From NCBI RefSeq assembly GCF_900102015.1, contig NZ_FNAT01000003.1, positions 186,001 through 250,000 of the forward strand: DNA of 64,000 bases. Direction: 5' to 3'. Positions 1 to 64,000 of the stretch are shown here, one piece after another (positions within the stretch are counted from its first letter, which is position 1; each line of letters opens with the position of its first letter). The position numbers were made by a program, and so were the translations under genes. The DNA comes from Limimaricola pyoseonensis. GTDB lineage: Bacteria; Pseudomonadota; Alphaproteobacteria; Rhodobacterales; Rhodobacteraceae. The notes under the pieces were generated by a model, which made no database searches, had not been told where the DNA came from, and saw only the letters and a program-made list of their open reading frames with translations.

Positions 1-1
1 G

Positions 2-1027
2 CAGCGGCTGGCCGAGGGCGACACCGACACCGCGCTGAAGCTCGCCCGCAAGGCCTTCGAGCTGAAGCCGCGCCATTCCGAGACGCAGGACACGCTTTTG
101 CGCCTGCAGGCCGAGGCGCATGACTGGACCGGCGCGCGCGCCACGCTCGACGCCAAGCGCCGCTCTGGCGCGCTGCCGCGCGACGTGGCGCGGCGCCGCG
201 ACGCGGTGCTGGCGCTCTCGGAGGCCAGCGACGTGATCGACGACACCGCCTCGATCGAGATGCGCGAGAAGGCGATCGAGGCCAACCGGCTCTCGCCCGA
301 CCTGATCCCGGCGGCGGTGATGGCGGCGCGCAGCTACCTCGCGGTCGGCAACGGCCGCTACGCGACCCGGGTGATCCGCAAGGCCTGGGAGGCCGAGCCG
401 CATCCCGATCTCGCGCAGGTCTTCGCGCAGATCGCCCCCGACGAGGACGCCAAGGCCCGTCTCAAGCGCTTCGAGCTGCTGACCAAGGCCCGGCCCGACC
501 ACCCCGAGACCAAGCTCCTGCAGGCCGAGTTGCTGATCGCGGCCGAGCAGTTCAACGAGGCGCGCCGGGCGCTGGGCGACCTGCCCGAGACCGACCCGAC
601 CGCGCGGGTGCTGACGCTGATGGCGGCGATCGAGCGCGGCCGCGGCACCGAGGACGCGGTGGTGCGCGGCTGGCTGACGCGCGCGCTGACCGCGCCGCGC
701 GGCCCGCAATGGGTCTGCGACAACTGCCACCACGTGCACCCGGCCTGGGCGCCGGTCTGCGGCAACTGCCACGCCTTCGACACGCTGAGCTGGACCCGCC
801 CGACCGAGAGCGAGACCGCCCTGCCCCGCGGCACCGAGATGCTGCCGCTGATCGTCGGCGCGGATCGCGGCACCGACCTGCCGACCACCGCCGCCGCCAC
901 GCCCGAGCGGCCGGTCGCCGATGCCCGCGCCGACACCTCGGAAAAGCCCGCCGTGGCCGAGGCCGAGATCGTCTCGCCCGAGCCGCCGAAACCGGCGGCG
1001 GCAGAGACCGCGACGGCGCGAAAATAG
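2..1027 (+). CDS. HemY-like TPR membrane protein, 3' part (5' end outside window)
   Basis: The reading frame is open from the first bases, so the N-terminus, expected to carry the membrane anchor, lies upstream. The visible part is alanine- and arginine-rich helical repeat sequence of TPR type (pairs such as ALKLARKAFELKPRH). It ends in a short zinc-ribbon-like segment with two CxxC knuckles, CDNC and CGNC, followed by a DTLSW motif and a low-complexity A/P/E tail. This architecture matches alphaproteobacterial proteins named HemY after their heme-cluster location; it is unrelated to the oxygen-dependent protoporphyrinogen oxidase of the same name. Its biochemical role is unsettled. A tRNA gene follows 42 bp downstream. 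Confidence 0.75.
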   Translation, partial: QRLAEGDTDTALKLARKAFELKPRHSETQDTLLRLQAEAHDWTGARATLDAKRRSGALPRDVARRRDAVLALSEASDVIDDTASIEMREKAIEANRLSPDLIPAAVMAARSYLAVGNGRYATRVIRKAWEAEPHPDLAQVFAQIAPDEDAKARLKRFELLTKARPDHPETKLLQAELLIAAEQFNEARRALGDLPETDPTARVLTLMAAIERGRGTEDAVVRGWLTRALTAPRGPQWVCDNCHHVHPAWAPVCGNCHAFDTLSWTRPTESETALPRGTEMLPLIVGADRGTDLPTTAAATPERPVADARADTSEKPAVAEAEIVSPEPPKPAAAETATARK

Positions 1028-1069
1028 CCCTTTCGCGTCCCTCGCCCGGGTGCTAAGAGGCGCCCGGGC

Positions 1070-1145
1070 GCCGCTGTAGCTCAGCTGGTAGAGCACGTCA
1101 TTCGTAATGATGGGGTCGGGGGTTCGAGTCCCTTCAGCGGCACCA
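1070..1145 (+). tRNA. tRNA-Thr, anticodon CGT
   Basis: A complete cloverleaf can be drawn. The acceptor stem GCCGCTG pairs with CAGCGGC, followed by discriminator A and an encoded CCA. The D arm has GCTC/GAGC. The anticodon stem CGTCA/TGATG encloses loop TTCGTAA with anticodon CGT, which reads ACG threonine codons. The T arm has GGGGG/CCCTT with two G-U pairs around TTCGAGT. A terminator-like hairpin follows 15 bp downstream, so it is probably a single-gene transcript. Confidence 0.95.
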
Positions 1146-1160
1146 CCGTCAAACGCAAGA

Positions 1161-1194
1161 CCCCCGGAAACCGACGGTTTCCCGGGGTTTTTCT
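1161..1194 (+). terminator. Intrinsic terminator after tRNA-Thr
   Basis: CCCCCGGAAACC and GGTTTCCCGGGG form a 12-bp stem with one mismatch around the loop GAC, followed immediately by TTTTTCTTT. Confidence 0.85.
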
Positions 1195-1525
1195 TTGCCC
1201 GGAAGCCGCCTCTGCCCCGCGCGCCGGATGTCCCTCGCCGACATCGGCGGCACGCGCGCCGCCTGTGCGCCGCCGAAATCCGGCCTCCCGCCCGACGCGG
1301 ACCGAGGGCTGCGAGCGCCCTGTGCGGAGATCGCGGCACGACCGATCCGTGGCGAGCCGCCCCCCACTTCGCCGCACCGCGCCGCATGCGCGGGAAACCG
1401 GCGATCGGCGGTGCGAAGGCCTCGCAACTGTCCCGACCTGTCTTGCCGAAGCGGCAAGAGGCTCTTAGGCGCGTCGTGACCGGCCCGATCGGGCCGACCC
1501 CACAGCAACGGAAGGACGCGCAGCG
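1195..1525. other. Non-coding gap between tRNA-Thr and the NSS transporter
   Basis: About 330 bp after the tRNA terminator. Open frames exist on both strands but are arginine/proline-rich, overlap each other and resemble no family I recognise, so I treat them as chance frames of high-GC DNA. The only clear signal is the ribosome binding site GGAAGGA at 1510-1516 serving the next gene. Confidence 0.6.
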
Positions 1526-2869
1526 ATGACGACAGACCACGCACATTGGGCCTCCCGGCTGACCTTCGTCCTTGCGGCGGCCGGGTCGGCGGTCGGCCTC
1601 GGCAACATCTGGAAGTTTCCCTACATGGTCGGCGAGGGCGGCGGCGCGGCCTTCGTGCTGGTCTACCTCGCCTGCATCGTGCTGATCGGCGCGCCGGTGC
1701 TGGTGGCCGAATGGCTGATCGGCCGGCGCGGCCAGAAGAACCCGGTCGACACCATGCGCGACCTCTCGGCCGCGAACGGGCGCAGCGGCGCCTGGGTGGG
1801 GCTCGGCGTCAGCGCGGTGATCGTCGGCGCGGTGATCCTGTCCTTCTACAGCGTCGTCGGCGGCTGGTCGCTCTACTACACCGTCGAGGCCGGGCGCGGC
1901 GCCTTCACCGGGCTCGAGGCCGGCGGCGTCGAGGCGGCCTTCGACGCCATGCTGGCCAGCCCGCTGACGCTGCTTCTGTGGCACTCGGTCTTCATGGGCG
2001 CGACCGTCGCCATCGTCGCACGCGGCGTCACCGGCGGGCTCGAGGCGGCGGTGCGGCTGCTGATGCCCTCTCTCGCGGTGCTGATCGTCGCGCTCGTCAT
2101 CTACGGCACGACCACCGGGCATTTCGGCGAGGCGCTGTCCTACATGTTCGCCGTCGATCTCGGCCGGATCGACGGCTCGCTCGTCATCGCGGCGATGGGC
2201 CAGGCCTTCTTCACCCTGTCGGTCGGCGCGGGCGTGATGATCGCCTACGGCTCCTATCTCGACGAGCGCACCAGCCTGCTGTCGGCGGCGGGCACGGTGA
2301 TCCTGCTCGACACGGCGATCGCGCTGGCGGCGGGTCTGGTGATCTTCCCGATCGTCTTCGCCAACGGCCTCGAGACCAGCGCCGGGCCGGGGCTGATCTT
2401 CGTCACCCTGCCGATCGCCTTCGCCCAGATGGTCGGCGGCACGCTGGTGGGCCTCGTGTTCTTCCTGCTTCTGTCCTTCGCCGCGCTGACCTCGGCGATC
2501 TCGCTTCTGGAGCCGGCGGTCGCCTTCACCGAGGAGCGCTCGCGCCTCGGCCGGGTCGGCGCGACGCTGCTGATCGGCGGGCTGTGCTGGGCGCTCGGCA
2601 TCGCGGCGCTTCTGTCGTTCAACGTCTGGAGCGCGCCGCTGCCGGTCGTGGATCTCGGCCTGTTCGACGCCCTCGACGGTCTGACGAGCAAGATCCTGCT
2701 GCCGCTCAACGGCTTCTTCGCGGTGCTCTTCGTGGGCTGGTTCCTGAACCGCCAGAGCGTGGTGGAGGAACTCGGCCTTTCGGGCCTGGGCGCCCGGCTC
2801 TGGGTGGCGCTGGCCTGCGTCGTGGCGCCGCTCGGCGTGATCGCGGTCTTCCTCGCGGAGATCCTCTGA
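1526..2869 (+). CDS. Sodium-dependent transporter of the NSS (SNF) family
   Basis: The 447-residue protein is a Na+-coupled symporter of the neurotransmitter:sodium symporter family, a LeuT-fold inner-membrane carrier usually moving amino acids or related compounds. The N-terminus has the family hallmark of TM1: W8-x-S-R11 and then GSAVGLGNIWKFPY at residues 20-33, where the broken helix binds substrate and sodium. About 11-12 hydrophobic segments follow, typical of the shorter bacterial members. GGAAGGA lies 9 bp before the ATG. The substrate cannot be read from sequence. The gene stands alone between tRNA-Thr and an ABC importer operon; a GC hairpin follows its stop. Confidence 0.9.
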   Translation: MTTDHAHWASRLTFVLAAAGSAVGLGNIWKFPYMVGEGGGAAFVLVYLACIVLIGAPVLVAEWLIGRRGQKNPVDTMRDLSAANGRSGAWVGLGVSAVIVGAVILSFYSVVGGWSLYYTVEAGRGAFTGLEAGGVEAAFDAMLASPLTLLLWHSVFMGATVAIVARGVTGGLEAAVRLLMPSLAVLIVALVIYGTTTGHFGEALSYMFAVDLGRIDGSLVIAAMGQAFFTLSVGAGVMIAYGSYLDERTSLLSAAGTVILLDTAIALAAGLVIFPIVFANGLETSAGPGLIFVTLPIAFAQMVGGTLVGLVFFLLLSFAALTSAISLLEPAVAFTEERSRLGRVGATLLIGGLCWALGIAALLSFNVWSAPLPVVDLGLFDALDGLTSKILLPLNGFFAVLFVGWFLNRQSVVEELGLSGLGARLWVALACVVAPLGVIAVFLAEIL

Positions 2870-2877
2870 GGCCGCGC

Positions 2878-2902
2878 GGGCGGCGCCGCACGGGCGCCGC
2901 CC
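2878..2902 (+). terminator. GC-rich hairpin after the NSS gene
   Basis: GGGCGGCGCC (2878-2887) and GGCGCCGCCC (2893-2902) form a perfect 10-bp stem with a 5-nt loop, 9 bp after the stop codon. No T-run follows, so termination would be weak or Rho-assisted. Confidence 0.45.
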
Positions 2903-3096
2903 ATGCCGTTCGGCCCGCGGCATCGCGGCGAAGTCCGCGACCCGAAACGACCCAATCTTCGGGACCAGCCGCAGGCTAGCGCACAAAAAACACTCACTTT
3001 TCGCGCCCGTATCGGATATCCCTGTATCAATCGGCCCGGAGGACTGGTTCTCGCCGACGCGCCGTTGGACAAGAAACGCTCCAGCAGGGAATGACC

Positions 3097-4104
3097 ATGA
3101 TACCAAGACACGTCCTTTTCGCCGGTGCCGTCGCTGTCGCGGCCGGCGCCGCCTCCGCGCAGACCGAGATGCCCTTCGCGCTCGACTGGAAGTTCGAGGG
3201 CCCCGCCGCCCCCTACACCCACGCCATCGACGCGGGCCTGTTCGAGGCGCAGGGCCTCGAGGTCACGATCACCGAAGGCGCGGGCTCGCTCGACGCCATT
3301 CCGAAGGTCGCGACCGGCGCCTTCCCGGTGGGCTTCGCCGACATCAACTCGGTGATGCGCTTCCTCGACCAGAACCCCGGCGCGCCGGTCACGGCGGTGA
3401 TGATGATCTACGACAAGCCGCCCTTCTCGGTGGTGGGCCGCGTGAGCCAGGGCGTGTCGGCCCCGGCCGATCTCGAGGGCCGCGTGCTCGGCGCGCCGCC
3501 GCCCGACGGGGCCTGGGCGCAGTTCCCGATCTTCGCGGCCGAGAACGGCCTCGACATGGACGCGATCACCGTCGAGCCGGTCGGCTTCCCGACGCGCGAG
3601 CCGATGCTGGCGCAGGGCGAGGTGGACGCCGTGACCGGCTTCTCCTTCTCCTCGACGCTGAACCTGATCCGGCTCGGCGTGCCCGAGGACGACATCTCGG
3701 TCATCCTGATGGCCGATCACGGCGTCGACCTCTACGGCAACGCGATCATCGTCAACACCGACTTCGCCGAGGCCAACCCCGAGGCGGTGACCGGCTTCCT
3801 GACCGCCATCGCGCAGGGCTGGCAGGCCGCGATCGACGACCCCGACGCCGCGATCGAGGCGCTTCTGAAGCGCAACCCGGCCGCCGATGCCGATCTCGAG
3901 AAGCGCCGCCTGCAGCTGTCGATCGACGACAACGTCCTGACCGATTTCGTGCGCGAGAACGGCATGGGCAACATCGACCCCGAGCGCTTCGCCGCCGCCA
4001 TCGAGCAGACCAGGACGGTCTACGAGTTCCAGAACGAGCCCGACGCGGCGGCGTTCTTCGACGACAGCTACCTGCCCGAGGGCGACGTGCTGATGCTGAA
4101 GTGA
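3097..4104 (+). CDS. ABC transporter periplasmic substrate-binding protein (NMT1/SsuA-like)
   Basis: This 335-residue exported binding protein is the first gene of a complete ABC importer. The N-terminus MIPRHVLFAGAVAVAAGAAS is a Sec signal peptide with a likely cut after ASA. The mature protein begins with ALDWKFEGPAAPY, typical of the NMT1/THI5-like and nitrate/sulfonate/taurine (SsuA/TauA) binding-protein group. I take the ATG at 3097 rather than 3091 because AGGGA (3086-3090) is spaced 6 bp from it. A hairpin after the stop may stabilise this mRNA relative to the rest of the operon. The substrate is not deducible: a thiamine precursor, sulfonate or another small organic molecule is possible. 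Confidence 0.85.
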   Translation: MIPRHVLFAGAVAVAAGAASAQTEMPFALDWKFEGPAAPYTHAIDAGLFEAQGLEVTITEGAGSLDAIPKVATGAFPVGFADINSVMRFLDQNPGAPVTAVMMIYDKPPFSVVGRVSQGVSAPADLEGRVLGAPPPDGAWAQFPIFAAENGLDMDAITVEPVGFPTREPMLAQGEVDAVTGFSFSSTLNLIRLGVPEDDISVILMADHGVDLYGNAIIVNTDFAEANPEAVTGFLTAIAQGWQAAIDDPDAAIEALLKRNPAADADLEKRRLQLSIDDNVLTDFVRENGMGNIDPERFAAAIEQTRTVYEFQNEPDAAAFFDDSYLPEGDVLMLK

Positions 4105-4115
4105 CAAGGCCGGGT

Positions 4116-4133
4116 GCCGGGCCCGCGCCCGGC
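4116..4133 (+). other. Intercistronic hairpin within the ABC operon
   Basis: GCCGGGC (4116-4122) and GCCCGGC (4127-4133) form a perfect 7-bp stem with loop CCGC between the binding-protein stop and the ATPase start. Such hairpins commonly protect the binding-protein mRNA and raise its level over the membrane components. Confidence 0.5.
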
Positions 4134-4155
4134 CCCCGCCACGGCGGCGTATAAG

Positions 4156-4944
4156 ATGGACAATCTCATAGAAATCAGGGGCGTGCGACACGCCTACCAG
4201 ACCGGGGCCGGGCCCCTGCCGGTGCTCGACGGGCTCGACATCTCGGTGCCCAAGGGCGAATTCTGCGCCGTGGTCGGCCCTTCGGGCTGCGGCAAGTCCA
4301 CCCTCACCCGGCTGGTGGCCGGGCTGATGAAGCCCGATGCCGGCGAGGTCTGGCTCGACGGCGAGAAGGTGACCAGCCCGCGCAAGACGGTGGGCATGGC
4401 GTTCCAGAACCCCGTCCTGCTCGAATGGCGCTCGATCCTCGACAACGTGATCCTGCCGCTCGAGATCGTCGCGCCCGCGATGCCGCGGCGCGACCGCGTC
4501 GCGCGGGCCGAGGCGCTTCTGGAGATGGTCGGGCTCGAGGGCTTCGAGGCCAAGCGCCCCTCCGAGCTGTCGGGCGGCATGCGCCAGCGCGCCTCGCTGT
4601 GCCGCGCCATCGTGCACAAGCCCGACGTGCTGATCATGGACGAGCCCTTCGGCGCGCTCGACAACTTCACCCGCGAGGATCTGTGGCAGACCATGCGCGA
4701 CCTGCGCGCCAAGGAGCCCTTCACCGCCGTGCTGATCACCCATGACCTGCGCGAGAGCGTCTTTTTGGGCGACCAGGTGGTGGTGCTGTCGGGCCGGCCG
4801 GCGCGCACGCAGCACATCCTGAACGTCGACCTGCCGCAGGACCGGACCATCGACGTGCTCTACACCCAGAAGGCGGCCGACATGCTCCACACCCTGCGCG
4901 ACCAGATCAAGATCGCCCAAGGGCGCGCCCCGGAGGCCGCGTGA
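4156..4944 (+). CDS. ABC transporter ATP-binding protein (nitrate/sulfonate/taurine type)
   Basis: The 262-residue ATPase powers the importer. Visible motifs in order are Walker A GPSGCGKST (residues 41-49), signature LSGGMRQR, Walker B VLIMDEPFGALD, and the switch histidine in LITHDLRE. An upstream in-frame ATG at 4114 would add 14 low-complexity residues across the intergenic hairpin; starting at 4156 gives the normal MDNLIEIRGV opening. The stop overlaps the permease start by one base (TGATG), so the two are translationally coupled. Closest families are SsuB/TauB/ThiZ-like. Confidence 0.92.
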   Translation: MDNLIEIRGVRHAYQTGAGPLPVLDGLDISVPKGEFCAVVGPSGCGKSTLTRLVAGLMKPDAGEVWLDGEKVTSPRKTVGMAFQNPVLLEWRSILDNVILPLEIVAPAMPRRDRVARAEALLEMVGLEGFEAKRPSELSGGMRQRASLCRAIVHKPDVLIMDEPFGALDNFTREDLWQTMRDLRAKEPFTAVLITHDLRESVFLGDQVVVLSGRPARTQHILNVDLPQDRTIDVLYTQKAADMLHTLRDQIKIAQGRAPEAA

Positions 4945-5708
4945 TGGAGAGCCTGCGCAGGATCGCCGTGCCGGTCGCGGCCATCGCCGCCTTCCTCGCG
5001 GTCTGGGAGGCGCTGGTGCGGATCAACGGCTGGCCCAACTACGTCATGGCCTCGCCCTCGGACCTGCCGGCGGCCTATGCGCAGTTCTGGGAGCTGTTCC
5101 TCGTGGGGGCGTGGCAGACGCTGTGGCGCACCGTGGCGGGGCTGGCGCTCGCGGTGGTGTTCGGGCTGCTTCTGGGCATGATCATGGGCTTCTCGCGGGT
5201 CATGCGCGACGCGCTCTACCCGCTGCTGGTGGGCTTCAACGCCATCCCCAAGGCGACTCTGGTGCCGGTGCTGGCGCTTCTGTTCATCGGCCAGCACGAC
5301 TTCAACACCGTGATGATGGCCTTCCTGATCTCGTTCTTCCCGATCGCGGTCTCGGTCGGCATCGGCCTGTCGACGCTGGAGCCGGAATACCGCGACATCC
5401 TGCGCTCGCTCGGCGCCAGCCGCTTCACCATCTTCCGCAAGATCGCCCTGCCCAAGACCCTGCCCGAGTTCTTCGGCGCTCTGAAGGTCTCGGTGACGCT
5501 GGCCTTCATCGGCACCAACCTCGTCGAGATCGTCTCGCCGCACGGGCGGGGGCTGGGAGCGCTGTTCCTGTCGGGGCAGACCAATTCCAACTACCCGCTG
5601 ATGTTCGCGGTGCTGATCGCGCTCGCGGTGCTCGGCATCGCGCTCTACTACGCGGTCGTCGCGCTGGAGCGGACCTTCGCGGGCTGGGCCGAACGGCAGG
5701 CCACATAG
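4944..5708 (+). CDS. ABC transporter permease (SsuC/TauC/ThiX type)
   Basis: The 254-residue inner-membrane permease of the binding-protein-dependent importer has about six hydrophobic segments. The cytoplasmic coupling (EAA) loop is clear: EYRDILRSLGASRFTIF followed by the conserved I-x-LP. CGGAGG at 4931-4936 is well spaced for the ATG at 4944; GTG at 4941 is the alternative. It is the last gene of the operon and is followed 16 bp later by a strong terminator. Confidence 0.92.
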   Translation: MESLRRIAVPVAAIAAFLAVWEALVRINGWPNYVMASPSDLPAAYAQFWELFLVGAWQTLWRTVAGLALAVVFGLLLGMIMGFSRVMRDALYPLLVGFNAIPKATLVPVLALLFIGQHDFNTVMMAFLISFFPIAVSVGIGLSTLEPEYRDILRSLGASRFTIFRKIALPKTLPEFFGALKVSVTLAFIGTNLVEIVSPHGRGLGALFLSGQTNSNYPLMFAVLIALAVLGIALYYAVVALERTFAGWAERQAT

Positions 5709-5724
5709 AAGGGCCGGCATGAAG

Positions 5725-5755
5725 AAGGGCGCGCCCGTCGGGCGCGCCCTTTTTT
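5725..5755. terminator. Bidirectional terminator between ABC operon and regA
   Basis: GGGCGCGCCC-GTC-GGGCGCGCCC is a perfect 10-bp stem followed by TTTTTT, with AA pairs on the left side. It serves the rightward ABC operon and could also stop the leftward regA transcript. Confidence 0.9.
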
Positions 5756-5769
5756 CATGTGACCACCCT

Positions 5770-6321
5770 TCAGCGCGGGCTGCGCTTGGCGAGGATGCGC
5801 TGCAGCGTGCGGCGGTGCATGCCGAGCCGGCGGGCGGTTTCGCTGACGTTGCGCTCGCACAGCTCGTAGACCCGCTGGATGTGCTCCCAGCGCACCCGGT
5901 CGGCGCTCATCGGGTTCTCGGGCGGTGGCGGCAGCGCGTCGCCATGCGCCAGCAGCGCCTGCGTCACCTCGGTGGCGTCGGCGGGCTTCGACAGGTAGTC
6001 GGTCGCGCCGATCTTCACCGCCGCCACCGCCGTGGCGATCGCGCCGTAGCCGGTCAGCACCACGATCCGCGCCTCGGGCCGGCTCTCGCGCAGCGCCTCG
6101 ACCACGTCGAGCCCGTTGCCGTCCTCGAGCCGCAGGTCGACCACCGCGTAGGCCGGCGGCGACTGCAGCGCGATGCGCCGCCCCTCCTCGACCGTGCCGG
6201 CCAGCGTCACCGCGAAGCCGCGCTTCTCCATCGCCTTGCCCAGCCGCCGCAGGAAGGCCTCGTCGTCATCGACCAGAAGCAGGCTGGGGTCGGGCCCCAG
6301 ATCGATGGCCTCGGCGTTCAT
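5770..6321 (-). CDS. regA: Redox response regulator RegA/PrrA (ActR)
   Basis: This 183-residue two-component response regulator controls photosynthesis, respiration, CO2 and nitrogen fixation genes in response to redox state in Rhodobacterales. The receiver domain (about 13-130) has the acidic pocket VDDDE (17-21), phospho-acceptor D62 in VVDLRL, and the lysine of LSKPAD. A proline linker (PPPPENP) leads to a short Fis-type helix-turn-helix, NVSETARRLGMHRRTLQRIL, near the C-terminus. Length and linker fit RegA exactly. It lies 60 bp downstream of senC in the same direction, with the cognate kinase regB divergent. Confidence 0.95.
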   Translation of the reverse strand: MNAEAIDLGPDPSLLLVDDDEAFLRRLGKAMEKRGFAVTLAGTVEEGRRIALQSPPAYAVVDLRLEDGNGLDVVEALRESRPEARIVVLTGYGAIATAVAAVKIGATDYLSKPADATEVTQALLAHGDALPPPPENPMSADRVRWEHIQRVYELCERNVSETARRLGMHRRTLQRILAKRSPR

Positions 6322-6381
6322 CTCGCTCTCCTCGTGCAGTCGCGCACAGAATTAGCGTCGCCCGCCCTGGCGTCAAACCGG

Positions 6382-7008
6382 TCAGCTTGCCGCAGCCACC
6401 AGGCAGGCGGTGCGCTCGGCCACTTCCTCGGGGCCGTCGTCGCGGCCGAAGAACTCGACCGTGCCCTGCCCCGGCAGCGCCAGGTAGGTCATGGTCTGGT
6501 GGTCCATCAGGTAGTAGTCCGGGTCGTCGCCCGACTTGGCGTAGTAGGTCGAATAGGCCTTGGCGGCGGCGGCGACCTGCTCCTCGCTGCCCGACAGGCC
6601 GACCATGCGCGGATGCATGTTGCGGGCGTAGTCGCCCATCACCTCGGGCGTGTCGCGCGCCGGGTCGATGGTGATGAAGACCGGCTGCGCGGCGATGCCG
6701 TGATCCTCCTCCAGCACGTCCACGGCCGCCGCGTTGCGGGCGTTGTCGACCGGGCAGACATCGGGGCAGGAGGTGTAGCCGAAATAGACCAGGCTCGGCT
6801 CGGTGATCACGTCGGCGTCGGTCACGGTGGCACCGCTGCCGTCGACCAGGGTGAAGGGGCCGCCCAGCCGGTCGAAACCGCCCGCGACGTTGCCCTGCCG
6901 GCAGGCGGCGAGCCGGTCGGCGGGGGCGAGGATGGTGGTGGCGACCAGCGCCCCGCCGACGATGACGGCGACGGCACCGGCGGCGGCGATGGCGATCGAG
7001 CGTTGCAT
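6382..7008 (-). CDS. senC: SCO1/SenC (PrrC) copper chaperone
   Basis: The 208-residue protein has one N-terminal membrane anchor and a periplasmic thioredoxin-like SCO domain. The copper ligands are all present: C81 and C85 in TSCPDVCP and H170 in DHQTM. SenC/PrrC delivers copper to cytochrome c oxidases and influences the signal sensed by RegB. Start choice: an in-frame ATG at 7038 exists, but the ATG at 7008 is preceded by GGAGAC at proper spacing and gives a normal anchor. It is co-oriented with regA and divergent from regB, with only 57 bp of shared promoter region. Confidence 0.95.
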   Translation of the reverse strand: MQRSIAIAAAGAVAVIVGGALVATTILAPADRLAACRQGNVAGGFDRLGGPFTLVDGSGATVTDADVITEPSLVYFGYTSCPDVCPVDNARNAAAVDVLEEDHGIAAQPVFITIDPARDTPEVMGDYARNMHPRMVGLSGSEEQVAAAAKAYSTYYAKSGDDPDYYLMDHQTMTYLALPGQGTVEFFGRDDGPEEVAERTACLVAAAS

Positions 7009-7065
7009 GGGTGTCTCCGAGATGACGGCGCGCCGCATTGATGGCGCGCCGGGCCGGGACTAACA

Positions 7066-8466
7066 ATGTCCCGGATTGACGCACAAGACGGGGCCGATCA
7101 CGTGGCTGATAGCGAACTGGCGATGCTGCAGGGCCGCAGCCGCTCCAGCCGGGTGCGGCTCAAGACGCTGATCCTGCTGCGCTGGGTGGCGGTGGCCGGG
7201 CAGACCGGCGCGGCGGTGGTGGCGGTACTGGTCTACGGCCTCGTCTTCCCGACCGGCCCGGTGGCGATCAACATCGGCGCGGCGGTGCTCGCGAACCTGC
7301 TCACCGCCTTCCTGCTGCCAGAGACCCGCCGGCTGAGCGAGGGCGAGGCGGTGGCGATGCTGGTCTTCGACATCCTGCAGCTGGCAATCCTGCTGTGGCT
7401 GACCGGCGGGCTGCACAACCCCTTCGCGGTGCTGATCCTCGCCCCGGTCACCATCGCCGCGACCATGCTGCGGCTGACCGGGGTGGTGCTGGTCTCGGGG
7501 CTGGCGCTCGGGGCGGTGGCGCTGCTGTGGCGCTGGCACATGGTGATCATGTCGCCCGACGGCTTCCCGCTGGTGCTGCCGAAGCTGGCGCTGTTCGGCT
7601 TCTGGCTGGCGCTGTCGATCGGCATCGTCTTCATCGCGCTCTACGTGCGGCGGGTGACGCTCGAGATGCAGGCGATGGGCGAGGCGCTGGCCGCCACGCA
7701 GCTGGCGCTGGCGCGCGAGCAGAAGCTGACCGACCTGGGCGGCGTGGTGGCGGCCGCCGCGCACGAGCTGGGCACGCCGCTCGCGACCATCACCCTGACC
7801 GCCTCCGAGCTGGCCGACGAGCTGGCCGGCCAGCCCGAGCTGGCCGAGGATGCGGCGCTGATCCGGGCGCAGGCGGTGCGCTGCCGCGACATCCTGCGCT
7901 CGATGGGCCGGGCCGGCAAGGAGGACACCCACATGCGCAGCGCGCCGCTCGAGGCGGTGGTGCGCGAGGCGGCCGAGCCGCATCTGGCGCGCGGCCGCGA
8001 GGTGCTCTTCGCGGTCGGCGCCGAGGGCGAGGACGGCGAGAACGGCAGCCAGCCGGTGATCCGCCGCCGCCCCGAGGTGGTGCACGGGCTGCGCAACCTG
8101 ATCCAGAACGCGGTCGACTTCTCCGAGAGCCGGGTCGAGATCGACCTCAGCTGGAGCCCGACCAGCGTGCGGGTGACGATCGAGGATGACGGGCCGGGCT
8201 TCCCGCCCGGCGCGATCCAGCGCATCGGCAACCCCTTCCTGCGCTCGCGCCGCCGGCCGGGCTACGAGGGCATGGGGCTGGGGCTGTTCATCGCCAAGAC
8301 GCTGCTCGAACGCTCGGGCGCGGAGCTGAGCTTCGCCAATGGCGGCGAACGGCTGCGCGCCACCGGCGCGGCGGCGGGCGGCGCCATCGTCACGGTCGAA
8401 TGGCCGCGACAGGCGATCGCCCCGGCCGAGACCGGCGCCGCGCCGAACCGGCCGATCCTGCCCTGA
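7066..8466 (+). CDS. regB: Redox sensor histidine kinase RegB/PrrB
   Basis: The 466-residue membrane histidine kinase phosphorylates RegA when the quinone pool is reduced. Six hydrophobic segments lie at about 35-195. Between two of them is GGLHNPF (114-120), the conserved quinone-binding heptapeptide of RegB. The H-box is AAAHELGTPLA with H233, followed by the redox-active cysteine C273 in AVRCRDIL. The C-terminal ATPase domain shows the N-box NLIQNAVDF and the glycine-rich DDGPGF and GMGLGLF motifs. All key residues are present, so the pathway should be functional. Confidence 0.96.
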   Translation: MSRIDAQDGADHVADSELAMLQGRSRSSRVRLKTLILLRWVAVAGQTGAAVVAVLVYGLVFPTGPVAINIGAAVLANLLTAFLLPETRRLSEGEAVAMLVFDILQLAILLWLTGGLHNPFAVLILAPVTIAATMLRLTGVVLVSGLALGAVALLWRWHMVIMSPDGFPLVLPKLALFGFWLALSIGIVFIALYVRRVTLEMQAMGEALAATQLALAREQKLTDLGGVVAAAAHELGTPLATITLTASELADELAGQPELAEDAALIRAQAVRCRDILRSMGRAGKEDTHMRSAPLEAVVREAAEPHLARGREVLFAVGAEGEDGENGSQPVIRRRPEVVHGLRNLIQNAVDFSESRVEIDLSWSPTSVRVTIEDDGPGFPPGAIQRIGNPFLRSRRRPGYEGMGLGLFIAKTLLERSGAELSFANGGERLRATGAAAGGAIVTVEWPRQAIAPAETGAAPNRPILP

Positions 8467-8505
8467 ACGGGCCTGAACGGAGAAGGCCCGACCCTGCCCG
8501 TTCGG

Positions 8506-8520
8506 TTAAGAAGCGGTTAA
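8506..8520 (+). promoter_or_regulatory. CtrA-type binding site upstream of divL
   Basis: TTAA-GAAGCGG-TTAA matches the alphaproteobacterial CtrA recognition pattern TTAA-N7-TTAA in both half sites and spacing. It lies about 60 bp before the divL start. At around 30% A+T a chance match is rare (about 0.02 expected in 64 kb). Direct binding is inferred. Confidence 0.65.
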
Positions 8521-8542
8521 GAATTCCGGCGCAATCTGGCCG

Positions 8543-8566
8543 GGCCCGCCAACGAGGCGGGCCTTT
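8543..8566 (+). terminator. Hairpin after regB
   Basis: GGCCCGCC-AACGA-GGCGGGCC is a perfect 8-bp stem followed by only three T residues, located just before the divL coding region. It is a plausible but weak terminator. Confidence 0.55.
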
Positions 8567-8580
8567 CCGCTGTTGTGCCC

Positions 8581-10170
8581 ATGCCGTTTCCGCCCCTTTC
8601 CGTTCTCGTGCTGGTGCTGCTGGCCTCCTCCGCCTCGGCGGCGCTGATCGTGATGCTGGCGGCCTGGCCCCTGCGCCGCCGCCGCGCCGCCCGCGAGCCC
8701 AAAAGCGTGTTTCTCTTCGACGGCACCGCGCTGGTCGATGCCAGCCCGGCCGGGCGGCGCCTGGTCGAGCAGGTGCCGGGCGGCGCCGATCGCGATCGTC
8801 TGGCGCAGCTGCTCGAATACCGCTTTCCCGGCCTCACGGCGCGGCTCGCCGCGGCGCAGGGCGACGGCGAGTTCCGCCTGCCCGGCCGCGACGGGCTCGG
8901 CGCGATCATGGTCGAGCACTGGGAGGGGCTGACCCGCCTGACGCTGGCCCCCGGCGGCAAGGCGCCGCCGGTCGACCGGCTCGCCTTCGAAGCGCTGTGC
9001 GACGAGCTCGCCACGCTGCGCAGCATCGGCGACTGCGCGCCGCAGCTGATCTGGAAACAGACGCCGGAGGGCCGGGTGATCTGGGCCAACGGCGCCTATC
9101 TGGGGCTGGTGCGGCGCAGCGCGCCGGACGCGGTCGGCCGCTGGCCGCCGCCCGCGCTCTTCCCGGCCGAGGACAGCCCGGCCGAGGAGCGGCCAGAGCG
9201 GCGCCGGGTCGCACTGGTCCTGCCCGGCGCGCCGCGCCGCCGCAATTACGAGATCACGCGGCTCAGGCGCGGCGGCGAGGAGGTCTGCTTCGCGCTCGAC
9301 GTCACCGAGCTGGTCGAGGCCGAGCAGGCCCGCCGCAACTTCGTGCAGACCCTGACCAAGACCTTCGCGCAGCTCTCGATCGGGCTGGCGATCTTCGACC
9401 GCCAGCGCAAGCTGGTGATGTTCAACCCGGCGCTGCTGGACCTGACCGGCCTGCCGGTCGCCTTCCTCAGCTCGCGGCCGCAGATCCAGACCGTGCTCGA
9501 CCGGCTGCGCGACCGCAACATGCTGCCCGAGCCCAAGGATTACGCCAGCTGGCGCGAGCAGCTCGCCGCGCTCGAGGCGCAGGCCAGCCGCGGCACCTAT
9601 TGCGAGACCTGGGCGCTGCCGGGCGGCCAGACCTACAAGGTCACCGGCCGGCCGCATCCCGACGGGGCGGTGGCCTTCCTGTTCGAGGACATCAGCGCCG
9701 AGATCTCGCTCACCCGGCATTTCCGGGCTGAGATCGACACCGCGCAGGCGGTGCTCGACAGCTTCGACACCGCGGTGGTGGTGTTCTCGGCCAGCGGCAC
9801 CCGGCTGATGCACAACCGCGCCTATGCCGATCTGTGGGGCTGCCCCGGCGAGGCGCCCGACGGCGCCGGCATCGCCGAGGAGCTGGCCCGCTGGCGCCGC
9901 GCCGCCGCGCCGACGCCGCTGCTCGACCGGCTGCGCGACTTCGTCGGCCGCTTCGGCCCGCGCGAGGCGTGGTCGGGCCAGCTGCGGCTGACCGACGGGC
10001 GCGGGCTGAGCGGCCATTTCGCGCCGCTGGCCGGCGGCATGACGCTGGTGAAGTTCACGCTCGACGGGCCCGGCCGCCCCCGCGCCGCCCCGCCGGTCGA
10101 GGCCGAGGCCGCCGACGCGGCCGGGACGGACGACACCGGCACCGGCCCGGCCGCGGCGCGGCATGGCTGA
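8581..10170 (+). CDS. divL: DivL-like PAS-domain protein lacking the kinase domain
   Basis: The 529-residue protein has one N-terminal membrane segment (about 5-28), a basic RRRRAAR stretch, and then at least three PAS-like regions, including FAQLSIGLAIFDRQRKLVMF and DTAQAVLDSFDTAVVVFS. The PAS segment and the gene order (followed by tsaE, amgK, murU, addB, addA) match DivL of other Alphaproteobacteria, a regulator of the CckA-ChpT-CtrA phosphorelay. No H- or Y-box, N-box or ATPase glycine box follows: the protein ends in an A/D/P/T-rich tail. A kinase-less DivL is described in Rhodobacter capsulatus, so this is probably the lineage form rather than a truncation. Start uncertain: GTG at 8575 or ATG at 8581. 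Confidence 0.8.
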   Translation: MPFPPLSVLVLVLLASSASAALIVMLAAWPLRRRRAAREPKSVFLFDGTALVDASPAGRRLVEQVPGGADRDRLAQLLEYRFPGLTARLAAAQGDGEFRLPGRDGLGAIMVEHWEGLTRLTLAPGGKAPPVDRLAFEALCDELATLRSIGDCAPQLIWKQTPEGRVIWANGAYLGLVRRSAPDAVGRWPPPALFPAEDSPAEERPERRRVALVLPGAPRRRNYEITRLRRGGEEVCFALDVTELVEAEQARRNFVQTLTKTFAQLSIGLAIFDRQRKLVMFNPALLDLTGLPVAFLSSRPQIQTVLDRLRDRNMLPEPKDYASWREQLAALEAQASRGTYCETWALPGGQTYKVTGRPHPDGAVAFLFEDISAEISLTRHFRAEIDTAQAVLDSFDTAVVVFSASGTRLMHNRAYADLWGCPGEAPDGAGIAEELARWRRAAAPTPLLDRLRDFVGRFGPREAWSGQLRLTDGRGLSGHFAPLAGGMTLVKFTLDGPGRPRAAPPVEAEAADAAGTDDTGTGPAAARHG

Positions 10171-10248
10171 CGGCGCGGCGCGCCGCCGGTCGCGCCCCGC
10201 CGCCGCGTTTCGGCTTGCGACGCACGGCCCAGCGCCTAGGGTGCGGCC

Positions 10249-10716
10249 ATGCAGTTCACCGCCGGTCCGATCCCGCTCCCAGACGAATCGCGCAGCCACG
10301 CCTTCGCCACGGCGATGGCGCCGTTGCTGCGCGCGGGCGACACGCTGCTGCTGTCGGGGCCGATCGGCGCCGGCAAGAGCTTCTTCGCCCGCGCGCTGAT
10401 CCGCGCCCGGCTCGGCAACCCCGACGAGGACGTGCCCTCGCCCACCTTCACTCTGGTGCAGAGCTACGAGGGCCCTGAGGCCGAGATCTGGCATTGCGAC
10501 CTCTACCGCCTGTCGGACCCGTTCGAGCTGCTCGAGCTGGGGCTCGAGGAGGCGATGGGCCGCGCCATCTGTCTGATCGAATGGCCCGACCGCATGGGCG
10601 ACATGGCCCCGCCCGAAGCGCTGTCGCTCGACTTCGCTGCCACGAATGACGGCCACCGCGTGACGCTCTCCGGCCCGGAAGCGTGGCGCGAAAGGCTGGA
10701 GCCGCTCCTTGCCTGA
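10249..10716 (+). CDS. tsaE: tRNA threonylcarbamoyladenosine biosynthesis ATPase TsaE
   Basis: The 155-residue P-loop protein supports TsaD/TsaB in making t6A37 on ANN-decoding tRNAs. Walker A GPIGAGKS is at 37-44, then the family motif SPTFTLVQSYEG, the HCDLYRL segment, and a Walker-B-like LIEWPDRM. Length is standard. Its stop overlaps the start of the sugar kinase by 8 bp, so tsaE-amgK-murU-addB-addA is one tightly coupled unit. Confidence 0.94.
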   Translation: MQFTAGPIPLPDESRSHAFATAMAPLLRAGDTLLLSGPIGAGKSFFARALIRARLGNPDEDVPSPTFTLVQSYEGPEAEIWHCDLYRLSDPFELLELGLEEAMGRAICLIEWPDRMGDMAPPEALSLDFAATNDGHRVTLSGPEAWRERLEPLLA

Positions 10717-11656
10717 GATCGATGCCTTCCTCGCCCGGCACGGCCTGTCGGACCATGCCCGCGCGCCGCTCGCCGGCGACGCCTCGTCGCGCCGCTACGA
10801 GCGGCTGGCCGCGCCCGACGGATCGACCCTGATCCTGATGATCTGCCCGCCCGACCAGCGCGCCGCGCTCGACGCCTTCGTGGCGCTGGCCGGGCATCTC
10901 GCCGCCCTCGGCCTCTGCCCGCCGCGCATCATCGCGCTCGACCGCGACGCCGGCCTCGCCGCGATCGAGGATCTCGGCACCACGCAGGTCGCGCAATGGG
11001 CCGCGCGCCACCCCGCCGACGCCGCCCCCTACGAGACGGCGATCGACGTGCTGGCCCGCCTGCAATCCGCCGCCCCGCCCGAGGGGCTGACGGCGCTGAC
11101 CCCCGACCACGCGGCGGGCATGATCGCGCCGCTGTGGGAATGGTACGCCCCCGGCCTCGACCCCGAACCGCTGACCGGCGCCCTGCACGACACGCTCGCC
11201 CGCCACGCCCCCGTGGCCGACCGGCTGGCGCTCAGGGACTACCACGCCGAGAACCTGATCTGGCGGCCCGAGCGCGCGGGCACCGACAGGATCGGCCTGC
11301 TCGACTTCCAGGACGCGGTTCTGGCGCCGCCGGAATACGACCTCGTCTCGCTTTTGCGCGATGCCCGCCGCGACGTGCCCGACGCGCTGCGCCACGCGAT
11401 GATCGCCCGCTTCGCCGCCGCTTCGGGCCGCGACCGCGCCGCCGTGGCCACCGCCTGCGCCGCGCTGGGCGTGCAGCGCAACCTGCGCATCCTCGGCATC
11501 TTCGCCCGGCTCGCCCGGCGCGACGGCAAGACCCGCTACCTCGCGCTGATGCCCCGCGTCTGGGGCCAGATCCGCGACGACCTCTCGCACCCGGCGCTGG
11601 CCCCCCTCGCCCGCGCCGCCGCCGCCATTCCCGAACCGCAGGACGCCCCCGCATGA
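10709..11656 (+). CDS. amgK: N-acetylmuramate/N-acetylglucosamine anomeric kinase AmgK (APH fold)
   Basis: This 315-residue aminoglycoside-phosphotransferase-fold kinase in peptidoglycan recycling phosphorylates MurNAc at C1 to feed MurU. The catalytic loop is RDYHAENLIW and the metal-binding motif LLDFQDAV, as expected for the AmgK group rather than for drug-modifying enzymes. It overlaps tsaE by 8 bp and murU by 4 bp (ATGA). The adjacent murU strongly supports this function over a generic phosphotransferase. Confidence 0.88.
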   Translation: MPEIDAFLARHGLSDHARAPLAGDASSRRYERLAAPDGSTLILMICPPDQRAALDAFVALAGHLAALGLCPPRIIALDRDAGLAAIEDLGTTQVAQWAARHPADAAPYETAIDVLARLQSAAPPEGLTALTPDHAAGMIAPLWEWYAPGLDPEPLTGALHDTLARHAPVADRLALRDYHAENLIWRPERAGTDRIGLLDFQDAVLAPPEYDLVSLLRDARRDVPDALRHAMIARFAAASGRDRAAVATACAALGVQRNLRILGIFARLARRDGKTRYLALMPRVWGQIRDDLSHPALAPLARAAAAIPEPQDAPA

Positions 11657-12342
11657 GCCCCAACGCCGTGATGATCTTCGCCGCCGGCCTCGGCAAGCGC
11701 ATGGGCGCGCTCACCGCCCAGCGCCCCAAGCCGCTCGTCGAGGTGGCCGGCAAGCCGCTGATCGACCACGCGCTGGAGCTGACCGAGCCGCTGATGCCGC
11801 TCACCCGCGTCGTGAACCTGCACCATCGCGGCGAGATGCTGCGCGACCACCTCGCCGGCCGCGACGTGGTGCTCTCGGACGAGACCGACCACCTGCTCGA
11901 AACCGGCGGCGGGCTCAGGAAGGCCCGGCCGCTGCTCGGCCCCGGCCCGGTCTTCACGCTGAACTCCGACGCGATCTGGTCCGGCCCGAACCCACTTTCG
12001 ACCCTGAAACGCGCCTGGGATCCGTCGCGCATGGAAGCGCTGCTGCTGCTTCTGCACCGCGAGGACGCGCTGGCGCACAATGGTCAGGGCGACTTCCTGC
12101 TCGACGCCGAGGGGCGGCTCTCGCGCGGGCCCGGCTACGTCTATTCCGGCGCGCAGATCGTGGTGCCCGACGGGCTCGACGCGATCCCCGAGCAGGCCTT
12201 CTCGCTGAACCTGCTGTGGAACGACATCGCCGCGCGCGGACGGCTCTACGGCGTGGTGCATGACGGGCGCTGGTGCGATGTCGGCCGGCCCGACTGCATC
12301 CCGCTGGCCGAGACCATGCTTCGGGACGACCATGTTCTCTGA
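11653..12342 (+). CDS. murU: N-acetylmuramate alpha-1-phosphate uridylyltransferase MurU
   Basis: The 229-residue nucleotidyltransferase is of the sugar-phosphate type. The N-terminal signature AAGLGKRM, then RPKPLVEVAGKPLIDH, and the LETGGGLRKA segment place it in the MurU group. It converts MurNAc-1-P to UDP-MurNAc in the AmgK-MurU salvage route that bypasses de novo (fosfomycin-sensitive) synthesis. Its start overlaps the amgK stop, and its end overlaps the addB start by 11 bp. Confidence 0.9.
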   Translation: MSPNAVMIFAAGLGKRMGALTAQRPKPLVEVAGKPLIDHALELTEPLMPLTRVVNLHHRGEMLRDHLAGRDVVLSDETDHLLETGGGLRKARPLLGPGPVFTLNSDAIWSGPNPLSTLKRAWDPSRMEALLLLLHREDALAHNGQGDFLLDAEGRLSRGPGYVYSGAQIVVPDGLDAIPEQAFSLNLLWNDIAARGRLYGVVHDGRWCDVGRPDCIPLAETMLRDDHVL

Positions 12343-15271
12343 CGCGGAAACCCCGCATCTCTACGCCCTGCCCTGCGGCGTCGATTTCGCCCACGGGCTG
12401 GTCGCGGGTCTGCGCGCCCGCATGCAGGACCGCCCGCCCGAGGCGATGGCGCGGGTCACGCTCTACCTCAACACCAACCGCATGCGCCGCCGCGTGCGCG
12501 AGGCCTTCGACGCCGGGCCGCCGACCCTGCTGCCGAAGCTGAAGCTCATCACCGACCTCTCGCTCGACCCGATGGGCCCGGAGCTGCCGCTGCCGGTCTC
12601 GCCGCTGCGCCGCCGGCTGGAGCTGACGCAGCTGGTGTCGCGGCTGATCGAGGCGCAGCCCGAGCTGGCGCCCCGCGCCGCGCTCTACGACCTGTCGGAC
12701 AGCCTCGCCGGGCTGATGGACGAGATGCAGGGCGAAGGCGTGACGCCCGACGACATCGCGGCGCTCGACGTCACGGACCTGTCGGGCCACTGGGCGCGCT
12801 CGCTGCAGTTCCTCAACATCGTCAATCGCTGGTTCGGCCCTGACGCCGCCCCCGACCGCGAGGCGCGGCAGCGCCTGGCGGTGGAGCGGCTGGTCGAGAC
12901 ATGGGCCGAGACGCCGCCCGCCGACCCGGTGATCGTCGCGGGCTCCACCGGCTCGCGCGGGGCCACCGCGCTGTTCCTGCAGGCCGTGGCGCGGCAGGAG
13001 ATGGGCGCCGTGGTGCTGCCCGGCGTCGATTTCGACCAGCCGCAGGAGGTCTGGGAGCGGCTCGACGAGGCGCTCGCCGCAGAGGACCACCCGCAGTTCC
13101 GCTTCCGCAACATCCTGCGGCTTTTGGAGATGGAGGCCGCCGACCTGCGCCGCTGGCACGACGCCGCGCCCCCCTCGCCCGAGCGCAACCGGCTGGTCTC
13201 GTTGTCGCTGCGCCCCGCCCCCGTCACCGACCAGTGGCGCGACGAGGGGCCGACGCTGGGCGACCTGACGCCGGCCACCGCCGGTCTGACGCTGCTCGAG
13301 GCGCCCTCGCCGCGGATGGAGGCCGAGACCATCGCGCTCAGGATGCGCGCCGCCGTCGAGGAGGGCCGCACCGTCGCGCTCGTCACCCCCGACCGGATGC
13401 TGACCCGTCAGGTCGAGGGCGCGCTCGACCGCTGGGGCCTCGTGGCCGACGACAGCGCCGGCGTGCCGCTGCCGCTGACGCCGCCGGGCCGCTTCCTGCG
13501 GCTGGTGGCCGAGGCGATGGGCGAGCATCCGCAGCCCAAGGCGATCCTGTCGCTGCTCAAGCACCCGCTCTGCCATTCGGGGCGCGACCGCGGCCCGCAT
13601 CTGCTGCGCACCCGCGAGCTGGAACTGGCGCTGCGCCGCGCCGGCGCCGCCTACCCCGACGCCCGGCTGCTGCGCGGCTGGGCCGAGAAGACCGGCGAGC
13701 ATGACACGGGCCGCATGGCCTGGGCCGACTGGCTCTGCGCCGCGCTCGACCTCGTGCCAAAACCGGGCACGCAAAGCCTCATCGAGCATCTCGACGCGCA
13801 TCTGAAGCTGGCACAGTGCCTCGCCGCCGGGCCGGGCATCGAGGGCACGGGCGGGCTCTGGGACGAGGCGGCGGGCCGAAGCGCGAAACTGGTCTGCGAC
13901 CGGCTGGCCGAGCACGCCGACGCGGCCGGCGAGATGCACACCGCCGATTACCGCTCGCTCTTCCTCGGCGTGCTGCGCAAGGAAGAGGTTCGCCGCCCCG
14001 ATGACGGCCACCCGCAGGTGCTGGTGCGCGGCACGCTCGAGGCGCGGGTGCAGGGCGCCGACCTGACGATCCTCGCCTCGATGAACGAGGGCTCATGGCC
14101 CGAGGCGCCGCCCGCCGACCCCTGGCTCAACCGCCGGATGCGCGCGCAGGCGGGCCTCCTGCTGCCCGAGCGCAAGATCGGCCTCTCGGCGCATGACTAC
14201 CAGCAGGCGGTCGCCGGGGCCGAGGTCTGGATCACCCGCTCGACCCGCTCGTCGGACGCGGAAACCGTGCCCTCGCGCTGGATCAACCGCCTGACCAACC
14301 TGCTGTCGGGTCTGCCCGATCAGAACGGCCCCGAGGCGCTGGCGGCGATGAAGGCGCGCGGCGCCGAGTGGCTCGGCCGCGCCACCGCGCTCGCCCTGCC
14401 CGAGCACCGCCTGCCCGCCGCGCCGCGCCCCTCGCCGCGCCCGCCCTTGAAGGCCCGGCCCGGCCGGCTCTCCGTCACCGCGATCCGCACGCTGATCCGC
14501 GATCCTTACGCGATCTACGCCCGCAACGTGCTGCGGCTGCGCCCGCTCGACCCGCTGACGCCGCAGCCCGACGCGCCGCTGCGCGGCACGACCCTGCACA
14601 AGGTGTTCGAGCTGTTCCTGAAGGACTGCATCGCGCCGACCGATCCGGCCGCCAAGCAGCGGCTGCTGGCGGTGGCGGAACGGGTGCTGGACGAGCATTG
14701 CCCCTGGCCCACCGTGCGCCGGCTCTGGATCGCCCGGATCGCCCGCATCAGTGACTGGTTCCTGCTGACCGAGGCCGCCCGCCAGCAGGCCGCCACGCCG
14801 CGCTGGTTCGAGATCGACGGCGCGTCGGAGATGACCGATCTCGGCTTCACGCTGACCGCGCAGGCCGACCGGATCGACGAGGGGCCCGACGGGCTCAGGC
14901 TCTACGACTACAAGACCGGCGCGCCGCCCAGCGCCAAGTCGCAGAAGGTGTTCGAGAAGCAGCTCCTGCTCGAGGCTGCGATGGCCCAGCGCGGCGGCTT
15001 TGCCGAGGCCGGGGCGCAGCCGGTGGCCGAGGCCGCCTATATCGGCCTCTCGGGCGGCGGCAAGATCGTGCCCGCGCCGCTGAACGAGGCCCCGCCCGAG
15101 GTGGTCTGGGGCCAGCTCCGCGACCTGATCGCCCGCTGGCAGGATCCCGAGCGCGGCTATTCCTCGCGCATGGCGGTCGAGACCACGGCGGCGATGGGCG
15201 ATTACGACCACCTCGCCCGCTTCGGCGAGTGGGATCTCTCCACTGAAGTCAGCCCCGAGGAGGTCGGATGA
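12332..15271 (+). CDS. addB: Double-strand break repair nuclease/helicase subunit AddB
   Basis: The 979-residue AddB forms the AddAB complex that resects DNA ends for RecA loading. The N-terminal UvrD-like region lacks a clear Walker A, as in alphaproteobacterial AddB. The C-terminal RecB-family nuclease has the catalytic LYDYKTG with D859 and K861. The start at 12332 (MFSDAETPHLYALP) lies inside the last codons of murU; an upstream frame extension would overlap murU further and lacks family sequence. The stop overlaps the addA start (ATGA). Confidence 0.93.
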   Translation: MFSDAETPHLYALPCGVDFAHGLVAGLRARMQDRPPEAMARVTLYLNTNRMRRRVREAFDAGPPTLLPKLKLITDLSLDPMGPELPLPVSPLRRRLELTQLVSRLIEAQPELAPRAALYDLSDSLAGLMDEMQGEGVTPDDIAALDVTDLSGHWARSLQFLNIVNRWFGPDAAPDREARQRLAVERLVETWAETPPADPVIVAGSTGSRGATALFLQAVARQEMGAVVLPGVDFDQPQEVWERLDEALAAEDHPQFRFRNILRLLEMEAADLRRWHDAAPPSPERNRLVSLSLRPAPVTDQWRDEGPTLGDLTPATAGLTLLEAPSPRMEAETIALRMRAAVEEGRTVALVTPDRMLTRQVEGALDRWGLVADDSAGVPLPLTPPGRFLRLVAEAMGEHPQPKAILSLLKHPLCHSGRDRGPHLLRTRELELALRRAGAAYPDARLLRGWAEKTGEHDTGRMAWADWLCAALDLVPKPGTQSLIEHLDAHLKLAQCLAAGPGIEGTGGLWDEAAGRSAKLVCDRLAEHADAAGEMHTADYRSLFLGVLRKEEVRRPDDGHPQVLVRGTLEARVQGADLTILASMNEGSWPEAPPADPWLNRRMRAQAGLLLPERKIGLSAHDYQQAVAGAEVWITRSTRSSDAETVPSRWINRLTNLLSGLPDQNGPEALAAMKARGAEWLGRATALALPEHRLPAAPRPSPRPPLKARPGRLSVTAIRTLIRDPYAIYARNVLRLRPLDPLTPQPDAPLRGTTLHKVFELFLKDCIAPTDPAAKQRLLAVAERVLDEHCPWPTVRRLWIARIARISDWFLLTEAARQQAATPRWFEIDGASEMTDLGFTLTAQADRIDEGPDGLRLYDYKTGAPPSAKSQKVFEKQLLLEAAMAQRGGFAEAGAQPVAEAAYIGLSGGGKIVPAPLNEAPPEVVWGQLRDLIARWQDPERGYSSRMAVETTAAMGDYDHLARFGEWDLSTEVSPEEVG

Positions 15272-18200
15272 TCCGCGACGCCGCCACCGAGCGCCAGGTC
15301 CAGGCCGCCGACCCCGCCAACTCGACATGGCTCTCGGCCAATGCCGGCTCGGGCAAGACCCGCGTGCTCACCGACCGGGTGGCGCGGCTGCTTCTGGACG
15401 GCACCGACCCGCAGAACATCCTGTGCCTGACCTACACCAAGGCCGCCGCGTCGGAGATGCAGAACCGGCTGTTTAGGCGCCTGGGCGAATGGGCGATGAT
15501 GGAGGACCGGGCGCTGCGCGACGCGCTCGAGCGGCTCGGCACGCCGCAGGCCATCTCGCTGCGCTCGGCCCGCACGCTCTTCGCCCGCGCAATCGAGACG
15601 CCGGGCGGGCTGCGCATCCAGACCATCCACTCCTTCTGCGCCGGCCTCCTGCGCCGCTTCCCGCTCGAGGCGCGCGTCTCGCCGCAATTCACTGAGATGG
15701 AGGATCGCGCGGCACAGCTCCTGCGCGCCGAGGTCGTGGACGCGATGTCCGAGGGGCCGGAGCGGCACCTCGTCGACGCGCTGGCGCTGATCGCGCCAGA
15801 GGGCGATCTCGACCCGCTTCTGGCCGAGATCGCGGCGCGGCGCGAAAGCTACCTCGCCGCGCCCGACCCCGACGCCATGGCGCAGTGGTTCGACGTGCCG
15901 CGGGGCATGACGCTGCGCGACTACTACGAGATCTGCCTCGACCCGGACGAGCTGGAGCTGGTCGCCGCACTTCGCAGGCACCTGCGCCGCGGCGGCAAGT
16001 CCGACGCCACCGCCGCCGACAAGCTCGACGCGCTGAACCTCGACGCCACGCCCGACGGCGACATGCTCGGCGTGCTCGAGAACCTGTTCCTGTTCGGCGC
16101 CTCGGCCGCCGCGCCCTTCGCCGCCAAGATCGACAAGTTCCCGACCAAGGCGCTGCGCGAGGCCGACCCGGCGCTGACCGAGCGGCTGAACGACCTGATG
16201 GCCAAGATCGCCGAGGGCCGCGCCACCCGCCTCGCGCTCGCCGCGATGGAGCGGACCCGCACGCTCGACGCCTTCGCCCGCGTCTTCGTGCCCGCCTACG
16301 AGACCCGCAAGCTCCTGCGCGGCATGCTCGACTTCGACGATTTGATCGCCAAGGCGCGGCAGCTGCTGACGGACCCTGCGGTGGCGCAATGGGTGCTGTT
16401 CCGGCTCGACGGCGGCATCGACCACATCCTCGTCGACGAGGCGCAGGACACCTCGCCCTCGCAATGGGCGGTGATCGAGCGGCTGGCGCAGGAATTCGCC
16501 TCGGGCGAAGGCGCGCAGCCCGAGCGCAACCGCACCATCTTCGTGGTCGGCGACAAGAAGCAGTCGATCTACTCCTTCCAGGGGGCCGATCCCGAGGGCT
16601 TCGACCGGATGCAGGAGCATTTCCGCACCCGGCTCGAGGCCGCCGGATCGGGTCTGAACCGGCTCGATCTCGAGCATTCCTTCCGCTCCTCAGAGGCGAT
16701 CCTGCGCGCCGTCGATGCCACTTTCGTCGGCCCGCATCGCGAGGGGCTCGGGCAGGAGGTGCCGCACCGCGCCTTCAAGGACCGGATGCCCGGCCGGGTC
16801 GATCTCTGGCCGCCGGTCGAGAAGCCCGAGACCGAGGAGGAGGAGGTCGACTGGACCGCCCCCGTCGACCGCATCGGCGAGACCGACCCGAGCGTGGTTC
16901 TGGCCCGCCGCATCGCCGACGAGATCGTGCGGATGAAGGCCGAGGAGACGATCCCGGTCGAACGCGGCCATTCCGGCGTCTACGACCGCCGCCCGGTGAG
17001 CGAGGGCGACGTGCTGATCCTCGTGCAGCGCCGCTCGCCGCTGTTTTCCGAGATCATCCGCGCCTGCAAGGCGCGCGGGCTGAACGTCGCCGGGGCCGAC
17101 CGGCTCAAGGTCGGCGGCGAGCTGGCGGTGAAGGACATCGCCGCCTTCCTGCGCTTCCTCGCCCTGCCCGAGGACGACCTGTCGCTCGCCTGCGCGCTGC
17201 GCTCGCCGCTTCTGGGCTGGGACGAGCGCGCGCTCTACGCCCTCGCGCAGGGCCGCCCCGGCCATCTCTGGCCGCGGCTCAGGGACGCCCGAGAGCGCTA
17301 CCCCGAGACCATGGCGGTGATCGACGACATGCGCCGCCAGGCCGACTTCCTGCGGCCCTACGACCTGATCAACCGCCTGCTGGTGCGCCATGACGGTCGC
17401 CGCCGCCTGCTGGCGCGGCTCGGGCCCGAGGCCGAGGACGGCATCGACGCGCTGCTGTCACAGGCTCTGGGCTACGAGCAGACCGAGGTGCCGGGGCTGA
17501 CCGGCTTCCTCGAATGGATGGAGACCGACGATCTCGAGATCAAGCGGCAGGCCGAGGCGGCGGGCGACCGGCTGCGCGTGATGTCGGTGCATGGCGCCAA
17601 GGGTCTCGAGGCGCCGATCGTCTTCCTGCCCGACACCGCCAAGCGCCGGGTCGATGTGCGCGAGAAGCTCTACGACGCGGGCGGGATGCCGCTCTGGGCC
17701 GGGGCCAAGGACGACATGCCCGAGCCGCTCTTGGATCTGCGCGACGGGCTGATCGACAAGCAGGAGCGCGAGCGGCGGCGGCTGCTCTACGTGGCGATGA
17801 CCCGGGCCGAAAGCTGGCTGATCACCTGCGCGGCGGGCGATGTCGGGACGGGCGGCGACAGCTGGCACGCCATGGTGGCCGAGGGCCTGCGCGGCGCGGG
17901 CGCGGAAACCGCGCCGATGCCCGGCGGCGACGGGCTGCGCTACGCGCATGCGGACTGGGCCTGCGGCGATCTTCTGCCCGGCCGCGCCGCCGCCGCCGCC
18001 CTGCCCGCCGCGCCGGACTACCCGGCCGTCGACGCGTGGGAGGCCGCCACCGGACCGCTCTCGCCCTCCGATCTCGGCGGCGCCAAGGTGCTGCCGGGCG
18101 ACGCCGAGGAGGGCGACGGCGAGGCGGCGCGGGCGCGCGGCACGCTGATGCACCTGCTGCTCGAACATCTGCCCGCCCTGCCGCCTGAGGACCGCGAGGC

Positions 18201-18642
18201 GCAGGGCCGCCGCCTGATCGAGAACGCCGCGGAGGCGGCCGATCTGGACGACCCCGAGACCCTGCTCGAAGACGCGCTGCGCCTCGTCGCCGCGCCCGGC
18301 CTCGCCGAGGCGTTCCGCGCCGACGCGCTGGCCGAGGCCGGGATCACCGCCGACCTGCCGGAGCTGGGCCACCGCCGCCTGCACGGCGCGATCGACCGGC
18401 TGCTGATCGAGGAGGACCGGGTGTTGGCGATCGACTTCAAGACCAACCGGCTGGTGCCGGAGCGGCCAGAGGACACGCCGGAGGGCATATTGCGGCAGAT
18501 GGGGGCCTATGCGGCGATGCTGGCGCGGCTCTGGCCCGGGCGGCGGGTCGAGACGGCGGTGCTGTGGACGGCGCAGGCGCGGCTGATGCCGCTGCCCGGC
18601 CCGCTGATCACGGCGGCGTTGTCGCGCGCCGCGCTCGCTTGA
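15268..18642 (+). CDS. addA: Double-strand break repair helicase/nuclease subunit AddA
   Basis: The 1124-residue UvrD/Rep-type helicase with fused nuclease has Walker A ANAGSGKT (24-31), motif Ia [11 protein letters not shown], motif [14 protein letters not shown], motif [17 protein letters not shown] and motif [11 protein letters not shown]. The C-terminal RecB nuclease carries AIDFKTN with D1056 and K1058. Both subunits of the complex are intact and coupled. It is the end of the tsaE-addA unit; a separate promoter for trxA overlaps its last bases. Confidence 0.96.
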
Positions 18643-18666
18643 CCTCAACCGGGCGCATCCTTACCT
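18639..18666 (+). promoter_or_regulatory. Probable sigma-70 promoter of trxA
   Basis: TTGACC (18639-18644) and TTACCT (18661-18666) are separated by 16 bp and would start transcription about 30 bp before the trxA ATG. Confidence 0.5.
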
Positions 18667-18701
18667 CTGCCCTCCGACCCCAGACGCCAAGGAGAGCCCC
18701 G

Positions 18702-19022
18702 ATGGCCACCGTTGCAGTCAACGACGCGAATTTCGATGCCGAAGTGCGCCAGTCCGATGTCCCCGTCGTGGTGGACTTCTGGGCCGAGTGGTGCGGCCCC
18801 TGCAAGACGATCGGCCCCGCCCTCGAGGAGCTCTCGGACGAGTATGGCGACCGCGTGAAGATCGTGAAGGTCAACGTGGACGAGAACCCGAACTCGCCGG
18901 CGCAGCTCGGCGTGCGCGGCATCCCGGCGCTGTTCCTGTTCAAGGACGGCCAGGTGATGTCGAACCGCGCCGGCGCGGCCCCCAAGGCGGCGCTGAAGAG
19001 CTGGATCGACGAGTCGCTCTGA
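18702..19022 (+). CDS. trxA: Thioredoxin 1
   Basis: The 106-residue thioredoxin has active site W30-C31-G-P-C34 in [10 protein letters not shown] and the cis-proline region RGIPALFLF. It is a general cytoplasmic dithiol donor. AAGGAGAG lies at good spacing before the ATG, and a strong terminator follows, so it is an independent transcription unit between addA and hslV. Confidence 0.97.
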
Positions 19023-19036
19023 GCGACCCTCACACA

Positions 19037-19075
19037 GACACGATCAAGGCGCCTTCGGGCGCCTTTTTCGTGTCT
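19037..19075 (+). terminator. Strong intrinsic terminator after trxA
   Basis: The inner stem AAGGCGCC-TTCG-GGCGCCTT runs into TTTTT, with an outer GACACGA/TCGTGTC pairing. It lies 15 bp after the trxA stop. Confidence 0.92.
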
Positions 19076-19216
19076 GCACCGGCGGGCTTCCGCGCCGGAA
19101 ACTTGCCCTTGGCGCCGCATCTCCCCATATCGGCCCGGACGCGGAAGGGAGGCTCCCTTCCGCCATTCGGACAGGACGCAAGGCCCGCGGGCGACCGCGG
19201 CGCGACAGGAGGCAGG

Positions 19217-19771
19217 ATGAGCGACGAATTCCCCGGCTGGCACGGCACCACGATCATCGGCGTGCGCAAGGGCGGCAAGGTGGTGATCGCGGGCGACGGC
19301 CAGGTGAGCCTCGGCCAGACCGTGATCAAGGGCACCGCGCGCAAGGTGCGCCGCCTCGCGCCCGGCGGCCACGAGGTGATCGCCGGCTTCGCGGGCTCGA
19401 CCGCCGACGCCTTCACGCTCTTGGAGCGGCTGGAGCAGAAGCTCGAGGCGACGCCGGGCCAGCTGGCGCGGGCGAGCGTCGAGCTCGCCAAGGACTGGCG
19501 CACCGACAAGTACCTGCAGAAGCTCGAGGCGATGCTGATCGTCTCGGACGGCAAGGATCTTCTCGTCATCACCGGCGCCGGCGACGTTCTGGAACCGGAA
19601 CATGACGTCACCGCGATCGGCTCCGGCGGCAACTACGCGCTGGCCGCCGGCCGGGCGATGATGGAGACCGATCTCGACGCCGAGGAGGTCGCCCGCCGCG
19701 CCATGGCGATCGCCGCCGACATCTGCGTCTACACCAACGGCAAGCTGACGGTCGAAACGCTCGAAGCCTGA
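19217..19771 (+). CDS. hslV: ATP-dependent protease subunit HslV (ClpQ)
   Basis: The 184-residue proteasome-like peptidase works with HslU. The sequence begins [10 protein letters not shown] before TTIIGV, so a 10-residue propeptide must be removed to expose the catalytic N-terminal T11; the alphaproteobacterial subfamily shows the same extension. GDGQVSLG and [10 protein letters not shown] are family motifs. AGGAGGCAGG precedes the ATG. hslU follows after 35 bp. Confidence 0.95.
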
Positions 19772-19806
19772 GCTTCGCGTTCCCCGACCCCCGACGAGGA
19801 CATTCC

Positions 19807-21105
19807 ATGACCGACCTGACCCCCCGCGAGATCGTCACCGAGCTCGACCGCTTCATCATCGGCCAGAAGGACGCCAAGCGCGCCGTCGCCGTGGCGCTGC
19901 GCTCGCGCTGGCGGCGCAAGCAGCTGCCCGACGCGCTGCGCGAAGAGGTCTACCCGAAGAACATCCTGATGATCGGCCCCACCGGCGTCGGCAAGACCGA
20001 GATCTCGCGCCGGCTCGCCAAGCTGGCGCACGCGCCCTTCGTCAAGGTCGAGGCCACCAAATTCACCGAGGTGGGCTATGTCGGCCGCGACGTCGAGCAG
20101 ATCGTCCGCGATCTCGTCGACGCCGCCATCGTGCAGACCCGCGAGCAGATGCGCGAGGACGTGAAGGCCCGCGCCCACGAGCAGGCCGAGAACCGCGTGA
20201 TCAGCGCCATCGCCGGCACCGACGCGCGCGACCAGACCCGCGAGATGTTCCGCCGCAAGCTCAAGGCGGGCGAGCTCGACACCACGATGATCGAGATCGA
20301 GGTCACCGACCATTCCAACCCGATGCAGGGCATGGACATCCCCGGCCAGCCCGGCGGCATGATGAATCTCGGCGACCTGTTCGGCAAGGCGATGGGCGGC
20401 CGCAAGGTCAAGAAGCGCGTCACCGTGGCCGAGAGCTACGAGCTGCTGATCGCCGACGAGGCCGACAAGCTCTTGGACGACGAGACCGTCACCAAGGCCG
20501 CGGTCGAGAGCGTCGAGCAGAACGGCATCGTCTTTCTCGACGAGATCGACAAGGTCTGCGCCCGGCAGGACGCGCGCGGCGGCGAGGTGAGCCGCGAGGG
20601 CGTGCAGCGCGACCTGCTGCCGCTGATCGAGGGCACCACCGTCTCGACCAAGCACGGCCCGATCAAGACCGACCACATCCTGTTCATCGCGTCGGGCGCC
20701 TTCCACGTCGCCAAGCCCTCGGACCTGCTGCCCGAGCTGCAGGGCCGGCTGCCGATCCGGGTCGAGCTGCGCGCGCTGACCGAGGAGGATTTCGTCCGCA
20801 TCCTGACCGAGACCGACAACGCGCTCACCCGCCAATACGCGGCGCTGATGGGCACCGAGGAGGTCGAGGTCGAGTTCACCGAGGCCGGCATCAAGGCGCT
20901 GGCGCGGATCGCGGCCGAGGTGAACCGCTCGGTCGAGAACATCGGCGCGCGCCGGCTCTACACCGTGCTCGAGCGGGTGTTCGAGGAGCTGAGCTTCACC
21001 GCGCCCGACCGCGCCGGCGACAAGGTGGTGATCGACGAGGACTTCGTCGAGGAGCATCTGGGCGAGCTGTCGCGCTCGACCGACCTGTCGCGCTACGTGC
21101 TCTAG
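19807..21105 (+). CDS. hslU: ATP-dependent protease ATPase subunit HslU (ClpY)
   Basis: The 432-residue AAA+ unfoldase delivers substrates to HslV. Walker A GPTGVGKT is at 57-64, the pore motif is EVGYVGRD, Walker B is IVFLDEIDK, and the C-terminal tail ends SRYVL as needed to insert into HslV. Length is normal. It converges on the metallophosphoesterase gene with the stop codons overlapping. Confidence 0.97.
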
Positions 21106-21890
21106 ACCTCGCGCCAGACCCCCTTCGCCTTCACGAAGCGCGCGGTCTGCACGATCTCGAAGCGGGGCCGGTCCTCGGCCCCGTATCGCTCGACCCGGAT
21201 GCGGCCGGGCTCGACATGCAGCAGGTTGAAGTTGTTGGTCTCCTCGCGCAGCCGCGACGAAAGACCGGTGCCCGCCTGCACCAAGAGCACGCCCGGCGCC
21301 GCGGTGAGCGGCGCAACGGCGGCGTTGTGCAGATGCCCCGACAGCACCACGTCGGCGCCGCAGCGCCCGAGGCTCGCTACCGCGGCGCGCGCACCCCGCA
21401 TCAGCCGCTTCTCGGTGCCGGGATCGTGCTCCAGCGGGTGGTGCATCATCGCCAGATGCGTGCGCCCGTCCGGCGCCCCGGCAAAGGCGTCGCAGACCCG
21501 GCGGATGGTGTGCCGGCCGATCTTGCCCGACTGCCAGGCCCAGCGGTTGACCGTGTTCACACCGACCAGCGCCACCTCCTCGTCGGCATAGTCCGGCTCC
21601 AGCTCGGGGCTGATGATGTGGCGGTAGCGGTGGAACGGCTTGACGAAGCGCAGCCACGGGTTGTCGATCGGCGTGTCGTGGTTGCCCGGCACCGCCAGCA
21701 CCGGCGCGGCGAGCCGTTCGATGAAGGCCGCGGCCTGCCGGAACTGCCCCTCGCGCGCGCGCTGGGTCAGGTCGCCCGAGAAGGCCACCAGATCCGGGGC
21801 GAGGCGGTTGATCGTCTCGACCAGCGGGTCGAGCAGTTCGGCGCGGGTACGGCCGAAATGCAGGTCCGAGATATGCAGCACCCGCCTCAT
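21102..21890 (-). CDS. Calcineurin-like metallophosphoesterase
   Basis: The 262-residue phosphoesterase has all five metal-binding motifs: D9 and H11 in ISDLHFG, SGDLT around D40, GNHD (69-72), MMHHP and LSGHLH. The class includes cyclic-nucleotide and other phosphodiesterases; the substrate is unknown. Its ATG overlaps the stop of the upstream diacylglycerol-kinase-family gene (ATGA), so the two are translated together and may act in phospholipid turnover. That link is inference. Confidence 0.85.
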
Positions 21891-22825
21891 GCGGCGTCCC
21901 GCGCGTCCCGGCCGGGCAGGATCAGACGGAAGGCGTCGCGGTGCATCTCGAAATGCAGCGGCCCCTCCATCGGGAACTTCTCGCCGTCGCAGGCCACGAG
22001 TTGGCGGCTGCGTTTCACGTGGATCTCGAGCTTGTCGGCGCAGATCATCTCGAAATCCTCGCCGAGCCGCATCTGCTTGACCGCGAGCCGCACCGCGTCC
22101 GACAGCAGGCCGAAGCGGCCCTCGTCGGGAGCGATGAAGACCGAGAACCCGCCCTGGCGGACGCAATCCGCCCCCTGCAGCCCGAAATGCTCGAGCTGGA
22201 AGGCCGAGCGCGCCACGAAGACCAGCGGCGTGCGGAAGGCGCGGCGCTCGCCATTGGCCTCGATCTCGACCTTGAGCGGCCGGGTGAAGCGCCAGAAGGT
22301 CTTGAGCACGGACCAATGCGCCGCGATCCGGCGGCGGCCCCAGCGGCGATAGACGGTCTCGCGCTCCTTCAGGATCGCCGGGTAGACCCCGATGCTGGCG
22401 TTGTTGAGGAAGATCCGCCCGTTCACCGTGCCGAGGTCGATCGGCTCGGAATGCCCCTCGGCGATCACCCGCGCCGCGGCCTCGGGGTCCTCGGGGATGC
22501 CGTAGCCGCGGGCGAAGAAGTTGAAGGTGCCGAGCGGCAGCACGCCGAGTTGGCAGCCCGAGCCCTTGAGCGCCGAGGCCACCGCCATGATCGTGCCGTC
22601 GCCGCCCGCCGCGACCACGGTGCCCGCGCCGTCGGCCACCGCGCGTTCGGCGGTGGGGATGATGTCGCGGCCCTTGACGTGGCGCAGCTCGGCGCCGGGG
22701 CCGAGGATCTCCATCGCGCGCTCGATCGCCTCGCGCTCGCGGCTGTTGCGGCCCGAGCGGTCGTTGCAGATCACGCGGATGCCGGCCCGGTCCGGCGTGG
22801 GTCGGGCAGCGATCGGGTCGGCCAT
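21887..22825 (-). CDS. Diacylglycerol/lipid kinase family protein (DagK catalytic domain)
   Basis: The 312-residue lipid kinase has a conserved ATP-binding VVAAGGDGTI (GGDGT at 74-78) and LPLGTFNFFARGY, the usual GTxND region with F in place of D. Substrates in this family include diacylglycerol, sphingoid bases and phosphatidylglycerol-type lipids, so the real substrate is open. A longer frame to 22930 exists, but homologues start near MADPIAARPTP. It is divergent from the MFS gene with 125 bp between. Confidence 0.8.
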   Translation of the reverse strand: MADPIAARPTPDRAGIRVICNDRSGRNSREREAIERAMEILGPGAELRHVKGRDIIPTAERAVADGAGTVVAAGGDGTIMAVASALKGSGCQLGVLPLGTFNFFARGYGIPEDPEAAARVIAEGHSEPIDLGTVNGRIFLNNASIGVYPAILKERETVYRRWGRRRIAAHWSVLKTFWRFTRPLKVEIEANGERRAFRTPLVFVARSAFQLEHFGLQGADCVRQGGFSVFIAPDEGRFGLLSDAVRLAVKQMRLGEDFEMICADKLEIHVKRSRQLVACDGEKFPMEGPLHFEMHRDAFRLILPGRDARDAA

Positions 22826-22950
22826 GTCCGAAGGGCTCCATCTGGGGTACGCCGCTTCAACGCACGCCCCCGGCACAAAGTTTCTGCGTGTGCGGGCGGG
22901 GCTTTCCACCCGTCCCGGGAGTTGCGACAAGGCCCCGAGAAAGGCTTTCC

Positions 22951-24198
22951 ATGACCCTGATCCGTTTCCTGCGCGACAACGCGCCCTTCCTCGCCGCGGG
23001 CGCGCTGCTGAGCTTCGGCTCCTCCTTCGGCCAGACCTTCTTCATCTCGGTCTTCGCCGGCGAGATCCGCGCGGCCTTCGGTCTCAGCCACGGCGCCTGG
23101 GGCGCGATCTACACGCTCGGCACCACCGCCTCGGCGCTGGTGATGATCTGGGCCGGCGTGCTGACCGACCGGTTCCGCGCCCGCGCGCTGGGCCCGGCGG
23201 CGATGGCGCTGCTGGCGCTGGGCTGCCTGTCGATGGCGATCCTGCCCGGCAGCTGGGGATGGGCGCTGCCGGTGGCGATCTTCGTGCTGCGCTTCGCCGG
23301 GCAGGGGATGCTGACCCATATCGCGGTGGTGGCGATGGCGCGCTGGTTCGCGGCCGGGCGCGGCAAGGCTCTGTCGATCGCCTCGATGGGCGTGGCGCTG
23401 GGGCAGGCGGTGCTGCCGGTGCTCTTCGTCGCGGGGCTGGCGCTGTTCGACTGGCGGCTGCTCTGGGTCGGCGCGGCCGCGCTGTCGCTTTTGGCGGTGC
23501 CGCTGGCGCGGGGCCTGCTGCGCCAGGAGCGCACGCCGCAGAGCGTCGCCGCCGAGAGCCAGAGCCTCGGCATGGAGGGCCGGCACTGGACCCGGAGCCG
23601 GGCCGTGAAGCACTGGCTGTTCTGGATGCTGGTGCCGGCGCTGCTGGGCCCGCCGGCCTGGGGCACGGCGCTGTTCTTCCAGCAGGTGCACCTCGCCGAG
23701 GTGAAGCCCTGGAGCCTCGGGCAATGGGTGGCGCTGATGCCGCTCTTCACCGCCATGACCATCGGCGCCAACTTCGCCACCGGCGCGGCGCTCGACCGGC
23801 TCGGCACGGCGCGGCTGATGCCCTTCCTGATGGCGCCGTGGACCGTGGCCTTCCTGGTGCTGAGCCAGGCCGACGGGCTGGGCCTCGCGGCGCTGGGGCT
23901 GGTCTTCGCCGGGATCGGCGGCGGCGCGCAGGCGGTGCTGCCCGGTGCCTTCTGGGCCGAGTTCTACGGCACCCGCCACATCGGCGCGATCAAGTCGGCG
24001 GCGGCGGCGGTGATGGTGTTCGGCACCGCGATCGGGCCGGGGGTGAGCGGCGCGCTGATCGACCGCGGCATCGACTTCCCCGACCAGATGCTCGGCATCG
24101 CCGCCTATCTGGGCCTCGCGGGGCTGCTGATGGCCTGGGGCGTGCGCCGGGCCGCACCGCTCCTGCCCGCGCGCGAGGTGCTGCGCGCAGCCGCCTAG
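22951..24198 (+). CDS. MFS transporter
   Basis: The 415-residue polytopic inner-membrane protein has about 12 hydrophobic segments in two halves. The loop after TM2 reads GVLTDRFRARALG, a degenerate form of the major facilitator signature. The C-terminal half ends in basic residues. The substrate cannot be inferred. It converges on the Smr gene with a 4-bp overlap of the ends. Confidence 0.85.
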   Translation: MTLIRFLRDNAPFLAAGALLSFGSSFGQTFFISVFAGEIRAAFGLSHGAWGAIYTLGTTASALVMIWAGVLTDRFRARALGPAAMALLALGCLSMAILPGSWGWALPVAIFVLRFAGQGMLTHIAVVAMARWFAAGRGKALSIASMGVALGQAVLPVLFVAGLALFDWRLLWVGAAALSLLAVPLARGLLRQERTPQSVAAESQSLGMEGRHWTRSRAVKHWLFWMLVPALLGPPAWGTALFFQQVHLAEVKPWSLGQWVALMPLFTAMTIGANFATGAALDRLGTARLMPFLMAPWTVAFLVLSQADGLGLAALGLVFAGIGGGAQAVLPGAFWAEFYGTRHIGAIKSAAAAVMVFGTAIGPGVSGALIDRGIDFPDQMLGIAAYLGLAGLLMAWGVRRAAPLLPAREVLRAAA

Positions 24199-24803
24199 CG
24201 CCGGCGCAGATAGACGTAGTAGGCGCCCTCGCCGCCATGGCGGAAATGCGCGGGCGTGACCTGCAGCACCGCCTGCTTCAGGGGCGACAGCGCCAGCCAT
24301 TGCGGCACCTGGTGGCGCAGCACGCCCTGGCGCACCGGCATCGGCGCCTCGTGATCGCGCGCGCGGCCCTTGCCGGTGATCACCAGCACCAGCCGCCGGC
24401 CCATCTGCTGGCTCGACAGGATGAAGGCCACCAGCTCGGGATGCGCCTCCGACAGCGTCATGCCGTGCAGGTCGATCCGCGCCTCGGGCTTGAGCTTGCC
24501 GCGGGTCATCCGGCCATGCGCCTTGGCGTCCATCGCCACCGGCGCGCGGCGCAACCGCTCGGAGAGCGGCCGCAGCAGGTCGTCGTCGCGCGCCGTGCCG
24601 GCCTTCTCGCCGACCCGGAAGCGCGGCATCGGGTCGGGCGGCGGCATCGGGGCAGGGGGCGTGGCACCGGTCTCGGGCGGGGTCGGCTGTTTCGGCGGCG
24701 CGCCCTTGGCCCGGCGCGCGCGGTCGAGCGGGTCGGCCGAACGCGCGACCTTGTCCCACAGCGCCCGCTCCTCGGGCGACAGGTGACGGGGTCTGCGCGC
24801 CAT
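24195..24803 (-). CDS. Smr-domain protein
   Basis: The 202-residue protein has a proline-rich, probably disordered N-terminal half (PTPPETGATPPAPMPPP) and a C-terminal Smr domain with the hallmarks DLHGMTLSEA and ITGKG. Smr domains bind or cut nucleic acids, often at stalled ribosomes or branched DNA; no specific role is claimed. Its start overlaps the mltA stop, forming an operon with mltA and the Tim44-like gene. Confidence 0.88.
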   Translation of the reverse strand: MARRPRHLSPEERALWDKVARSADPLDRARRAKGAPPKQPTPPETGATPPAPMPPPDPMPRFRVGEKAGTARDDDLLRPLSERLRRAPVAMDAKAHGRMTRGKLKPEARIDLHGMTLSEAHPELVAFILSSQQMGRRLVLVITGKGRARDHEAPMPVRQGVLRHQVPQWLALSPLKQAVLQVTPAHFRHGGEGAYYVYLRRR

Positions 24804-25834
24804 CAGGCCGGGTCGGCCAGGGTCTGCGGCAGCATGTCCCAGGCGCGCTGGATCGGCAGCAGCACCACCATCCGCCCGCCGTCGCGGGTGCGGCCGGCGC
24901 GCTTGCCGGCGAGCCGTCCGGTGCCGAAGAAGATGTCGCCGCGCTGCGCGCCCTTGATCGCAGAGCCGGTGTCCTGCGCCACCATCAGCCGGCGCAGCGG
25001 CGCCTCGCCCTCGGTCTCGAGCCAGACCGGCGCGCCGAGCGGCACGTAGGCCGGGTCCACCGCCAGCGTGCGCATCGGCGTGATCGAGCGGTTCATCGCG
25101 CCCAGCGGCCCGCGCTCGGCCGGCACCTCGTTCACCTCGCGGAAGAACACGTAGGAGCGGTTGGTCCACAAGAGCGCCCGCCCGGCGGAGGGGTTGCGCC
25201 GCACCCAGGCGCGGATCACCTCGGCCGAGACCTCGTGCGGCTCGTAGACGCCGCGCGCCACCAGCTCCTGGCCGACCGAGGAATAGGGCTGGCGGTTGGC
25301 GCCGCCATAGCCCAGCCGGATCACCTTGCCCGAGGGCAGCCGCACCCGGCCAGAGCCCTGGATCTGCAAAAAGAACAGGTCGACCGGGTCGACATAGGCG
25401 ATCTCGAGCCCGCGCCCCTTGAGCGCGCCCGACTGCTCGATCTCCTGCCGGGTGAGCCAGGGCCCCTCGGAGGGCAGGTCGTCGGGCACGCGGTAGACAG
25501 GCGCGACATGGCGGCCGTCGGGCACCTCGGAGCCGCGCAGCTCGGGCTCGTAATAGCCGGTGAAGAGCGCGTCGCGCCCGCCCTCGACCAGCACCGGCTG
25601 GAAAAACAGCTCGAAGAAGGCGCGCGCGTCGGTGGCCTCGCGCGCTAGGCCGCACAGCGCCTGCCAGTCGCGCGCGTCGAGATCGCCGCAGGTTTCGAGA
25701 AAGGCCGAGAGCGCCGCGTCGTGGTCGTCCTCGCGCCAGCCCCTGAGCTGCTCGAAGCTCACGAGCTTGGGGCTCGCGGCGGCGGCGAGCGGCAGGCCGA
25801 TGGCCAGCGCCAGTGCCGCCGCCAGACGGGTCAT
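24803..25834 (-). CDS. mltA: Membrane-bound lytic murein transglycosylase A
   Basis: The 343-residue protein has a Sec signal peptide ([20 protein letters not shown]) without an obvious lipobox cysteine. The MltA barrel domain has FTGYYEPELRGS and FFLQIQGSGRV, and the C-terminal 3D domain has the catalytic aspartate in AQDTGSAIKG. It cleaves peptidoglycan to 1,6-anhydro products, which connects it to the amgK-murU recycling genes 12 kb away. It overlaps its neighbours on both sides (ATGA). Confidence 0.93.
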   Translation of the reverse strand: MTRLAAALALAIGLPLAAAASPKLVSFEQLRGWREDDHDAALSAFLETCGDLDARDWQALCGLAREATDARAFFELFFQPVLVEGGRDALFTGYYEPELRGSEVPDGRHVAPVYRVPDDLPSEGPWLTRQEIEQSGALKGRGLEIAYVDPVDLFFLQIQGSGRVRLPSGKVIRLGYGGANRQPYSSVGQELVARGVYEPHEVSAEVIRAWVRRNPSAGRALLWTNRSYVFFREVNEVPAERGPLGAMNRSITPMRTLAVDPAYVPLGAPVWLETEGEAPLRRLMVAQDTGSAIKGAQRGDIFFGTGRLAGKRAGRTRDGGRMVVLLPIQRAWDMLPQTLADPA

Positions 25835-26490
25835 TCCCCGGTCGCCACCAGCTTCCAGTTAGGGTCGTCCGAGCCCATCACCCGCGCGAAGGTCCAGACG
25901 TCGCGCTGGCGCTTGATCTCGGTCGGGCTGCCCTCGACCACCTGGCCCTCGCGGTCGCGCACCACGTAGGTCAGCTCGCCGGTGAAGCGCACCGCGATCT
26001 CGGCCTCGCGGCTGTCGCGGTCGAAGCTCGCCTCGCGCACGCCGATCTCGGCCAGGCCCACGAAGGTCGCCTCGACCTTCAGCCCCTCGCGGTCGCGCGC
26101 CGCGACCACCTCGGCGAAGGCCTCGTAGACGTCGTCCGACAGGAACGGCTTCACGCTTTCCAGGTCGCCGTTCTCGAAGGCCATCAGGATCATCTCGTAG
26201 GCGCCGCGCGCGCCCTGCAGGAAGTCGCTGAGGCTGAACTCCTTGTCGGCCGCCTTCATCGCGGTCAGCGCGCGGGCGGCGTCGCTGCCCTCGGGCACGT
26301 GGTCGGTGATGTCGCGATCCGGGCCGCCCTCGATCACCTCGAACTCGGGCCGCGAGCGGCGTTTTTCCGCCTGACGCGGCAGGCTCGGCTTCTCGAATCC
26401 CTCGCGCGTTCCCAGCACGCCGCGCAGCCGCAGGATCAGGAAGATCGCGATACCTGCAAGCACCAGGAGCTGGATGATCGGAGAGTTCAT
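25831..26490 (-). CDS. Tim44/TimA-like domain protein
   Basis: The 219-residue protein has a single N-terminal membrane helix (IIQLLVLAGIAIFLILRLRG) and a C-terminal Tim44-like domain with the typical FLQGARGAYEMILMAFENGD entry and a FVGLAEIGV strand. Alphaproteobacterial homologues are inner-membrane anchored and of uncertain function, with a suggested link to protein translocation. It is the first gene of the leftward Tim44-mltA-smr operon and is divergent from fxsA. Confidence 0.85.
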   Translation of the reverse strand: MNSPIIQLLVLAGIAIFLILRLRGVLGTREGFEKPSLPRQAEKRRSRPEFEVIEGGPDRDITDHVPEGSDAARALTAMKAADKEFSLSDFLQGARGAYEMILMAFENGDLESVKPFLSDDVYEAFAEVVAARDREGLKVEATFVGLAEIGVREASFDRDSREAEIAVRFTGELTYVVRDREGQVVEGSPTEIKRQRDVWTFARVMGSDDPNWKLVATGE

Positions 26491-26616
26491 TCGGGGCCTC
26501 GTTTTCGGGTGGGCATGGTGTCCTGCCCCTGTGGCACCTATGTAAGCCACGCACCGGTTCAAGTCCACCGAACCCCCGGCACCGTGATGCCGCGGGACAG
26601 ACCCAGGAGACCGCCC

Positions 26617-27117
26617 ATGTGGCTGCTCATCGCCTTCATCGCCGTGCCGCTGATCGAGATCGCGCTGTTCATCCAGGTCGGCGGCCTGATCGGGCTCTGG
26701 CCGACGCTGCTGATCGTGGTTCTGACCGCGATCGCCGGCACCGCCCTGGTGCGCGGGCAGGGCGCGCAGGCGATCGCCGGGCTGAAGCGATCGCTCAACG
26801 AATTCAAGGACCCGTCGCGGCCGCTGGCCGACGGCGCGATGATCCTGTTCGCCGGCGCGCTGTTGCTGACGCCGGGCTTCTTCACCGATGCCTGCGGCTT
26901 CGCGCTGCTGATGCCGCCGGTGCGGGCGCGGGTCTACAAGATCCTGCGCGAGAAGGTGAAGGTGTCGCAGTTCGAGATGCACTCCGAGTTCGGGCCGCGC
27001 GGCCCCGCCGGCCCGCAGCAGCAGCGCGAGCCGCAGGATCGGGTGATCGACGGCGAGTTCCACGAGGTCGGCGACGACAAGAAGCCCACCCATCCCTCCG
27101 GCTGGACCCGGCATTGA
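26617..27117 (+). CDS. fxsA: FxsA family membrane protein
   Basis: The 166-residue protein has three to four hydrophobic segments and the FxsA core: PLIEIALFIQVGGLIG, ALVRGQGAQA, and LLLTPGFFTDACGFALLMPPVR. FxsA is a cytoplasmic-membrane protein known for modulating F-plasmid exclusion of phage T7 in E. coli; its housekeeping role is unknown. The C-terminal 60 residues are charged and cytoplasmic. AGGAGA precedes the ATG. secB follows after 53 bp. Confidence 0.9.
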   Translation: MWLLIAFIAVPLIEIALFIQVGGLIGLWPTLLIVVLTAIAGTALVRGQGAQAIAGLKRSLNEFKDPSRPLADGAMILFAGALLLTPGFFTDACGFALLMPPVRARVYKILREKVKVSQFEMHSEFGPRGPAGPQQQREPQDRVIDGEFHEVGDDKKPTHPSGWTRH

Positions 27118-27170
27118 GAGCCACCGGAGGGGCTGATAGACAGGGGCGCAACCGACATGGAGGATAACAG

Positions 27171-27734
27171 ATGACCGACACGCCCGACGCCCCCGCGGCC
27201 TCGAACGGCGACGGCAACGGCCAGCAGCCGCAGGCCGGGCAGCAGCAGCCCAAGGTGACCCAGCGCGTCGTCGCGCAGTACATTCGCGACATGTCCTTCG
27301 AGAACGCGCTGGCGCAGAAGGGCCTGTCGGGCGATCTGCAGCCCGAGATCCAGGTGCAGGTCAACCTCGACGCCCGCAAGCGCGGCGCCGAGAACCAGTA
27401 CGAGGTGATCACCAAGCTCAACATCACCTCGAAGGCCAAGGAATCGGGCGAGCCGCTCTTCGTGCTCGAGATCGAGTATGCCGGCGTGTTCCAGATCACC
27501 GGCGTGCCGGACGAGCAGCTGCACCCTTACCTGCTGATCGAGTGCCCGCGCATCACCTTCCCGTTCCTGCGCCGGATCGTCTCGGACGTGACCCGCGACG
27601 GCGGCTTCCCGCCGCTGAACCTCGAGCAGATCGACTTCCTGCAGCTCTACCGCAACGAGCTGCAGCGCCGGGCCCAGGCCCAGCAGGCGCAGAAGGCGGC
27701 CGAGGCCGAGCAGGGCCCGTCGGGCACCGCCTGA
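27171..27734 (+). CDS. secB: Protein-export chaperone SecB
   Basis: The 187-residue tetrameric chaperone keeps preproteins unfolded and hands them to SecA. The conserved core includes QYIRDMSFENALAQKG, LFVLEIEYAGVFQI, and ECPRITFPFLRRIVSDVTRDGGFPP. It has longer Q/A-rich N- and C-terminal tails than the E. coli protein (about 155 residues), which is common in Alphaproteobacteria. GGAGG lies 8 bp before the ATG. It converges on dnaQ with only 4 bp between stops. Confidence 0.97.
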   Translation: MTDTPDAPAASNGDGNGQQPQAGQQQPKVTQRVVAQYIRDMSFENALAQKGLSGDLQPEIQVQVNLDARKRGAENQYEVITKLNITSKAKESGEPLFVLEIEYAGVFQITGVPDEQLHPYLLIECPRITFPFLRRIVSDVTRDGGFPPLNLEQIDFLQLYRNELQRRAQAQQAQKAAEAEQGPSGTA

Positions 27735-27738
27735 GGCG

Positions 27739-28431
27739 TCAGCCGAACTTCTTCCAAAGCGCGCCGTCGCCCAGTTTGCCGACGAACTCGGCATGGGCGG
27801 CGGCTTCCTCCCCGGTCAGCCGCGACGGCAGCGGCGCCGGGCGCGGGCGCGGCCGCCACTCGGCCGCGGACCCGTCCTCGCCCGCACGGCCCTGCGCGAC
27901 GTTGAGCGCGAAGTCGGGCTGCCGACCGCCGATCAGCTCCAGATAGACCTCGGCGAGGATCTCGCTGTCGAGGAGCGCGCCGTGCAGCGTGCGCGAGGAG
28001 TTGTCGATCCCGAAGCGGCGGCAGAGCGCGTCGAGCGAGGCGGGCGAGCCCGGAAACCGCTTGCGCGCGATCGCGAGCGTGTCGAGCGCGCGCTCCATCG
28101 GCAGCTGCGGCATCTTCACCCATGACAGCTCGGCATTGATGAACTTCATGTCGAAGGCGGCGTTGTGGATCACCAGCCGCGCATCGCCGATGAACTCGAC
28201 GAAATCGCGCGCGATCTGCGCGAATTTCGGCTGGTCGCGCAGGAAATCGTCGCCGAGCCCGTGCACCTCGAAGGCCGCCTGCGGCATCGAGCGTTCGGGG
28301 TTGATGTACTGGTGGTAGGTGCGGCCCGTCGGCATGTGGTTGAGCAGCTCGACCGCACCGATCTCGACGATGCGGTCGCCCTCGGCCGGCTCGAAGCCGG
28401 TGGTCTCGGTGTCGAGCACGATCTCACGCAT
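27739..28431 (-). CDS. dnaQ: DNA polymerase III epsilon (proofreading) subunit
   Basis: The 230-residue 3'-5' exonuclease has Exo I DTETTG (D7, E9), Exo [13 protein letters not shown], and Exo [17 protein letters not shown] with the catalytic H and D. It proofreads replication in the Pol III core. The C-terminal tail is proline/arginine-rich. It overlaps coaE by 8 bp in a leftward dnaQ-coaE-aroE-maf cluster that leads away from the putative origin. Confidence 0.95.
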
Positions 28432-29017
28432 GCCGCATCTCCTGCCTGATCCTCGCCAGCACGTCCCGCACGCCGGCGCGGGCGGCGTCCGGCGTCACGG
28501 TCTCGATCACGTAATCGGCCCGGGCGCGTTTCTCAACATCCGGCATCTGTCGCGTGAGGATCGCGTCGAGCTGGGCGCGGCTCATGCCGGGGCGGGCGAG
28601 CACGCGCTCGGCCTGCAGATCGGACGGCGCGCTGACTACGACGACCGCGTCCATCTGCGCCTCGCCGCCCGTCTCGTAGAGCAGCGGGATGTCGAGCACG
28701 ACGATGTCGGCGTCCTGCGCCGCGACGAAAGCCTCGCGGTCGTCCTGCACCAGCGGGTGCACGATCGCCTCGATCCGCGACAGCGCGCCCGGATCGGCGG
28801 CGATGATCTCCTTCAGCGCCGGGCGCGACACCGCGCCGTCGATCACCGCATCCGGGAAGGCCGCGCGCATCGGTGCGACCGCGGCGCCGCCCTCGGCGTA
28901 GATGCGGTGCACCGCGGCGTCGGCGTCCCAGACCGGCAGGCCTTCATCGGCGAACATGCGGGCCGTGGTGGTCTTGCCCATGCCGATCGAGCCGGTGAGG
29001 CCGAGCCGGAATGTCAC
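28424..29017 (-). CDS. coaE: Dephospho-CoA kinase
   Basis: The 197-residue last enzyme of coenzyme A synthesis phosphorylates the ribose 3'-OH of dephospho-CoA. P-loop [12 protein letters not shown] (about 7-18), VWDADAAVH, and the LID/base-binding DIPLLYETG and [16 protein letters not shown]-type segments are all present. It overlaps aroE (4 bp) and dnaQ (8 bp). Confidence 0.95.
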
Positions 29018-29838
29018 GCCAGCACCGCGGCGCGGGTGGCCTCCGTCACCTCCGGCGTCGCGCCGAACCAGCGCGAGAAGCCCGGCACCGCCTGGTGCAG
29101 CAACATGCCGAGCCCGTCGACGGTGCGGCAGCCGCGGGCGCGGGCCGCGATCAGCATCGGCGTGTCGAGCGGCGTGTAGACGATGTCGGTCGCGAGCGCC
29201 GAGGCGGGCAGGGCGGAGAGGTCGATGTCGAAGGGGTCGGCGCCCTGCATGCCGAGCGATGTGGTGTTCACCGCCGTCGCCGCGCCGTCGAAGGCGCCCG
29301 CCGCCTCGGCCCAGTCGACGACCGTGGCGCGCGGGAAGATCTCAGCCAGCGCCTCGGCGCGGGCGCGGGTGCGGTTGGCGAGGCGGATCTCGGGCGCGCC
29401 GGCCTCGGCCAGCGCGTCGAGCACGGCGCGCGCCGCGCCGCCCGCGCCCAGCACCACCGCCGGGCCGTCGGCGGCGGACCAGTCCGGCGCGTTCTGGCGC
29501 AGGTTGGCGATGAAGCCGTGGCCGTCGGTGTTGTCGGCGTGGATCGCGCCATCCTTGAAGGTCAGCGTGTTCGCGGCGCCGATCCGGCGGGCGCGGTCGC
29601 TGACCTCGTCGGCGATCCTCAGCGCCGACAGCTTGTGCGGGATGGTCACGTTGGTGCCCATGAAACCCATCCGAGGCAGGGCGCGCAGCACCGCCTCGAC
29701 ATCGGCGTCCTCGACATGCAGCGGCACGTAATGGCCCGAAAGGCCGAGCGTCTCGAGCCAATGCGCGAAGAGGCGGGGCGAGCGGGAATGGGCGATCGGG
29801 TTGCCGATCACCCCGGCCAGAGGAATCCGATGCGTCAT
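29014..29838 (-). CDS. aroE: Shikimate dehydrogenase
   Basis: The 274-residue NADPH-dependent shikimate dehydrogenase belongs to the aromatic amino acid pathway. The N-terminal substrate site has [10 protein letters not shown] and GTNVTIPHK with the catalytic lysine; NTDGHGF follows, and the Rossmann motif is GAGGAAR with NRTRARA. The start at 29838 overlaps the maf stop (ATGA). A longer frame upstream only reads maf out of frame. Confidence 0.95.
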
Positions 29839-30434
29839 CTTTGAAGCGTCCCCCGCAGCGTCAGCCAGTTGATCAGTTCCAGAAGCGGCAGCCCCAGAAC
29901 GGTGAAATAGTCGCCCATCACCCGCGCGAAGAGGCGCACGCCCTCTTCCTCGAGCTTGTAGCCGCCGACCGAGTGGCGGATCGAGTCCCAGTTGCGCTCG
30001 ACGTAACCGGCGAGCCAGTCCTCCGAGCAATGCGCCATGTCGAGCCGCACCACGCCGACATGCCGCCAGAGCGGCTCGCCGTCCTGGAACACCACCGCCG
30101 CCGAAAGAAGCTGATGCGTCCGGCCCGACAGTCGCCCGAGTTGGTCGAGCGCCTCTTCGGGGGTCTCGGGCTTGGAGAACACCTCGCCGCCGAGCGCCAG
30201 CACCTGGTCGCAGCCGAGCACCAGCGCCTGGGGGTTGCGCGCGGAGACCTTCGCGGCCTTCATCTCGGCCAGCTTGTCGGCCAGATCGCGCGGCGGCGCG
30301 CCCTCGGCCAGGAGCGCCGCCTTCAGCGCGGCCTCGTCGACGCGGGCCTTCTCGACGGTGAAGGCGATGCCGGCATTGCGCAGAAGCTGCGCGCGGATCT
30401 CGGAGCCGGAGGCGAGGATGATCGGATCGGTCAT
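29835..30434 (-). CDS. maf: Maf/YceF-family nucleotide pyrophosphatase
   Basis: The 199-residue Maf protein is a house-cleaning nucleoside triphosphate pyrophosphatase. N-terminal [13 protein letters not shown], the catalytic VLGCDQVL region, [13 protein letters not shown], and the C-terminal [22 protein letters not shown] with [11 protein letters not shown] define it. It belongs to the alphaproteobacterial group that starts leftward from the origin region. The ATG at 30434 borders the putative oriC; an upstream frame extension to 30527 lies in the GANTC-rich segment and is not coding-like. Confidence 0.92.
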
Positions 30435-30440
30435 GCGGGG

Positions 30441-30460
30441 CCTGTGGATGACTCTAGGGA
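30441..30460 (+). repeat. oriC direct repeat, copy 1 (DnaA-like box joined to GANTC)
   Basis: CCTGTGGATGACTCTAGGGA joins a TGTGGATGA nonamer directly to GACTC. A second copy lies at 30731-30750, with 17 of 20 positions identical. Confidence 0.75.
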
Positions 30461-30607
30461 GGAATCGGGCCGAATCATTGAGGACGACTCGGTGGACCGT
30501 TCTGACGCCTCGATTCGCTCGGGACAAGCCGGGTGAGTCGTTTCGCGACTCAGCGACTTATCCACGGTGGGCAATGACAAGACGCCCGGTGTGGACAATT
30601 TCGGGCG

Positions 30608-30632
30608 GAGTCGCGAGTCAAGATCGCGACTC
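30608..30632. repeat. Inverted repeat GAGTCGCGA-N7-TCGCGACTC in oriC
   Basis: A perfect 9-bp inverted repeat with a 7-bp spacer. Each arm contains a GANTC site, and a third GAGTC starts at 30615. The arm sequence TCGCGACTC recurs at 30543-30551. Confidence 0.8.
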
Positions 30633-30730
30633 GGAGGATTCATGCGGCAAGCGGATTCTTTTAACGACGCCGGAACAAGGGGTTGAGTGAAGGTCACGAG
30701 TCGTTCCGCCCTAGTGCACCAAGCCCCTCG

Positions 30731-30750
30731 CCTGTGGACGACTCTGAGGA
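30731..30750 (+). repeat. oriC direct repeat, copy 2 (DnaA-like box joined to GANTC)
   Basis: CCTGTGGACGACTCTGAGGA is the second copy of the repeat at 30441-30460, in the same orientation and 290 bp away, so the two copies bracket the GANTC-dense core. Confidence 0.75.
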
Positions 30751-30851
30751 TAGGCGCGCAAGTGCGGGTTATCCACGGCGCTACATCTCTCTTCATCTTT
30801 TCTTTTATCCCTATTTCTTTGAGAAGGGCGCGGCCGAGAAGGGGACACGAC

Positions 30852-31301
30852 ATGACCGAATGGCTCGCCGCCGCCTATCCGTGGATAAAGACGGGACACA
30901 TCCTGGCCTTCGTGTCGTGGATGGCGGGGATGTTCTACCTGCCCCGGCTCTTCGTCTATCACGCGGAACGCGCGACACCGGGCTCCGAGCTCGACTCGAC
31001 CTTCCAGGTGATGGAGCGCAAGCTTCTGAAGCTGATCATGTCGCCGGCGATGATCGCGACCTGGGTCTTCGGGCTCTTGCTGATCGGCACCGGCGTCGTG
31101 AACTGGGCCGAGCCCTGGCCCTGGATCAAGGCCGCGGCCGTGCTGGGGATGACCGGCATGCATGGCTGGCTGTCGAAGCGCCGCAAGGAGTTCGCCGCCG
31201 GCGAGAACCGGCGCAGCGGGCGCGATTACCGCATCGCCAACGAGGTGCCGACGGTGCTGCTTCTGGTGATTGTGGTCGCGGTGGTGGTGAAGCCGTTCTG
31301 A
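30852..31301 (+). CDS. hemJ: Protoporphyrinogen IX oxidase HemJ
   Basis: The 149-residue four-helix inner-membrane protein is the oxygen-independent-type protoporphyrinogen oxidase of most Alphaproteobacteria. The conserved GHILAFVSWMAGMFYLPRLF with flanking histidines, the LKLIMSPAMIATW segment, and MTGMHGWLSKRRKEF match the HemJ family. The frame extends upstream into the origin region, but GGGGACACGAC precedes the ATG at 30852 and family members begin here. A DnaA-like box (CGTGGATAA, 30880-30888) lies inside its 5' end. Confidence 0.92.
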   Translation: MTEWLAAAYPWIKTGHILAFVSWMAGMFYLPRLFVYHAERATPGSELDSTFQVMERKLLKLIMSPAMIATWVFGLLLIGTGVVNWAEPWPWIKAAAVLGMTGMHGWLSKRRKEFAAGENRRSGRDYRIANEVPTVLLLVIVVAVVVKPF

Positions 31302-31355
31302 GACGGCCGCCGTCCCGGACACCCTGCCGGCGCCAGCGCGGCGTTGACGCGCGAC

Positions 31356-31364
31356 TTATCCACG
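31356..31364 (+). promoter_or_regulatory. DnaA-box-like nonamer between hemJ and rho
   Basis: TTATCCACG is identical to the nonamers at 30558 and 30769 in the origin candidate and, inverted, at 30880. It may be an outlying DnaA site. Confidence 0.5.
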
Positions 31365-31458
31365 CCTAAGACTTCTCCCCGCTTGCCCGTCCGGGCGAAG
31401 CGATTCCATTTTCACGACCGACAAGAGCGGCCCGCGGGCTGCCACAGGACCGTTTCCC

Positions 31459-32733
31459 ATGTCCCAGGACCGCCTGAACCTCGCCGACCTCAAGGCGCAG
31501 AGCCCGAAGGATCTGCTTTCGCTGGCCGAAGAGCTGGAGATCGAGAACGCCTCGACGATGCGCAAGGGCGACATGATGTTCGCCATCCTCAAGGAGCGCG
31601 CCGAGGAAGACTGGGTGATCGGCGGCGACGGCGTGCTCGAGGTGCTGCAGGACGGCTTCGGCTTCCTGCGCAGCCCCGAGGCCAACTACCTGCCGGGCCC
31701 CGACGACATCTACGTCTCGCCCGACATGATCCGCCAGTACAGCCTGCGCACCGGCGACACGGTCGAGGGCGTGATCCAGGAGCCGAACGAGAACGAGCGC
31801 TACTTCGCGCTGGTCAGCGTCGAGAGCATCAACTTCGAGGCGCCCGAGAAGGCGCGTCACAAGGTGGCCTTCGACAACCTGACGCCGCTTTACCCGGATG
31901 AGCGGCTGAAGATGGAAGTCGAGGAGGAGGCGGCCTCGAAGGACCGCTCGGCCCGGATCATCGATCTGGTCGCGCCGATCGGCAAGGGCCAGCGTTCACT
32001 GATCGTGGCGCCGCCGCGCACCGGCAAGACGGTGCTCCTGCAGAACATCGCCCACTCGATCGAGAAGAACCACCCGGAGTGCTACCTGATCGTGCTCTTG
32101 ATCGACGAGCGGCCCGAGGAGGTCACCGACATGCAGCGCAGCGTGAAGGGCGAGGTCGTGTCCTCGACCTTCGACGAGCCCGCCTCGCGCCACGTCGCGG
32201 TGTCGGAGATGGTGATCGAGAAGGCCAAGCGTCTGGTCGAGCACAAGCGCGACGTGGTGATCCTGCTCGACTCGATCACCCGCCTCGGCCGTGCCTTCAA
32301 CACCACCGTGCCGTCCTCGGGCAAGGTGCTGACCGGCGGCGTCGACGCCAACGCGCTGCAGCGGCCCAAGCGCTTCTTCGGTGCGGCGCGCAACATCGAG
32401 GAGGGCGGCTCGCTCACGATCATCGCGACCGCGCTGATCGACACCGGTAGCCGCATGGACGAGGTGATCTTCGAGGAGTTCAAGGGCACCGGCAACTCGG
32501 AGATCGTGCTCGACCGCAAGGTCGCGGACAAGCGCGTCTTCCCGGCGATGGACATCCTCAAGTCCGGCACCCGCAAGGAGGATCTTCTGGTCGAGAAGGT
32601 CGACCTGCAGAAGACCTACGTGCTGCGCCGCATTCTCAACCCGATGGGCACCACCGATGCCATCGAGTTCCTGATCTCGAAGCTGAAGCAGACCAAGACC
32701 AACTCGGACTTCTTCGACTCGATGAACACCTGA
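31459..32733 (+). CDS. rho: Transcription termination factor Rho
   Basis: The 424-residue hexameric RNA helicase carries out factor-dependent termination. The N-terminal helix bundle and cold-shock-type RNA-binding fold include [20 protein letters not shown]. Walker A is APPRTGKT (184-191), followed by [15 protein letters not shown] and GGVDANAL (Q-loop/R-loop region). Length is normal. Its position next to hemJ and mnmE is the conserved alphaproteobacterial origin neighbourhood. Confidence 0.98.
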
Positions 32734-32758
32734 GCCGCGCCGCGGCGGGATCTTCGCC

Positions 32759-34039
32759 ATGGACACCATCTTCGCACCAGCCACGGCGCAGGGCCGCGCC
32801 GGCGTGGCGATCGTCCGGATCTCCGGACCCGAGGCCCGCGCGGCGGCAGAGCGTCTCGCCGGGCCGCTGCCGGTGCATGGCCGCGGCCTGCGCCGGCTGA
32901 AGGCCGCCGATGGCGAGATCCTGGACGAGGCCTTCGTGCTGACCTTCGACGCGGGGCGCAGCTTCACCGGCGCGCCGGTGGTCGAGCTGCACCTGCATGG
33001 CAGCCCGGCGGTGATCTCGGCCGTTCTGGCCGAGCTGCGGCGCGACGCGCGGCTGCGCTATGCCGAAGCCGGCGAGTTCACGCGCCAAGCGCTCGAGAAC
33101 GGCCGGCTCGACCTCGCGCAGGTCGAGGGGCTGGCCGACCTGGTCGATGCCGAGACCGAGGCGCAGCGCAAGCAGGCCTTCCGGGTGATGACCGGCGCGC
33201 TCGGCGACAAGGCGGACCGCTGGCGGCAGGGGCTGCTGCACGCCTCGGCGCTGCTCGAGGCGACGATCGACTTCGCCGACGAGGAGGTGCCGGTCGACGT
33301 CTTTCCGGAGGTGCGGCAGCTGATCGACGCGGCGTCGGGCGAGATGCGGCGCGAGATGGATGGTGTCGGCGCGGCCGAGCGGCTGCGCGACGGCTACGAG
33401 GTCGCGATCATCGGCGCACCGAACCTTGGAAAATCGACGCTTCTCAACCACATAGCCGGGCGCGAGGCGGCGATCATCTCCGACATTCCCGGCACCACGC
33501 GCGACGTGATCGAGATCCGGCTCGACCTGCGCGGCCTGCCGGTGACGATGCTCGACACCGCCGGTCTGCGCGAGGCGGCCGACAAGGTCGAAGCGATCGG
33601 GATCGAGCGGGCGCGCGCGCGCGCCAAGGCGGCGGACCTGCGGGTGCATCTCGTCGCGCCGGGCGAGACGCCGGCGGTGGCGCCGGGGCCGGACGACATC
33701 ATCCGCGTCGCCCAGGTCGACCGCAACGGCGCGGCGGATGGGATTTCCGGGCTGACCGGGCAGGGGGTCGGCGCGCTGCTCGACGAGATCGCCGAGCGGC
33801 TCGGCCGGCGCAGCGCGGCGGCGGGGGTGGCGATTCGTGAACGCCACCGCGTTGCCATCGCCACCGGTCTCGACCATATGGCGGACTGCCTCGACATGCT
33901 CGAGCAGGGACCTGAGGCGACCGACCGGGCGGCGGAGGATCTCCGACTGGCGGTGCGCGCGCTGGACAGCCTTGTCGGGCGGGTGGATGTCGAAGATATT
34001 CTCGGCGAGATCTTCTCGCGATTCTGCATCGGAAAATAG
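32759..34039 (+). CDS. mnmE: tRNA-modifying GTPase MnmE (TrmE)
   Basis: With MnmG, this 426-residue protein installs the cmnm5 group at U34 of tRNA. An N-terminal folate-binding domain with [17 protein letters not shown] is followed by the G domain: G1 GAPNLGKS (219-226), G2 region GTTRD, G3 DTAG (266-269). The C-terminus ends FCIGK with the essential cysteine. The G4 NKxD motif is not recognisable; the best-placed residues are A318-Q-V-D321. At 426 residues it is slightly short, mainly in the G domain. mnmG starts 4 bp downstream. Confidence 0.94.
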
Positions 34040-34042
34040 GGG

Positions 34043-35905
34043 ATGTTTCACGTGAAACATGCGACCTACGACGTCATCGTGATCGGCGGCGGCCACGCCG
34101 GCAGCGACGCGGCCGCCGCGGCGGCCCGGCGCGGCGCGCGCACGGCGCTTGTCACGATGAAGATCGCCGGCATCGGCGAGATGTCCTGCAACCCGGCCAT
34201 CGGCGGCCTCGGCAAGGGACACCTCGTGCGCGAGGTCGACGCGCTGGACGGCGTGATGGGCGTGGTCGCGGACCGCGCGGGTATCCAGTACCGGCTGCTC
34301 AACCGCCGCAAGGGGCCGGCGGTGCAGGGGCCGCGCATGCAGGCCGACCGCCGGCTCTACCGCGAGGCGATGCAGCAGGTCCTGAGCGACATGCCGAACC
34401 TCGACCTGATCGAGGCCGAGATCGCCGACCTCGTGATCGAGGGCGGTCGCGTCAGCGGCGTCGTCACCGCCGCCGGCGACCAAATTCATGCCCCGGCCGT
34501 GGTTCTCACCACCGGCACCTTCCTGCGCGGCGTGCTGCATATCGGCGATGAGACGCGCTCGGGCGGGCGGCATGGCGACGACGCCTCGCTGCGGCTAGCC
34601 GAGCGGATCGACGATCTCGGCCTTCCGCTCGGGCGGCTGAAGACCGGAACGCCCGCGCGCCTCGACGGGCGCACCATCGACTGGGACAGTCTCGAATCCC
34701 AGCCCGGTGACGAATCTCCGGCGATGATGTCCTTCCTCAACGCGGCGCCGATCGCCCGGCAGATCGCCTGCGGCATCACCCGCACCACCGAGGCGGCGCA
34801 CGAGGAAATTCGCGAGAACCTGCACCGCTCGGCGATGTTCAGCGGCAATATCTCCGGCGTTGGCCCGCGCTACTGTCCCTCGATCGAGGACAAGGTGGTG
34901 CGCTTCGCCGACAAGGACTCGCACCAGGTCTTTCTTGAGCCCGAGGGGCTGGACACGAACCTGGTCTACCCCAACGGCATCTCGACCTCGCTGCCGGCGG
35001 ATGTGCAGGAGCGGTTCATCCGCGCCATGCCGGGTCTCGAAAAGGCCGAGATTGTGCGGCCCGGCTATGCCATTGAATACGACTACGTCGACCCTAGATC
35101 GCTGAAACCGACACTGGAACTGCGCGACGTGCCGGGTCTGTACCTGGCCGGCCAGATCAACGGCACGACCGGCTACGAGGAAGCCGCCGCGCAGGGCATG
35201 GTGGCCGGCCTCAACGCCGCCGCCGCCAGCCGCGGCCTGGCCGCTGCCGAGTTCAGCCGCGCCACCAGCTATATCGGCGTGATGATCGATGACCTGATCA
35301 CCCGCGGCGTGACCGAGCCGTACCGGATGTTCACCTCGCGGGCCGAGTTCCGGCTGTCGCTGCGCGCCGACAACGCGGACCAGCGGCTCACCGGTTGGGG
35401 CCGCGAGCTTGGCTGCGTCGGCGACGACCGCTGGGAGATCTTCGACGCGAAGATGAAGCGCCTCGAGGCCGGCCGCGCGCGGCTCGAAGCGATGTCCTTC
35501 ACCGCGCGCGATCTCGCGGGGCATGGCGCGCGGCTCAACCCCGACCGCCCGGCCAAGACCGGTCTCGAGGCGCTGGCGCTCGCCGATGTCGACATGCCGC
35601 AGCTCGCCGCGCTGCGCCCCGAGCTTGAGGATCTCGACCCCGAGGTCGCGACCCAGCTCAAGCGCGACGCCACCTACGCCTCCTACATGACGCGGCAGCA
35701 GAAGGACGTCGAGGCGGTGAAGCGCGACGAGGATCTGCGCTTCCCCGACGGCTTCGACTTCGCCACGGTGACGGGCCTTTCGAACGAGCTGCGGCAGAAG
35801 CTGCGCGAGGCGCGGCCCACTTCGGTGGGGCAGGCGGCGCGGATGGAGGGGATGACCGCCTCCGGTCTGCTGCTTCTGCTGGCGGCCGCGCGCAAAGCGG
35901 CATGA
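34043..35905 (+). CDS. mnmG: tRNA uridine 5-carboxymethylaminomethyl modification enzyme MnmG (GidA)
   Basis: The 620-residue FAD-dependent partner of MnmE has dinucleotide-binding GGGHAG (15-20), then [33 protein letters not shown], and FTSRAEFRL further on. The first codons (MFHVKH) are written by a perfect parS palindrome, so the N-terminus is constrained by chromosome segregation. Its stop overlaps the rsmG start by 4 bp. Confidence 0.97.
34044..34059. promoter_or_regulatory. parS centromere site 1
   Basis: TGTTTCACGTGAAACA is the perfect 16-bp bacterial parS palindrome, the ParB binding site. It overlaps the mnmG start codon. Confidence 0.95.
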
Positions 35906-36510
35906 GCGCCACGTCCTACCCCGATGTTTCACGTGAAACAGCGGAGCGGTTGCACCGCTACGCCGAGCTCGTGCGCAAGTGGAACCCCTCGATCAACCTC
36001 GTGGCCAAGCGCGACCTCGAGCTGCTGGAAACCCGCCACATCGCGGATTCGCTGCAGCTCGCGGCCTTCCTGCCATCCCGGGGTCACTGGGTCGATCTCG
36101 GCAGCGGCGGCGGATTTCCCGGAATCGTCGTTGCCGCCGCGGCGCGTGACCGTTCGCCCGAGCTTCGCTTCACCCTCGTCGAGAGCGACGCCCGCAAGGC
36201 GGCCTTCCTCGCCACGGCCATTCGTGAGCTCGACCTCAACGCCGCAATCCTGGCCCGCCGGATCGAGGCCGTCGATCCGCTGGGCGCCGACATCGTCAGC
36301 GCCCGCGCGCTCGCGCCGCTCGATCGGCTGATCGCGCTCGGCCTGCCGCATCTCGCGCCCGGAGGGCGAATGATCTTCCCCAAGGGCCGCCGCGCCGAGG
36401 ACGAGATCCGCGACGCCCGCGCGCAGTGGAAGTTTGACTGCGTCGCTCACAAAAGCGATACCGATCCCGAGGCACGCATTCTCGAAATCAGCAGGGCAGA
36501 GCATGGATAA
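35902..36510 (+). CDS. rsmG: 16S rRNA (guanine527-N7)-methyltransferase RsmG (GidB)
   Basis: The 202-residue SAM-dependent methyltransferase makes m7G527 in 16S rRNA; its loss gives low-level streptomycin resistance in other bacteria. The SAM motif is [16 protein letters not shown], with [11 protein letters not shown] upstream and [10 protein letters not shown] downstream. A perfect parS site lies within codons 8-13 (VSRETA). It overlaps mnmG by 4 bp and parA by 8 bp. Confidence 0.96.
35925..35940. promoter_or_regulatory. parS centromere site 2
   Basis: TGTTTCACGTGAAACA is identical to parS site 1 and lies 1,881 bp from it, inside the 5' end of rsmG and about 0.6 kb before parA. Confidence 0.95.
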
Positions 36511-37297
36511 CCGGCCGGCGGCAGCCAAGATCATCGCTATCGCCAACCAGAAGGGCGGTGTCGGCAAGACCACCACGGCCATCAATCTCGGCGCGGCGCT
36601 GGCGAAGGCGGGACGGCGCGTGGTGCTGGTCGATCTCGACCCGCAGGGCAACGCCTCGACCGGGCTCGGCCTCACCGCCGACCTGCGCCGTGCGACCATC
36701 TACGACCTGCTTCTGGGCGAGGCCGAGGCGACCGAAACCCTGCACGACACCTCGGTTCCGAGCCTGAAACTGGTGCCCGCCACCACCGATCTCAGCTCGG
36801 CCGATGTCGATCTTCTCTCCTCCGAGGGCCGCAGCCGGCTTCTGTCGCGCGCGATCGCCGGCCTTGCCCGGCTCGGCGACAACGCGCCCGACTACGTGCT
36901 GATCGACTGCCCGCCCGCGCTCAACATCCTGACCGTAAACGCCATGGTCGCCGCGCATTCGGTGATCGTGCCGCTGCAAAGTGAGTTCTTTGCGCTCGAG
37001 GGTCTGTCCCAGCTGATGCTGACCCTGCGCGAGATCCGCCAGACCGCGAACCCCGAGCTTCGGATCGAGGGCATCGTCCTGACCATGTACGACCGCCGCA
37101 ACAACCTGTCGCAGCAGGTCGAGGAGGATGCGCGCCAGACGCTGGGCGATCTGGTGTTCCGGACCGTGGTGCCGCGCAACGTGCGCCTCAGCGAAGCGCC
37201 GTCGCATGCGATGCCGGTGCTCGACTACGATCCGACCTGCGCCGGCAGCAAGGCCTATGCCGATCTCGCGCAGGAAGTGCTGGAACGCGAAGGGTGA
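36503..37297 (+). CDS. parA: Chromosome partitioning ATPase ParA
   Basis: The 264-residue deviant-Walker ATPase forms the DNA-bound gradient that moves ParB-parS complexes. KGGVGKTTT starts at residue 17, with the signature lysine K17, followed by VDLDPQGNAS and DYVLIDCPPAL. It lacks the N-terminal helix-turn-helix of plasmid type Ia ParA, as expected for the chromosomal protein. The ATG lies within the last codons of rsmG. parB follows 10 bp after the stop. Confidence 0.96.
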   Translation: MDNRPAAAKIIAIANQKGGVGKTTTAINLGAALAKAGRRVVLVDLDPQGNASTGLGLTADLRRATIYDLLLGEAEATETLHDTSVPSLKLVPATTDLSSADVDLLSSEGRSRLLSRAIAGLARLGDNAPDYVLIDCPPALNILTVNAMVAAHSVIVPLQSEFFALEGLSQLMLTLREIRQTANPELRIEGIVLTMYDRRNNLSQQVEEDARQTLGDLVFRTVVPRNVRLSEAPSHAMPVLDYDPTCAGSKAYADLAQEVLEREG

Positions 37298-37307
37298 GGG
37301 AGAGGCA

Positions 37308-38195
37308 ATGGCAGAACGACAGGTAAGGAACCGGGGCCTCGGCAGAGGACTTTCCGCATTGATGGCTGATGTGACACAGGACCAGACAACCCCTAGCGGC
37401 CAGGCGCGCCGCCCCGACATGATGGTGCCGGTCGAGCGCATCCGCCCGAACCCGGACCAGCCGCGCCGGCATTTCGACGAAAGCGCGCTCGACGAGCTCG
37501 CCGCCTCGATCCGCGAAAAGGGCGTGATCCAGCCGCTCATCGTGCGCCGCGACCCCAAGGCCGAGGGCTATTACGAGATCGTCGCCGGCGAACGCCGCTG
37601 GCGCGCCTCGCAGATCGCCCGCCAGCACGAACTGCCGGTGATCATCCGCGACTACACCGACACCGAGGTGCTCGAGGTCGCGATCATCGAGAACATCCAG
37701 CGCGCCGATCTCAACGCGGTGGACGAGGCGGCGGGCTACAAGCAGCTGATGGAGCGCTTCGGCCACACGCAGGAGCAGCTCGCCAGCGCGCTCGGCAAGA
37801 GCCGCAGCCACATCGCCAACCTGATGCGGCTGCTGTCGCTGCCCGACGACGTGCAGGAGATGCTCACCGCCGGCGAACTCACCGCCGGCCACGCCCGCAC
37901 GCTGGTCGGCCATCCCGAGGCGTCGAGCCTCGCGCGGCAGATCGTGATCAAGGGCATGTCGGTGCGCGACGCGGAATCGCTGGTGCGCAAGCCCGGCAAG
38001 GCGCAGAGCCCGCGCGCCGCGCGCAAGTCGCACAAGGACGCCGACACGCTGCAGCTCGAGCGCGAGCTGACCGCGACGCTGCAGATGCAGGTCAGCATCG
38101 ACCACGACACGCAGGGGCAGGGCGGCAAGATCACCCTGCGCTACCGCGATCTCGAGCAGCTCGACGATCTGTTGCGCGCGCTTTCGGGCGACTAG
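37308..38195 (+). CDS. parB: Chromosome partitioning protein ParB
   Basis: The 295-residue CTP-dependent clamp loads at parS. The N-terminal GLGRGLSALM is the ParA-stimulating segment. The CTP-binding domain has IRPNPDQPRRHFDE and the GERRWRA box. The helix-turn-helix region LASALGKSRSHIANLMRLL follows, and the protein ends in a leucine-rich dimerisation tail. The two parS sites lie 1.4 and 3.2 kb upstream. It converges on hemW with a 4-bp overlap. Confidence 0.96.
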   Translation: MAERQVRNRGLGRGLSALMADVTQDQTTPSGQARRPDMMVPVERIRPNPDQPRRHFDESALDELAASIREKGVIQPLIVRRDPKAEGYYEIVAGERRWRASQIARQHELPVIIRDYTDTEVLEVAIIENIQRADLNAVDEAAGYKQLMERFGHTQEQLASALGKSRSHIANLMRLLSLPDDVQEMLTAGELTAGHARTLVGHPEASSLARQIVIKGMSVRDAESLVRKPGKAQSPRAARKSHKDADTLQLERELTATLQMQVSIDHDTQGQGGKITLRYRDLEQLDDLLRALSGD

Positions 38196-39352
38196 GCCAG
38201 GAGTTCGCGCAGCACCGCGTTGAGGACCGGCCGACCCGCCGCCGTGGCGAAGAGCCGGTCCCGCTCGCGGCGCAGCATTCCCATCTCTTCCAGCCCGCGC
38301 ACGCGGGCCTCGAAGCCGGCATCGGGGGCGGCGAGGCCGTGCAGATCCACGCCCTCGCTCAGCCTCAGCCCCATCATCAGCCGCTCCTCCCAGGCCTCGA
38401 CCTGCGACACCGCCTCGCGCGGCAGCTCGCCGGGCTGCCCGGCCTCGACCGTCTCCAGCCACTTGCCCGGCGCCTTCGGCGCCTCGGTGCCCCAGCGCGT
38501 CCCGTTCAGGTCGAGCCGCCCATGCGCCCCCGGCCCGACGCCGATCCAATCGCCGGACCGCCAGTAGACCAGGTTGTGCCGGCTTTCCGATCCCGGCGCC
38601 GCATGGTTCGAAATCTCGTAGGCCGGCAGCCCCGCAGCCGAAGTAACCTGTTGAGTTACTTCATACATTTCCGCCGCGCGGTCCTCGTCGGGCAGGCCCT
38701 TCAGCCCGCCGCGCGCCAGCCGGTCGCCGAAGGCCGTGCCGTCCTCGACCGTCAGTTGATAGAGCGAAAGATGGTCCGCCGCGTAGCCGATGGCGCGCTT
38801 CAGCTCCGCCTCCCACTGCGCGACGGTCTGGTCCTGCCGCGCATAGATCAGGTCGAAGCTGACCCGCTCGAAGGCGTCGCGCGCGATGTCGAATGCCCGA
38901 AGGCCCTCATCGACACCATGCAGCCGCCCCAGCCGCCGCAGGTCGCCGTCATCCAGAGCCTGCATCCCCATCGAGACCCGGTTCACCCCGGCGCTCCGGT
39001 AGCCGGCAAAGCGCCCGGCCTCGATCGAGGTCGGGTTGGCCTCCAGCGTCACCTCGAAATCGTTGGTCAGCCGCCAGCGCGCGGTGATCCGGTCGAGGAT
39101 CGCCGCCACCAAGGACGGGTCCATCAGGCTCGGCGTGCCGCCCCCGAAGAACACCGAGGTGAGCACCCGATCGTCGGTCTCCCCGGCCAGACGGTCCAGC
39201 TCGGCAAGGTAGGCCCGGCCCCAGCGCTCCTGGTCGATATGCGCCGCGACATGGCTGTTGAAGTCGCAATAGGGGCACTTGGCCTGGCAGAAGGGCCAAT
39301 GCAGGTAGAGGCCGAAGCCCCCACGCTGCCAGTTGTCGATCTCAGCCGCCAA
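38192..39352 (-). CDS. hemW: Radical SAM heme chaperone HemW
   Basis: The 386-residue HemN-like protein has [19 protein letters not shown], where C22, C26 and C29 hold the 4Fe-4S cluster. The CDF signature and the lack of the HemN N-terminal extension favour the heme-chaperone HemW over coproporphyrinogen dehydrogenase. FFGGGTPS follows. It is leftward with rdgB and rph; its start overlaps the rdgB end by 11 bp. Confidence 0.92.
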
Positions 39353-39953
39353 AGCAGCCTTCCCGCAGCAGGGCCACGGCGCGGGCGCGGTGGCTCATGC
39401 CGTTCTTCTTCTCGGCGCTCATCTCGCCGAAGGTCTCGGTCTCGCCGTCGGGCAGGAAGACCGGGTCGTAGCCATGGCCTTCGGCGCCGCGCATCGGCCA
39501 GATCACCTGCCCCTCGACGCGGCCCTCGAACACCTCCTCGTGCCCGTCCGGCCAGGCCAGCACCAGCGTGCAGCGGAACCGCGCCGTGTGCGGCGCCTCG
39601 GCCCCACGCGCGACCAGCGCCTCGTGCACCTTGCGCATCGCCATGTGGAAGTCGCGGCCATTGCCGGTCTCGGCCCAGTCGGCGGTGCGCACGCCGGGCT
39701 TGCCGTCCAGCGCGTCGACCTCGATGCCGCTGTCATCGGCCAGCGCCGGCAGACCGGTCGCCGCCACCGCGGCGCGGGCCTTGATCCGGGCGTTGCCGAC
39801 GAAGCTTTCCTCGGTCTCCTCGGGCTCGGCCAGATCGTGATCGGCGGCGCCAGAGACGCTCACCCCGAAGGGCTCGAACAGCGCCCGGAATTCCTCGAGC
39901 TTGCCGGCATTGTGGGTCGCGACGACCAGCCTGTCGCCCTCGAAGCGGCGCAT
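39342..39953 (-). CDS. rdgB: XTP/dITP diphosphatase RdgB
   Basis: The 203-residue Ham1-family pyrophosphatase removes non-canonical purine nucleotides (XTP, dITP) from the pool. [11 protein letters not shown] is the substrate-loop motif; [17 protein letters not shown] and GYDPVFLP are diagnostic. It overlaps rph upstream and hemW downstream in an rph-rdgB-hemW operon, the common order. Confidence 0.96.
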
Positions 39954-40660
39954 CAGGCCACCGCCTGCAGCTGCGCGCGCGCCAGCTCCGCCGCGCCCGC
40001 CTCGGCGAGGTCCATGAGCTGCCCCATCTGCTCGCGCGTGAAGGTCGAACCCTCGGCCGACATCTGCACCTCGATCAGCTTCGCGCCCATCATCACGAAG
40101 TTGCCGTCGACGCCCGCCTCGCTGTCCTCGGCATAGTCGAGATCGGCCACCGGCTGCCCGGCATAGAGACCGCAGCTCAGCGCCGAGACCGGCTCGCCCA
40201 GCGGATCCGACAGCACCAGCCCGGCGCTCATGAGCTTCTGCACGGCGAGCTTCATCGCCACCCAGCCGCCGGTGATCGCGGCGCAGCGCGTGCCGCCATC
40301 GGCCTGGATCACGTCGCAGTCGATGGTGATCTGCCGCTCGCCGAGTGCTACGAAATCGACCCCGGCCCGCAGGGAGCGGCCGATCAGGCGCTGGATCTCC
40401 TGCGTGCGGCCCGACTGCGCCGACTTCGCCTCGCGCCGCATCCGGCTGTTGGTGGCGCGCGGCAGCATGCCGTATTCGGCCGTCACCCAGCCCTGGCCCG
40501 AGTTGCGCTTGAAGGGCGGCACCCGCTCCTCGACGGTGGCGGTGCAGATCACGTGCGTGTCGCCCATGCGGATCAGGCAGGAGCCCTCGGCATGGCGGTT
40601 GACGCCGGTTTCGATCGAGATGGGACGCAGCGCGTCGGGGGTCCGGCCGGAAGGGCGCAT
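39953..40660 (-). CDS. rph: Ribonuclease PH
   Basis: The 235-residue phosphorolytic 3'-exoribonuclease trims tRNA 3' ends. The start [17 protein letters not shown] and then [44 protein letters not shown] and [15 protein letters not shown] match the family throughout. The frame continues upstream antisense to hrcA, but homology begins at 40660. It is divergent from hrcA. Confidence 0.97.
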
Positions 40661-40735
40661 GATGTCATCCTCTTGTCTGTTGCCCCCGCGCATACGCGCT
40701 CGGGCCTGCAAATCCAAGCAGCCCCGCGGGGTGCA

Positions 40736-40764
40736 TTGACCTGTCGGCGGAGTACCCCTTAATT
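40736..40764 (+). promoter_or_regulatory. Probable hrcA promoter
   Basis: TTGACC (40736-40741) and TTAATT (40759-40764) are spaced 17 bp. The predicted transcription start falls near 40771, which argues for the ATG at 40796 rather than 40769. No CIRCE inverted repeat is present. Confidence 0.5.
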
Positions 40765-40795
40765 TGCCATGCCCCCAGAGCAGCAAGGCCCCGCG

Positions 40796-41860
40796 ATGAC
40801 AGACCGCTCGCCCCGACTGGACGACATGAACGACCGCTCGCGCGAGGTGTTCCGCCGCGTGGTGGAGGGCTATCTCGAGACCGGCGCGCCGGTCGGCTCG
40901 CGCACCCTGACCCGGCACATGTCCGAGAAGGTCAGCGCCGCCACGATCCGCAACACCATGCAGGATCTGGAGCATATGGGCCTTCTGGGCAGCCCGCATG
41001 TCAGCGCCGGCCGGATGCCGACGCAGCTCGGCCTCAGGATGTTCGTCGACGGGCTGCTCGAGGTCGGCGATCTCGAGGCCGACGACCGCCGCCGCATCGA
41101 CCAGTCGATGGCGGATTCGGAGGGCGACGTGACCTCGCTGCTCGACCGGGTCGGCCATGCGCTCTCGGGCATCACCCACGGCGCGAGCCTCGTGCTCACG
41201 CCCAAGCACGAGGCGCCGATCAAGCATATCGAGTTCGTCTCGCTCTCGCCCGAGCGGGCGCTGGTGGTGCTGGTCTTCGCCGACGGCCATGTCGAGAACC
41301 GGATCTTCACGCCCCCGGCCGGGCAGACGCCCTCCTCGATGCGCGAGGCGGCGAACTTCCTCAACGCGCTGGCCGGCGGCCGCACCCTGCGCGAGCTGGC
41401 CACGGTGATCTCGCGCGAGATCGCCGCCCGCCGTCAGGAGATCGACACGCTGGCCGCCGAGCTGGTGGAATCGGGCCTCGCCACATGGGTCGACCAGGGC
41501 GAACAGGGCGAGCGGCTGATCGTGCGCGGCCGCGGCAACCTGATCGGCGAGGCCGGGGCCGAGGTCGATCTCGAGCGGATCCGCTCGCTGTTCGACGACC
41601 TCGAGCGCAAGCGCGACATCGCGCAATTCCTCGACCTCGCGGAGGAGGGCGACGGGGTGCGGATCTTCATCGGATCGGAGAACAAGCTTTTCTCACTTTC
41701 GGGTTCATCTCTGGTCGTTTCTCCTTATATGAACGCCGACCGTAAGATCATCGGCGCCGTGGGCGTCATCGGGCCGACCCGTCTCAACTACGGGCGGATC
41801 GTGCCCATCGTGGACTATACTGCACAGCTGGTCGGCAAGCTCCTATCCGACCGCGCCTAA
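40796..41860 (+). CDS. hrcA: Heat-inducible transcription repressor HrcA
   Basis: The 354-residue winged-helix repressor classically binds CIRCE before groE/dnaK operons. The N-terminal DNA-binding domain reads [33 protein letters not shown] and [18 protein letters not shown]; the C-terminal domain has [15 protein letters not shown] and [22 protein letters not shown]. Start at 40796 is chosen because the promoter leaves no leader for 40769 and AAGG is suitably spaced. No CIRCE lies upstream, so self-regulation is not visible. grpE follows 15 bp after the stop. Confidence 0.93.
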
Positions 41861-41875
41861 AGGGAAATTGTGACG

Positions 41876-42448
41876 ATGGCAGAGCAGAACGAACCGCGCA
41901 GCCTCGACGAGCTGGCCGCCGAGGTGGACGAGAACGGCGAGGCCCCGGCCGAATCGAGCGCTGAGGCCGCCGAGGGCTCGGACGAGCTGGAGATGCTGCG
42001 CGCCGAGCGCGACGAGATCCGCGACCGGTTCGTCCGCGCGCTGGCCGATGCCGAGAACACCCGCAAGCGGGCCGAGCGCGACCGCCGCGAGGCCGAGAAC
42101 TACGGCGGCTCCAAGCTCGCCCGCGACATGCTGCCGGTGCATGACAACCTCGAGCGCGCGCTCGGCGCCATCGCCGAGGACCAGCGCGAGGCCCAGAAGG
42201 CCCTGATCGAGGGTCTGGAGCTGACCATGCGCGAGCTTCTGAACACCTTCAAGAAGCACGGCATCCAGCCGGTCGCGCCGAAGGTCGGCGACAAGTTCGA
42301 CCCGCAGCTGCACCAGGCGATGTTCGAGGCCCCGGTGCCCGGCACCAAGGCCGGCGAGATCATCCAGGTCGCGGCGCAGGGCTTCCTGCTGCACGACCGG
42401 CTGCTGCGCCCGGCCCAGGTCGGCGTCTCGTCCTTCAAGGAAAGCTGA
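41876..42448 (+). CDS. grpE: Nucleotide exchange factor GrpE
   Basis: The 190-residue thermosensing dimer releases ADP from DnaK. A long acidic N-terminal coiled coil (about 1-90) precedes NYGGSKLARDMLPVHDNLERAL; the C-terminal beta-wing has NTFKKHGIQPVAP, DPQLHQAMFEAPVPG and GFLLHDRLLRPAQVGVS. AGGGAAA precedes the ATG at 41876 (an in-frame GTG lies 6 bp before). dnaK and dnaJ are not adjacent here; the operon ends at a terminator. Confidence 0.95.
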   Translation: MAEQNEPRSLDELAAEVDENGEAPAESSAEAAEGSDELEMLRAERDEIRDRFVRALADAENTRKRAERDRREAENYGGSKLARDMLPVHDNLERALGAIAEDQREAQKALIEGLELTMRELLNTFKKHGIQPVAPKVGDKFDPQLHQAMFEAPVPGTKAGEIIQVAAQGFLLHDRLLRPAQVGVSSFKES

Positions 42449-42521
42449 AGAAAAACCGCGCCTTGCCGGAACCCGCGCCGCGCGCGCGCGTTGCATGGCA
42501 TGTAAAGGGTATGAGAGTGCG

Positions 42522-42549
42522 AGGGCGCGGCTTCGGCCGCGCCTTCTTT
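42522..42549 (+). terminator. Terminator after grpE
   Basis: GGCGCGGC-TTCG-GCCGCGCC is a perfect 8-bp stem with a UUCG-type tetraloop, extended by G-T and A-T pairs, followed by a TTCTTT tract. Confidence 0.85.
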
Positions 42550-42570
42550 GTGTCGGGGGCCTTTCCGGGC

Positions 42571-45225
42571 CTAGCCCGCCTTCGCCGCCGCGCGCAGCTC
42601 GTAGAGCAGGTCGAGCGCCTCGCGCGGGCTGAGCGCGTCGGGGTCGATCTCGCGCAGCCGCGCCTCGACCTCCGAGCCCTGCGCCGCCGCCGCGGGGGCG
42701 GCCGCCGCCGGCACCGGCGCCTGCGCGGCGAAAAGCGGCAGGTCCTCGATCAGCGCCTCGGCCTTGCCGCCGCCCTCGCGCTCGCCGCTCTCGAGCTTCT
42801 GCAGCACCGCGCGGGCCCGTTCGACCACCGAGGCCGGCAGCCCCGCCAGCCGCGCCACCTGCACCCCGTAGGAGCGGTCGGCGCTGCCGCGCCGCACCTC
42901 GTGCAGGAAGATCACCTCGCCCTCCCATTCGCGCACCGCGACCGTGGCGGTGGCGACGCCGTCGAGGCTTTCGGCCAGCCGCGTCATCTCGTGGTAATGG
43001 GTGGCGAAGATGCCCCGGCAGCGGTTCACCCCGTGCAGGTGCTCGAGCACCGCCCAGGCGATCGAGAGGCCGTCATAGGTCGCGGTGCCCCGGCCGATCT
43101 CGTCGAGGATCACCAGCGCCCGGTCGTCGGCCTGGTTCAGGATCGCCGCCGTCTCGACCATCTCGACCATGAAGGTCGAGCGGCCGCGCGCGAGGTCGTC
43201 GGATGCGCCGACCCGGCTGAAGATCTGGCTGACGAGGCCGATATGCGCCGATTTCGCCGGCACGAAGCTGCCCATCTGCGCCAGCACCGCGATCAGCGCG
43301 TTCTGCCGCAGGAAGGTCGACTTGCCGGCCATGTTCGGGCCGGTGAGCAACCACAGCGAAGCGTCCGACAGGTCGCAGTCGTTGCCGACGAAGCTCTGGC
43401 CCGCGCGCCTCAGCGCCGCCTCGACCACCGGGTGACGACCCGATTCCACGTGAAACGCCCGGCTGTCGTCGACCTTGGGCCGGCACCAGCCGGCGCCGCG
43501 CGCAAGATCCGCAAGCCCGCTTGCGAGGTCCATCTCCGACAGCGCCCGCGCGAGTTGCCCCAAGGGGGCCGCCTGCGCGAGGATCGCGTCCCGAAGCCGT
43601 GCATAGACCCGCTTCTCGATCTCGAGCGCGTGCCCGCCCGCGTTCAGGATGCGGGTCTCCAGCTCGTTCAGCTCGACCGTGGTGAACCGCACCTGGTTCG
43701 CCGTGGTCTGGCGGTGGATGAAGCGCTCCGAATGCGGCGGGGCGAGCATCTTCGCGGCATGGGTCGCGGTGGTCTCGATGAAGTAGCCCAGCACGTTGTT
43801 GTGCTTGATCTTCAGGCTCTGCACGCCGGTCTCGGCCGCGTAGTCGGCCTGCATCCCGGCAATCACGCCGCGCCCCTCGTCACGCAGGCGGCGCGCCTCG
43901 TCGAGTTCCGCCTCGAAGCCCTGCGCCACGAAGCCGCCGTCGCGCGCCAGAAGCGGCGGCTCGGCCACCAGCGCCTGGTCGAGCAGCTCGTGCAGCTCCT
44001 CGAGCCCGGTCAGGTCGCGCGCGGCCTCGGCCAGAAGCGGCGGCAGCTCCTGCGCCTCGCCCAGCGCCGCGATCTCGCCCGCCACCTCCAGCGTCGCGCG
44101 GATCGCCGCCATGTCGCGCGGGCCGCCACGGTCGAGCGCGAGGCGCGACAGCGCCCGGTCGAGGTCATGCGCGCCCTTCAGCGCCGCACGCAGGTCGGCG
44201 GCGAGCCGGCTTTCCTCGACCAGATGCGCCACCGCGCCCTGCCGCGCCGCGATCACGTCGAGCCGGCACGACGGAGAGGCCACGCGCCGCTCCAGAAGCC
44301 GCGCGCCGCCCGCCGTCACGGTGCGGTCGACCGCCTGCAGGAGCGAGCCGTCGCGCCCGCCGGTCATGGAATGCGTCAGCTCCAGCGAACGCCGTGTCGC
44401 GGCGTCGATCCGCATCGCCGACATCCGCGCCTCCTGCTGCGGCGGGCGCAGCAGCGGCAGGTTGCCCTTCTGGGTCAGCTCCAGATACTCGACCAGCGCC
44501 GCCATCGCCGCCACCTCGGCCCGGCCGAAGCTGCCGAAGGCGTCGAGAGAGGCCACGTTCCACAGCTTGCAGAGCCGCGCCTGTCCGTTGGCGCTGTCGA
44601 AGGCGGTGCGGTGCACCGGCGTGACGGCAAGGTCGAACTCCTCCAGCACCGGCGCCAGCTCGGCCTCGGCCGTCTCCTCGACCAGGATCTCGCGCGGCGT
44701 CAGCCGCGCCAGCTCCGGCCCCAGCGCCAGCCGCTCGCAGGGCAGCACCGACAGCGCGCCGGTCGAGATGTCGACCCAGGCCAGCGCGCAGTCGCCGCGT
44801 ATCTCCGAGAACGCCGCGAGGAAGTTGTGGCGGCGCGCGTCGAGCAGGCTCTCCTCGGTCAGCGTGCCGGGGGTGACGAGCCGCACCACGTCGCGCTTCA
44901 CCACCGATTTCGAGCCGCGCTTCTTGGCCTCGGCCGGGTCCTCGAGCTGCTCGGCGATGGCCACGCGAAAGCCCTTGCGGATCAGCGTCAGCAAATAGCT
45001 CTCGGCCGCGTGCACCGGCACGCCGCACATCGCGATGTCCTCGCCCATGTGCTTGCCGCGCTTGGTGAGCGCGATGTCGAGCGCTTCGGCCGCCGCCACC
45101 GCGTCGTCGAAGAACATCTCGTAGAAATCGCCCATCCGGTAGAACAGCAACGCGTCCGCATGCGCCGCCTTGATCTCCAGATACTGCGCCATCATCGGCG
45201 TGACGGTGCCGGCCTGCGTGTTCAT
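42571..45225 (-). CDS. mutS: DNA mismatch repair protein MutS
   Basis: The 884-residue mismatch sensor has F34-x-E36 in [11 protein letters not shown], which contacts the mispaired base. The C-terminal ATPase has Walker [14 protein letters not shown], Walker [16 protein letters not shown] and the ATHYHEM switch. The ATG at 45225 has GGGGGA just upstream; an in-frame start at 45258 would add 11 residues absent from homologues. It is divergent from maeB. Confidence 0.96.
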
Positions 45226-45371
45226 GATGTCCCCCGGGAGTCTCGCGCGGCGCGACACTAGCTTTGCCGGGCGGCGCGCGAAACCCCGCGCCCGGCCTTT
45301 GACGCTAGGGCGTTGCGCCGCGCCGCAGCATCCCGCTATGCCTGTGCGTCCAAGGCGAAAGGGACGTGACG

Positions 45372-47630
45372 ATGGCCAAACCCCGTTTCACGCGCGAGGA
45401 CGCGCTGAACTTCCACGAGGTGCCGCAGCCCGGCAAGTGGGAGGTGAGCGCCACCGTCCCGATGACCACCCAGCGCGACCTGAGCCTCGCCTATTCGCCC
45501 GGCGTCGCCATCCCCTGCGAGGTGATCGCCGAGCGGCCCGAGACCGCCTACGACTACACCAACAAGGGCAACCTCGTGGCGGTGATCTCGAACGGCACCG
45601 CCGTTCTGGGCCTCGGCAATCTCGGCGCGCTGGCCTCCAAGCCGGTGATGGAAGGCAAGTCGGTGCTGTTCAAGCGCTTCGCCGACGTGAACTCGATCGA
45701 CCTCGAGCTGGACACCGAGGACCCCGACGCCTTCTGCGCCGCCGTGAAGCTGATGGGGCCCTCCTTCGGTGGCATCAACCTCGAGGACATCAAGGCGCCC
45801 GAATGCTTCATCATCGAGCAGCGCCTGAAGGAAGAGATGGACATCCCCGTCTTCCACGACGACCAGCACGGCACCGCCGTGATCTGCGCCGCGGGTCTGC
45901 TCAACGCGCTGCACCTCTCGGGCAAGAGGATCGAGGATGTCCGCATCGTGCTGAACGGCGCGGGCGCGGCCGGCATCGCCTGTCTCGAACTGCTCAAATC
46001 GATGGGCGCGCGGCACGAGAACTGCATCATGTGCGACACCAAGGGCGTGATCTGGCAGGGCCGGACCGAGGGCATGAACCAGTGGAAATCGGCGCACGCG
46101 GTCAAGACCGAGGCGCGCACGCTGGCCGAGGCGATGCAGGGCGCGGACGTGTTCCTCGGCGTTTCGGCCAAGGGCGCGGTGACGCAGGAGATGGTGAAGT
46201 CGATGGCGCCCGACCCGGTCATCTTCGCCATGGCCAACCCCGACCCCGAGATCACGCCCGAGGAGGCGCACGAGGTGCGCGCCGACGCGATCGTGGCGAC
46301 GGGCCGGTCGGACTACCCCAACCAGGTCAACAACGTGCTGGGCTTTCCCTACCTGTTCCGCGGCGCGCTCGACATCCATGCCCGCGCGATCAACGACGAG
46401 ATGAAGATCGCCTGCGCCGAGGCGCTGGCCGCGCTGGCGCGCGAGGACGTGCCCGACGAGGTGGCGCTGGCCTATGGCCGCAAGCTCAGCTTCGGGCGCG
46501 ACTACATCATCCCCACGCCCTTCGATCCCCGGCTGATCCACCGCATCCCGCCGGCGGTGGCCCGCGCCGGCATGAAGACCGGCGTGGCGCGGCGCGAGAT
46601 CGCCGACATGGAGCATTACGAGCAGGCGCTGAAGGGCCGGATGGACCCGACCGCGACCGTGCTGCGCGCGCTCAACGCCCGCGCCCGCGCCGCGCAGGCG
46701 ACGATGATCTTCGCCGAGGGCGACGATCCGCGCGTGCTGCGCGCCGCCGTGCAGTACCAGCGCTCGGGCTTCGGCAAGTCGATCGTGGTCGGCCGCACCG
46801 ACGACGTCGCCCAGAAGCTCGCGGCCGAGGGGCTGGCCGAGGCGGTGACCGAGATCGAGGTGGTGAACGCCGCCAACACCGCGCATCTCGAGACCTACAA
46901 GTCCTTCCTCTACGACCGGCTGCAGCGCAAGGGCCACGACCAGCACGACATCCACCGCCTCGCCGGCCGCGACCGGCACGTCTTCGCCTCCCTGATGCTG
47001 GCGCATGGCCATGGCGACGGCATGATCACCGGCGCCACCCGCAAGTCGGCGCATGTGATGGAGCTGGTGAACCACGTCTTCGACGCCGGCCCGCATGACG
47101 GCGCGGTCGGCGTCTCGGTGCTGATGCACAAGGGCCGGATCGTGCTGGTGGCCGACACTTTGGTGCATGAATGGCCCGACGAGGAGGACCTCGCCGACAT
47201 CGCGATCCAGGGCGCGCAGGTGGCGCGCGAGCTCGGGCTCGAGCCGCGCGTGGCCTTCGTCAGCTTCTCGACCTTCGGCTACCCGGTCTCCGAGCGCGCC
47301 ACCAAGATGCACCGCGCCGCCGGGGTGCTCGACGGGCGCGGCGTCGACTTCGAATACGAGGGCGAGATGGCCGTCGACGTGGCGCTGAACCCCAAGGCGC
47401 AGGAGAACTACCCCTTCTCGCGGCTGACCGGCGCGGCCAACGTGCTGGTCGTCCCGGCGCGGCACTCGGCCTCGATCTCGGTCAAGCTGATGCAGGAGAT
47501 GGCCGGCGCCACGGTGATCGGCCCGATCCTGTCGGGCGTCGACCGGCCGATCCAGATCTGCTCTACCGTCTCCACCGTGAACGACATCGTCAACATGGCC
47601 GTGATGGCGGCCTGCAAGGCTCGCAAATGA
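45372..47630 (+). CDS. maeB: NADP-dependent malic enzyme (MaeB type, with phosphotransacetylase-like domain)
   Basis: The 752-residue enzyme decarboxylates malate to pyruvate. The N-terminal malic-enzyme half (1-430) contains [22 protein letters not shown] and the NAD(P) site [15 protein letters not shown]. The C-terminal half is a phosphate-acetyltransferase-like domain ([21 protein letters not shown] onwards), a regulatory acyl-CoA-sensing module in this class. The ATG at 45372 is preferred over an in-frame GTG at 45366. The stop overlaps the next gene (ATGA). Confidence 0.95.
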
Positions 47631-48499
47631 CTCTCTGGAACCTCGGATCGATCAACGCAGACCATGTCTACGCCGTGCCGCACATCCCCGCGCCCGGCGA
47701 GACGCTCGCCGCCACCGGGCTGAGCCGGGGCCTCGGCGGCAAGGGCGCCAACATGTCGGTCGCCATGGCCCGCGCCGGCGGCCGCGTCGCGCATCTCGGC
47801 GCGGTCGGCGCCGATGGCGGCTGGATGCTCGAGCGGCTCGAAGGCTACGGCGTCGACTGCGCGCATGTGCAGCGCCATGACGGCCCCTCGGGCCACGCCA
47901 TCATCACCGTCGACGCCGCGGCCGAGAACGCCATCACCATCTGGCCCGGCGCCAACCGCGAGATCGACCCGGAGGCCGTGAAACGGGCCCTTGAGCGGGC
48001 CGAGCGCGGCGACCTCTTCGTCACCCAGAACGAGACCTCGCTGCAGGTCGAGGCCGCCGCGCAGGCCCATGCGCAGGGTCTGACCGTGGCCTATGCCGCC
48101 GCCCCCTTCGACGCCGACGCCGTGCGCGCCGTGCTGCCGCATCTCGACCTTCTCGTGCTGAACGAGATCGAGGCGCAGCAGCTGGCGCAGGCGCTGGGCC
48201 AGCCGGTCGAGGCGCTGCCGGTCCCGAACGTCGTCGTCACGCTCGGCGCCAAGGGCTGCGACTGGATTGAGACCGCCAGCGGCGCGCGCCACCATGTCGA
48301 CGCGCCCAGGGTCGAGGCGGTCGACACCACCGGCGCGGGCGACACCTTCACCGGCTACCTGCTCGCGGGTCTGTCGCAGGGCCTCGCCATGCCCGAGGCG
48401 CTGGCCCGCGCCACGCGGGCGGCGGCGCTCAAGGTCGGGCGGCACGGCGCGGCCGACGCGATCCCGACGCTGGAGGAGGTCGAGCGCGCGGCCCTCTAG
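47627..48499 (+). CDS. PfkB-family carbohydrate kinase (ribokinase-like)
   Basis: The 290-residue sugar kinase has signature 1 GGKGANMSVAMARAGG (about 36-51) and signature 2 DTTGAGDTFTGYLLAGL with the anion-hole GAGD and catalytic aspartate near 235-240. The overall pattern is closest to ribokinase, but the substrate is not assured. It is translationally coupled to maeB, an unusual partner for a sugar kinase. Confidence 0.88.
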   Translation: MTLWNLGSINADHVYAVPHIPAPGETLAATGLSRGLGGKGANMSVAMARAGGRVAHLGAVGADGGWMLERLEGYGVDCAHVQRHDGPSGHAIITVDAAAENAITIWPGANREIDPEAVKRALERAERGDLFVTQNETSLQVEAAAQAHAQGLTVAYAAAPFDADAVRAVLPHLDLLVLNEIEAQQLAQALGQPVEALPVPNVVVTLGAKGCDWIETASGARHHVDAPRVEAVDTTGAGDTFTGYLLAGLSQGLAMPEALARATRAAALKVGRHGAADAIPTLEEVERAAL

Positions 48500-48545
48500 G
48501 CCCCGCCGACCGCAACGGAGCCCGACCTGAGCCCGGAAGGACCCC

Positions 48546-49331
48546 ATGGCCGATTTCGTCTTCGCCGATCCGGCGGCCCTCGTCGCGGGCTGCGTCGCGG
48601 TGTTCCTCGTGGGTCTCTCCAAGGGGGGCTTGGGCGGCGCCATGGCGCTTCTGGGCGTGCCGATCATGGCGCTGGCCATGCCGCCGGTGCAGGCGGCGGG
48701 CATCCTGCTGCCGGTGCTGCTGGTGATGGACGCGATCAGCCTCTGGGCCTGGCGCGGCTTCTTCCACCGTGGCACGTTGATGCGGATGCTGCCGGGCGCG
48801 GTGCTCGGCATCGGCATCGGCTGGCTCACCGCGGCGCTCGTGTCGGACGACATGGTGCGGCTGATCGTCGGCGTCGTGGCGCTGGCCTTCTCGGCGCGCT
48901 GGATGCTGTCGGGCCAGGTCCGCCGCGCCGCGGCCCGGGCCGAGAGCACCGGCCGCGCCAGCCTCTGGGCGACGCTGGCCGGCTACACCAGCTTCGTCGC
49001 CCATGCCGGCGGCCCGCCCTTCCAAGTCTACGCCATGCCGCTCCGGCTCGACCCGCGTGTCTATACCGGCACCTCGGTGATCTTCTTCGCCGTGGTCAAC
49101 CTGGTGAAGCTCGTCCCCTATGCCGCGCTGGGCCAGCTCGGCGGCGCCAATCTGAGCGCGGCGGCGGCGCTTCTGCCGCTTGCCGTGGTGGCGACCCTGT
49201 TCGGGGCCTGGATCGTGAAGCGGATGCGGGCCGAGATCTTCTACCCGGTGATGTACGGCTTCGTGGTGCTGGTCGGGCTCAAGCTCACATGGGACGGCCT
49301 CTCGGCGCTGCTGCCCGCAACCCCGGCTTAA
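48546..49331 (+). CDS. TSUP-family membrane transporter (TauE/SafE)
   Basis: The 261-residue polytopic protein has 7-8 hydrophobic segments and the duplicated TSUP motif: VGLSKGGLGGAMALLGVP in the first half and GYTSFVAHAGGPPFQVY in the second. The family exports or imports sulfite, sulfonates and organic anions. GGAAGG is well placed before the ATG. It precedes motB, but the 46-bp gap and different function suggest an independent gene. Confidence 0.9.
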   Translation: MADFVFADPAALVAGCVAVFLVGLSKGGLGGAMALLGVPIMALAMPPVQAAGILLPVLLVMDAISLWAWRGFFHRGTLMRMLPGAVLGIGIGWLTAALVSDDMVRLIVGVVALAFSARWMLSGQVRRAAARAESTGRASLWATLAGYTSFVAHAGGPPFQVYAMPLRLDPRVYTGTSVIFFAVVNLVKLVPYAALGQLGGANLSAAAALLPLAVVATLFGAWIVKRMRAEIFYPVMYGFVVLVGLKLTWDGLSALLPATPA

Positions 49332-49377
49332 CCCGGCCCTGCTAGACCCTTCCCCGGGACAGCAGGGGGGCCGGGCG

Positions 49378-50178
49378 ATGGGGCAGGGCAACGCGCCGAT
49401 CATCGTGAAACGCAAGAAGGTCGTCGCCGGCGACGGCCATCACGGCGGGGCGTGGAAGGTCGCCTATGCCGATTTCGTCACCGCGATGATGGCCTTCTTC
49501 ATGCTGATGTGGCTCTTGAACGCCACCACCGAGCAGCAGCGCAAGGGCCTCGCCGACTACTTCGCCCCGACTATCGCGATCAGCCGCACCTCCGGCGGCG
49601 GCGCGCAGGTGCTCGACGGCTCGGCCCTGCACCAGACCCAGGCCATGAGCGAGAGCGGCACCGGCGCCGAGATCGGCGTCATGGGCGCGGTGCCGCTCGA
49701 CCTCGCCCCCGAGAAATCCTCTGGCGCGGCGCAGGCCGCCGAGGTGGCCGCGCTGCGCGCCGCCGAGGCGGTGCTGATCGGGCAGGGCGGCGAAAGCCTC
49801 GTCTCGCGCGAGGCGCTGCGCCATGTCGTCACCCGCCTCACCGACGAAGGTCTGGTGATCGAGATCTTCGCTCGCCCCGGCGCGCCGATCTTTGCGCCCG
49901 GCGCCGCCGAGCCGCTGCCGGTCACCGTCGAGCTTCTGGCCCTCGCCGCGCAGGCGGCGGGGCTGGTGCAGAACCCCGTGGGCCTCGGCGCGCATCTCGC
50001 CGCCCGTCCCGTGGTGCTGGCCGAGAACCCGGTCTGGCCGCTCTCGGCGGCCCGCGCCGACGCCGCGCGCCGCGCGCTCGAGACGGGCGGCGTCGCGCCC
50101 ATCCGCATCCGTCGCGTCACCGGGCACGCCGACCGCAGCGAACGCATCGAGATCACCCTGATCCGCACGGCGCGTTAG
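49378..50178 (+). CDS. motB: Flagellar motor stator protein MotB
   Basis: The 266-residue stator subunit has a single transmembrane helix, and the proton-binding aspartate lies in WKVAYADFVTAMMAFFMLMW (D32-33 region). A C-terminal OmpA-like peptidoglycan-binding domain (about 140-266) includes PLSAARADAARRAL and VTGHADRS. motA is not adjacent. It begins the rightward motB-flgE flagellar unit. Confidence 0.92.
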   Translation: MGQGNAPIIVKRKKVVAGDGHHGGAWKVAYADFVTAMMAFFMLMWLLNATTEQQRKGLADYFAPTIAISRTSGGGAQVLDGSALHQTQAMSESGTGAEIGVMGAVPLDLAPEKSSGAAQAAEVAALRAAEAVLIGQGGESLVSREALRHVVTRLTDEGLVIEIFARPGAPIFAPGAAEPLPVTVELLALAAQAAGLVQNPVGLGAHLAARPVVLAENPVWPLSAARADAARRALETGGVAPIRIRRVTGHADRSERIEITLIRTAR

Positions 50179-50189
50179 CCCGGCCTTAA
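50175..50189 (+). promoter_or_regulatory. CtrA-like site upstream of flgE
   Basis: TTAG-CCCGGCC-TTAA fits TTAA-N7-TTAA with one mismatch, overlaps the motB stop codon and lies 46 bp before flgE. Confidence 0.45.
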
Positions 50190-50235
50190 GCCCGCCCGTC
50201 TAGGCTCTCTCCCGACAGCCACCGGAAGGGCCACC

Positions 50236-51792
50236 ATGACCATCTCCTCCTCGCTTGGCGCGGGCGTCGCCGGGCTCGCCGCCAACGCCCAGCGCCTCGC
50301 CACCATCTCCGACAACATCGCCAACTCCGCCACCCACGGCTATCGCCGCGCCGTGACCGATTTCCATTCTCTGGTGCTCGAGGGCGGCGGCGGCGGCGGG
50401 CGCTACGTCGCGGGCGGCGTCGCCACCAGCACCCAGCGGCTGATCGACACGGGCGGCGCGCTCTCGGCCTCCTCCAACCCGACCGACCTCGCGGTGCGCG
50501 GCCGCGGCTTCCTGCCGGTCGCGGCCAACGCCAACGACGCGGGGGCGGGCGATTTCCGGCTGGTGACCACCGGCTCCTTCCGCACCGATTCCGCGGGCTA
50601 CCTGCGCAGCCCCGACGGGCAGGTGCTGCTCGGCTGGCCCGCCGCCGCCGATGGCACCATCGGCGCCATGCCGCGCGACTCGGCGCTGGCGCTCGCGCCT
50701 GTGCGGGTGCCCACCGGCGCGCTCTCGGGCCAGCCCACCACCGAGGTGGCGCTGGGCGTCAACCTGCCCGCCACCGCCACGCAGGACGGCGCCGACGGCC
50801 TGCCCGAAAACCTGAGCGTCGAGTATTACGACAATCTCGGCGCGCCGCAGCGGCTCGACCTGACCTTCACGCCGCAGCTTCCCGCCCCCGGCGCCGCCGA
50901 CACCAACGCCTGGACCCTGCAGGTCGCCGATGCCGCCTCGGGCGGCGCGGTGATCGGCGAATACGACATCGCCTTCTCGGCCGACCGTGCCGCCGGCGGC
51001 CGGATCGAGAGCGTCATCGCCACCACCGGCGGCGGCTACGACCCGGCCACCGGCCGGCTCGAGGTCGCGGCGGCGGGCGGGCCGATCGGCCTGACCATCG
51101 GCCGCCCCGGCGAGATCGGCGGCCTGTCGCAGCTGGGCGACGCCTTCGCGCCGCTCTCGGTCGAACGCGACGGCGCGCCCACCGGCAACCTCGCCTCGGT
51201 CGAGGTCGATGCCGGCGGCTACGTCCACGCCCATTACGACAACGGCACCAGCCGCCGCATCTTCCAGGTGCCGCTGGTCGACGTCGCCAACCCCAACGGC
51301 CTGATGACCCATGACGGCCAGAGCTATTCCGTCAGCGCCGAGAGCGGGGCGATGCTCCTGTGGGACGCGGGCGACGGCCCGGTGGGCGAGGTGGCTGGCT
51401 TCGCGCGCGAGGAATCCGCCGTCGACGTCGCCGAGGAGCTGACCCAGCTGATCCAGACCCAGCGCGCCTATTCCTCGAACGCCAAGGTGATCCAGACCGT
51501 CGAGTTGTCCTTGGCCGAGGAGACCGACTTGCCGGTCGAGATCTCGGTCTGGGTCTTGGAGAGGCTGGAGTTGATGCCCTTGAGGGTCTGCAGCGCGACC
51601 ATCGCGCCGTTGTTGGTCAGAATGCTCGACATGTTGCGTCGTCCTTCGTCGCGGCGGCTTTCGCGCGCCGGGTTGCGGAAGATCGCCAGCGCGCTCTGCG
51701 CGGGCGGGACGGCCGTTCTGACGCCGGGCGGACCGGGGGATGCCCCGCCGCGATGGGCCCGTTATGGCAGGCCGGGATTAAGCCGGCCCTAA
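50236..51792 (+). CDS. flgE: Flagellar hook protein FlgE with chimeric C-terminal tail
   Basis: The frame encodes 518 residues. Residues 1 to about 421 are FlgE: the N-terminal rod/hook motif with ATISDNIANSATHGYRR, the hook core, and the C-terminal LIQTQRAYSSNAKVIQTV. Normal FlgE ends about 12-15 residues later. Here, from about 51500, the DNA is the reverse complement of a flagellin gene start, and the frame reads through it, giving about 98 unrelated residues (ELSLAEETDLPVEISVW onward). The conserved C-terminal helix needed for hook assembly is therefore cut. flgK and flgL, often next, are absent. GGAAGG precedes the ATG. Confidence 0.8.
   Translation: MTISSSLGAGVAGLAANAQRLATISDNIANSATHGYRRAVTDFHSLVLEGGGGGGRYVAGGVATSTQRLIDTGGALSASSNPTDLAVRGRGFLPVAANANDAGAGDFRLVTTGSFRTDSAGYLRSPDGQVLLGWPAAADGTIGAMPRDSALALAPVRVPTGALSGQPTTEVALGVNLPATATQDGADGLPENLSVEYYDNLGAPQRLDLTFTPQLPAPGAADTNAWTLQVADAASGGAVIGEYDIAFSADRAAGGRIESVIATTGGGYDPATGRLEVAAAGGPIGLTIGRPGEIGGLSQLGDAFAPLSVERDGAPTGNLASVEVDAGGYVHAHYDNGTSRRIFQVPLVDVANPNGLMTHDGQSYSVSAESGAMLLWDAGDGPVGEVAGFAREESAVDVAEELTQLIQTQRAYSSNAKVIQTVELSLAEETDLPVEISVWVLERLELMPLRVCSATIAPLLVRMLDMLRRPSSRRLSRAGLRKIASALCAGGTAVLTPGGPGDAPPRWARYGRPGLSRP
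51468..51632 (-). pseudogene. fliC: 5' fragment of a flagellin gene (fliC), truncated by the flgE junction
   Basis: Reading leftward from the ATG at 51632, the peptide opens MSSILTNNGAMVALQTLKGI and continues through ISTGKSVSSAKDNS, the conserved D0 start of Rhodobacterales flagellins, up to about residue 47 (STVW). It then passes into flgE antisense sequence and stops after 54 residues. GAAGGA is correctly placed before the ATG. Everything beyond the first helix of a several-hundred-residue protein is missing. See the flgE entry for the reciprocal truncation. Confidence 0.9.
51778..51792 (-). promoter_or_regulatory. CtrA-like site upstream of the flagellin remnant
   Basis: On the minus strand this reads TTAG-GGCCGGC-TTAA, the same one-mismatch variant as before flgE, and it overlaps the flgN-like stop codon. 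It lies about 145 bp before the flagellin ATG. Confidence 0.4.
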
Positions 51793-52097
51793 CGCCGCGC
51801 GCCGGGATCGCGCGGATTGGAGTCGATTCCGGCGCGTCGGCCGTCGGGGCCGTAGGTGGCGAAGCCGGCCCGCGCCTGCGTCCGGGCGCGGGTCTGCGCC
51901 ATCGCGGCGCGCATCCCCTCCATCGCGGCGCGCAGCAGGCCGGCATTGCGCGCAAGCTCGGGCGCCAGGGCGCGCGCCTCGTCCGGGGTCAGCGTCCCGG
52001 CCAGCGCCGCCTTGCGCCGGGCGAGATCGCCGAGCCGGTCATGCGCGCCCGCGCGCAACAGGGCGCGTTCCTCGGCCAGAAGGGCGGCGAGGCTCAT
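51789..52097 (-). CDS. Small FlgN-like flagellar protein
   Basis: This is a 102-residue helical, charged protein ([40 protein letters not shown]). Size, heptad-like leucine/alanine pattern and location next to flgJ and flagellin suggest a FlgN-type export chaperone for hook-associated proteins, but sequence similarity alone is weak. Its start overlaps the flgJ-like stop (ATGA). Confidence 0.6.
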   Translation of the reverse strand: MSLAALLAEERALLRAGAHDRLGDLARRKAALAGTLTPDEARALAPELARNAGLLRAAMEGMRAAMAQTRARTQARAGFATYGPDGRRAGIDSNPRDPGARR

Positions 52098-52375
52098 GGC
52101 GCGCCCGCCGCGTTGCGCGACAGCGAGCGGTAGAGCGCGTCGGCCAGCCCGATGCCGCCGGCGGCGGTGATGCGCTCGGCCTGCGCCTCGACGAGGAAGG
52201 AGCGGAACTGCTCCTCGCCCGCGCCGCCGCCCCAGCCCGAGGGCGCGGCGCCGAGGCCGGCGGTCTTGAGCATCTCGGCCAGAAAGCCGGTCTCGAGCCT
52301 CTGCGCGGCGGCGCGGAGGGGGTCCGGGGCGGCGGCGGGCGGTGCCTGCGGCGGGATGGCGGTCAGCGGGGTCAT
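52094..52375 (-). CDS. flgJ: FlgJ-like rod-binding protein (no muramidase domain)
   Basis: The 93-residue protein consists of a single rod-binding domain: AAAQRLETGFLAEMLKTAGLG, then EEQFRSFLVEAQAERITAAGGIGLADALYRSL. It corresponds to the N-terminal half of enterobacterial FlgJ, which caps the growing rod; the peptidoglycan hydrolase half is absent, as is usual in Alphaproteobacteria. It is divergent from fliK. Confidence 0.85.
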   Translation of the reverse strand: MTPLTAIPPQAPPAAAPDPLRAAAQRLETGFLAEMLKTAGLGAAPSGWGGGAGEEQFRSFLVEAQAERITAAGGIGLADALYRSLSRNAAGAP

Positions 52376-52417
52376 GGGCGCTCCTGTTGCGGATCGGCGC
52401 GAGGATCGGCCGTGGCG

Positions 52418-52432
52418 GTAAAGATCGGGTAA
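52418..52432. promoter_or_regulatory. Degenerate CtrA-like site between flgJ and fliK
   Basis: GTAA-AGATCGG-GTAA keeps the 7-bp spacing of a CtrA box with one mismatch in each half, in the divergent promoter region of flgJ and fliK. This is weak evidence by itself. Confidence 0.25.
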
Positions 52433-52444
52433 GCCTTGCCGGGC

Positions 52445-53614
52445 ATGATGGGCGCGTCCCTGCCCGAGGTCCGAATGCAGCTGCCCGCCGCCCTGTCGCC
52501 CGCCGCGCCGCCCGCCGCGCCGCCCGCCGCGCCGCCCGGCCCGCCGCCCGGCCCGCCGAAGCCTGCCTTGCCGTCTGAGAGGGGTGGCGGCGGATTCGCC
52601 GCGGCATTGCGCGCCGAGACGGGGGGCGACGAGCGGCCGGGGGAGGCCGTCGGGCCGGAGTCGGCCGGTGAGGAAGGCGGAGAGCCGGAGGTTTTGGAGG
52701 AGGCCGGGGGCGAGGGCTTGGGGGGTGAGGATCGCCCGCGGCTCGAACCCCGCGCCGAAGCGCCTGAAGAGGACACGGAGACAGGGCCGAACGGCGCGGC
52801 CGTGCCTGCCGTCGGGCATGGCCCGGACGGTCCGGCGCGGGGCGCGGGCCATGAGGAGGGGCCGGACCCGCCGGGAGCGGCGCCGGGGGGCAAGGCTCCC
52901 GGCGGTCAGGGCGCAGGCGTGGCCACCGGGCCGGCGGCGCTGCTGGCATTGGCGGCGGGCGAGCGCGCGGGCGGGGGGATGACGCAGGACGCAAAGGCGC
53001 CCGAGGCACGACTCGCCGCCGCGAGCGATATTGCGATGGGGCCCATGCTGCCGGCCCCGGCGCCACGGCAGTCCGGCCCGGCGGCACGGCCCGCGACCGA
53101 GGTCGCGCCGCTGGCCGAACCGGCGGGCGATGTCGGGTCGGGCGCGACGGGCGGCGAGGTGGCGGCGCAGGCCGAGCCGCGGGCAGAGGCCCCGCGCGCC
53201 GCCGCGCTGCCACGGCTGGTCGCCGCGCAGGTCGCGGTGCTGGTCCAGCCGCAAGCCGCACCGCAGGGCGGCGCGGCGACCGGGCTCAGCATCGACCTGC
53301 AGGAGCTGGGGCGGCTGGCGCTGCAGGTCGAGAGCGCGGGCGACCGCGTCACGCTGACCCTGCAGGCCGAGCGGCCCGAGACCGAGGCGCTGCTGCGCCG
53401 CCACCTGCAGGAGCTGGCGCAGGAGCTGCGTGCCGAGGGGTGGGAGACCATCGACCTGAACTTCGCCGGGCGGGAGGACCGCCCCGCGCCCGATCCGGAC
53501 GATCCCGGCGCAGAGGCCGCGCCGGGGCCGGAGACGCGGCCCGCCAGGGCCGTTTTCGTGCCTCTGGGGACGGGCGCTGCGGGCGGGGCGGCGGGTCTCG
53601 ACCTGCGGCTGTGA
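52445..53614 (+). CDS. fliK: Flagellar hook-length control protein FliK
   Basis: The 389-residue molecular ruler has a disordered N-terminal two-thirds rich in A, P, G and E (including PAAP/PGPP repeats) and a C-terminal FliK domain, GLSIDLQELGRLALQVESAG through LRRHLQELAQELRAEGWETI. This two-part layout is typical: the first part senses length, the second switches export specificity. Start could be 52445 or 52448; TTG at 52436 is less likely. flgD follows 13 bp after the stop, and flgE is its substrate partner. Confidence 0.85.
   Translation: MMGASLPEVRMQLPAALSPAAPPAAPPAAPPGPPPGPPKPALPSERGGGGFAAALRAETGGDERPGEAVGPESAGEEGGEPEVLEEAGGEGLGGEDRPRLEPRAEAPEEDTETGPNGAAVPAVGHGPDGPARGAGHEEGPDPPGAAPGGKAPGGQGAGVATGPAALLALAAGERAGGGMTQDAKAPEARLAAASDIAMGPMLPAPAPRQSGPAARPATEVAPLAEPAGDVGSGATGGEVAAQAEPRAEAPRAAALPRLVAAQVAVLVQPQAAPQGGAATGLSIDLQELGRLALQVESAGDRVTLTLQAERPETEALLRRHLQELAQELRAEGWETIDLNFAGREDRPAPDPDDPGAEAAPGPETRPARAVFVPLGTGAAGGAAGLDLRL
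52499..52558 (+). repeat. 12-bp tandem repeats in fliK
   Basis: Three exact copies of CCCGCCGCGCCG (52499-52534), then two exact copies of CCCGGCCCGCCG (52535-52558), in frame. They encode PAAP x3 and PGPP x2. Units of 12 bp change the ruler by four residues without frameshift. Confidence 0.9.
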
Positions 53615-53627
53615 GAAGGAGAACGAG

Positions 53628-54320
53628 ATGACCGAGATTGTTCCGACCATGCCCGCCGCTTCGGCCGTGCCGGCCGCGCCGACCCCGGCGGCAGGGGCGG
53701 CGGGGGCCACCGGCGCCGGGCCGGTGCTGAACCCCGAATTCGACACCTTTCTCAAGATGCTGACCGCGCAGATCCGCAACCAGGACCCGCTTTCGCCGAT
53801 GGATTCGGCCGATTACGCGGTGCAGCTCGCCACCTTTTCGGGGGTCGAGCAGCAGATCCGGGGCAACGAGCTTCTGGGGCAGATGCTGGAGCGCACGGGC
53901 GGCGGCGGGCTGGCCGACCTGTCGGGCTGGGTCGGGCGCGAGGTGCGCGCGGCGATGCCGGTGCAGCTGTCGGGGCAGGCGATGCGGCTCGAGCTTGCGC
54001 CCGCGCCGGGGGCCGAGAGCGCCGAGCTGGTGGTCACAGATGCCGGCGGCCGCGTGGTCGGGCGGCACGGGCTGGGGCCCGGGGCGCAGAGCATAGACTG
54101 GGCTGGCGGCACCGACGCCGAGGGGCGGCCGCTGCCCGAGGGGCTCTACGATTTCGAGGTCGTCAGCTTCGCGGGGGGCGCCGAGATCGCGCGCGAGACG
54201 GTCGAGACCTATGGGCGGGTGCGCGAGGTGCGGCTCGGCCCCGAGGGACCGGTGCTGCGGCTCGAGGGCGGGGCGGAGGTCGCGCCGGGCGCGGTGAGCG
54301 CGCTGCGCGAGGGAGGGTAG
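53628..54320 (+). CDS. flgD: Flagellar hook assembly scaffold FlgD
   Basis: The 230-residue hook cap has a low-complexity N-terminus, then the FlgD core FDTFLKMLTAQIRNQDPLSPMDSADYAVQLATFSGVEQQ, a FlgD Ig-like region, and VSFAGGAEIARETVETYGRV at the end. It caps the hook while FlgE polymerises. GAAGGAGA precedes the ATG. The following 189 bp to ubiB are GC-rich with inverted repeats but no T-run terminator. Confidence 0.93.
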   Translation: MTEIVPTMPAASAVPAAPTPAAGAAGATGAGPVLNPEFDTFLKMLTAQIRNQDPLSPMDSADYAVQLATFSGVEQQIRGNELLGQMLERTGGGGLADLSGWVGREVRAAMPVQLSGQAMRLELAPAPGAESAELVVTDAGGRVVGRHGLGPGAQSIDWAGGTDAEGRPLPEGLYDFEVVSFAGGAEIARETVETYGRVREVRLGPEGPVLRLEGGAEVAPGAVSALREGG

Positions 54321-54509
54321 GGTCGGATCGGGGGAAACGGAGCCGATTCCGGTGGCTCCCGGCCGCCGGCCGGGCCGGCCGCGGGGCGTAGGATGGCCGG
54401 GTGCGATCCGGATGATCGGCGGCGTCGTGCGGGAAGGTCCGGGCGATACGCCGCCGGGGAGAACGGAGACCGGATCGTGGCGGAGATGCGACCGGCCGGC
54501 CGCGAGGGC

Positions 54510-56045
54510 CTAGACCAGCGAGGCGATCCAGCCCGCCGCCGCCGTCAGCCCGGCGCCGATGGCGACCCAGGCGAGGGGGGGCATCTCGCGCTTGGGGGCG
54601 GGCGGCTCGGGGTGGCTCTGGCGCACCAGCGCCGCCTCGGCCAGAGCCGGCAGGCGCGGGCCGAAGCGCGACAGCACCTGCACGGTGCGGCCGAGATCGC
54701 GCGCCACCGCCTTGGGGCCGATGTTGTCGCGGATGTAATCCTCGACCACGGGGCGCGCCGCCTTCCAGATGTTGATATGCGGGTCGAGCGTGCGCGCGAC
54801 GCCCTCGACCACCACCATGGTGCGCTGCAGCAGGATCAGCTCCGTGCGGGTCTGCATGCCGAAGCGCTCGGTCACCTCGAACAGGTAATTCAGGAGCCGC
54901 GCCATCGAGATGCGCGAGGCGTCCATGCCGAAGATCGGCTCTCCGACGGCGCGCAGGGCGGAGGCGAAGGCGTCGACGTCGCGGTCGGCGGGGACGTAGC
55001 CCGCCTCGAAATGCACCTCGGCGACGCGGCGGTAATCCTTGCGGATGAAGCCGAAGATGATTTCGGCATAGACCCGGCGGGTGTACTCGTCGATCCGGCC
55101 CATGATGCCGAAATCGAGCGCGATCAGCGTGCCGTCCGGGCCGACCTTGAGGTTGCCCTGGTGCATGTCGCCGTGGAAGTAGCCGTCGCGCAGCGCGTGG
55201 CTCAGGAAGAGCTGCAGCACCCGCTCGGCAAGCCGCGCGCGGTCGTGGCCGGCGGCGTCGATCTCGGCGGTGCGCGCGGCCGAGATGCCCTCGACCCATT
55301 TCAGCGTCATCACCCGCCGGCCTGAGAGGTGCCAGTGCAGCGCCGGGACCTCGAAGCCCGCGTCGTCATGGGTGTTGGCGGCGAACTCGGCCGCGGCGGC
55401 GGCCTCGAGGCGCAGGTCCAGCTCGCCCAGCACCACGCTTTCGAAATGCGCGATCACCTCGACGGGGCGCAGACGGCGCGAGCCGGGCACCAGCCGCTCG
55501 ATCATCCGGGCGACGAAGTAGAAGGCGTCGATGTCGCGGCGGAAGGCCTTCTCGATGCCCGGGCGCAGCACCTTCACCGCCACCGTCTCGCCGGTCTCGG
55601 CCAGCCGCGCCTGGTGCACCTGCGCGATCGAGGCGGCAGCGACCGGCTCGGAGAACTCGGAGAAGAGCTTGTCGACCGGCTGGCCCAGCTCGATCGCGAC
55701 GGCGCGCTTGGCCTGCGCGGTCGGGAAGGGCGGCAGACGGTCCTGTAGGACGCGCAGCTGCACCGCGATCTCGTCGCCGACCACGTCCGGTCTGGTCGAG
55801 AGGATCTGGCCGAACTTGATGTAGGCAGGGCCCAGCGCGGTCAGCGCGCGGGTGGCGGGCGGCATCTCGGGGTCGCCCTCGTAGCCGAGCCAGCGGAACG
55901 GCGCGGCCAGCACCCGGATCGCCACGCGGAGCGGGCGCGGCGCGTCGAGCGCCTCGAGCACCTCGGCCATCGCGCCCGTGCGCTCGAAGGTGGCGCCGGT
56001 GCGGATCAGCCTCAGGAGATTGTGCGGCCCCCTCAGAGCTTCCAC
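54510..56045 (-). CDS. ubiB: Ubiquinone biosynthesis kinase-like protein UbiB
   Basis: The 511-residue atypical (ABC1/ADCK) kinase-like ATPase is required for ubiquinone synthesis. The ADCK KxGQ motif is [13 protein letters not shown], then [33 protein letters not shown]-like catalytic loop and [11 protein letters not shown] metal loop. The extreme C-terminus ([20 protein letters not shown]) is a membrane anchor. It lies downstream of ubiE with overlapping ends, making a ubiE-ubiB unit. Confidence 0.95.
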
Positions 56046-56779
56046 CCCGAATGCAGACAGGCCACGCCCATCGTCAGGTTGCGGTACTTGGCGTTTTCGA
56101 AGCCCGCGTCGCGCACCATGCCGAGGAAGGTCTCCTGGTCGGGGAAGCGGCGGATCGACTCGACGAGGTACTGGTAGCTGTCGCGGTCGTTGGCGATCAG
56201 CTGGCCCATCGCCGGGATGACGTTGAAGCTGTAGAGGTCGTAGACCCGCTGCATCAGATCGTTCGGGATCTGGCTGAACTCCAGCACCATCAGCCGGCCG
56301 CCGGGGCGCAGCACGCGGTAGGCCTCTTCCAGCGCCTTCTCGGGCCGGGTGACGTTCCGGATGCCGAAGCTGATCGTGTAGACGTCGAAGCTGTTCGACG
56401 GGAAGGGCAGCGCCATGGCGTCGCCCACCACCCAGTCGAGGCTGTCTCCGAGCCGCTCGGCCTCGGCCCGCTTGCGGCCCTCGACCAGCATCGGCTCGGT
56501 CAGGTCGCAGACCGTGGCGTGGCCGTGGCCGGCGCGCTTGAGGAAGCGGAACGACACGTCGCCGGTGCCGCCGGCCACGTCCAGAAGCTCCTGCCCCGGG
56601 CGCGGCGCCAGCCAGTCCATCATCGCGTCCTTCCAGAGGCGATGGATGCCGGCGCTCATCACGTCGTTCATCACGTCGTAGCGCGAGGCGACGGAGGTGA
56701 ACACGCCGCGCACGCGGCCGGCCTTCTCCTCCTCGCGCACGGTCTGGTAGCCGAAATGGGTGGTCTGCTCTTCGCTCAA
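56033..56779 (-). CDS. ubiE: Ubiquinone/menaquinone methyltransferase UbiE
   Basis: The 248-residue SAM-dependent C-methyltransferase of quinone synthesis has motif [45 protein letters not shown], and [25 protein letters not shown] choose a TTG start at 56779 because it gives (M)[13 protein letters not shown], the normal family opening and length. The nearest ATG (56830) would add 17 residues and crowd the divergent mutM promoter. It overlaps ubiB by 13 bp. Confidence 0.9.
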
Positions 56780-56860
56780 GGGTCTTGTCCCGTGCCGCCT
56801 CGCACCCTTGATAGGGCTCAGTGGCGGCATATAGGCCGCGGCAGCCGAAAGAAAGAACCC

Positions 56861-57712
56861 ATGCCCGAATTGCCGGAGGTCGAGACGGTTCGCCGCGGGC
56901 TCTTGCCCGCGATGGAGGGCCGCCGGATCGAGACCGCCCATGTGAACCGCCCCGACCTGCGCTGGCCCTTCCCCGAGCGGATGGCCGAGCGGCTGTCGGG
57001 CCAGCGGGTGGAGCGGCTGCGCCGGCGCTCGAAATACATCCTCGCCGATCTCTCGGGCGGCGAGACGCTGATCGTGCATCTGGGCATGTCGGGGCGGATG
57101 ACCGTCTCGGGCGTGAAGCTCGGGCGGTTTCACGTGGATCACCCGGCGCCCGGCAAGCACGACCACGTGGTGCTGGAGATGCAGGGCGGCGCGCGCGTCA
57201 CCTTCAACGACCCGCGCCGCTTCGGGGCGATGGACCTCGCGCCGACCGAGGCGCTCGAAGACCACCGGCTCCTGCGCGACATCGGGCCGGAGCCCTTGGG
57301 CAACCACTTCGACGAGTCCTATCTCGTGGCGCGGCTGAAGGGGCGGATGGTGCCGATCAAGACGGCGCTGCTGGACCAGAAGGTCGTGGCGGGCCTCGGC
57401 AACATCTATGTCTGCGAGGTGCTGCACCGCGCCGGCATCGACCCGCGCCGCAAGGCGGGCCGGATCTCGGAGGCGCGGATCGCGGCGCTGGTGCCCTTGG
57501 TGCGCGTGGTGCTGGAGGAGGCGATCGCGGCGGGGGGCTCCTCGCTCAAGGATTACCGGCAGGCCGACGGCGCGATGGGCTACTTCCAGCACGGCTTCAG
57601 GGTCTATGACCGCGAGGGCGCGCGCTGCCCGGCCGAGGGCTGCGAGGGCGAGATCGGCCGGATCGTGCAGGCGGGGCGCTCGACCTTCTGGTGCGCGAGC
57701 TGCCAAAAGTGA
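56861..57712 (+). CDS. mutM: Formamidopyrimidine-DNA glycosylase MutM (Fpg)
   Basis: The 283-residue base-excision repair enzyme removes 8-oxoguanine. The mature N-terminal proline nucleophile and E3 appear in [15 protein letters not shown] conserved lysine in SKYI, the NPRRFG-type NDPRRFG and the [16 protein letters not shown] helix follow. The C-terminal zinc finger has C-x4-C-x16-C-x2-C (CPAEGC ... CASC). It is divergent from ubiE. Confidence 0.97.
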
Positions 57713-57787
57713 TCGGGCAGAGGTGACTTGAAGGCCCGGGCGCGGCGCGTCATCAATCCGGGAACCGCCGCTGCCCCGGAGAACCCC

Positions 57788-58564
57788 ATGGCCTACAAGA
57801 CCATCCTCGTCGAAACCTCGGACGACATCTGCAACGTCACGCTGAACCGCCCCGAGGCGATGAACGCCATCAACTCGGTGCTGCTGCGCGAGCTGGTGGC
57901 CGCGCTCGAGGAGGCCGACGCCTCCGACAAGGTGCGCTGCATCGTCGTGACCGGCTCCGACAAGGCCTTCGCCGCCGGGGCCGACGTGGCCGAGATGGCC
58001 GACCTCGGCTTCGTCGAGATGTATCGCCGCGCGCTCTACGCGGGCGACATGGCCAGGCTCGCGCGCATCCGCAAGCCGGTGGTCGCGGCCGTCGCGGGCT
58101 ACGCGCTGGGCGGCGGCTGCGAGCTGGCCATGGCCTGCGATTTCATCATCGCCGCCGACACCGCCAAGTTCGGCCAGCCGGAGGTCAATCTCGGCATCAT
58201 GTCGGGCATGGGCGGCAGCCAGCGGCTGACCCGCGCGGTGGGCAAGCCCAAGGCGATGGACATGCATCTGACGGGCCGCTTCATGTCGGCCGAGGAGGCC
58301 GAGCGCGCAGGCCTCGTCAGCCGCGTCGTGCCGGCGCGGCAGCTCGCGCAGGAGGCGCGGCAGGCCGCCGCCAAGATCGCCGAGAAGAGCCAGCTTTCGG
58401 TGCTCGCGATCAAGGAGGCGGTGAACCGCAGCCAGGAGCTGCCGCTGACCGAGGGGCTGGCCTATGAGCGGCGGCTGTTCGAGGCGCTGTTCTCGACCGA
58501 GGACCAGGCCGAGGGCATGGCCGCCTTCCGCGAGAAGCGCGAGCCGCAATACCGCGACCGCTGA
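57788..58564 (+). CDS. Enoyl-CoA hydratase (crotonase family)
   Basis: The 258-residue crotonase has an oxyanion hole formed by [12 protein letters not shown] and [15 protein letters not shown] with the first catalytic glutamate in GGCE; the second lies in [12 protein letters not shown]. Both acidic residues are present, consistent with hydration of 2-enoyl-CoA in fatty acid or aromatic degradation. The short-chain PaaF/Ech type fits best. It stands alone, 76 bp after mutM. Confidence 0.92.
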
Positions 58565-58622
58565 GACGGAAGCGCCGTCGGCCGATGACGGCCGGGGCCT
58601 GTGGAAAAGGCCGCGAGGGCGG

Positions 58623-58651
58623 TTGACTGCGGGCCGACTCGGCCTTAGAGA
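58623..58651 (+). promoter_or_regulatory. Probable sigma-70 promoter of rpsT
   Basis: TTGACT (58623-58628) and TAGAGA (58646-58651) are spaced 17 bp, about 43 bp before the rpsT ATG. A GACTC (GANTC) site lies in the spacer. Confidence 0.6.
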
Positions 58652-58693
58652 CGCGGCTTCAGAACAGTTACCCCGCAAGTGGATTCTCGACAC

Positions 58694-58960
58694 ATGGCCA
58701 ACACGCCCCAGTCCAAGAAGCGCGCTCGCCAGAACGAGCGCCGCTTCGCGATCAACAAGATGCGCCGGTCGCGCATCCGCACCTTCCTGCGCAAGGTCGA
58801 GGAGGCGATCGCCTCCGGTCAGCAGGACGCCGCCCAGGCCGCCCTGCGCGAAGCTCAGCCCGAGCTGATGCGCGGCGTCACCAAGGGTGTCGTCCACAAG
58901 AACACCGCGGCACGCAAGATGTCGCGCCTGTCCTCGCGGGTGAAGGCGCTGGCCGCCTGA
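58694..58960 (+). CDS. rpsT: 30S ribosomal protein S20
   Basis: The 88-residue basic helical protein [20 protein letters not shown]... is characteristic of S20, which binds 16S rRNA early in 30S assembly. An in-frame ATG 15 bp upstream would add MDSRH and is less likely. It is followed by a strong terminator; rpsT upstream of dnaA is a common alphaproteobacterial order. Confidence 0.97.
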
Positions 58961-58985
58961 TCGCGACGACAGCGACGAGTTGAGG

Positions 58986-59016
58986 AAGGGGCGCACCACG
59001 CGGTGCGCCCCTTTTT
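58986..59016 (+). terminator. Strong terminator after rpsT
   Basis: GGGGCGCACC-ACGC-GGTGCGCCCC is a perfect 10-bp stem followed by TTTTT. Confidence 0.95.
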
Positions 59017-59862
59017 CGTGCCGGTTTCACGGGGGCCTCCGCGGGCGCCAGTGGGCGTCCGGGGCCGCGCCGGGCGGGCGCGATTCTGTTCCCGCGCGGG
59101 CGCGAAATTTTCGCCGCCCGCGGCTTGGGAGACTGGCTGCCATGCAGCAATGGCATGGCGATTCCCGAGGCGTTTCCCAGTGCGAAAACGCGATACCGGT
59201 CAAGGCCGTGGCGGTAACGAGGCACCCCATTGCCGCTGCGACAGATCGCCGGAATCGCGGCCCGTGTCCGTCATGTGCCTGTCAAGTTCCCACGCTAGGA
59301 AAACCCGGCCGAAACCGGCCGGTCGTGACCGCCGCGCCTGCCATCCCGCGATGGCCCTTGGGATTCAGGGGCCCGGGCAGAGTCGCCCGGATTCGATCCG
59401 GGCAAAGCCGTGGTCAAGCGCGTTGTTCGGTTGTCGACTCGCGAGCCGCGCGGCTAACTTGCTCCTGCGATTCACATCGTTCCTGGGGGAACATGGACGG
59501 GTCGGCACCCCGCCGGTCGGACGGCCAGCTGCAAGGCCGTTGATCGAGCTGCAAACGGGGCGCCCGCTCACATGAGGCGTGACGGCGCGCGGCCCTGTGC
59601 CGCGTGGGCGCCGTGGCGCATTTGTCTGCGACGGGCCCGCGCCAGCGGGCCGGTTTGCTGCATGTCCCGATCCCGGGCCGCGCCGAGAGGCCGGCCGGCG
59701 GCTCCGCCGTCGTCCGCTCCGGCCCGGAGGTTCGGCCAGTCGGGCGCCGCATGGCGCCGGTGCTTGCGCGCCGGCGATCGGCCCCGTCGTGCCGCGATGA
59801 TGTGAAGCGCAGCCGGGCGCGGCGGGCGCGTCCGGATCGACGAAGGCAGGGCCGGGGACAGG
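59017..59862 (+). promoter_or_regulatory. Long non-coding region upstream of dnaA, with GANTC cluster
   Basis: The 846 bp between the rpsT terminator and dnaA hold no convincing gene: the open frames on both strands are overlapping, R/P/A-rich and unlike known families. GANTC sites lie at 59082, 59160, 59362, 59380, 59390, 59436 and 59469, seven in under 400 bp where about one is expected. I see no good DnaA boxes. It is most likely the dnaA promoter and leader, possibly under methylation control. Confidence 0.6.
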
Positions 59863-61245
59863 ATGATGACGGACGGGATTTGGGCAGAGGTCAGCGAGGA
59901 ACTGAAGCGGGCGGTGGGGTCGAACAACCACACCACCTGGATCGCGCCGCTGCGCTTCGAGGAGCTGGCCGACGGCGTCGTCCGCTTCGGCGCGCCGACC
60001 GCCTTCCACGGCAATTACGTGCTGCAGAACTTCGGCGACCAGATCCTGCAGCATCTGCGCCGCGCCGGCGCCACGGTGCAGCGCCTCTCCTTCGCCCAGA
60101 CCGGCGCGGCCCGTCCCGCCCCGCGCCCGCAGCCCGGCGCCGCCGCGCCCGCCGCTGCCGCCACCGCCCCGGCGGTGCAGGCCGCGGCCGAGGATGACGA
60201 CGCCACGCCTTCGGCCTCGCTCGACCCGCGCTTCACCTTCGACCGCTTCGTCGTCGGCAAGCCCAACGAGATGGCCCACGCCGCGGCGCGCCGGATCGCC
60301 GAGGGCGGCAATCTCGGCTTCAACCCGCTGTTCCTCTATGGCGGCGTCGGTCTCGGCAAGACCCACCTGATGCACGCCATCGGCCACGAGCTGAAGGCCA
60401 ACCAGCCGCATCTCAAGGTCGTGCTCACCTCCGCCGAGCAGTTCATGTACCGCTTCATCACCGCGCTGCGCGACAAGCGCATGATGGACTTCAAGCAGCT
60501 GTTCCGCTCGGTCGACGTGCTCATGGTCGACGACATCCAGTTCCTCGGCGGCAAGGACTCGACGCAGGAGGAGTTCTTCCACACCTTCAACGCGCTGATC
60601 GACGCCGGAAAGCGGATCATCATCTCGGCCGACCGCGCGCCGGGCGCCATGAAGGACGTCGAGGAGCGGATCACCTCGCGCATGGGCTCGGGGCTGGTCG
60701 TCGACCTCTTCCCGACCGATTTCGAGCTGCGCGTCGGCATCCTGCAGGCCAAGGCCGACTACTACCGCCAGCAATATCCCGGCATCGTGGTCCAGCCCGG
60801 CGTGTTCGAGTTCCTCGCGCACCGCATCTCGAACAACGTGCGCGTGCTCGAGGGCGCGCTGACCCGGCTCTTCGCCTTCGCCTCGCTGGTCGGGCGCGAG
60901 ATCTCGCTCGACATGACGCAGGACTGCCTCGCCGACATCCTGCGCGCCTCCGATCGCAAGATCACCGTCGAGGAGATCCAGCGGAAGGTGTCGGAGCACT
61001 ACAACATCCGGCTGTCGGACATGATCGGCCCGAAGCGGCTGCGCAGCTACGCCCGGCCGCGGCAGGTGGCGATGTATCTCGCCAAGCACATGACCGCCCG
61101 CTCCCTGCCCGAGATCGGCCGCCGCTTCGGCGGGCGCGACCACACCACCGTCATGCACGGGGTGCGCAAGATCGAGGAGCTGAAGGCCACCGACAGCCAG
61201 ATCGCCGACGATCTCGAACTGCTGCGCCGCGCGCTCGAGGAGTGA
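59863..61245 (+). CDS. dnaA: Chromosomal replication initiator protein DnaA
   Basis: The 460-residue initiator ATPase has an N-terminal helicase-loading domain (1-85), an alanine/proline linker (about 86-115), an AAA+ domain with Walker A GGVGLGKT (160-167) and Walker B VLMVDDIQFLGGK, and a C-terminal domain with the DnaA signature GGRDHTTVMHGVRKI. It should recognise TTATCCACA-type boxes like those at 30.4-30.9 kb. ATG at 59863 or 59866. Confidence 0.98.
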   Translation: MMTDGIWAEVSEELKRAVGSNNHTTWIAPLRFEELADGVVRFGAPTAFHGNYVLQNFGDQILQHLRRAGATVQRLSFAQTGAARPAPRPQPGAAAPAAAATAPAVQAAAEDDDATPSASLDPRFTFDRFVVGKPNEMAHAAARRIAEGGNLGFNPLFLYGGVGLGKTHLMHAIGHELKANQPHLKVVLTSAEQFMYRFITALRDKRMMDFKQLFRSVDVLMVDDIQFLGGKDSTQEEFFHTFNALIDAGKRIIISADRAPGAMKDVEERITSRMGSGLVVDLFPTDFELRVGILQAKADYYRQQYPGIVVQPGVFEFLAHRISNNVRVLEGALTRLFAFASLVGREISLDMTQDCLADILRASDRKITVEEIQRKVSEHYNIRLSDMIGPKRLRSYARPRQVAMYLAKHMTARSLPEIGRRFGGRDHTTVMHGVRKIEELKATDSQIADDLELLRRALEE

Positions 61246-61253
61246 GCGCGCAA

Positions 61254-61276
61254 GGGGCCGGCCGCAGGCCCCGTTT
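61254..61276 (+). terminator. Weak hairpin after dnaA
   Basis: GGGGCC (61254-61259) and GGCCCC (61267-61272) form a 6-bp stem followed by GTTT, 8 bp after the dnaA stop. It may attenuate read-through into dnaN. Confidence 0.35.
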
Positions 61277-61302
61277 GACCTCGGAAAACGCTTGTTCGGC
61301 TG

Positions 61303-61324
61303 TGGAAAACCGTTAGGTTTTCCA
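61303..61324. repeat. Perfect inverted repeat in the dnaA-dnaN gap
   Basis: TGGAAAACC-GTTA-GGTTTTCCA has 9-bp arms with a 4-bp centre, 38 bp before the dnaN ATG. It could be an operator or an mRNA hairpin; no T-run follows directly. Confidence 0.6.
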
Positions 61325-61362
61325 TCCCGGCCCGAGGGCCCGGCAACTGCGGAGCGAGGGAC

Positions 61363-62481
61363 ATGAAATTCAGTATCGAACGCGGCGTGCTGCTCAAGGC
61401 GGTCGCCCAGGCGCAATCCGTGGTCGAGCGCCGCAACACCATCCCGATCCTCGCCAACGTGCTGATCGAGGCCGAGGGCGACGCGGTGCGCTTCCGCGCC
61501 ACCGATCTCGACATCGAGGTGGTCGACCGCGCCCCCGCCACCGTCGAGCGTGAGGGCGCCACCACCGTCGCCGCGGTGCTTCTGAACGAGATTGTCCGCA
61601 AGCTGCCCGACGGCGCGCTGGTGACGCTGACCGATCAGGGCGCCTCGGGCCGGCTCTCGATCGAGGCGGGCCGCTCGAACTTCCAGCTCGCGACGCTGCC
61701 CAAGGAGGACTTCCCGGTGATGGCCTCCTCGGAATACGAGGCCGAGTTCACCGCCCCCGCCCCGGTGCTGCGCCGGCTGTTCGACAAGTCGAAATTCGCG
61801 ATCTCCACCGAGGAGACCCGCTACTACCTGAACGGCGTCTACATGCACGTGGCCGACGGCGAGACCGGCCGCGCGCTGCGCTGCGTCGCCACCGACGGCC
61901 ACCGCCTCGCCCGGGTCGATGCCGAGCTGCCCGAGGGGGCCGCGAACATGGCCGGCGTGATCGTGCCGCGCAAGACCGTGGGCGAGCTGCGCAAGCTTCT
62001 CGACGACGACGAGGCGCTGATCGAGGTTTCGGTCAGCGAGACCAAGGTGCGCTTCGCGACCCCCGCCATCACCCTGACCTCCAAGGTGATCGACGGCACC
62101 TTCCCCGACTACAGCCGGGTGATCCCGCAGAACAACCAGAAGCGGCTCGAGGTCGACGCCAACGAGTTCGCCAAGGCGGTCGACCGGGTCGCCACCGTCA
62201 GCTCCGAGCGCTCGCGCGCGGTCAAGCTGGCGCTCGACGAGGACCGGCTGGTGCTCTCGGTCAACGCCCCCGACAGCGGCGCCGCCGAGGAGGAGCTCGC
62301 CGTGGCCTATGGCGACGAGCGGCTGGAGATCGGCTTCAACGCCAAGTACCTGCTCGAGATCGCGAGCCAGGTCGACCGCGAGAACGCGGTGTTCCTGTTC
62401 AACTCCTCCGGAGACCCGGCGCTGGTGCGCGAGGGCGACGACCTCTCGGCGGTCTATGTCGTCATGCCGATGCGCGTGTGA
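61363..62481 (+). CDS. dnaN: DNA polymerase III beta subunit (sliding clamp)
   Basis: The 372-residue three-domain clamp tethers Pol III to DNA. MKFSIERGVLLKAVAQAQSVVERRNTIPILANVL opens domain I, and CVATDGHRLARVDAELP and YVVMPMRV close the later domains as in other DnaN proteins. GGAGCGAGGG precedes the ATG. It is co-directional with dnaA and recF in the conserved order. Confidence 0.98.
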   Translation: MKFSIERGVLLKAVAQAQSVVERRNTIPILANVLIEAEGDAVRFRATDLDIEVVDRAPATVEREGATTVAAVLLNEIVRKLPDGALVTLTDQGASGRLSIEAGRSNFQLATLPKEDFPVMASSEYEAEFTAPAPVLRRLFDKSKFAISTEETRYYLNGVYMHVADGETGRALRCVATDGHRLARVDAELPEGAANMAGVIVPRKTVGELRKLLDDDEALIEVSVSETKVRFATPAITLTSKVIDGTFPDYSRVIPQNNQKRLEVDANEFAKAVDRVATVSSERSRAVKLALDEDRLVLSVNAPDSGAAEEELAVAYGDERLEIGFNAKYLLEIASQVDRENAVFLFNSSGDPALVREGDDLSAVYVVMPMRV

Positions 62482-62490
62482 CGCCGGCGG

Positions 62491-62514
62491 GATCCGAGTA
62501 TTTGCAGAGTGAAG
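62491..62514 (+). other. Intergenic GATCCGAGTATTT motif between dnaN and recF
   Basis: GATCCGAGTATTTGCAGAGT continuing into GAAG is an A+T-richer block inside the 49-bp dnaN-recF gap. It resembles a short motif I remember as recurring near gene ends in Rhodobacterales genomes; that recollection needs checking. It is the only copy I noticed in this window. Confidence 0.35.
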
Positions 62515-62530
62515 TGAGGGAGGGCCGCGC

Positions 62531-63631
62531 GTGAAGGCGGCCGTCACCTCGCTCGACCTGTCGCATTTCCGCTCCCACAAGCGGGCCGCCCTGTCGCTCG
62601 ACGGGCGGCCCGTCGCGCTTTACGGGCCGAACGGGGCGGGCAAGACCAACCTGATCGAGGCGGTGTCGCTGCTTTCGCCCGGGCGCGGCATGCGCCGCGC
62701 CGGGGCCGAGGAGATCGCGCGCCGGCCCGAGCGGCTGGGCTGGAAGGTCTGGGCCGCCGTCGAGGCCGAGGGCGCGCCGCACGAGATCGAGACCCGCGCC
62801 GAGGCCGGCCAGACCCGAAGCGTGCGGATCGACGGCAAGGCGGTGCCGCAGGTGGCGCTGGCGCGCGTGCTCAGGGTGCTGTGGCTGGTGCCCTCGATGG
62901 ACCGGCTCTGGATCGAGGCGGCGGAAGGGCGCAGGCGGTTTCTCGACCGCGCGGTGATGAGCTTCGAGCCCGGCCATGCCGAGGCGGCGCTCGACTACGA
63001 GAAGGCGATGCGCGAGCGCAACCGCCTGCTGAAGGACGGGGTGCGCGACGCGCATTGGTACGCGGCGCTGGAGGGGCGGATGGCGCAGGCGGGCGAGGCC
63101 ATATCCATCGCGCGCCGCGCCGCGATCGCCCGGCTGGTGGCCGCGCAGGGCGAGGCCGAGACGGCCTTTCCGGCGGCCGACCTCGCGCTCGGCTATCCCG
63201 ACGAGACGCCGGAGGAGGCCGAGGGGCTGCGCGCGGCCTTCGCGGCGATGCGGCCGCGCGACATGGCCGCCGGGCGCACGCTGATCGGGCCGCACCGCGC
63301 CGATCTCGACGCGGTCTGGCGCGCCAAGGGGGTGGCCGCGCGCGACGCCTCGACCGGCGAGCAGAAGGCGCTCCTGATCTCGCTGATCCTCGCCAATGCC
63401 CGGGCGCTCGCCGCCGAGGGCGGCGCGCCGCCGGTGCTGCTGCTCGACGAGGTCGCGGCGCATCTGGACAGCCGCCGCCGCGCGGCGCTTTATGACGAGA
63501 TCTGCGCCCTCGGCCTGCAGGCTTTCATGACCGGCACCGAGCCGGGACTGTTCGAGGATCTGGGCGAGCGCGCCCAGCGCTTCGAGGTGACCGAGACCGG
63601 GGGCGAGTCGCAGGTCGGGGAGACGACATGA
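62531..63631 (+). CDS. recF: DNA replication and repair protein RecF
   Basis: The 366-residue SMC-like ATPase loads RecA at single-strand gaps with RecO and RecR. Walker A is YGPNGAGKT (31-39), the signature region STGEQKALLISLILANA, and Walker B VLLLDEVAAHLD. The start is a GTG with GAGGGAGG upstream. The stop overlaps the start of the next gene (ATGA). Confidence 0.95.
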   Translation: MKAAVTSLDLSHFRSHKRAALSLDGRPVALYGPNGAGKTNLIEAVSLLSPGRGMRRAGAEEIARRPERLGWKVWAAVEAEGAPHEIETRAEAGQTRSVRIDGKAVPQVALARVLRVLWLVPSMDRLWIEAAEGRRRFLDRAVMSFEPGHAEAALDYEKAMRERNRLLKDGVRDAHWYAALEGRMAQAGEAISIARRAAIARLVAAQGEAETAFPAADLALGYPDETPEEAEGLRAAFAAMRPRDMAAGRTLIGPHRADLDAVWRAKGVAARDASTGEQKALLISLILANARALAAEGGAPPVLLLDEVAAHLDSRRRAALYDEICALGLQAFMTGTEPGLFEDLGERAQRFEVTETGGESQVGETT

Positions 63632-64000
63632 CACCGCAGCGCGTGACCCTCATCACCCTCGGCGTGGCCGACATGGCCCGCTCGAAGGACTTCTACGCCA
63701 AGCTTGGCTGGACGCCGCACGGCTCCAGCCAGGACAGCGTCACCTTCTACCAGATGCCGGGCATGGTGCTCGGCCTGTTCGGCCTGGGCGACCTTGCCGC
63801 CGACCAGGGGCGGCCCAACGCGACGCTCGGCACCGGCGCGATGACGCTGGCGCAGAACCTGCCCGACCGCGAGGCGGTGGACGCGGCCTGGACCGCCGCG
63901 CTCGACGCGGGCGCGACGCCGGTGAAGGCGCCCGAGAAGGTGTTCTGGGGCGGCTATTCCGGCTACTGGGCCGACCCGGACGGCCATGTCTGGGAGGTCG
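63628..64000 (+). CDS. VOC-family (glyoxalase/bleomycin resistance-like) protein, 5' part
   Basis: The first 124 residues of a vicinal-oxygen-chelate protein, cut by the window end. MTPQRVTLITLGVADMARSKDFYAKLGW is the typical first beta-alpha-beta unit, and GGYSGYWADPDGHVWEV carries the C-terminal metal-binding pattern. The reaction is unknown. It is coupled to recF by a 4-bp overlap. Confidence 0.88.
   Translation, partial: MTPQRVTLITLGVADMARSKDFYAKLGWTPHGSSQDSVTFYQMPGMVLGLFGLGDLAADQGRPNATLGTGAMTLAQNLPDREAVDAAWTAALDAGATPVKAPEKVFWGGYSGYWADPDGHVWEV

Follow-up and report, generated by a model that had tools for sequence, protein, structure and literature searches.

The head-on junction between the hook gene flgE and a flagellin gene, fliC, in Limimaricola pyoseonensis marks a deletion of about 25.4 kb that took out almost the entire ancestral fla1 flagellar cluster. 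The best explanation of what went with it includes the 3' end of flgE, flgK, flgL, flgI, FlhA, other flagellar genes, and the body of fliC. The junction was found in the window, a stretch of 64,000 nucleotides on contig C12 of the L. pyoseonensis genome G000 (20 contigs, 99.99% complete).

The flgE-fliC junction and the cluster it replaced

The flgE open reading frame starts at 50236 on the plus strand and is normal through ...RAYSSNAKVIQTV; the flgE-type reading ends with ...AYSSNAKVIQTV, and the same frame then crosses the reverse complement of the start of a flagellin gene, the ATG of which lies at 51632-51630 on the minus strand. VIQTV of flgE is located at 51492-51503, and the sequence beyond 51503 is antisense flagellin. 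The flgE frame matches Pfam Flg_bbr_C as far as profile position 36 of 46, while the 54-codon minus-strand ORF at 51468-51632 scores above the Pfam Flagellin_N cut-off (E 1.7e-7). The original prediction of a head-on chimera with both genes broken is confirmed by this Flagellin_N match and by the same junction in 18 genomes, and its statement that the locus is unable to make a normal hook and filament stands, both genes being broken. It was also right that FlgE loses its last dozen or so residues, as the final 12 in an intact relative, DEMLQETTNLKR, are replaced in the window; it correctly recognized an antisense flagellin start, the length of which is 44-45 native codons and not about 47. The features of the locus are as follows.

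49378 to 50178, plus strand: motB, an intact remnant gene marking the left edge of fla1 (Pfam MotB_plug, E 3.3e-19)
50236 to 51503, plus strand: native part of flgE, M...VIQTV codons (Flg_bbr_C); the open frame extends to 51792 via antisense flagellin
51492 to 51503, no strand: deletion junction CCAGACCGTCGA (BLAST overlap of the flgE and fliC matches, query 1257-1268; junction alignments)
51501 to 51632, minus strand: 5' fragment of fliC, first 44-45 native flagellin codons (Flagellin_N 1-44)
51468 to 51632, minus strand: 54-codon flagellin-strand ORF, MSSILTNNGA...NSTVWITLAFEE stop, its end antisense to flgE
51789 to 52097, minus strand: FlgN-like remnant gene, weak (Pfam FlgN, E 0.0015, under the curated cut-off)
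52094 to 52375, minus strand: rod-binding (FlgJ-type) remnant gene (Pfam Rod-binding, E 6.6e-10)
52436 to 53614, plus strand: fliK, intact remnant (Pfam Flg_hook, E 1.2e-13)
53628 to 54320, plus strand: flgD, intact remnant at the right edge (Pfam FlgD, E 2.1e-17)

The 12-mer at 51492-51503 is the sole exact copy in the window, where three others occur with one mismatch, and according to the junction alignments the crossover sits in its right-hand 2-3 bases. The locus is identified as a fla1 remnant by motB-flgE on one side, the FlgJ, FliK, and FlgD genes on the other, and an intact cluster in a relative; the order of the remnant genes agrees with the fla1 order in the available text of PMC12363192. 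The MotB of the window, which is without a stop, is 68% to that of this relative, Limimaricola sp. G21655-S1 (G007).

When the junction region was used as a DNA query, four of the seven congeners matched straight across it at 76-78% identity (G003, L. hongkongensis DSM 17492; G004; G005, L. cinnabarinus XM1; G006, L. soesokkakensis CECT 8367), and the chimera is present in five of the eight Limimaricola genomes. Two separate matches were found on one contig of G007, to flgE at 131237-132501 (plus strand) and to antisense fliC from 157891 (fliC on the minus strand), which overlap by 12 bases of the query. Comparison of synteny with this close relative showed both genes intact and 25.4 kb apart, with the flagellar cluster between them, including flgK, flgL, flgI, FlhA, and further flagellar-type ORFs, most of which are named from gene order and the available text of PMC12363192 rather than from individual tests. 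Because five of eight Limimaricola share the chimera and G007 keeps flgE, fliC, and the intervening cluster, the junction is a deletion scar. Both motif copies in G007 are direct repeats, with flgE on the plus and fliC on the minus strand, so the event was a deletion and the proposed inversion via inverted copies is ruled out. The suggestion of a deletion driven by a direct repeat of about 12 bp thus held for the deletion, the repeats lying 25.4 kb apart in G007, and failed for the repeat, which is imperfect and insufficient.

The same gene order, with 21-26 kb separating the two matches, was found in three genomes of other genera (G018, G017, G009). G023 is an exception, in which fliC lies about 55 kb away on the other side; the two matches in G014 and G019 are on different contigs, and the G001 contig stops inside motB. 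G002 lacks any match over the whole interval that starts ahead of motB and ends past flgD; in that genome (L146, C161), other sequence of about 2 kb takes the place of motB-flgD, a different loss at the same locus.

The body of fliC was sought elsewhere in the genome of the window, where the two Flagellin_C matches are both on contig C6. In tblastn, 19 of the ORFs predicted in the G007 stretch find a match on this 80-kb contig, including flgE, flgK, flgI, flgF/flgG-type, MotA-type, flgD, and flagellin ORFs; the contig also has a full flagellin with both Pfam ends, plus FlhA. Judged from its gene content, C6 carries a predicted second flagellar set, likely of the fla2 type going by the literature. 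FlhA is found in one copy in each of seven Limimaricola and in two copies in G007. Relocation of the fliC body or the flgE end is ruled out, as Flagellin_C is on C6 only and FlhA is single or absent in deleted genomes. Limimaricola would tolerate the loss of fla1 because the second flagellar set is retained. Separately, a second intact flgE-like gene with four FlgE-type Pfam families was observed at L006 1492-2985 (genome C11:501677 region), the neighbors of which in a 3.1-kb stretch are not flagellar-looking by eye. Further contigs of other Limimaricola carry short matches to the flgE end, and two fragments with a hook-basal body protein annotation flank an IS21 element on Limimaricola variabilis OXR-209 plasmid NZ_CP139695.1 (L225 18862-22493).

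Recurrence in the family and position of the crossover

The family screen covered 394 genomes of 393 genera. The junction pattern was detected in 11 of the genomes (10 genera), and a reversed-pattern control gave 0 matches in all 394. A second screen with the flagellin start, the junction left out, matched 313/394 genomes among the matches listed and, again among these, added two chimeras, G391 and G412, bringing the total to at least 13/394 genomes and at least 12/393 genera. In this screen, 20 genomes of middling score were picked by eye; of the remaining picks, 15 had an open frame 273-500 aa long, G335 was located at the edge of a contig, and two were without a match. The weakest scorers, such as G068, G246, G259, and G303, were left out, the screen sees breaks only between about codon 30 and codon 119, and a fragment beside a full flagellin in the same genome could escape it. 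Named FlgE loci contributed 7 chimeras among the 74 readable of 80. Altogether, at least 18 genomes are chimeric, including three single-contig genomes (G163, G291, G391), Roseivivax halotolerans JCM 10271 (L059), and two MAGs (L081, L100). Several genomes bear two labels (L033=G005, L034=G006, L035=G003, L042=G162, L081=G412). The length of the FlgE tail and the position of the flagellin-strand stop differ among species, with stops within the tail in, e.g., G151, G139, G163, and G162. The flagellin fragment of L081 begins VSSILT, with a start codon other than ATG.

The FlgE tree contained 84 rows, among them 18 chimeras (L041 was left out as too short). The chimeras need 12 changes on this tree, nine of which are forced by starred branches, and a single clade of chimeras was rejected (p-AU 1e-111). 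The clustering of the chimera label exceeds that in 499 of 500 shuffles, in part because of Limimaricola. Deleted genomes stand beside intact ones at several places (L034/L036, L042/L058, L100/L108+L111, L059/L054, L081/L076), and the flgE DNA of L034 and L036 is 97% identical. Up to the junction, a single residue separates the L100 flagellin fragment from L108, against ten residues between that of L042 and L058, indicating that the flgE and flagellin histories disagree in the latter pair.

The position of the crossover was read from the codons on both sides. On the flagellin strand, the codon is Thr in all 18 chimeras (the flgE base T on the plus strand); of the 16 intact flagellins read, 14 have Ala at this place and two have Ser. 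Eight of the 18, in which the next flagellin codon is Ala, keep the fliC base three positions on. The flgE-side T in every chimera and the fliC base retained in the Ala cases together confine the crossover to 2-3 bases, and in the eight Ala cases it is pinned to 2 bases.

Direct repeats are present at both parental ends in most intact relatives, as an imperfect CCAGACNGNNG in flgE and in antisense fliC, and the chimeras retain one copy. The score of this motif is 3-9 in 15 intact genomes (of 16 tried), and 156 to 122,612 other segments per genome score at least as high (15 genomes, at most 3 kb x 2.8 kb), meaning that the repeat does not stand out from the background in any of the 15. Nor does the crossover fall anywhere in the repeat, the flgE-side base being retained in 18/18. 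Repeat homology as the sole cause is ruled out by the many equal or better segments nearby; because local homology is poor, a homology-led process should choose other sites too. Among 67 intact flgE genes, the flgE site varies at its third codon positions, and therefore a fixed DNA recognition sequence was not seen there; the site is slightly more conserved than the gene as a whole (excess codon homozygosity 0.107 for the final 24 columns vs 0.061 in the whole gene). Given the abundance of equal segments and the weak third-position conservation, the choice of site is accounted for neither by homology nor by a fixed DNA word. GTC is the Val codon in 13/18 chimeras vs 22/67 intact flgE, and the extra GTC in chimeras may be the fliC base.

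Age of the deletions and competing explanations

Selection was tested in eight trios of deleted, intact, and outgroup genomes, covering eight of 18 deleted genomes; of ten flgE trios, two were excluded as repeating a lineage or its sister. Private changes in FlgE numbered 92 N/391 S in deleted tips and 106 N/392 S in intact tips, and the relaxed-selection share of deleted tips was -0.014 (95% -0.07 to 0.04). The flagellin fragment, read in seven trios, gave 7/38 in deleted vs 3/35 in intact tips (p 0.33), and the first 44 flagellin codons of Limimaricola carry 0-3 non-synonymous changes in all 15 pairs. Stops were absent from motB, the flgE and fliC remnants, fliK where found, and flgD in seven genomes, among the matches listed. 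An old pseudogene relic, expected to show relaxed selection, stops, and frameshifts, thus does not fit the 8/18 genomes tested for selection or the stop-free listing of seven genomes. Two genomes differ: G127, outside the selection trios, stands on the longest branch of the FlgE tree (0.82-0.84), and FlgE of the window's genome is faster than that of other Limimaricola (end branch 0.47-0.51, dN/dS 0.41-0.49). Relaxation of FlgE is possible in both, while the flagellin fragment of the window has zero amino-acid changes relative to G007. FlhA had no match in 11 of the 13 deleted genomes outside Limimaricola, so that flagellar export is gone in those 11. With no relaxed selection on FlgE in eight lineages and FlhA absent from 11/13, the deletions look young and real; a bias exists, in that searching for good junctions together with good FlgE favors young scars.

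Transfer of the scar between genera left no signal in the similarity of the junction flanks: deleted genomes showed no excess similarity over 6-24 codons to the left or 4-40 to the right (permutation p 0.43-0.91; Limimaricola-Limimaricola pairs, L081, and G391 left out), and the Ala or Ser codon adjoining the junction is the same as in the intact neighbor in 5/6 pairs compared. G000 and G003, both Limimaricola, stand out by their similarity next to the junction (0/60 differences on the left and 3/65 on the right, against 11/60 in the next left window), and on this sequence comparison the scar may have been exchanged within the genus. Neither repeat homology nor intergeneric scar transfer accounts for the shared breakpoint.

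The reading we favor, at about an even chance, is a recurrent deletion hotspot at the flgE-fliC pair, acting via strand-switch or end-joining at the shared motif; we infer repeated de novo deletion at this site. The event would use the coding-conserved, imperfect CCAGACNGNNG of both genes and would always resolve at its fliC-proximal end, and flagellum-less lineages (fla1-less where a second set exists) would be young twigs. A distance of 25 kb is long for classical replication slippage. Young, independent deletions in five of eight Limimaricola would be many, which counts against the hotspot. The chief rival, which we consider improbable, is one old deletion allele spread by homologous recombination, in which scar fragments recombine into intact relatives; the junction bases would then be identical by descent, and recombination within a species would maintain flanks that are local and functional. 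Such an allele would account jointly for the uniform crossover and for the absence of decay, and both the similarity of G000 and G003, limited to a stretch from about -60 to +130 relative to the junction, and the partial clustering of the label on the FlgE tree point the same way; however, the absence of excess similarity beside the junction and the agreement of the Ala/Ser codon with intact neighbors described above speak against it.

The boldest reading, also unlikely in our judgment, is programmed or enzyme-driven excision, in which a recombinase or nuclease cuts both coding motifs as a one-way or rarely reversible motility switch. A crossover within 2-3 bases in every chimera, though the local homology of intact relatives varies widely, would be expected of an enzyme, as would the apparent youth of the deletions and this same junction in every resolved truncated fla1 flagellin of the 394 genomes, among the matches listed. 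However, the degenerate third positions of the flgE site do not resemble a fixed recognition sequence, the junction of an excised circle was found in 0/394 genomes (a lost circle leaves no assembly trace), and the single viral-contig match to the circle junction was without a flagellar ORF by eye. As for carriage of the scar itself, a phage-borne form was rejected, its two viral matches being without a flagellar ORF by eye, and so was a plasmid-borne form, since every plasmid record falls short of 80% coverage of the junction query. Far less probable is a function of the chimera itself, as a truncated hook protein, a 54-aa flagellin peptide, or convergent RNA: it would fit the little or no decay of the two gene remnants, but the FlgE tail and flagellin-strand stop vary by species, FlhA is unmatched in most deleted genomes outside Limimaricola, and the N/S of FlgE in the trios is that of intact hook genes, unchanged. 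The assembly or sequencing chimera that the original prediction held as its alternative is hardly credible, being excluded by the same junction in relatives (18 genomes, three of them single-contig) and by the FlhA missing from 11 genomes.

Relation to known systems and significance

The human mitochondrial 4,977-bp common deletion is likewise large and recurs independently at one short direct repeat; that repeat is a perfect 13 bp, whereas the one described here is imperfect, unremarkable, and recurrent across genera. Programmed excision between sites inside genes is known from heterocyst and spore elements, in which it restores a gene, whereas the fla1 deletion breaks two and removes organelle genes. 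The RecV flagellar switch of Clostridioides difficile also turns flagella off by DNA rearrangement, and in the available text of PMC7446863 it is a reversible inversion by a known recombinase, unlike the present deletion, the reciprocal product of which was not found in 394 genomes and for which no recombinase was noticed when the ORFs listed for G007 were read by eye.

According to the available text of Tomasch et al. 2025 (PMC12363192), the Rhodobacterales fla1 cluster is chromosomal, vertically inherited, and lost sporadically and independently, and second flagellar types exist, some on plasmids. The losses reported there concern the same cluster as here (motB flgEKLI ... fliC ... flgD), and that text gives no breakpoint, whereas many of the losses described here share one nucleotide-precise junction. 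The words 'truncated', 'pseudogene', and 'Limimaricola' each occur 0 times in its main text. Flagellar genes of relatives are described in the available text of PMC4149021 and PMC12016528, where the flgE-fliC junction is unmentioned, and no publication in the literature searched was recognized as reporting it. Sporadic loss of fla1 is thus already known, and, as far as these texts go, the shared nucleotide-precise junction is what is new.

In its widest form, which is doubtful, the finding would be an excision of fla1 in Rhodobacterales that occurs at high frequency, is precise to the nucleotide, and depends little on homology, acting as a one-way motility switch that keeps producing fla1-less cells, visible in genomes as young twigs, and as the main first step of flagellum loss. 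Perhaps the scar is a common route by which the ancestral flagellum is lost in the family; that it was also the first step of older losses is conjecture, for which the 81/394 genomes without a flagellin match, among the matches listed in the flagellin-start screen, leave room. Flagellum loss is usually viewed as random erosion; here, at least nine switches between the intact and the deleted state are needed on the FlgE tree, every deletion joins one and the same pair of codons, which lie 25 kb apart, and the leftover hook gene is undecayed where tested. If the hotspot reading is true, the loss of an organelle in an ecologically central marine family would run through one DNA event; if the scar is instead shared by descent, a deletion allele would be persisting across species, which would be equally surprising.
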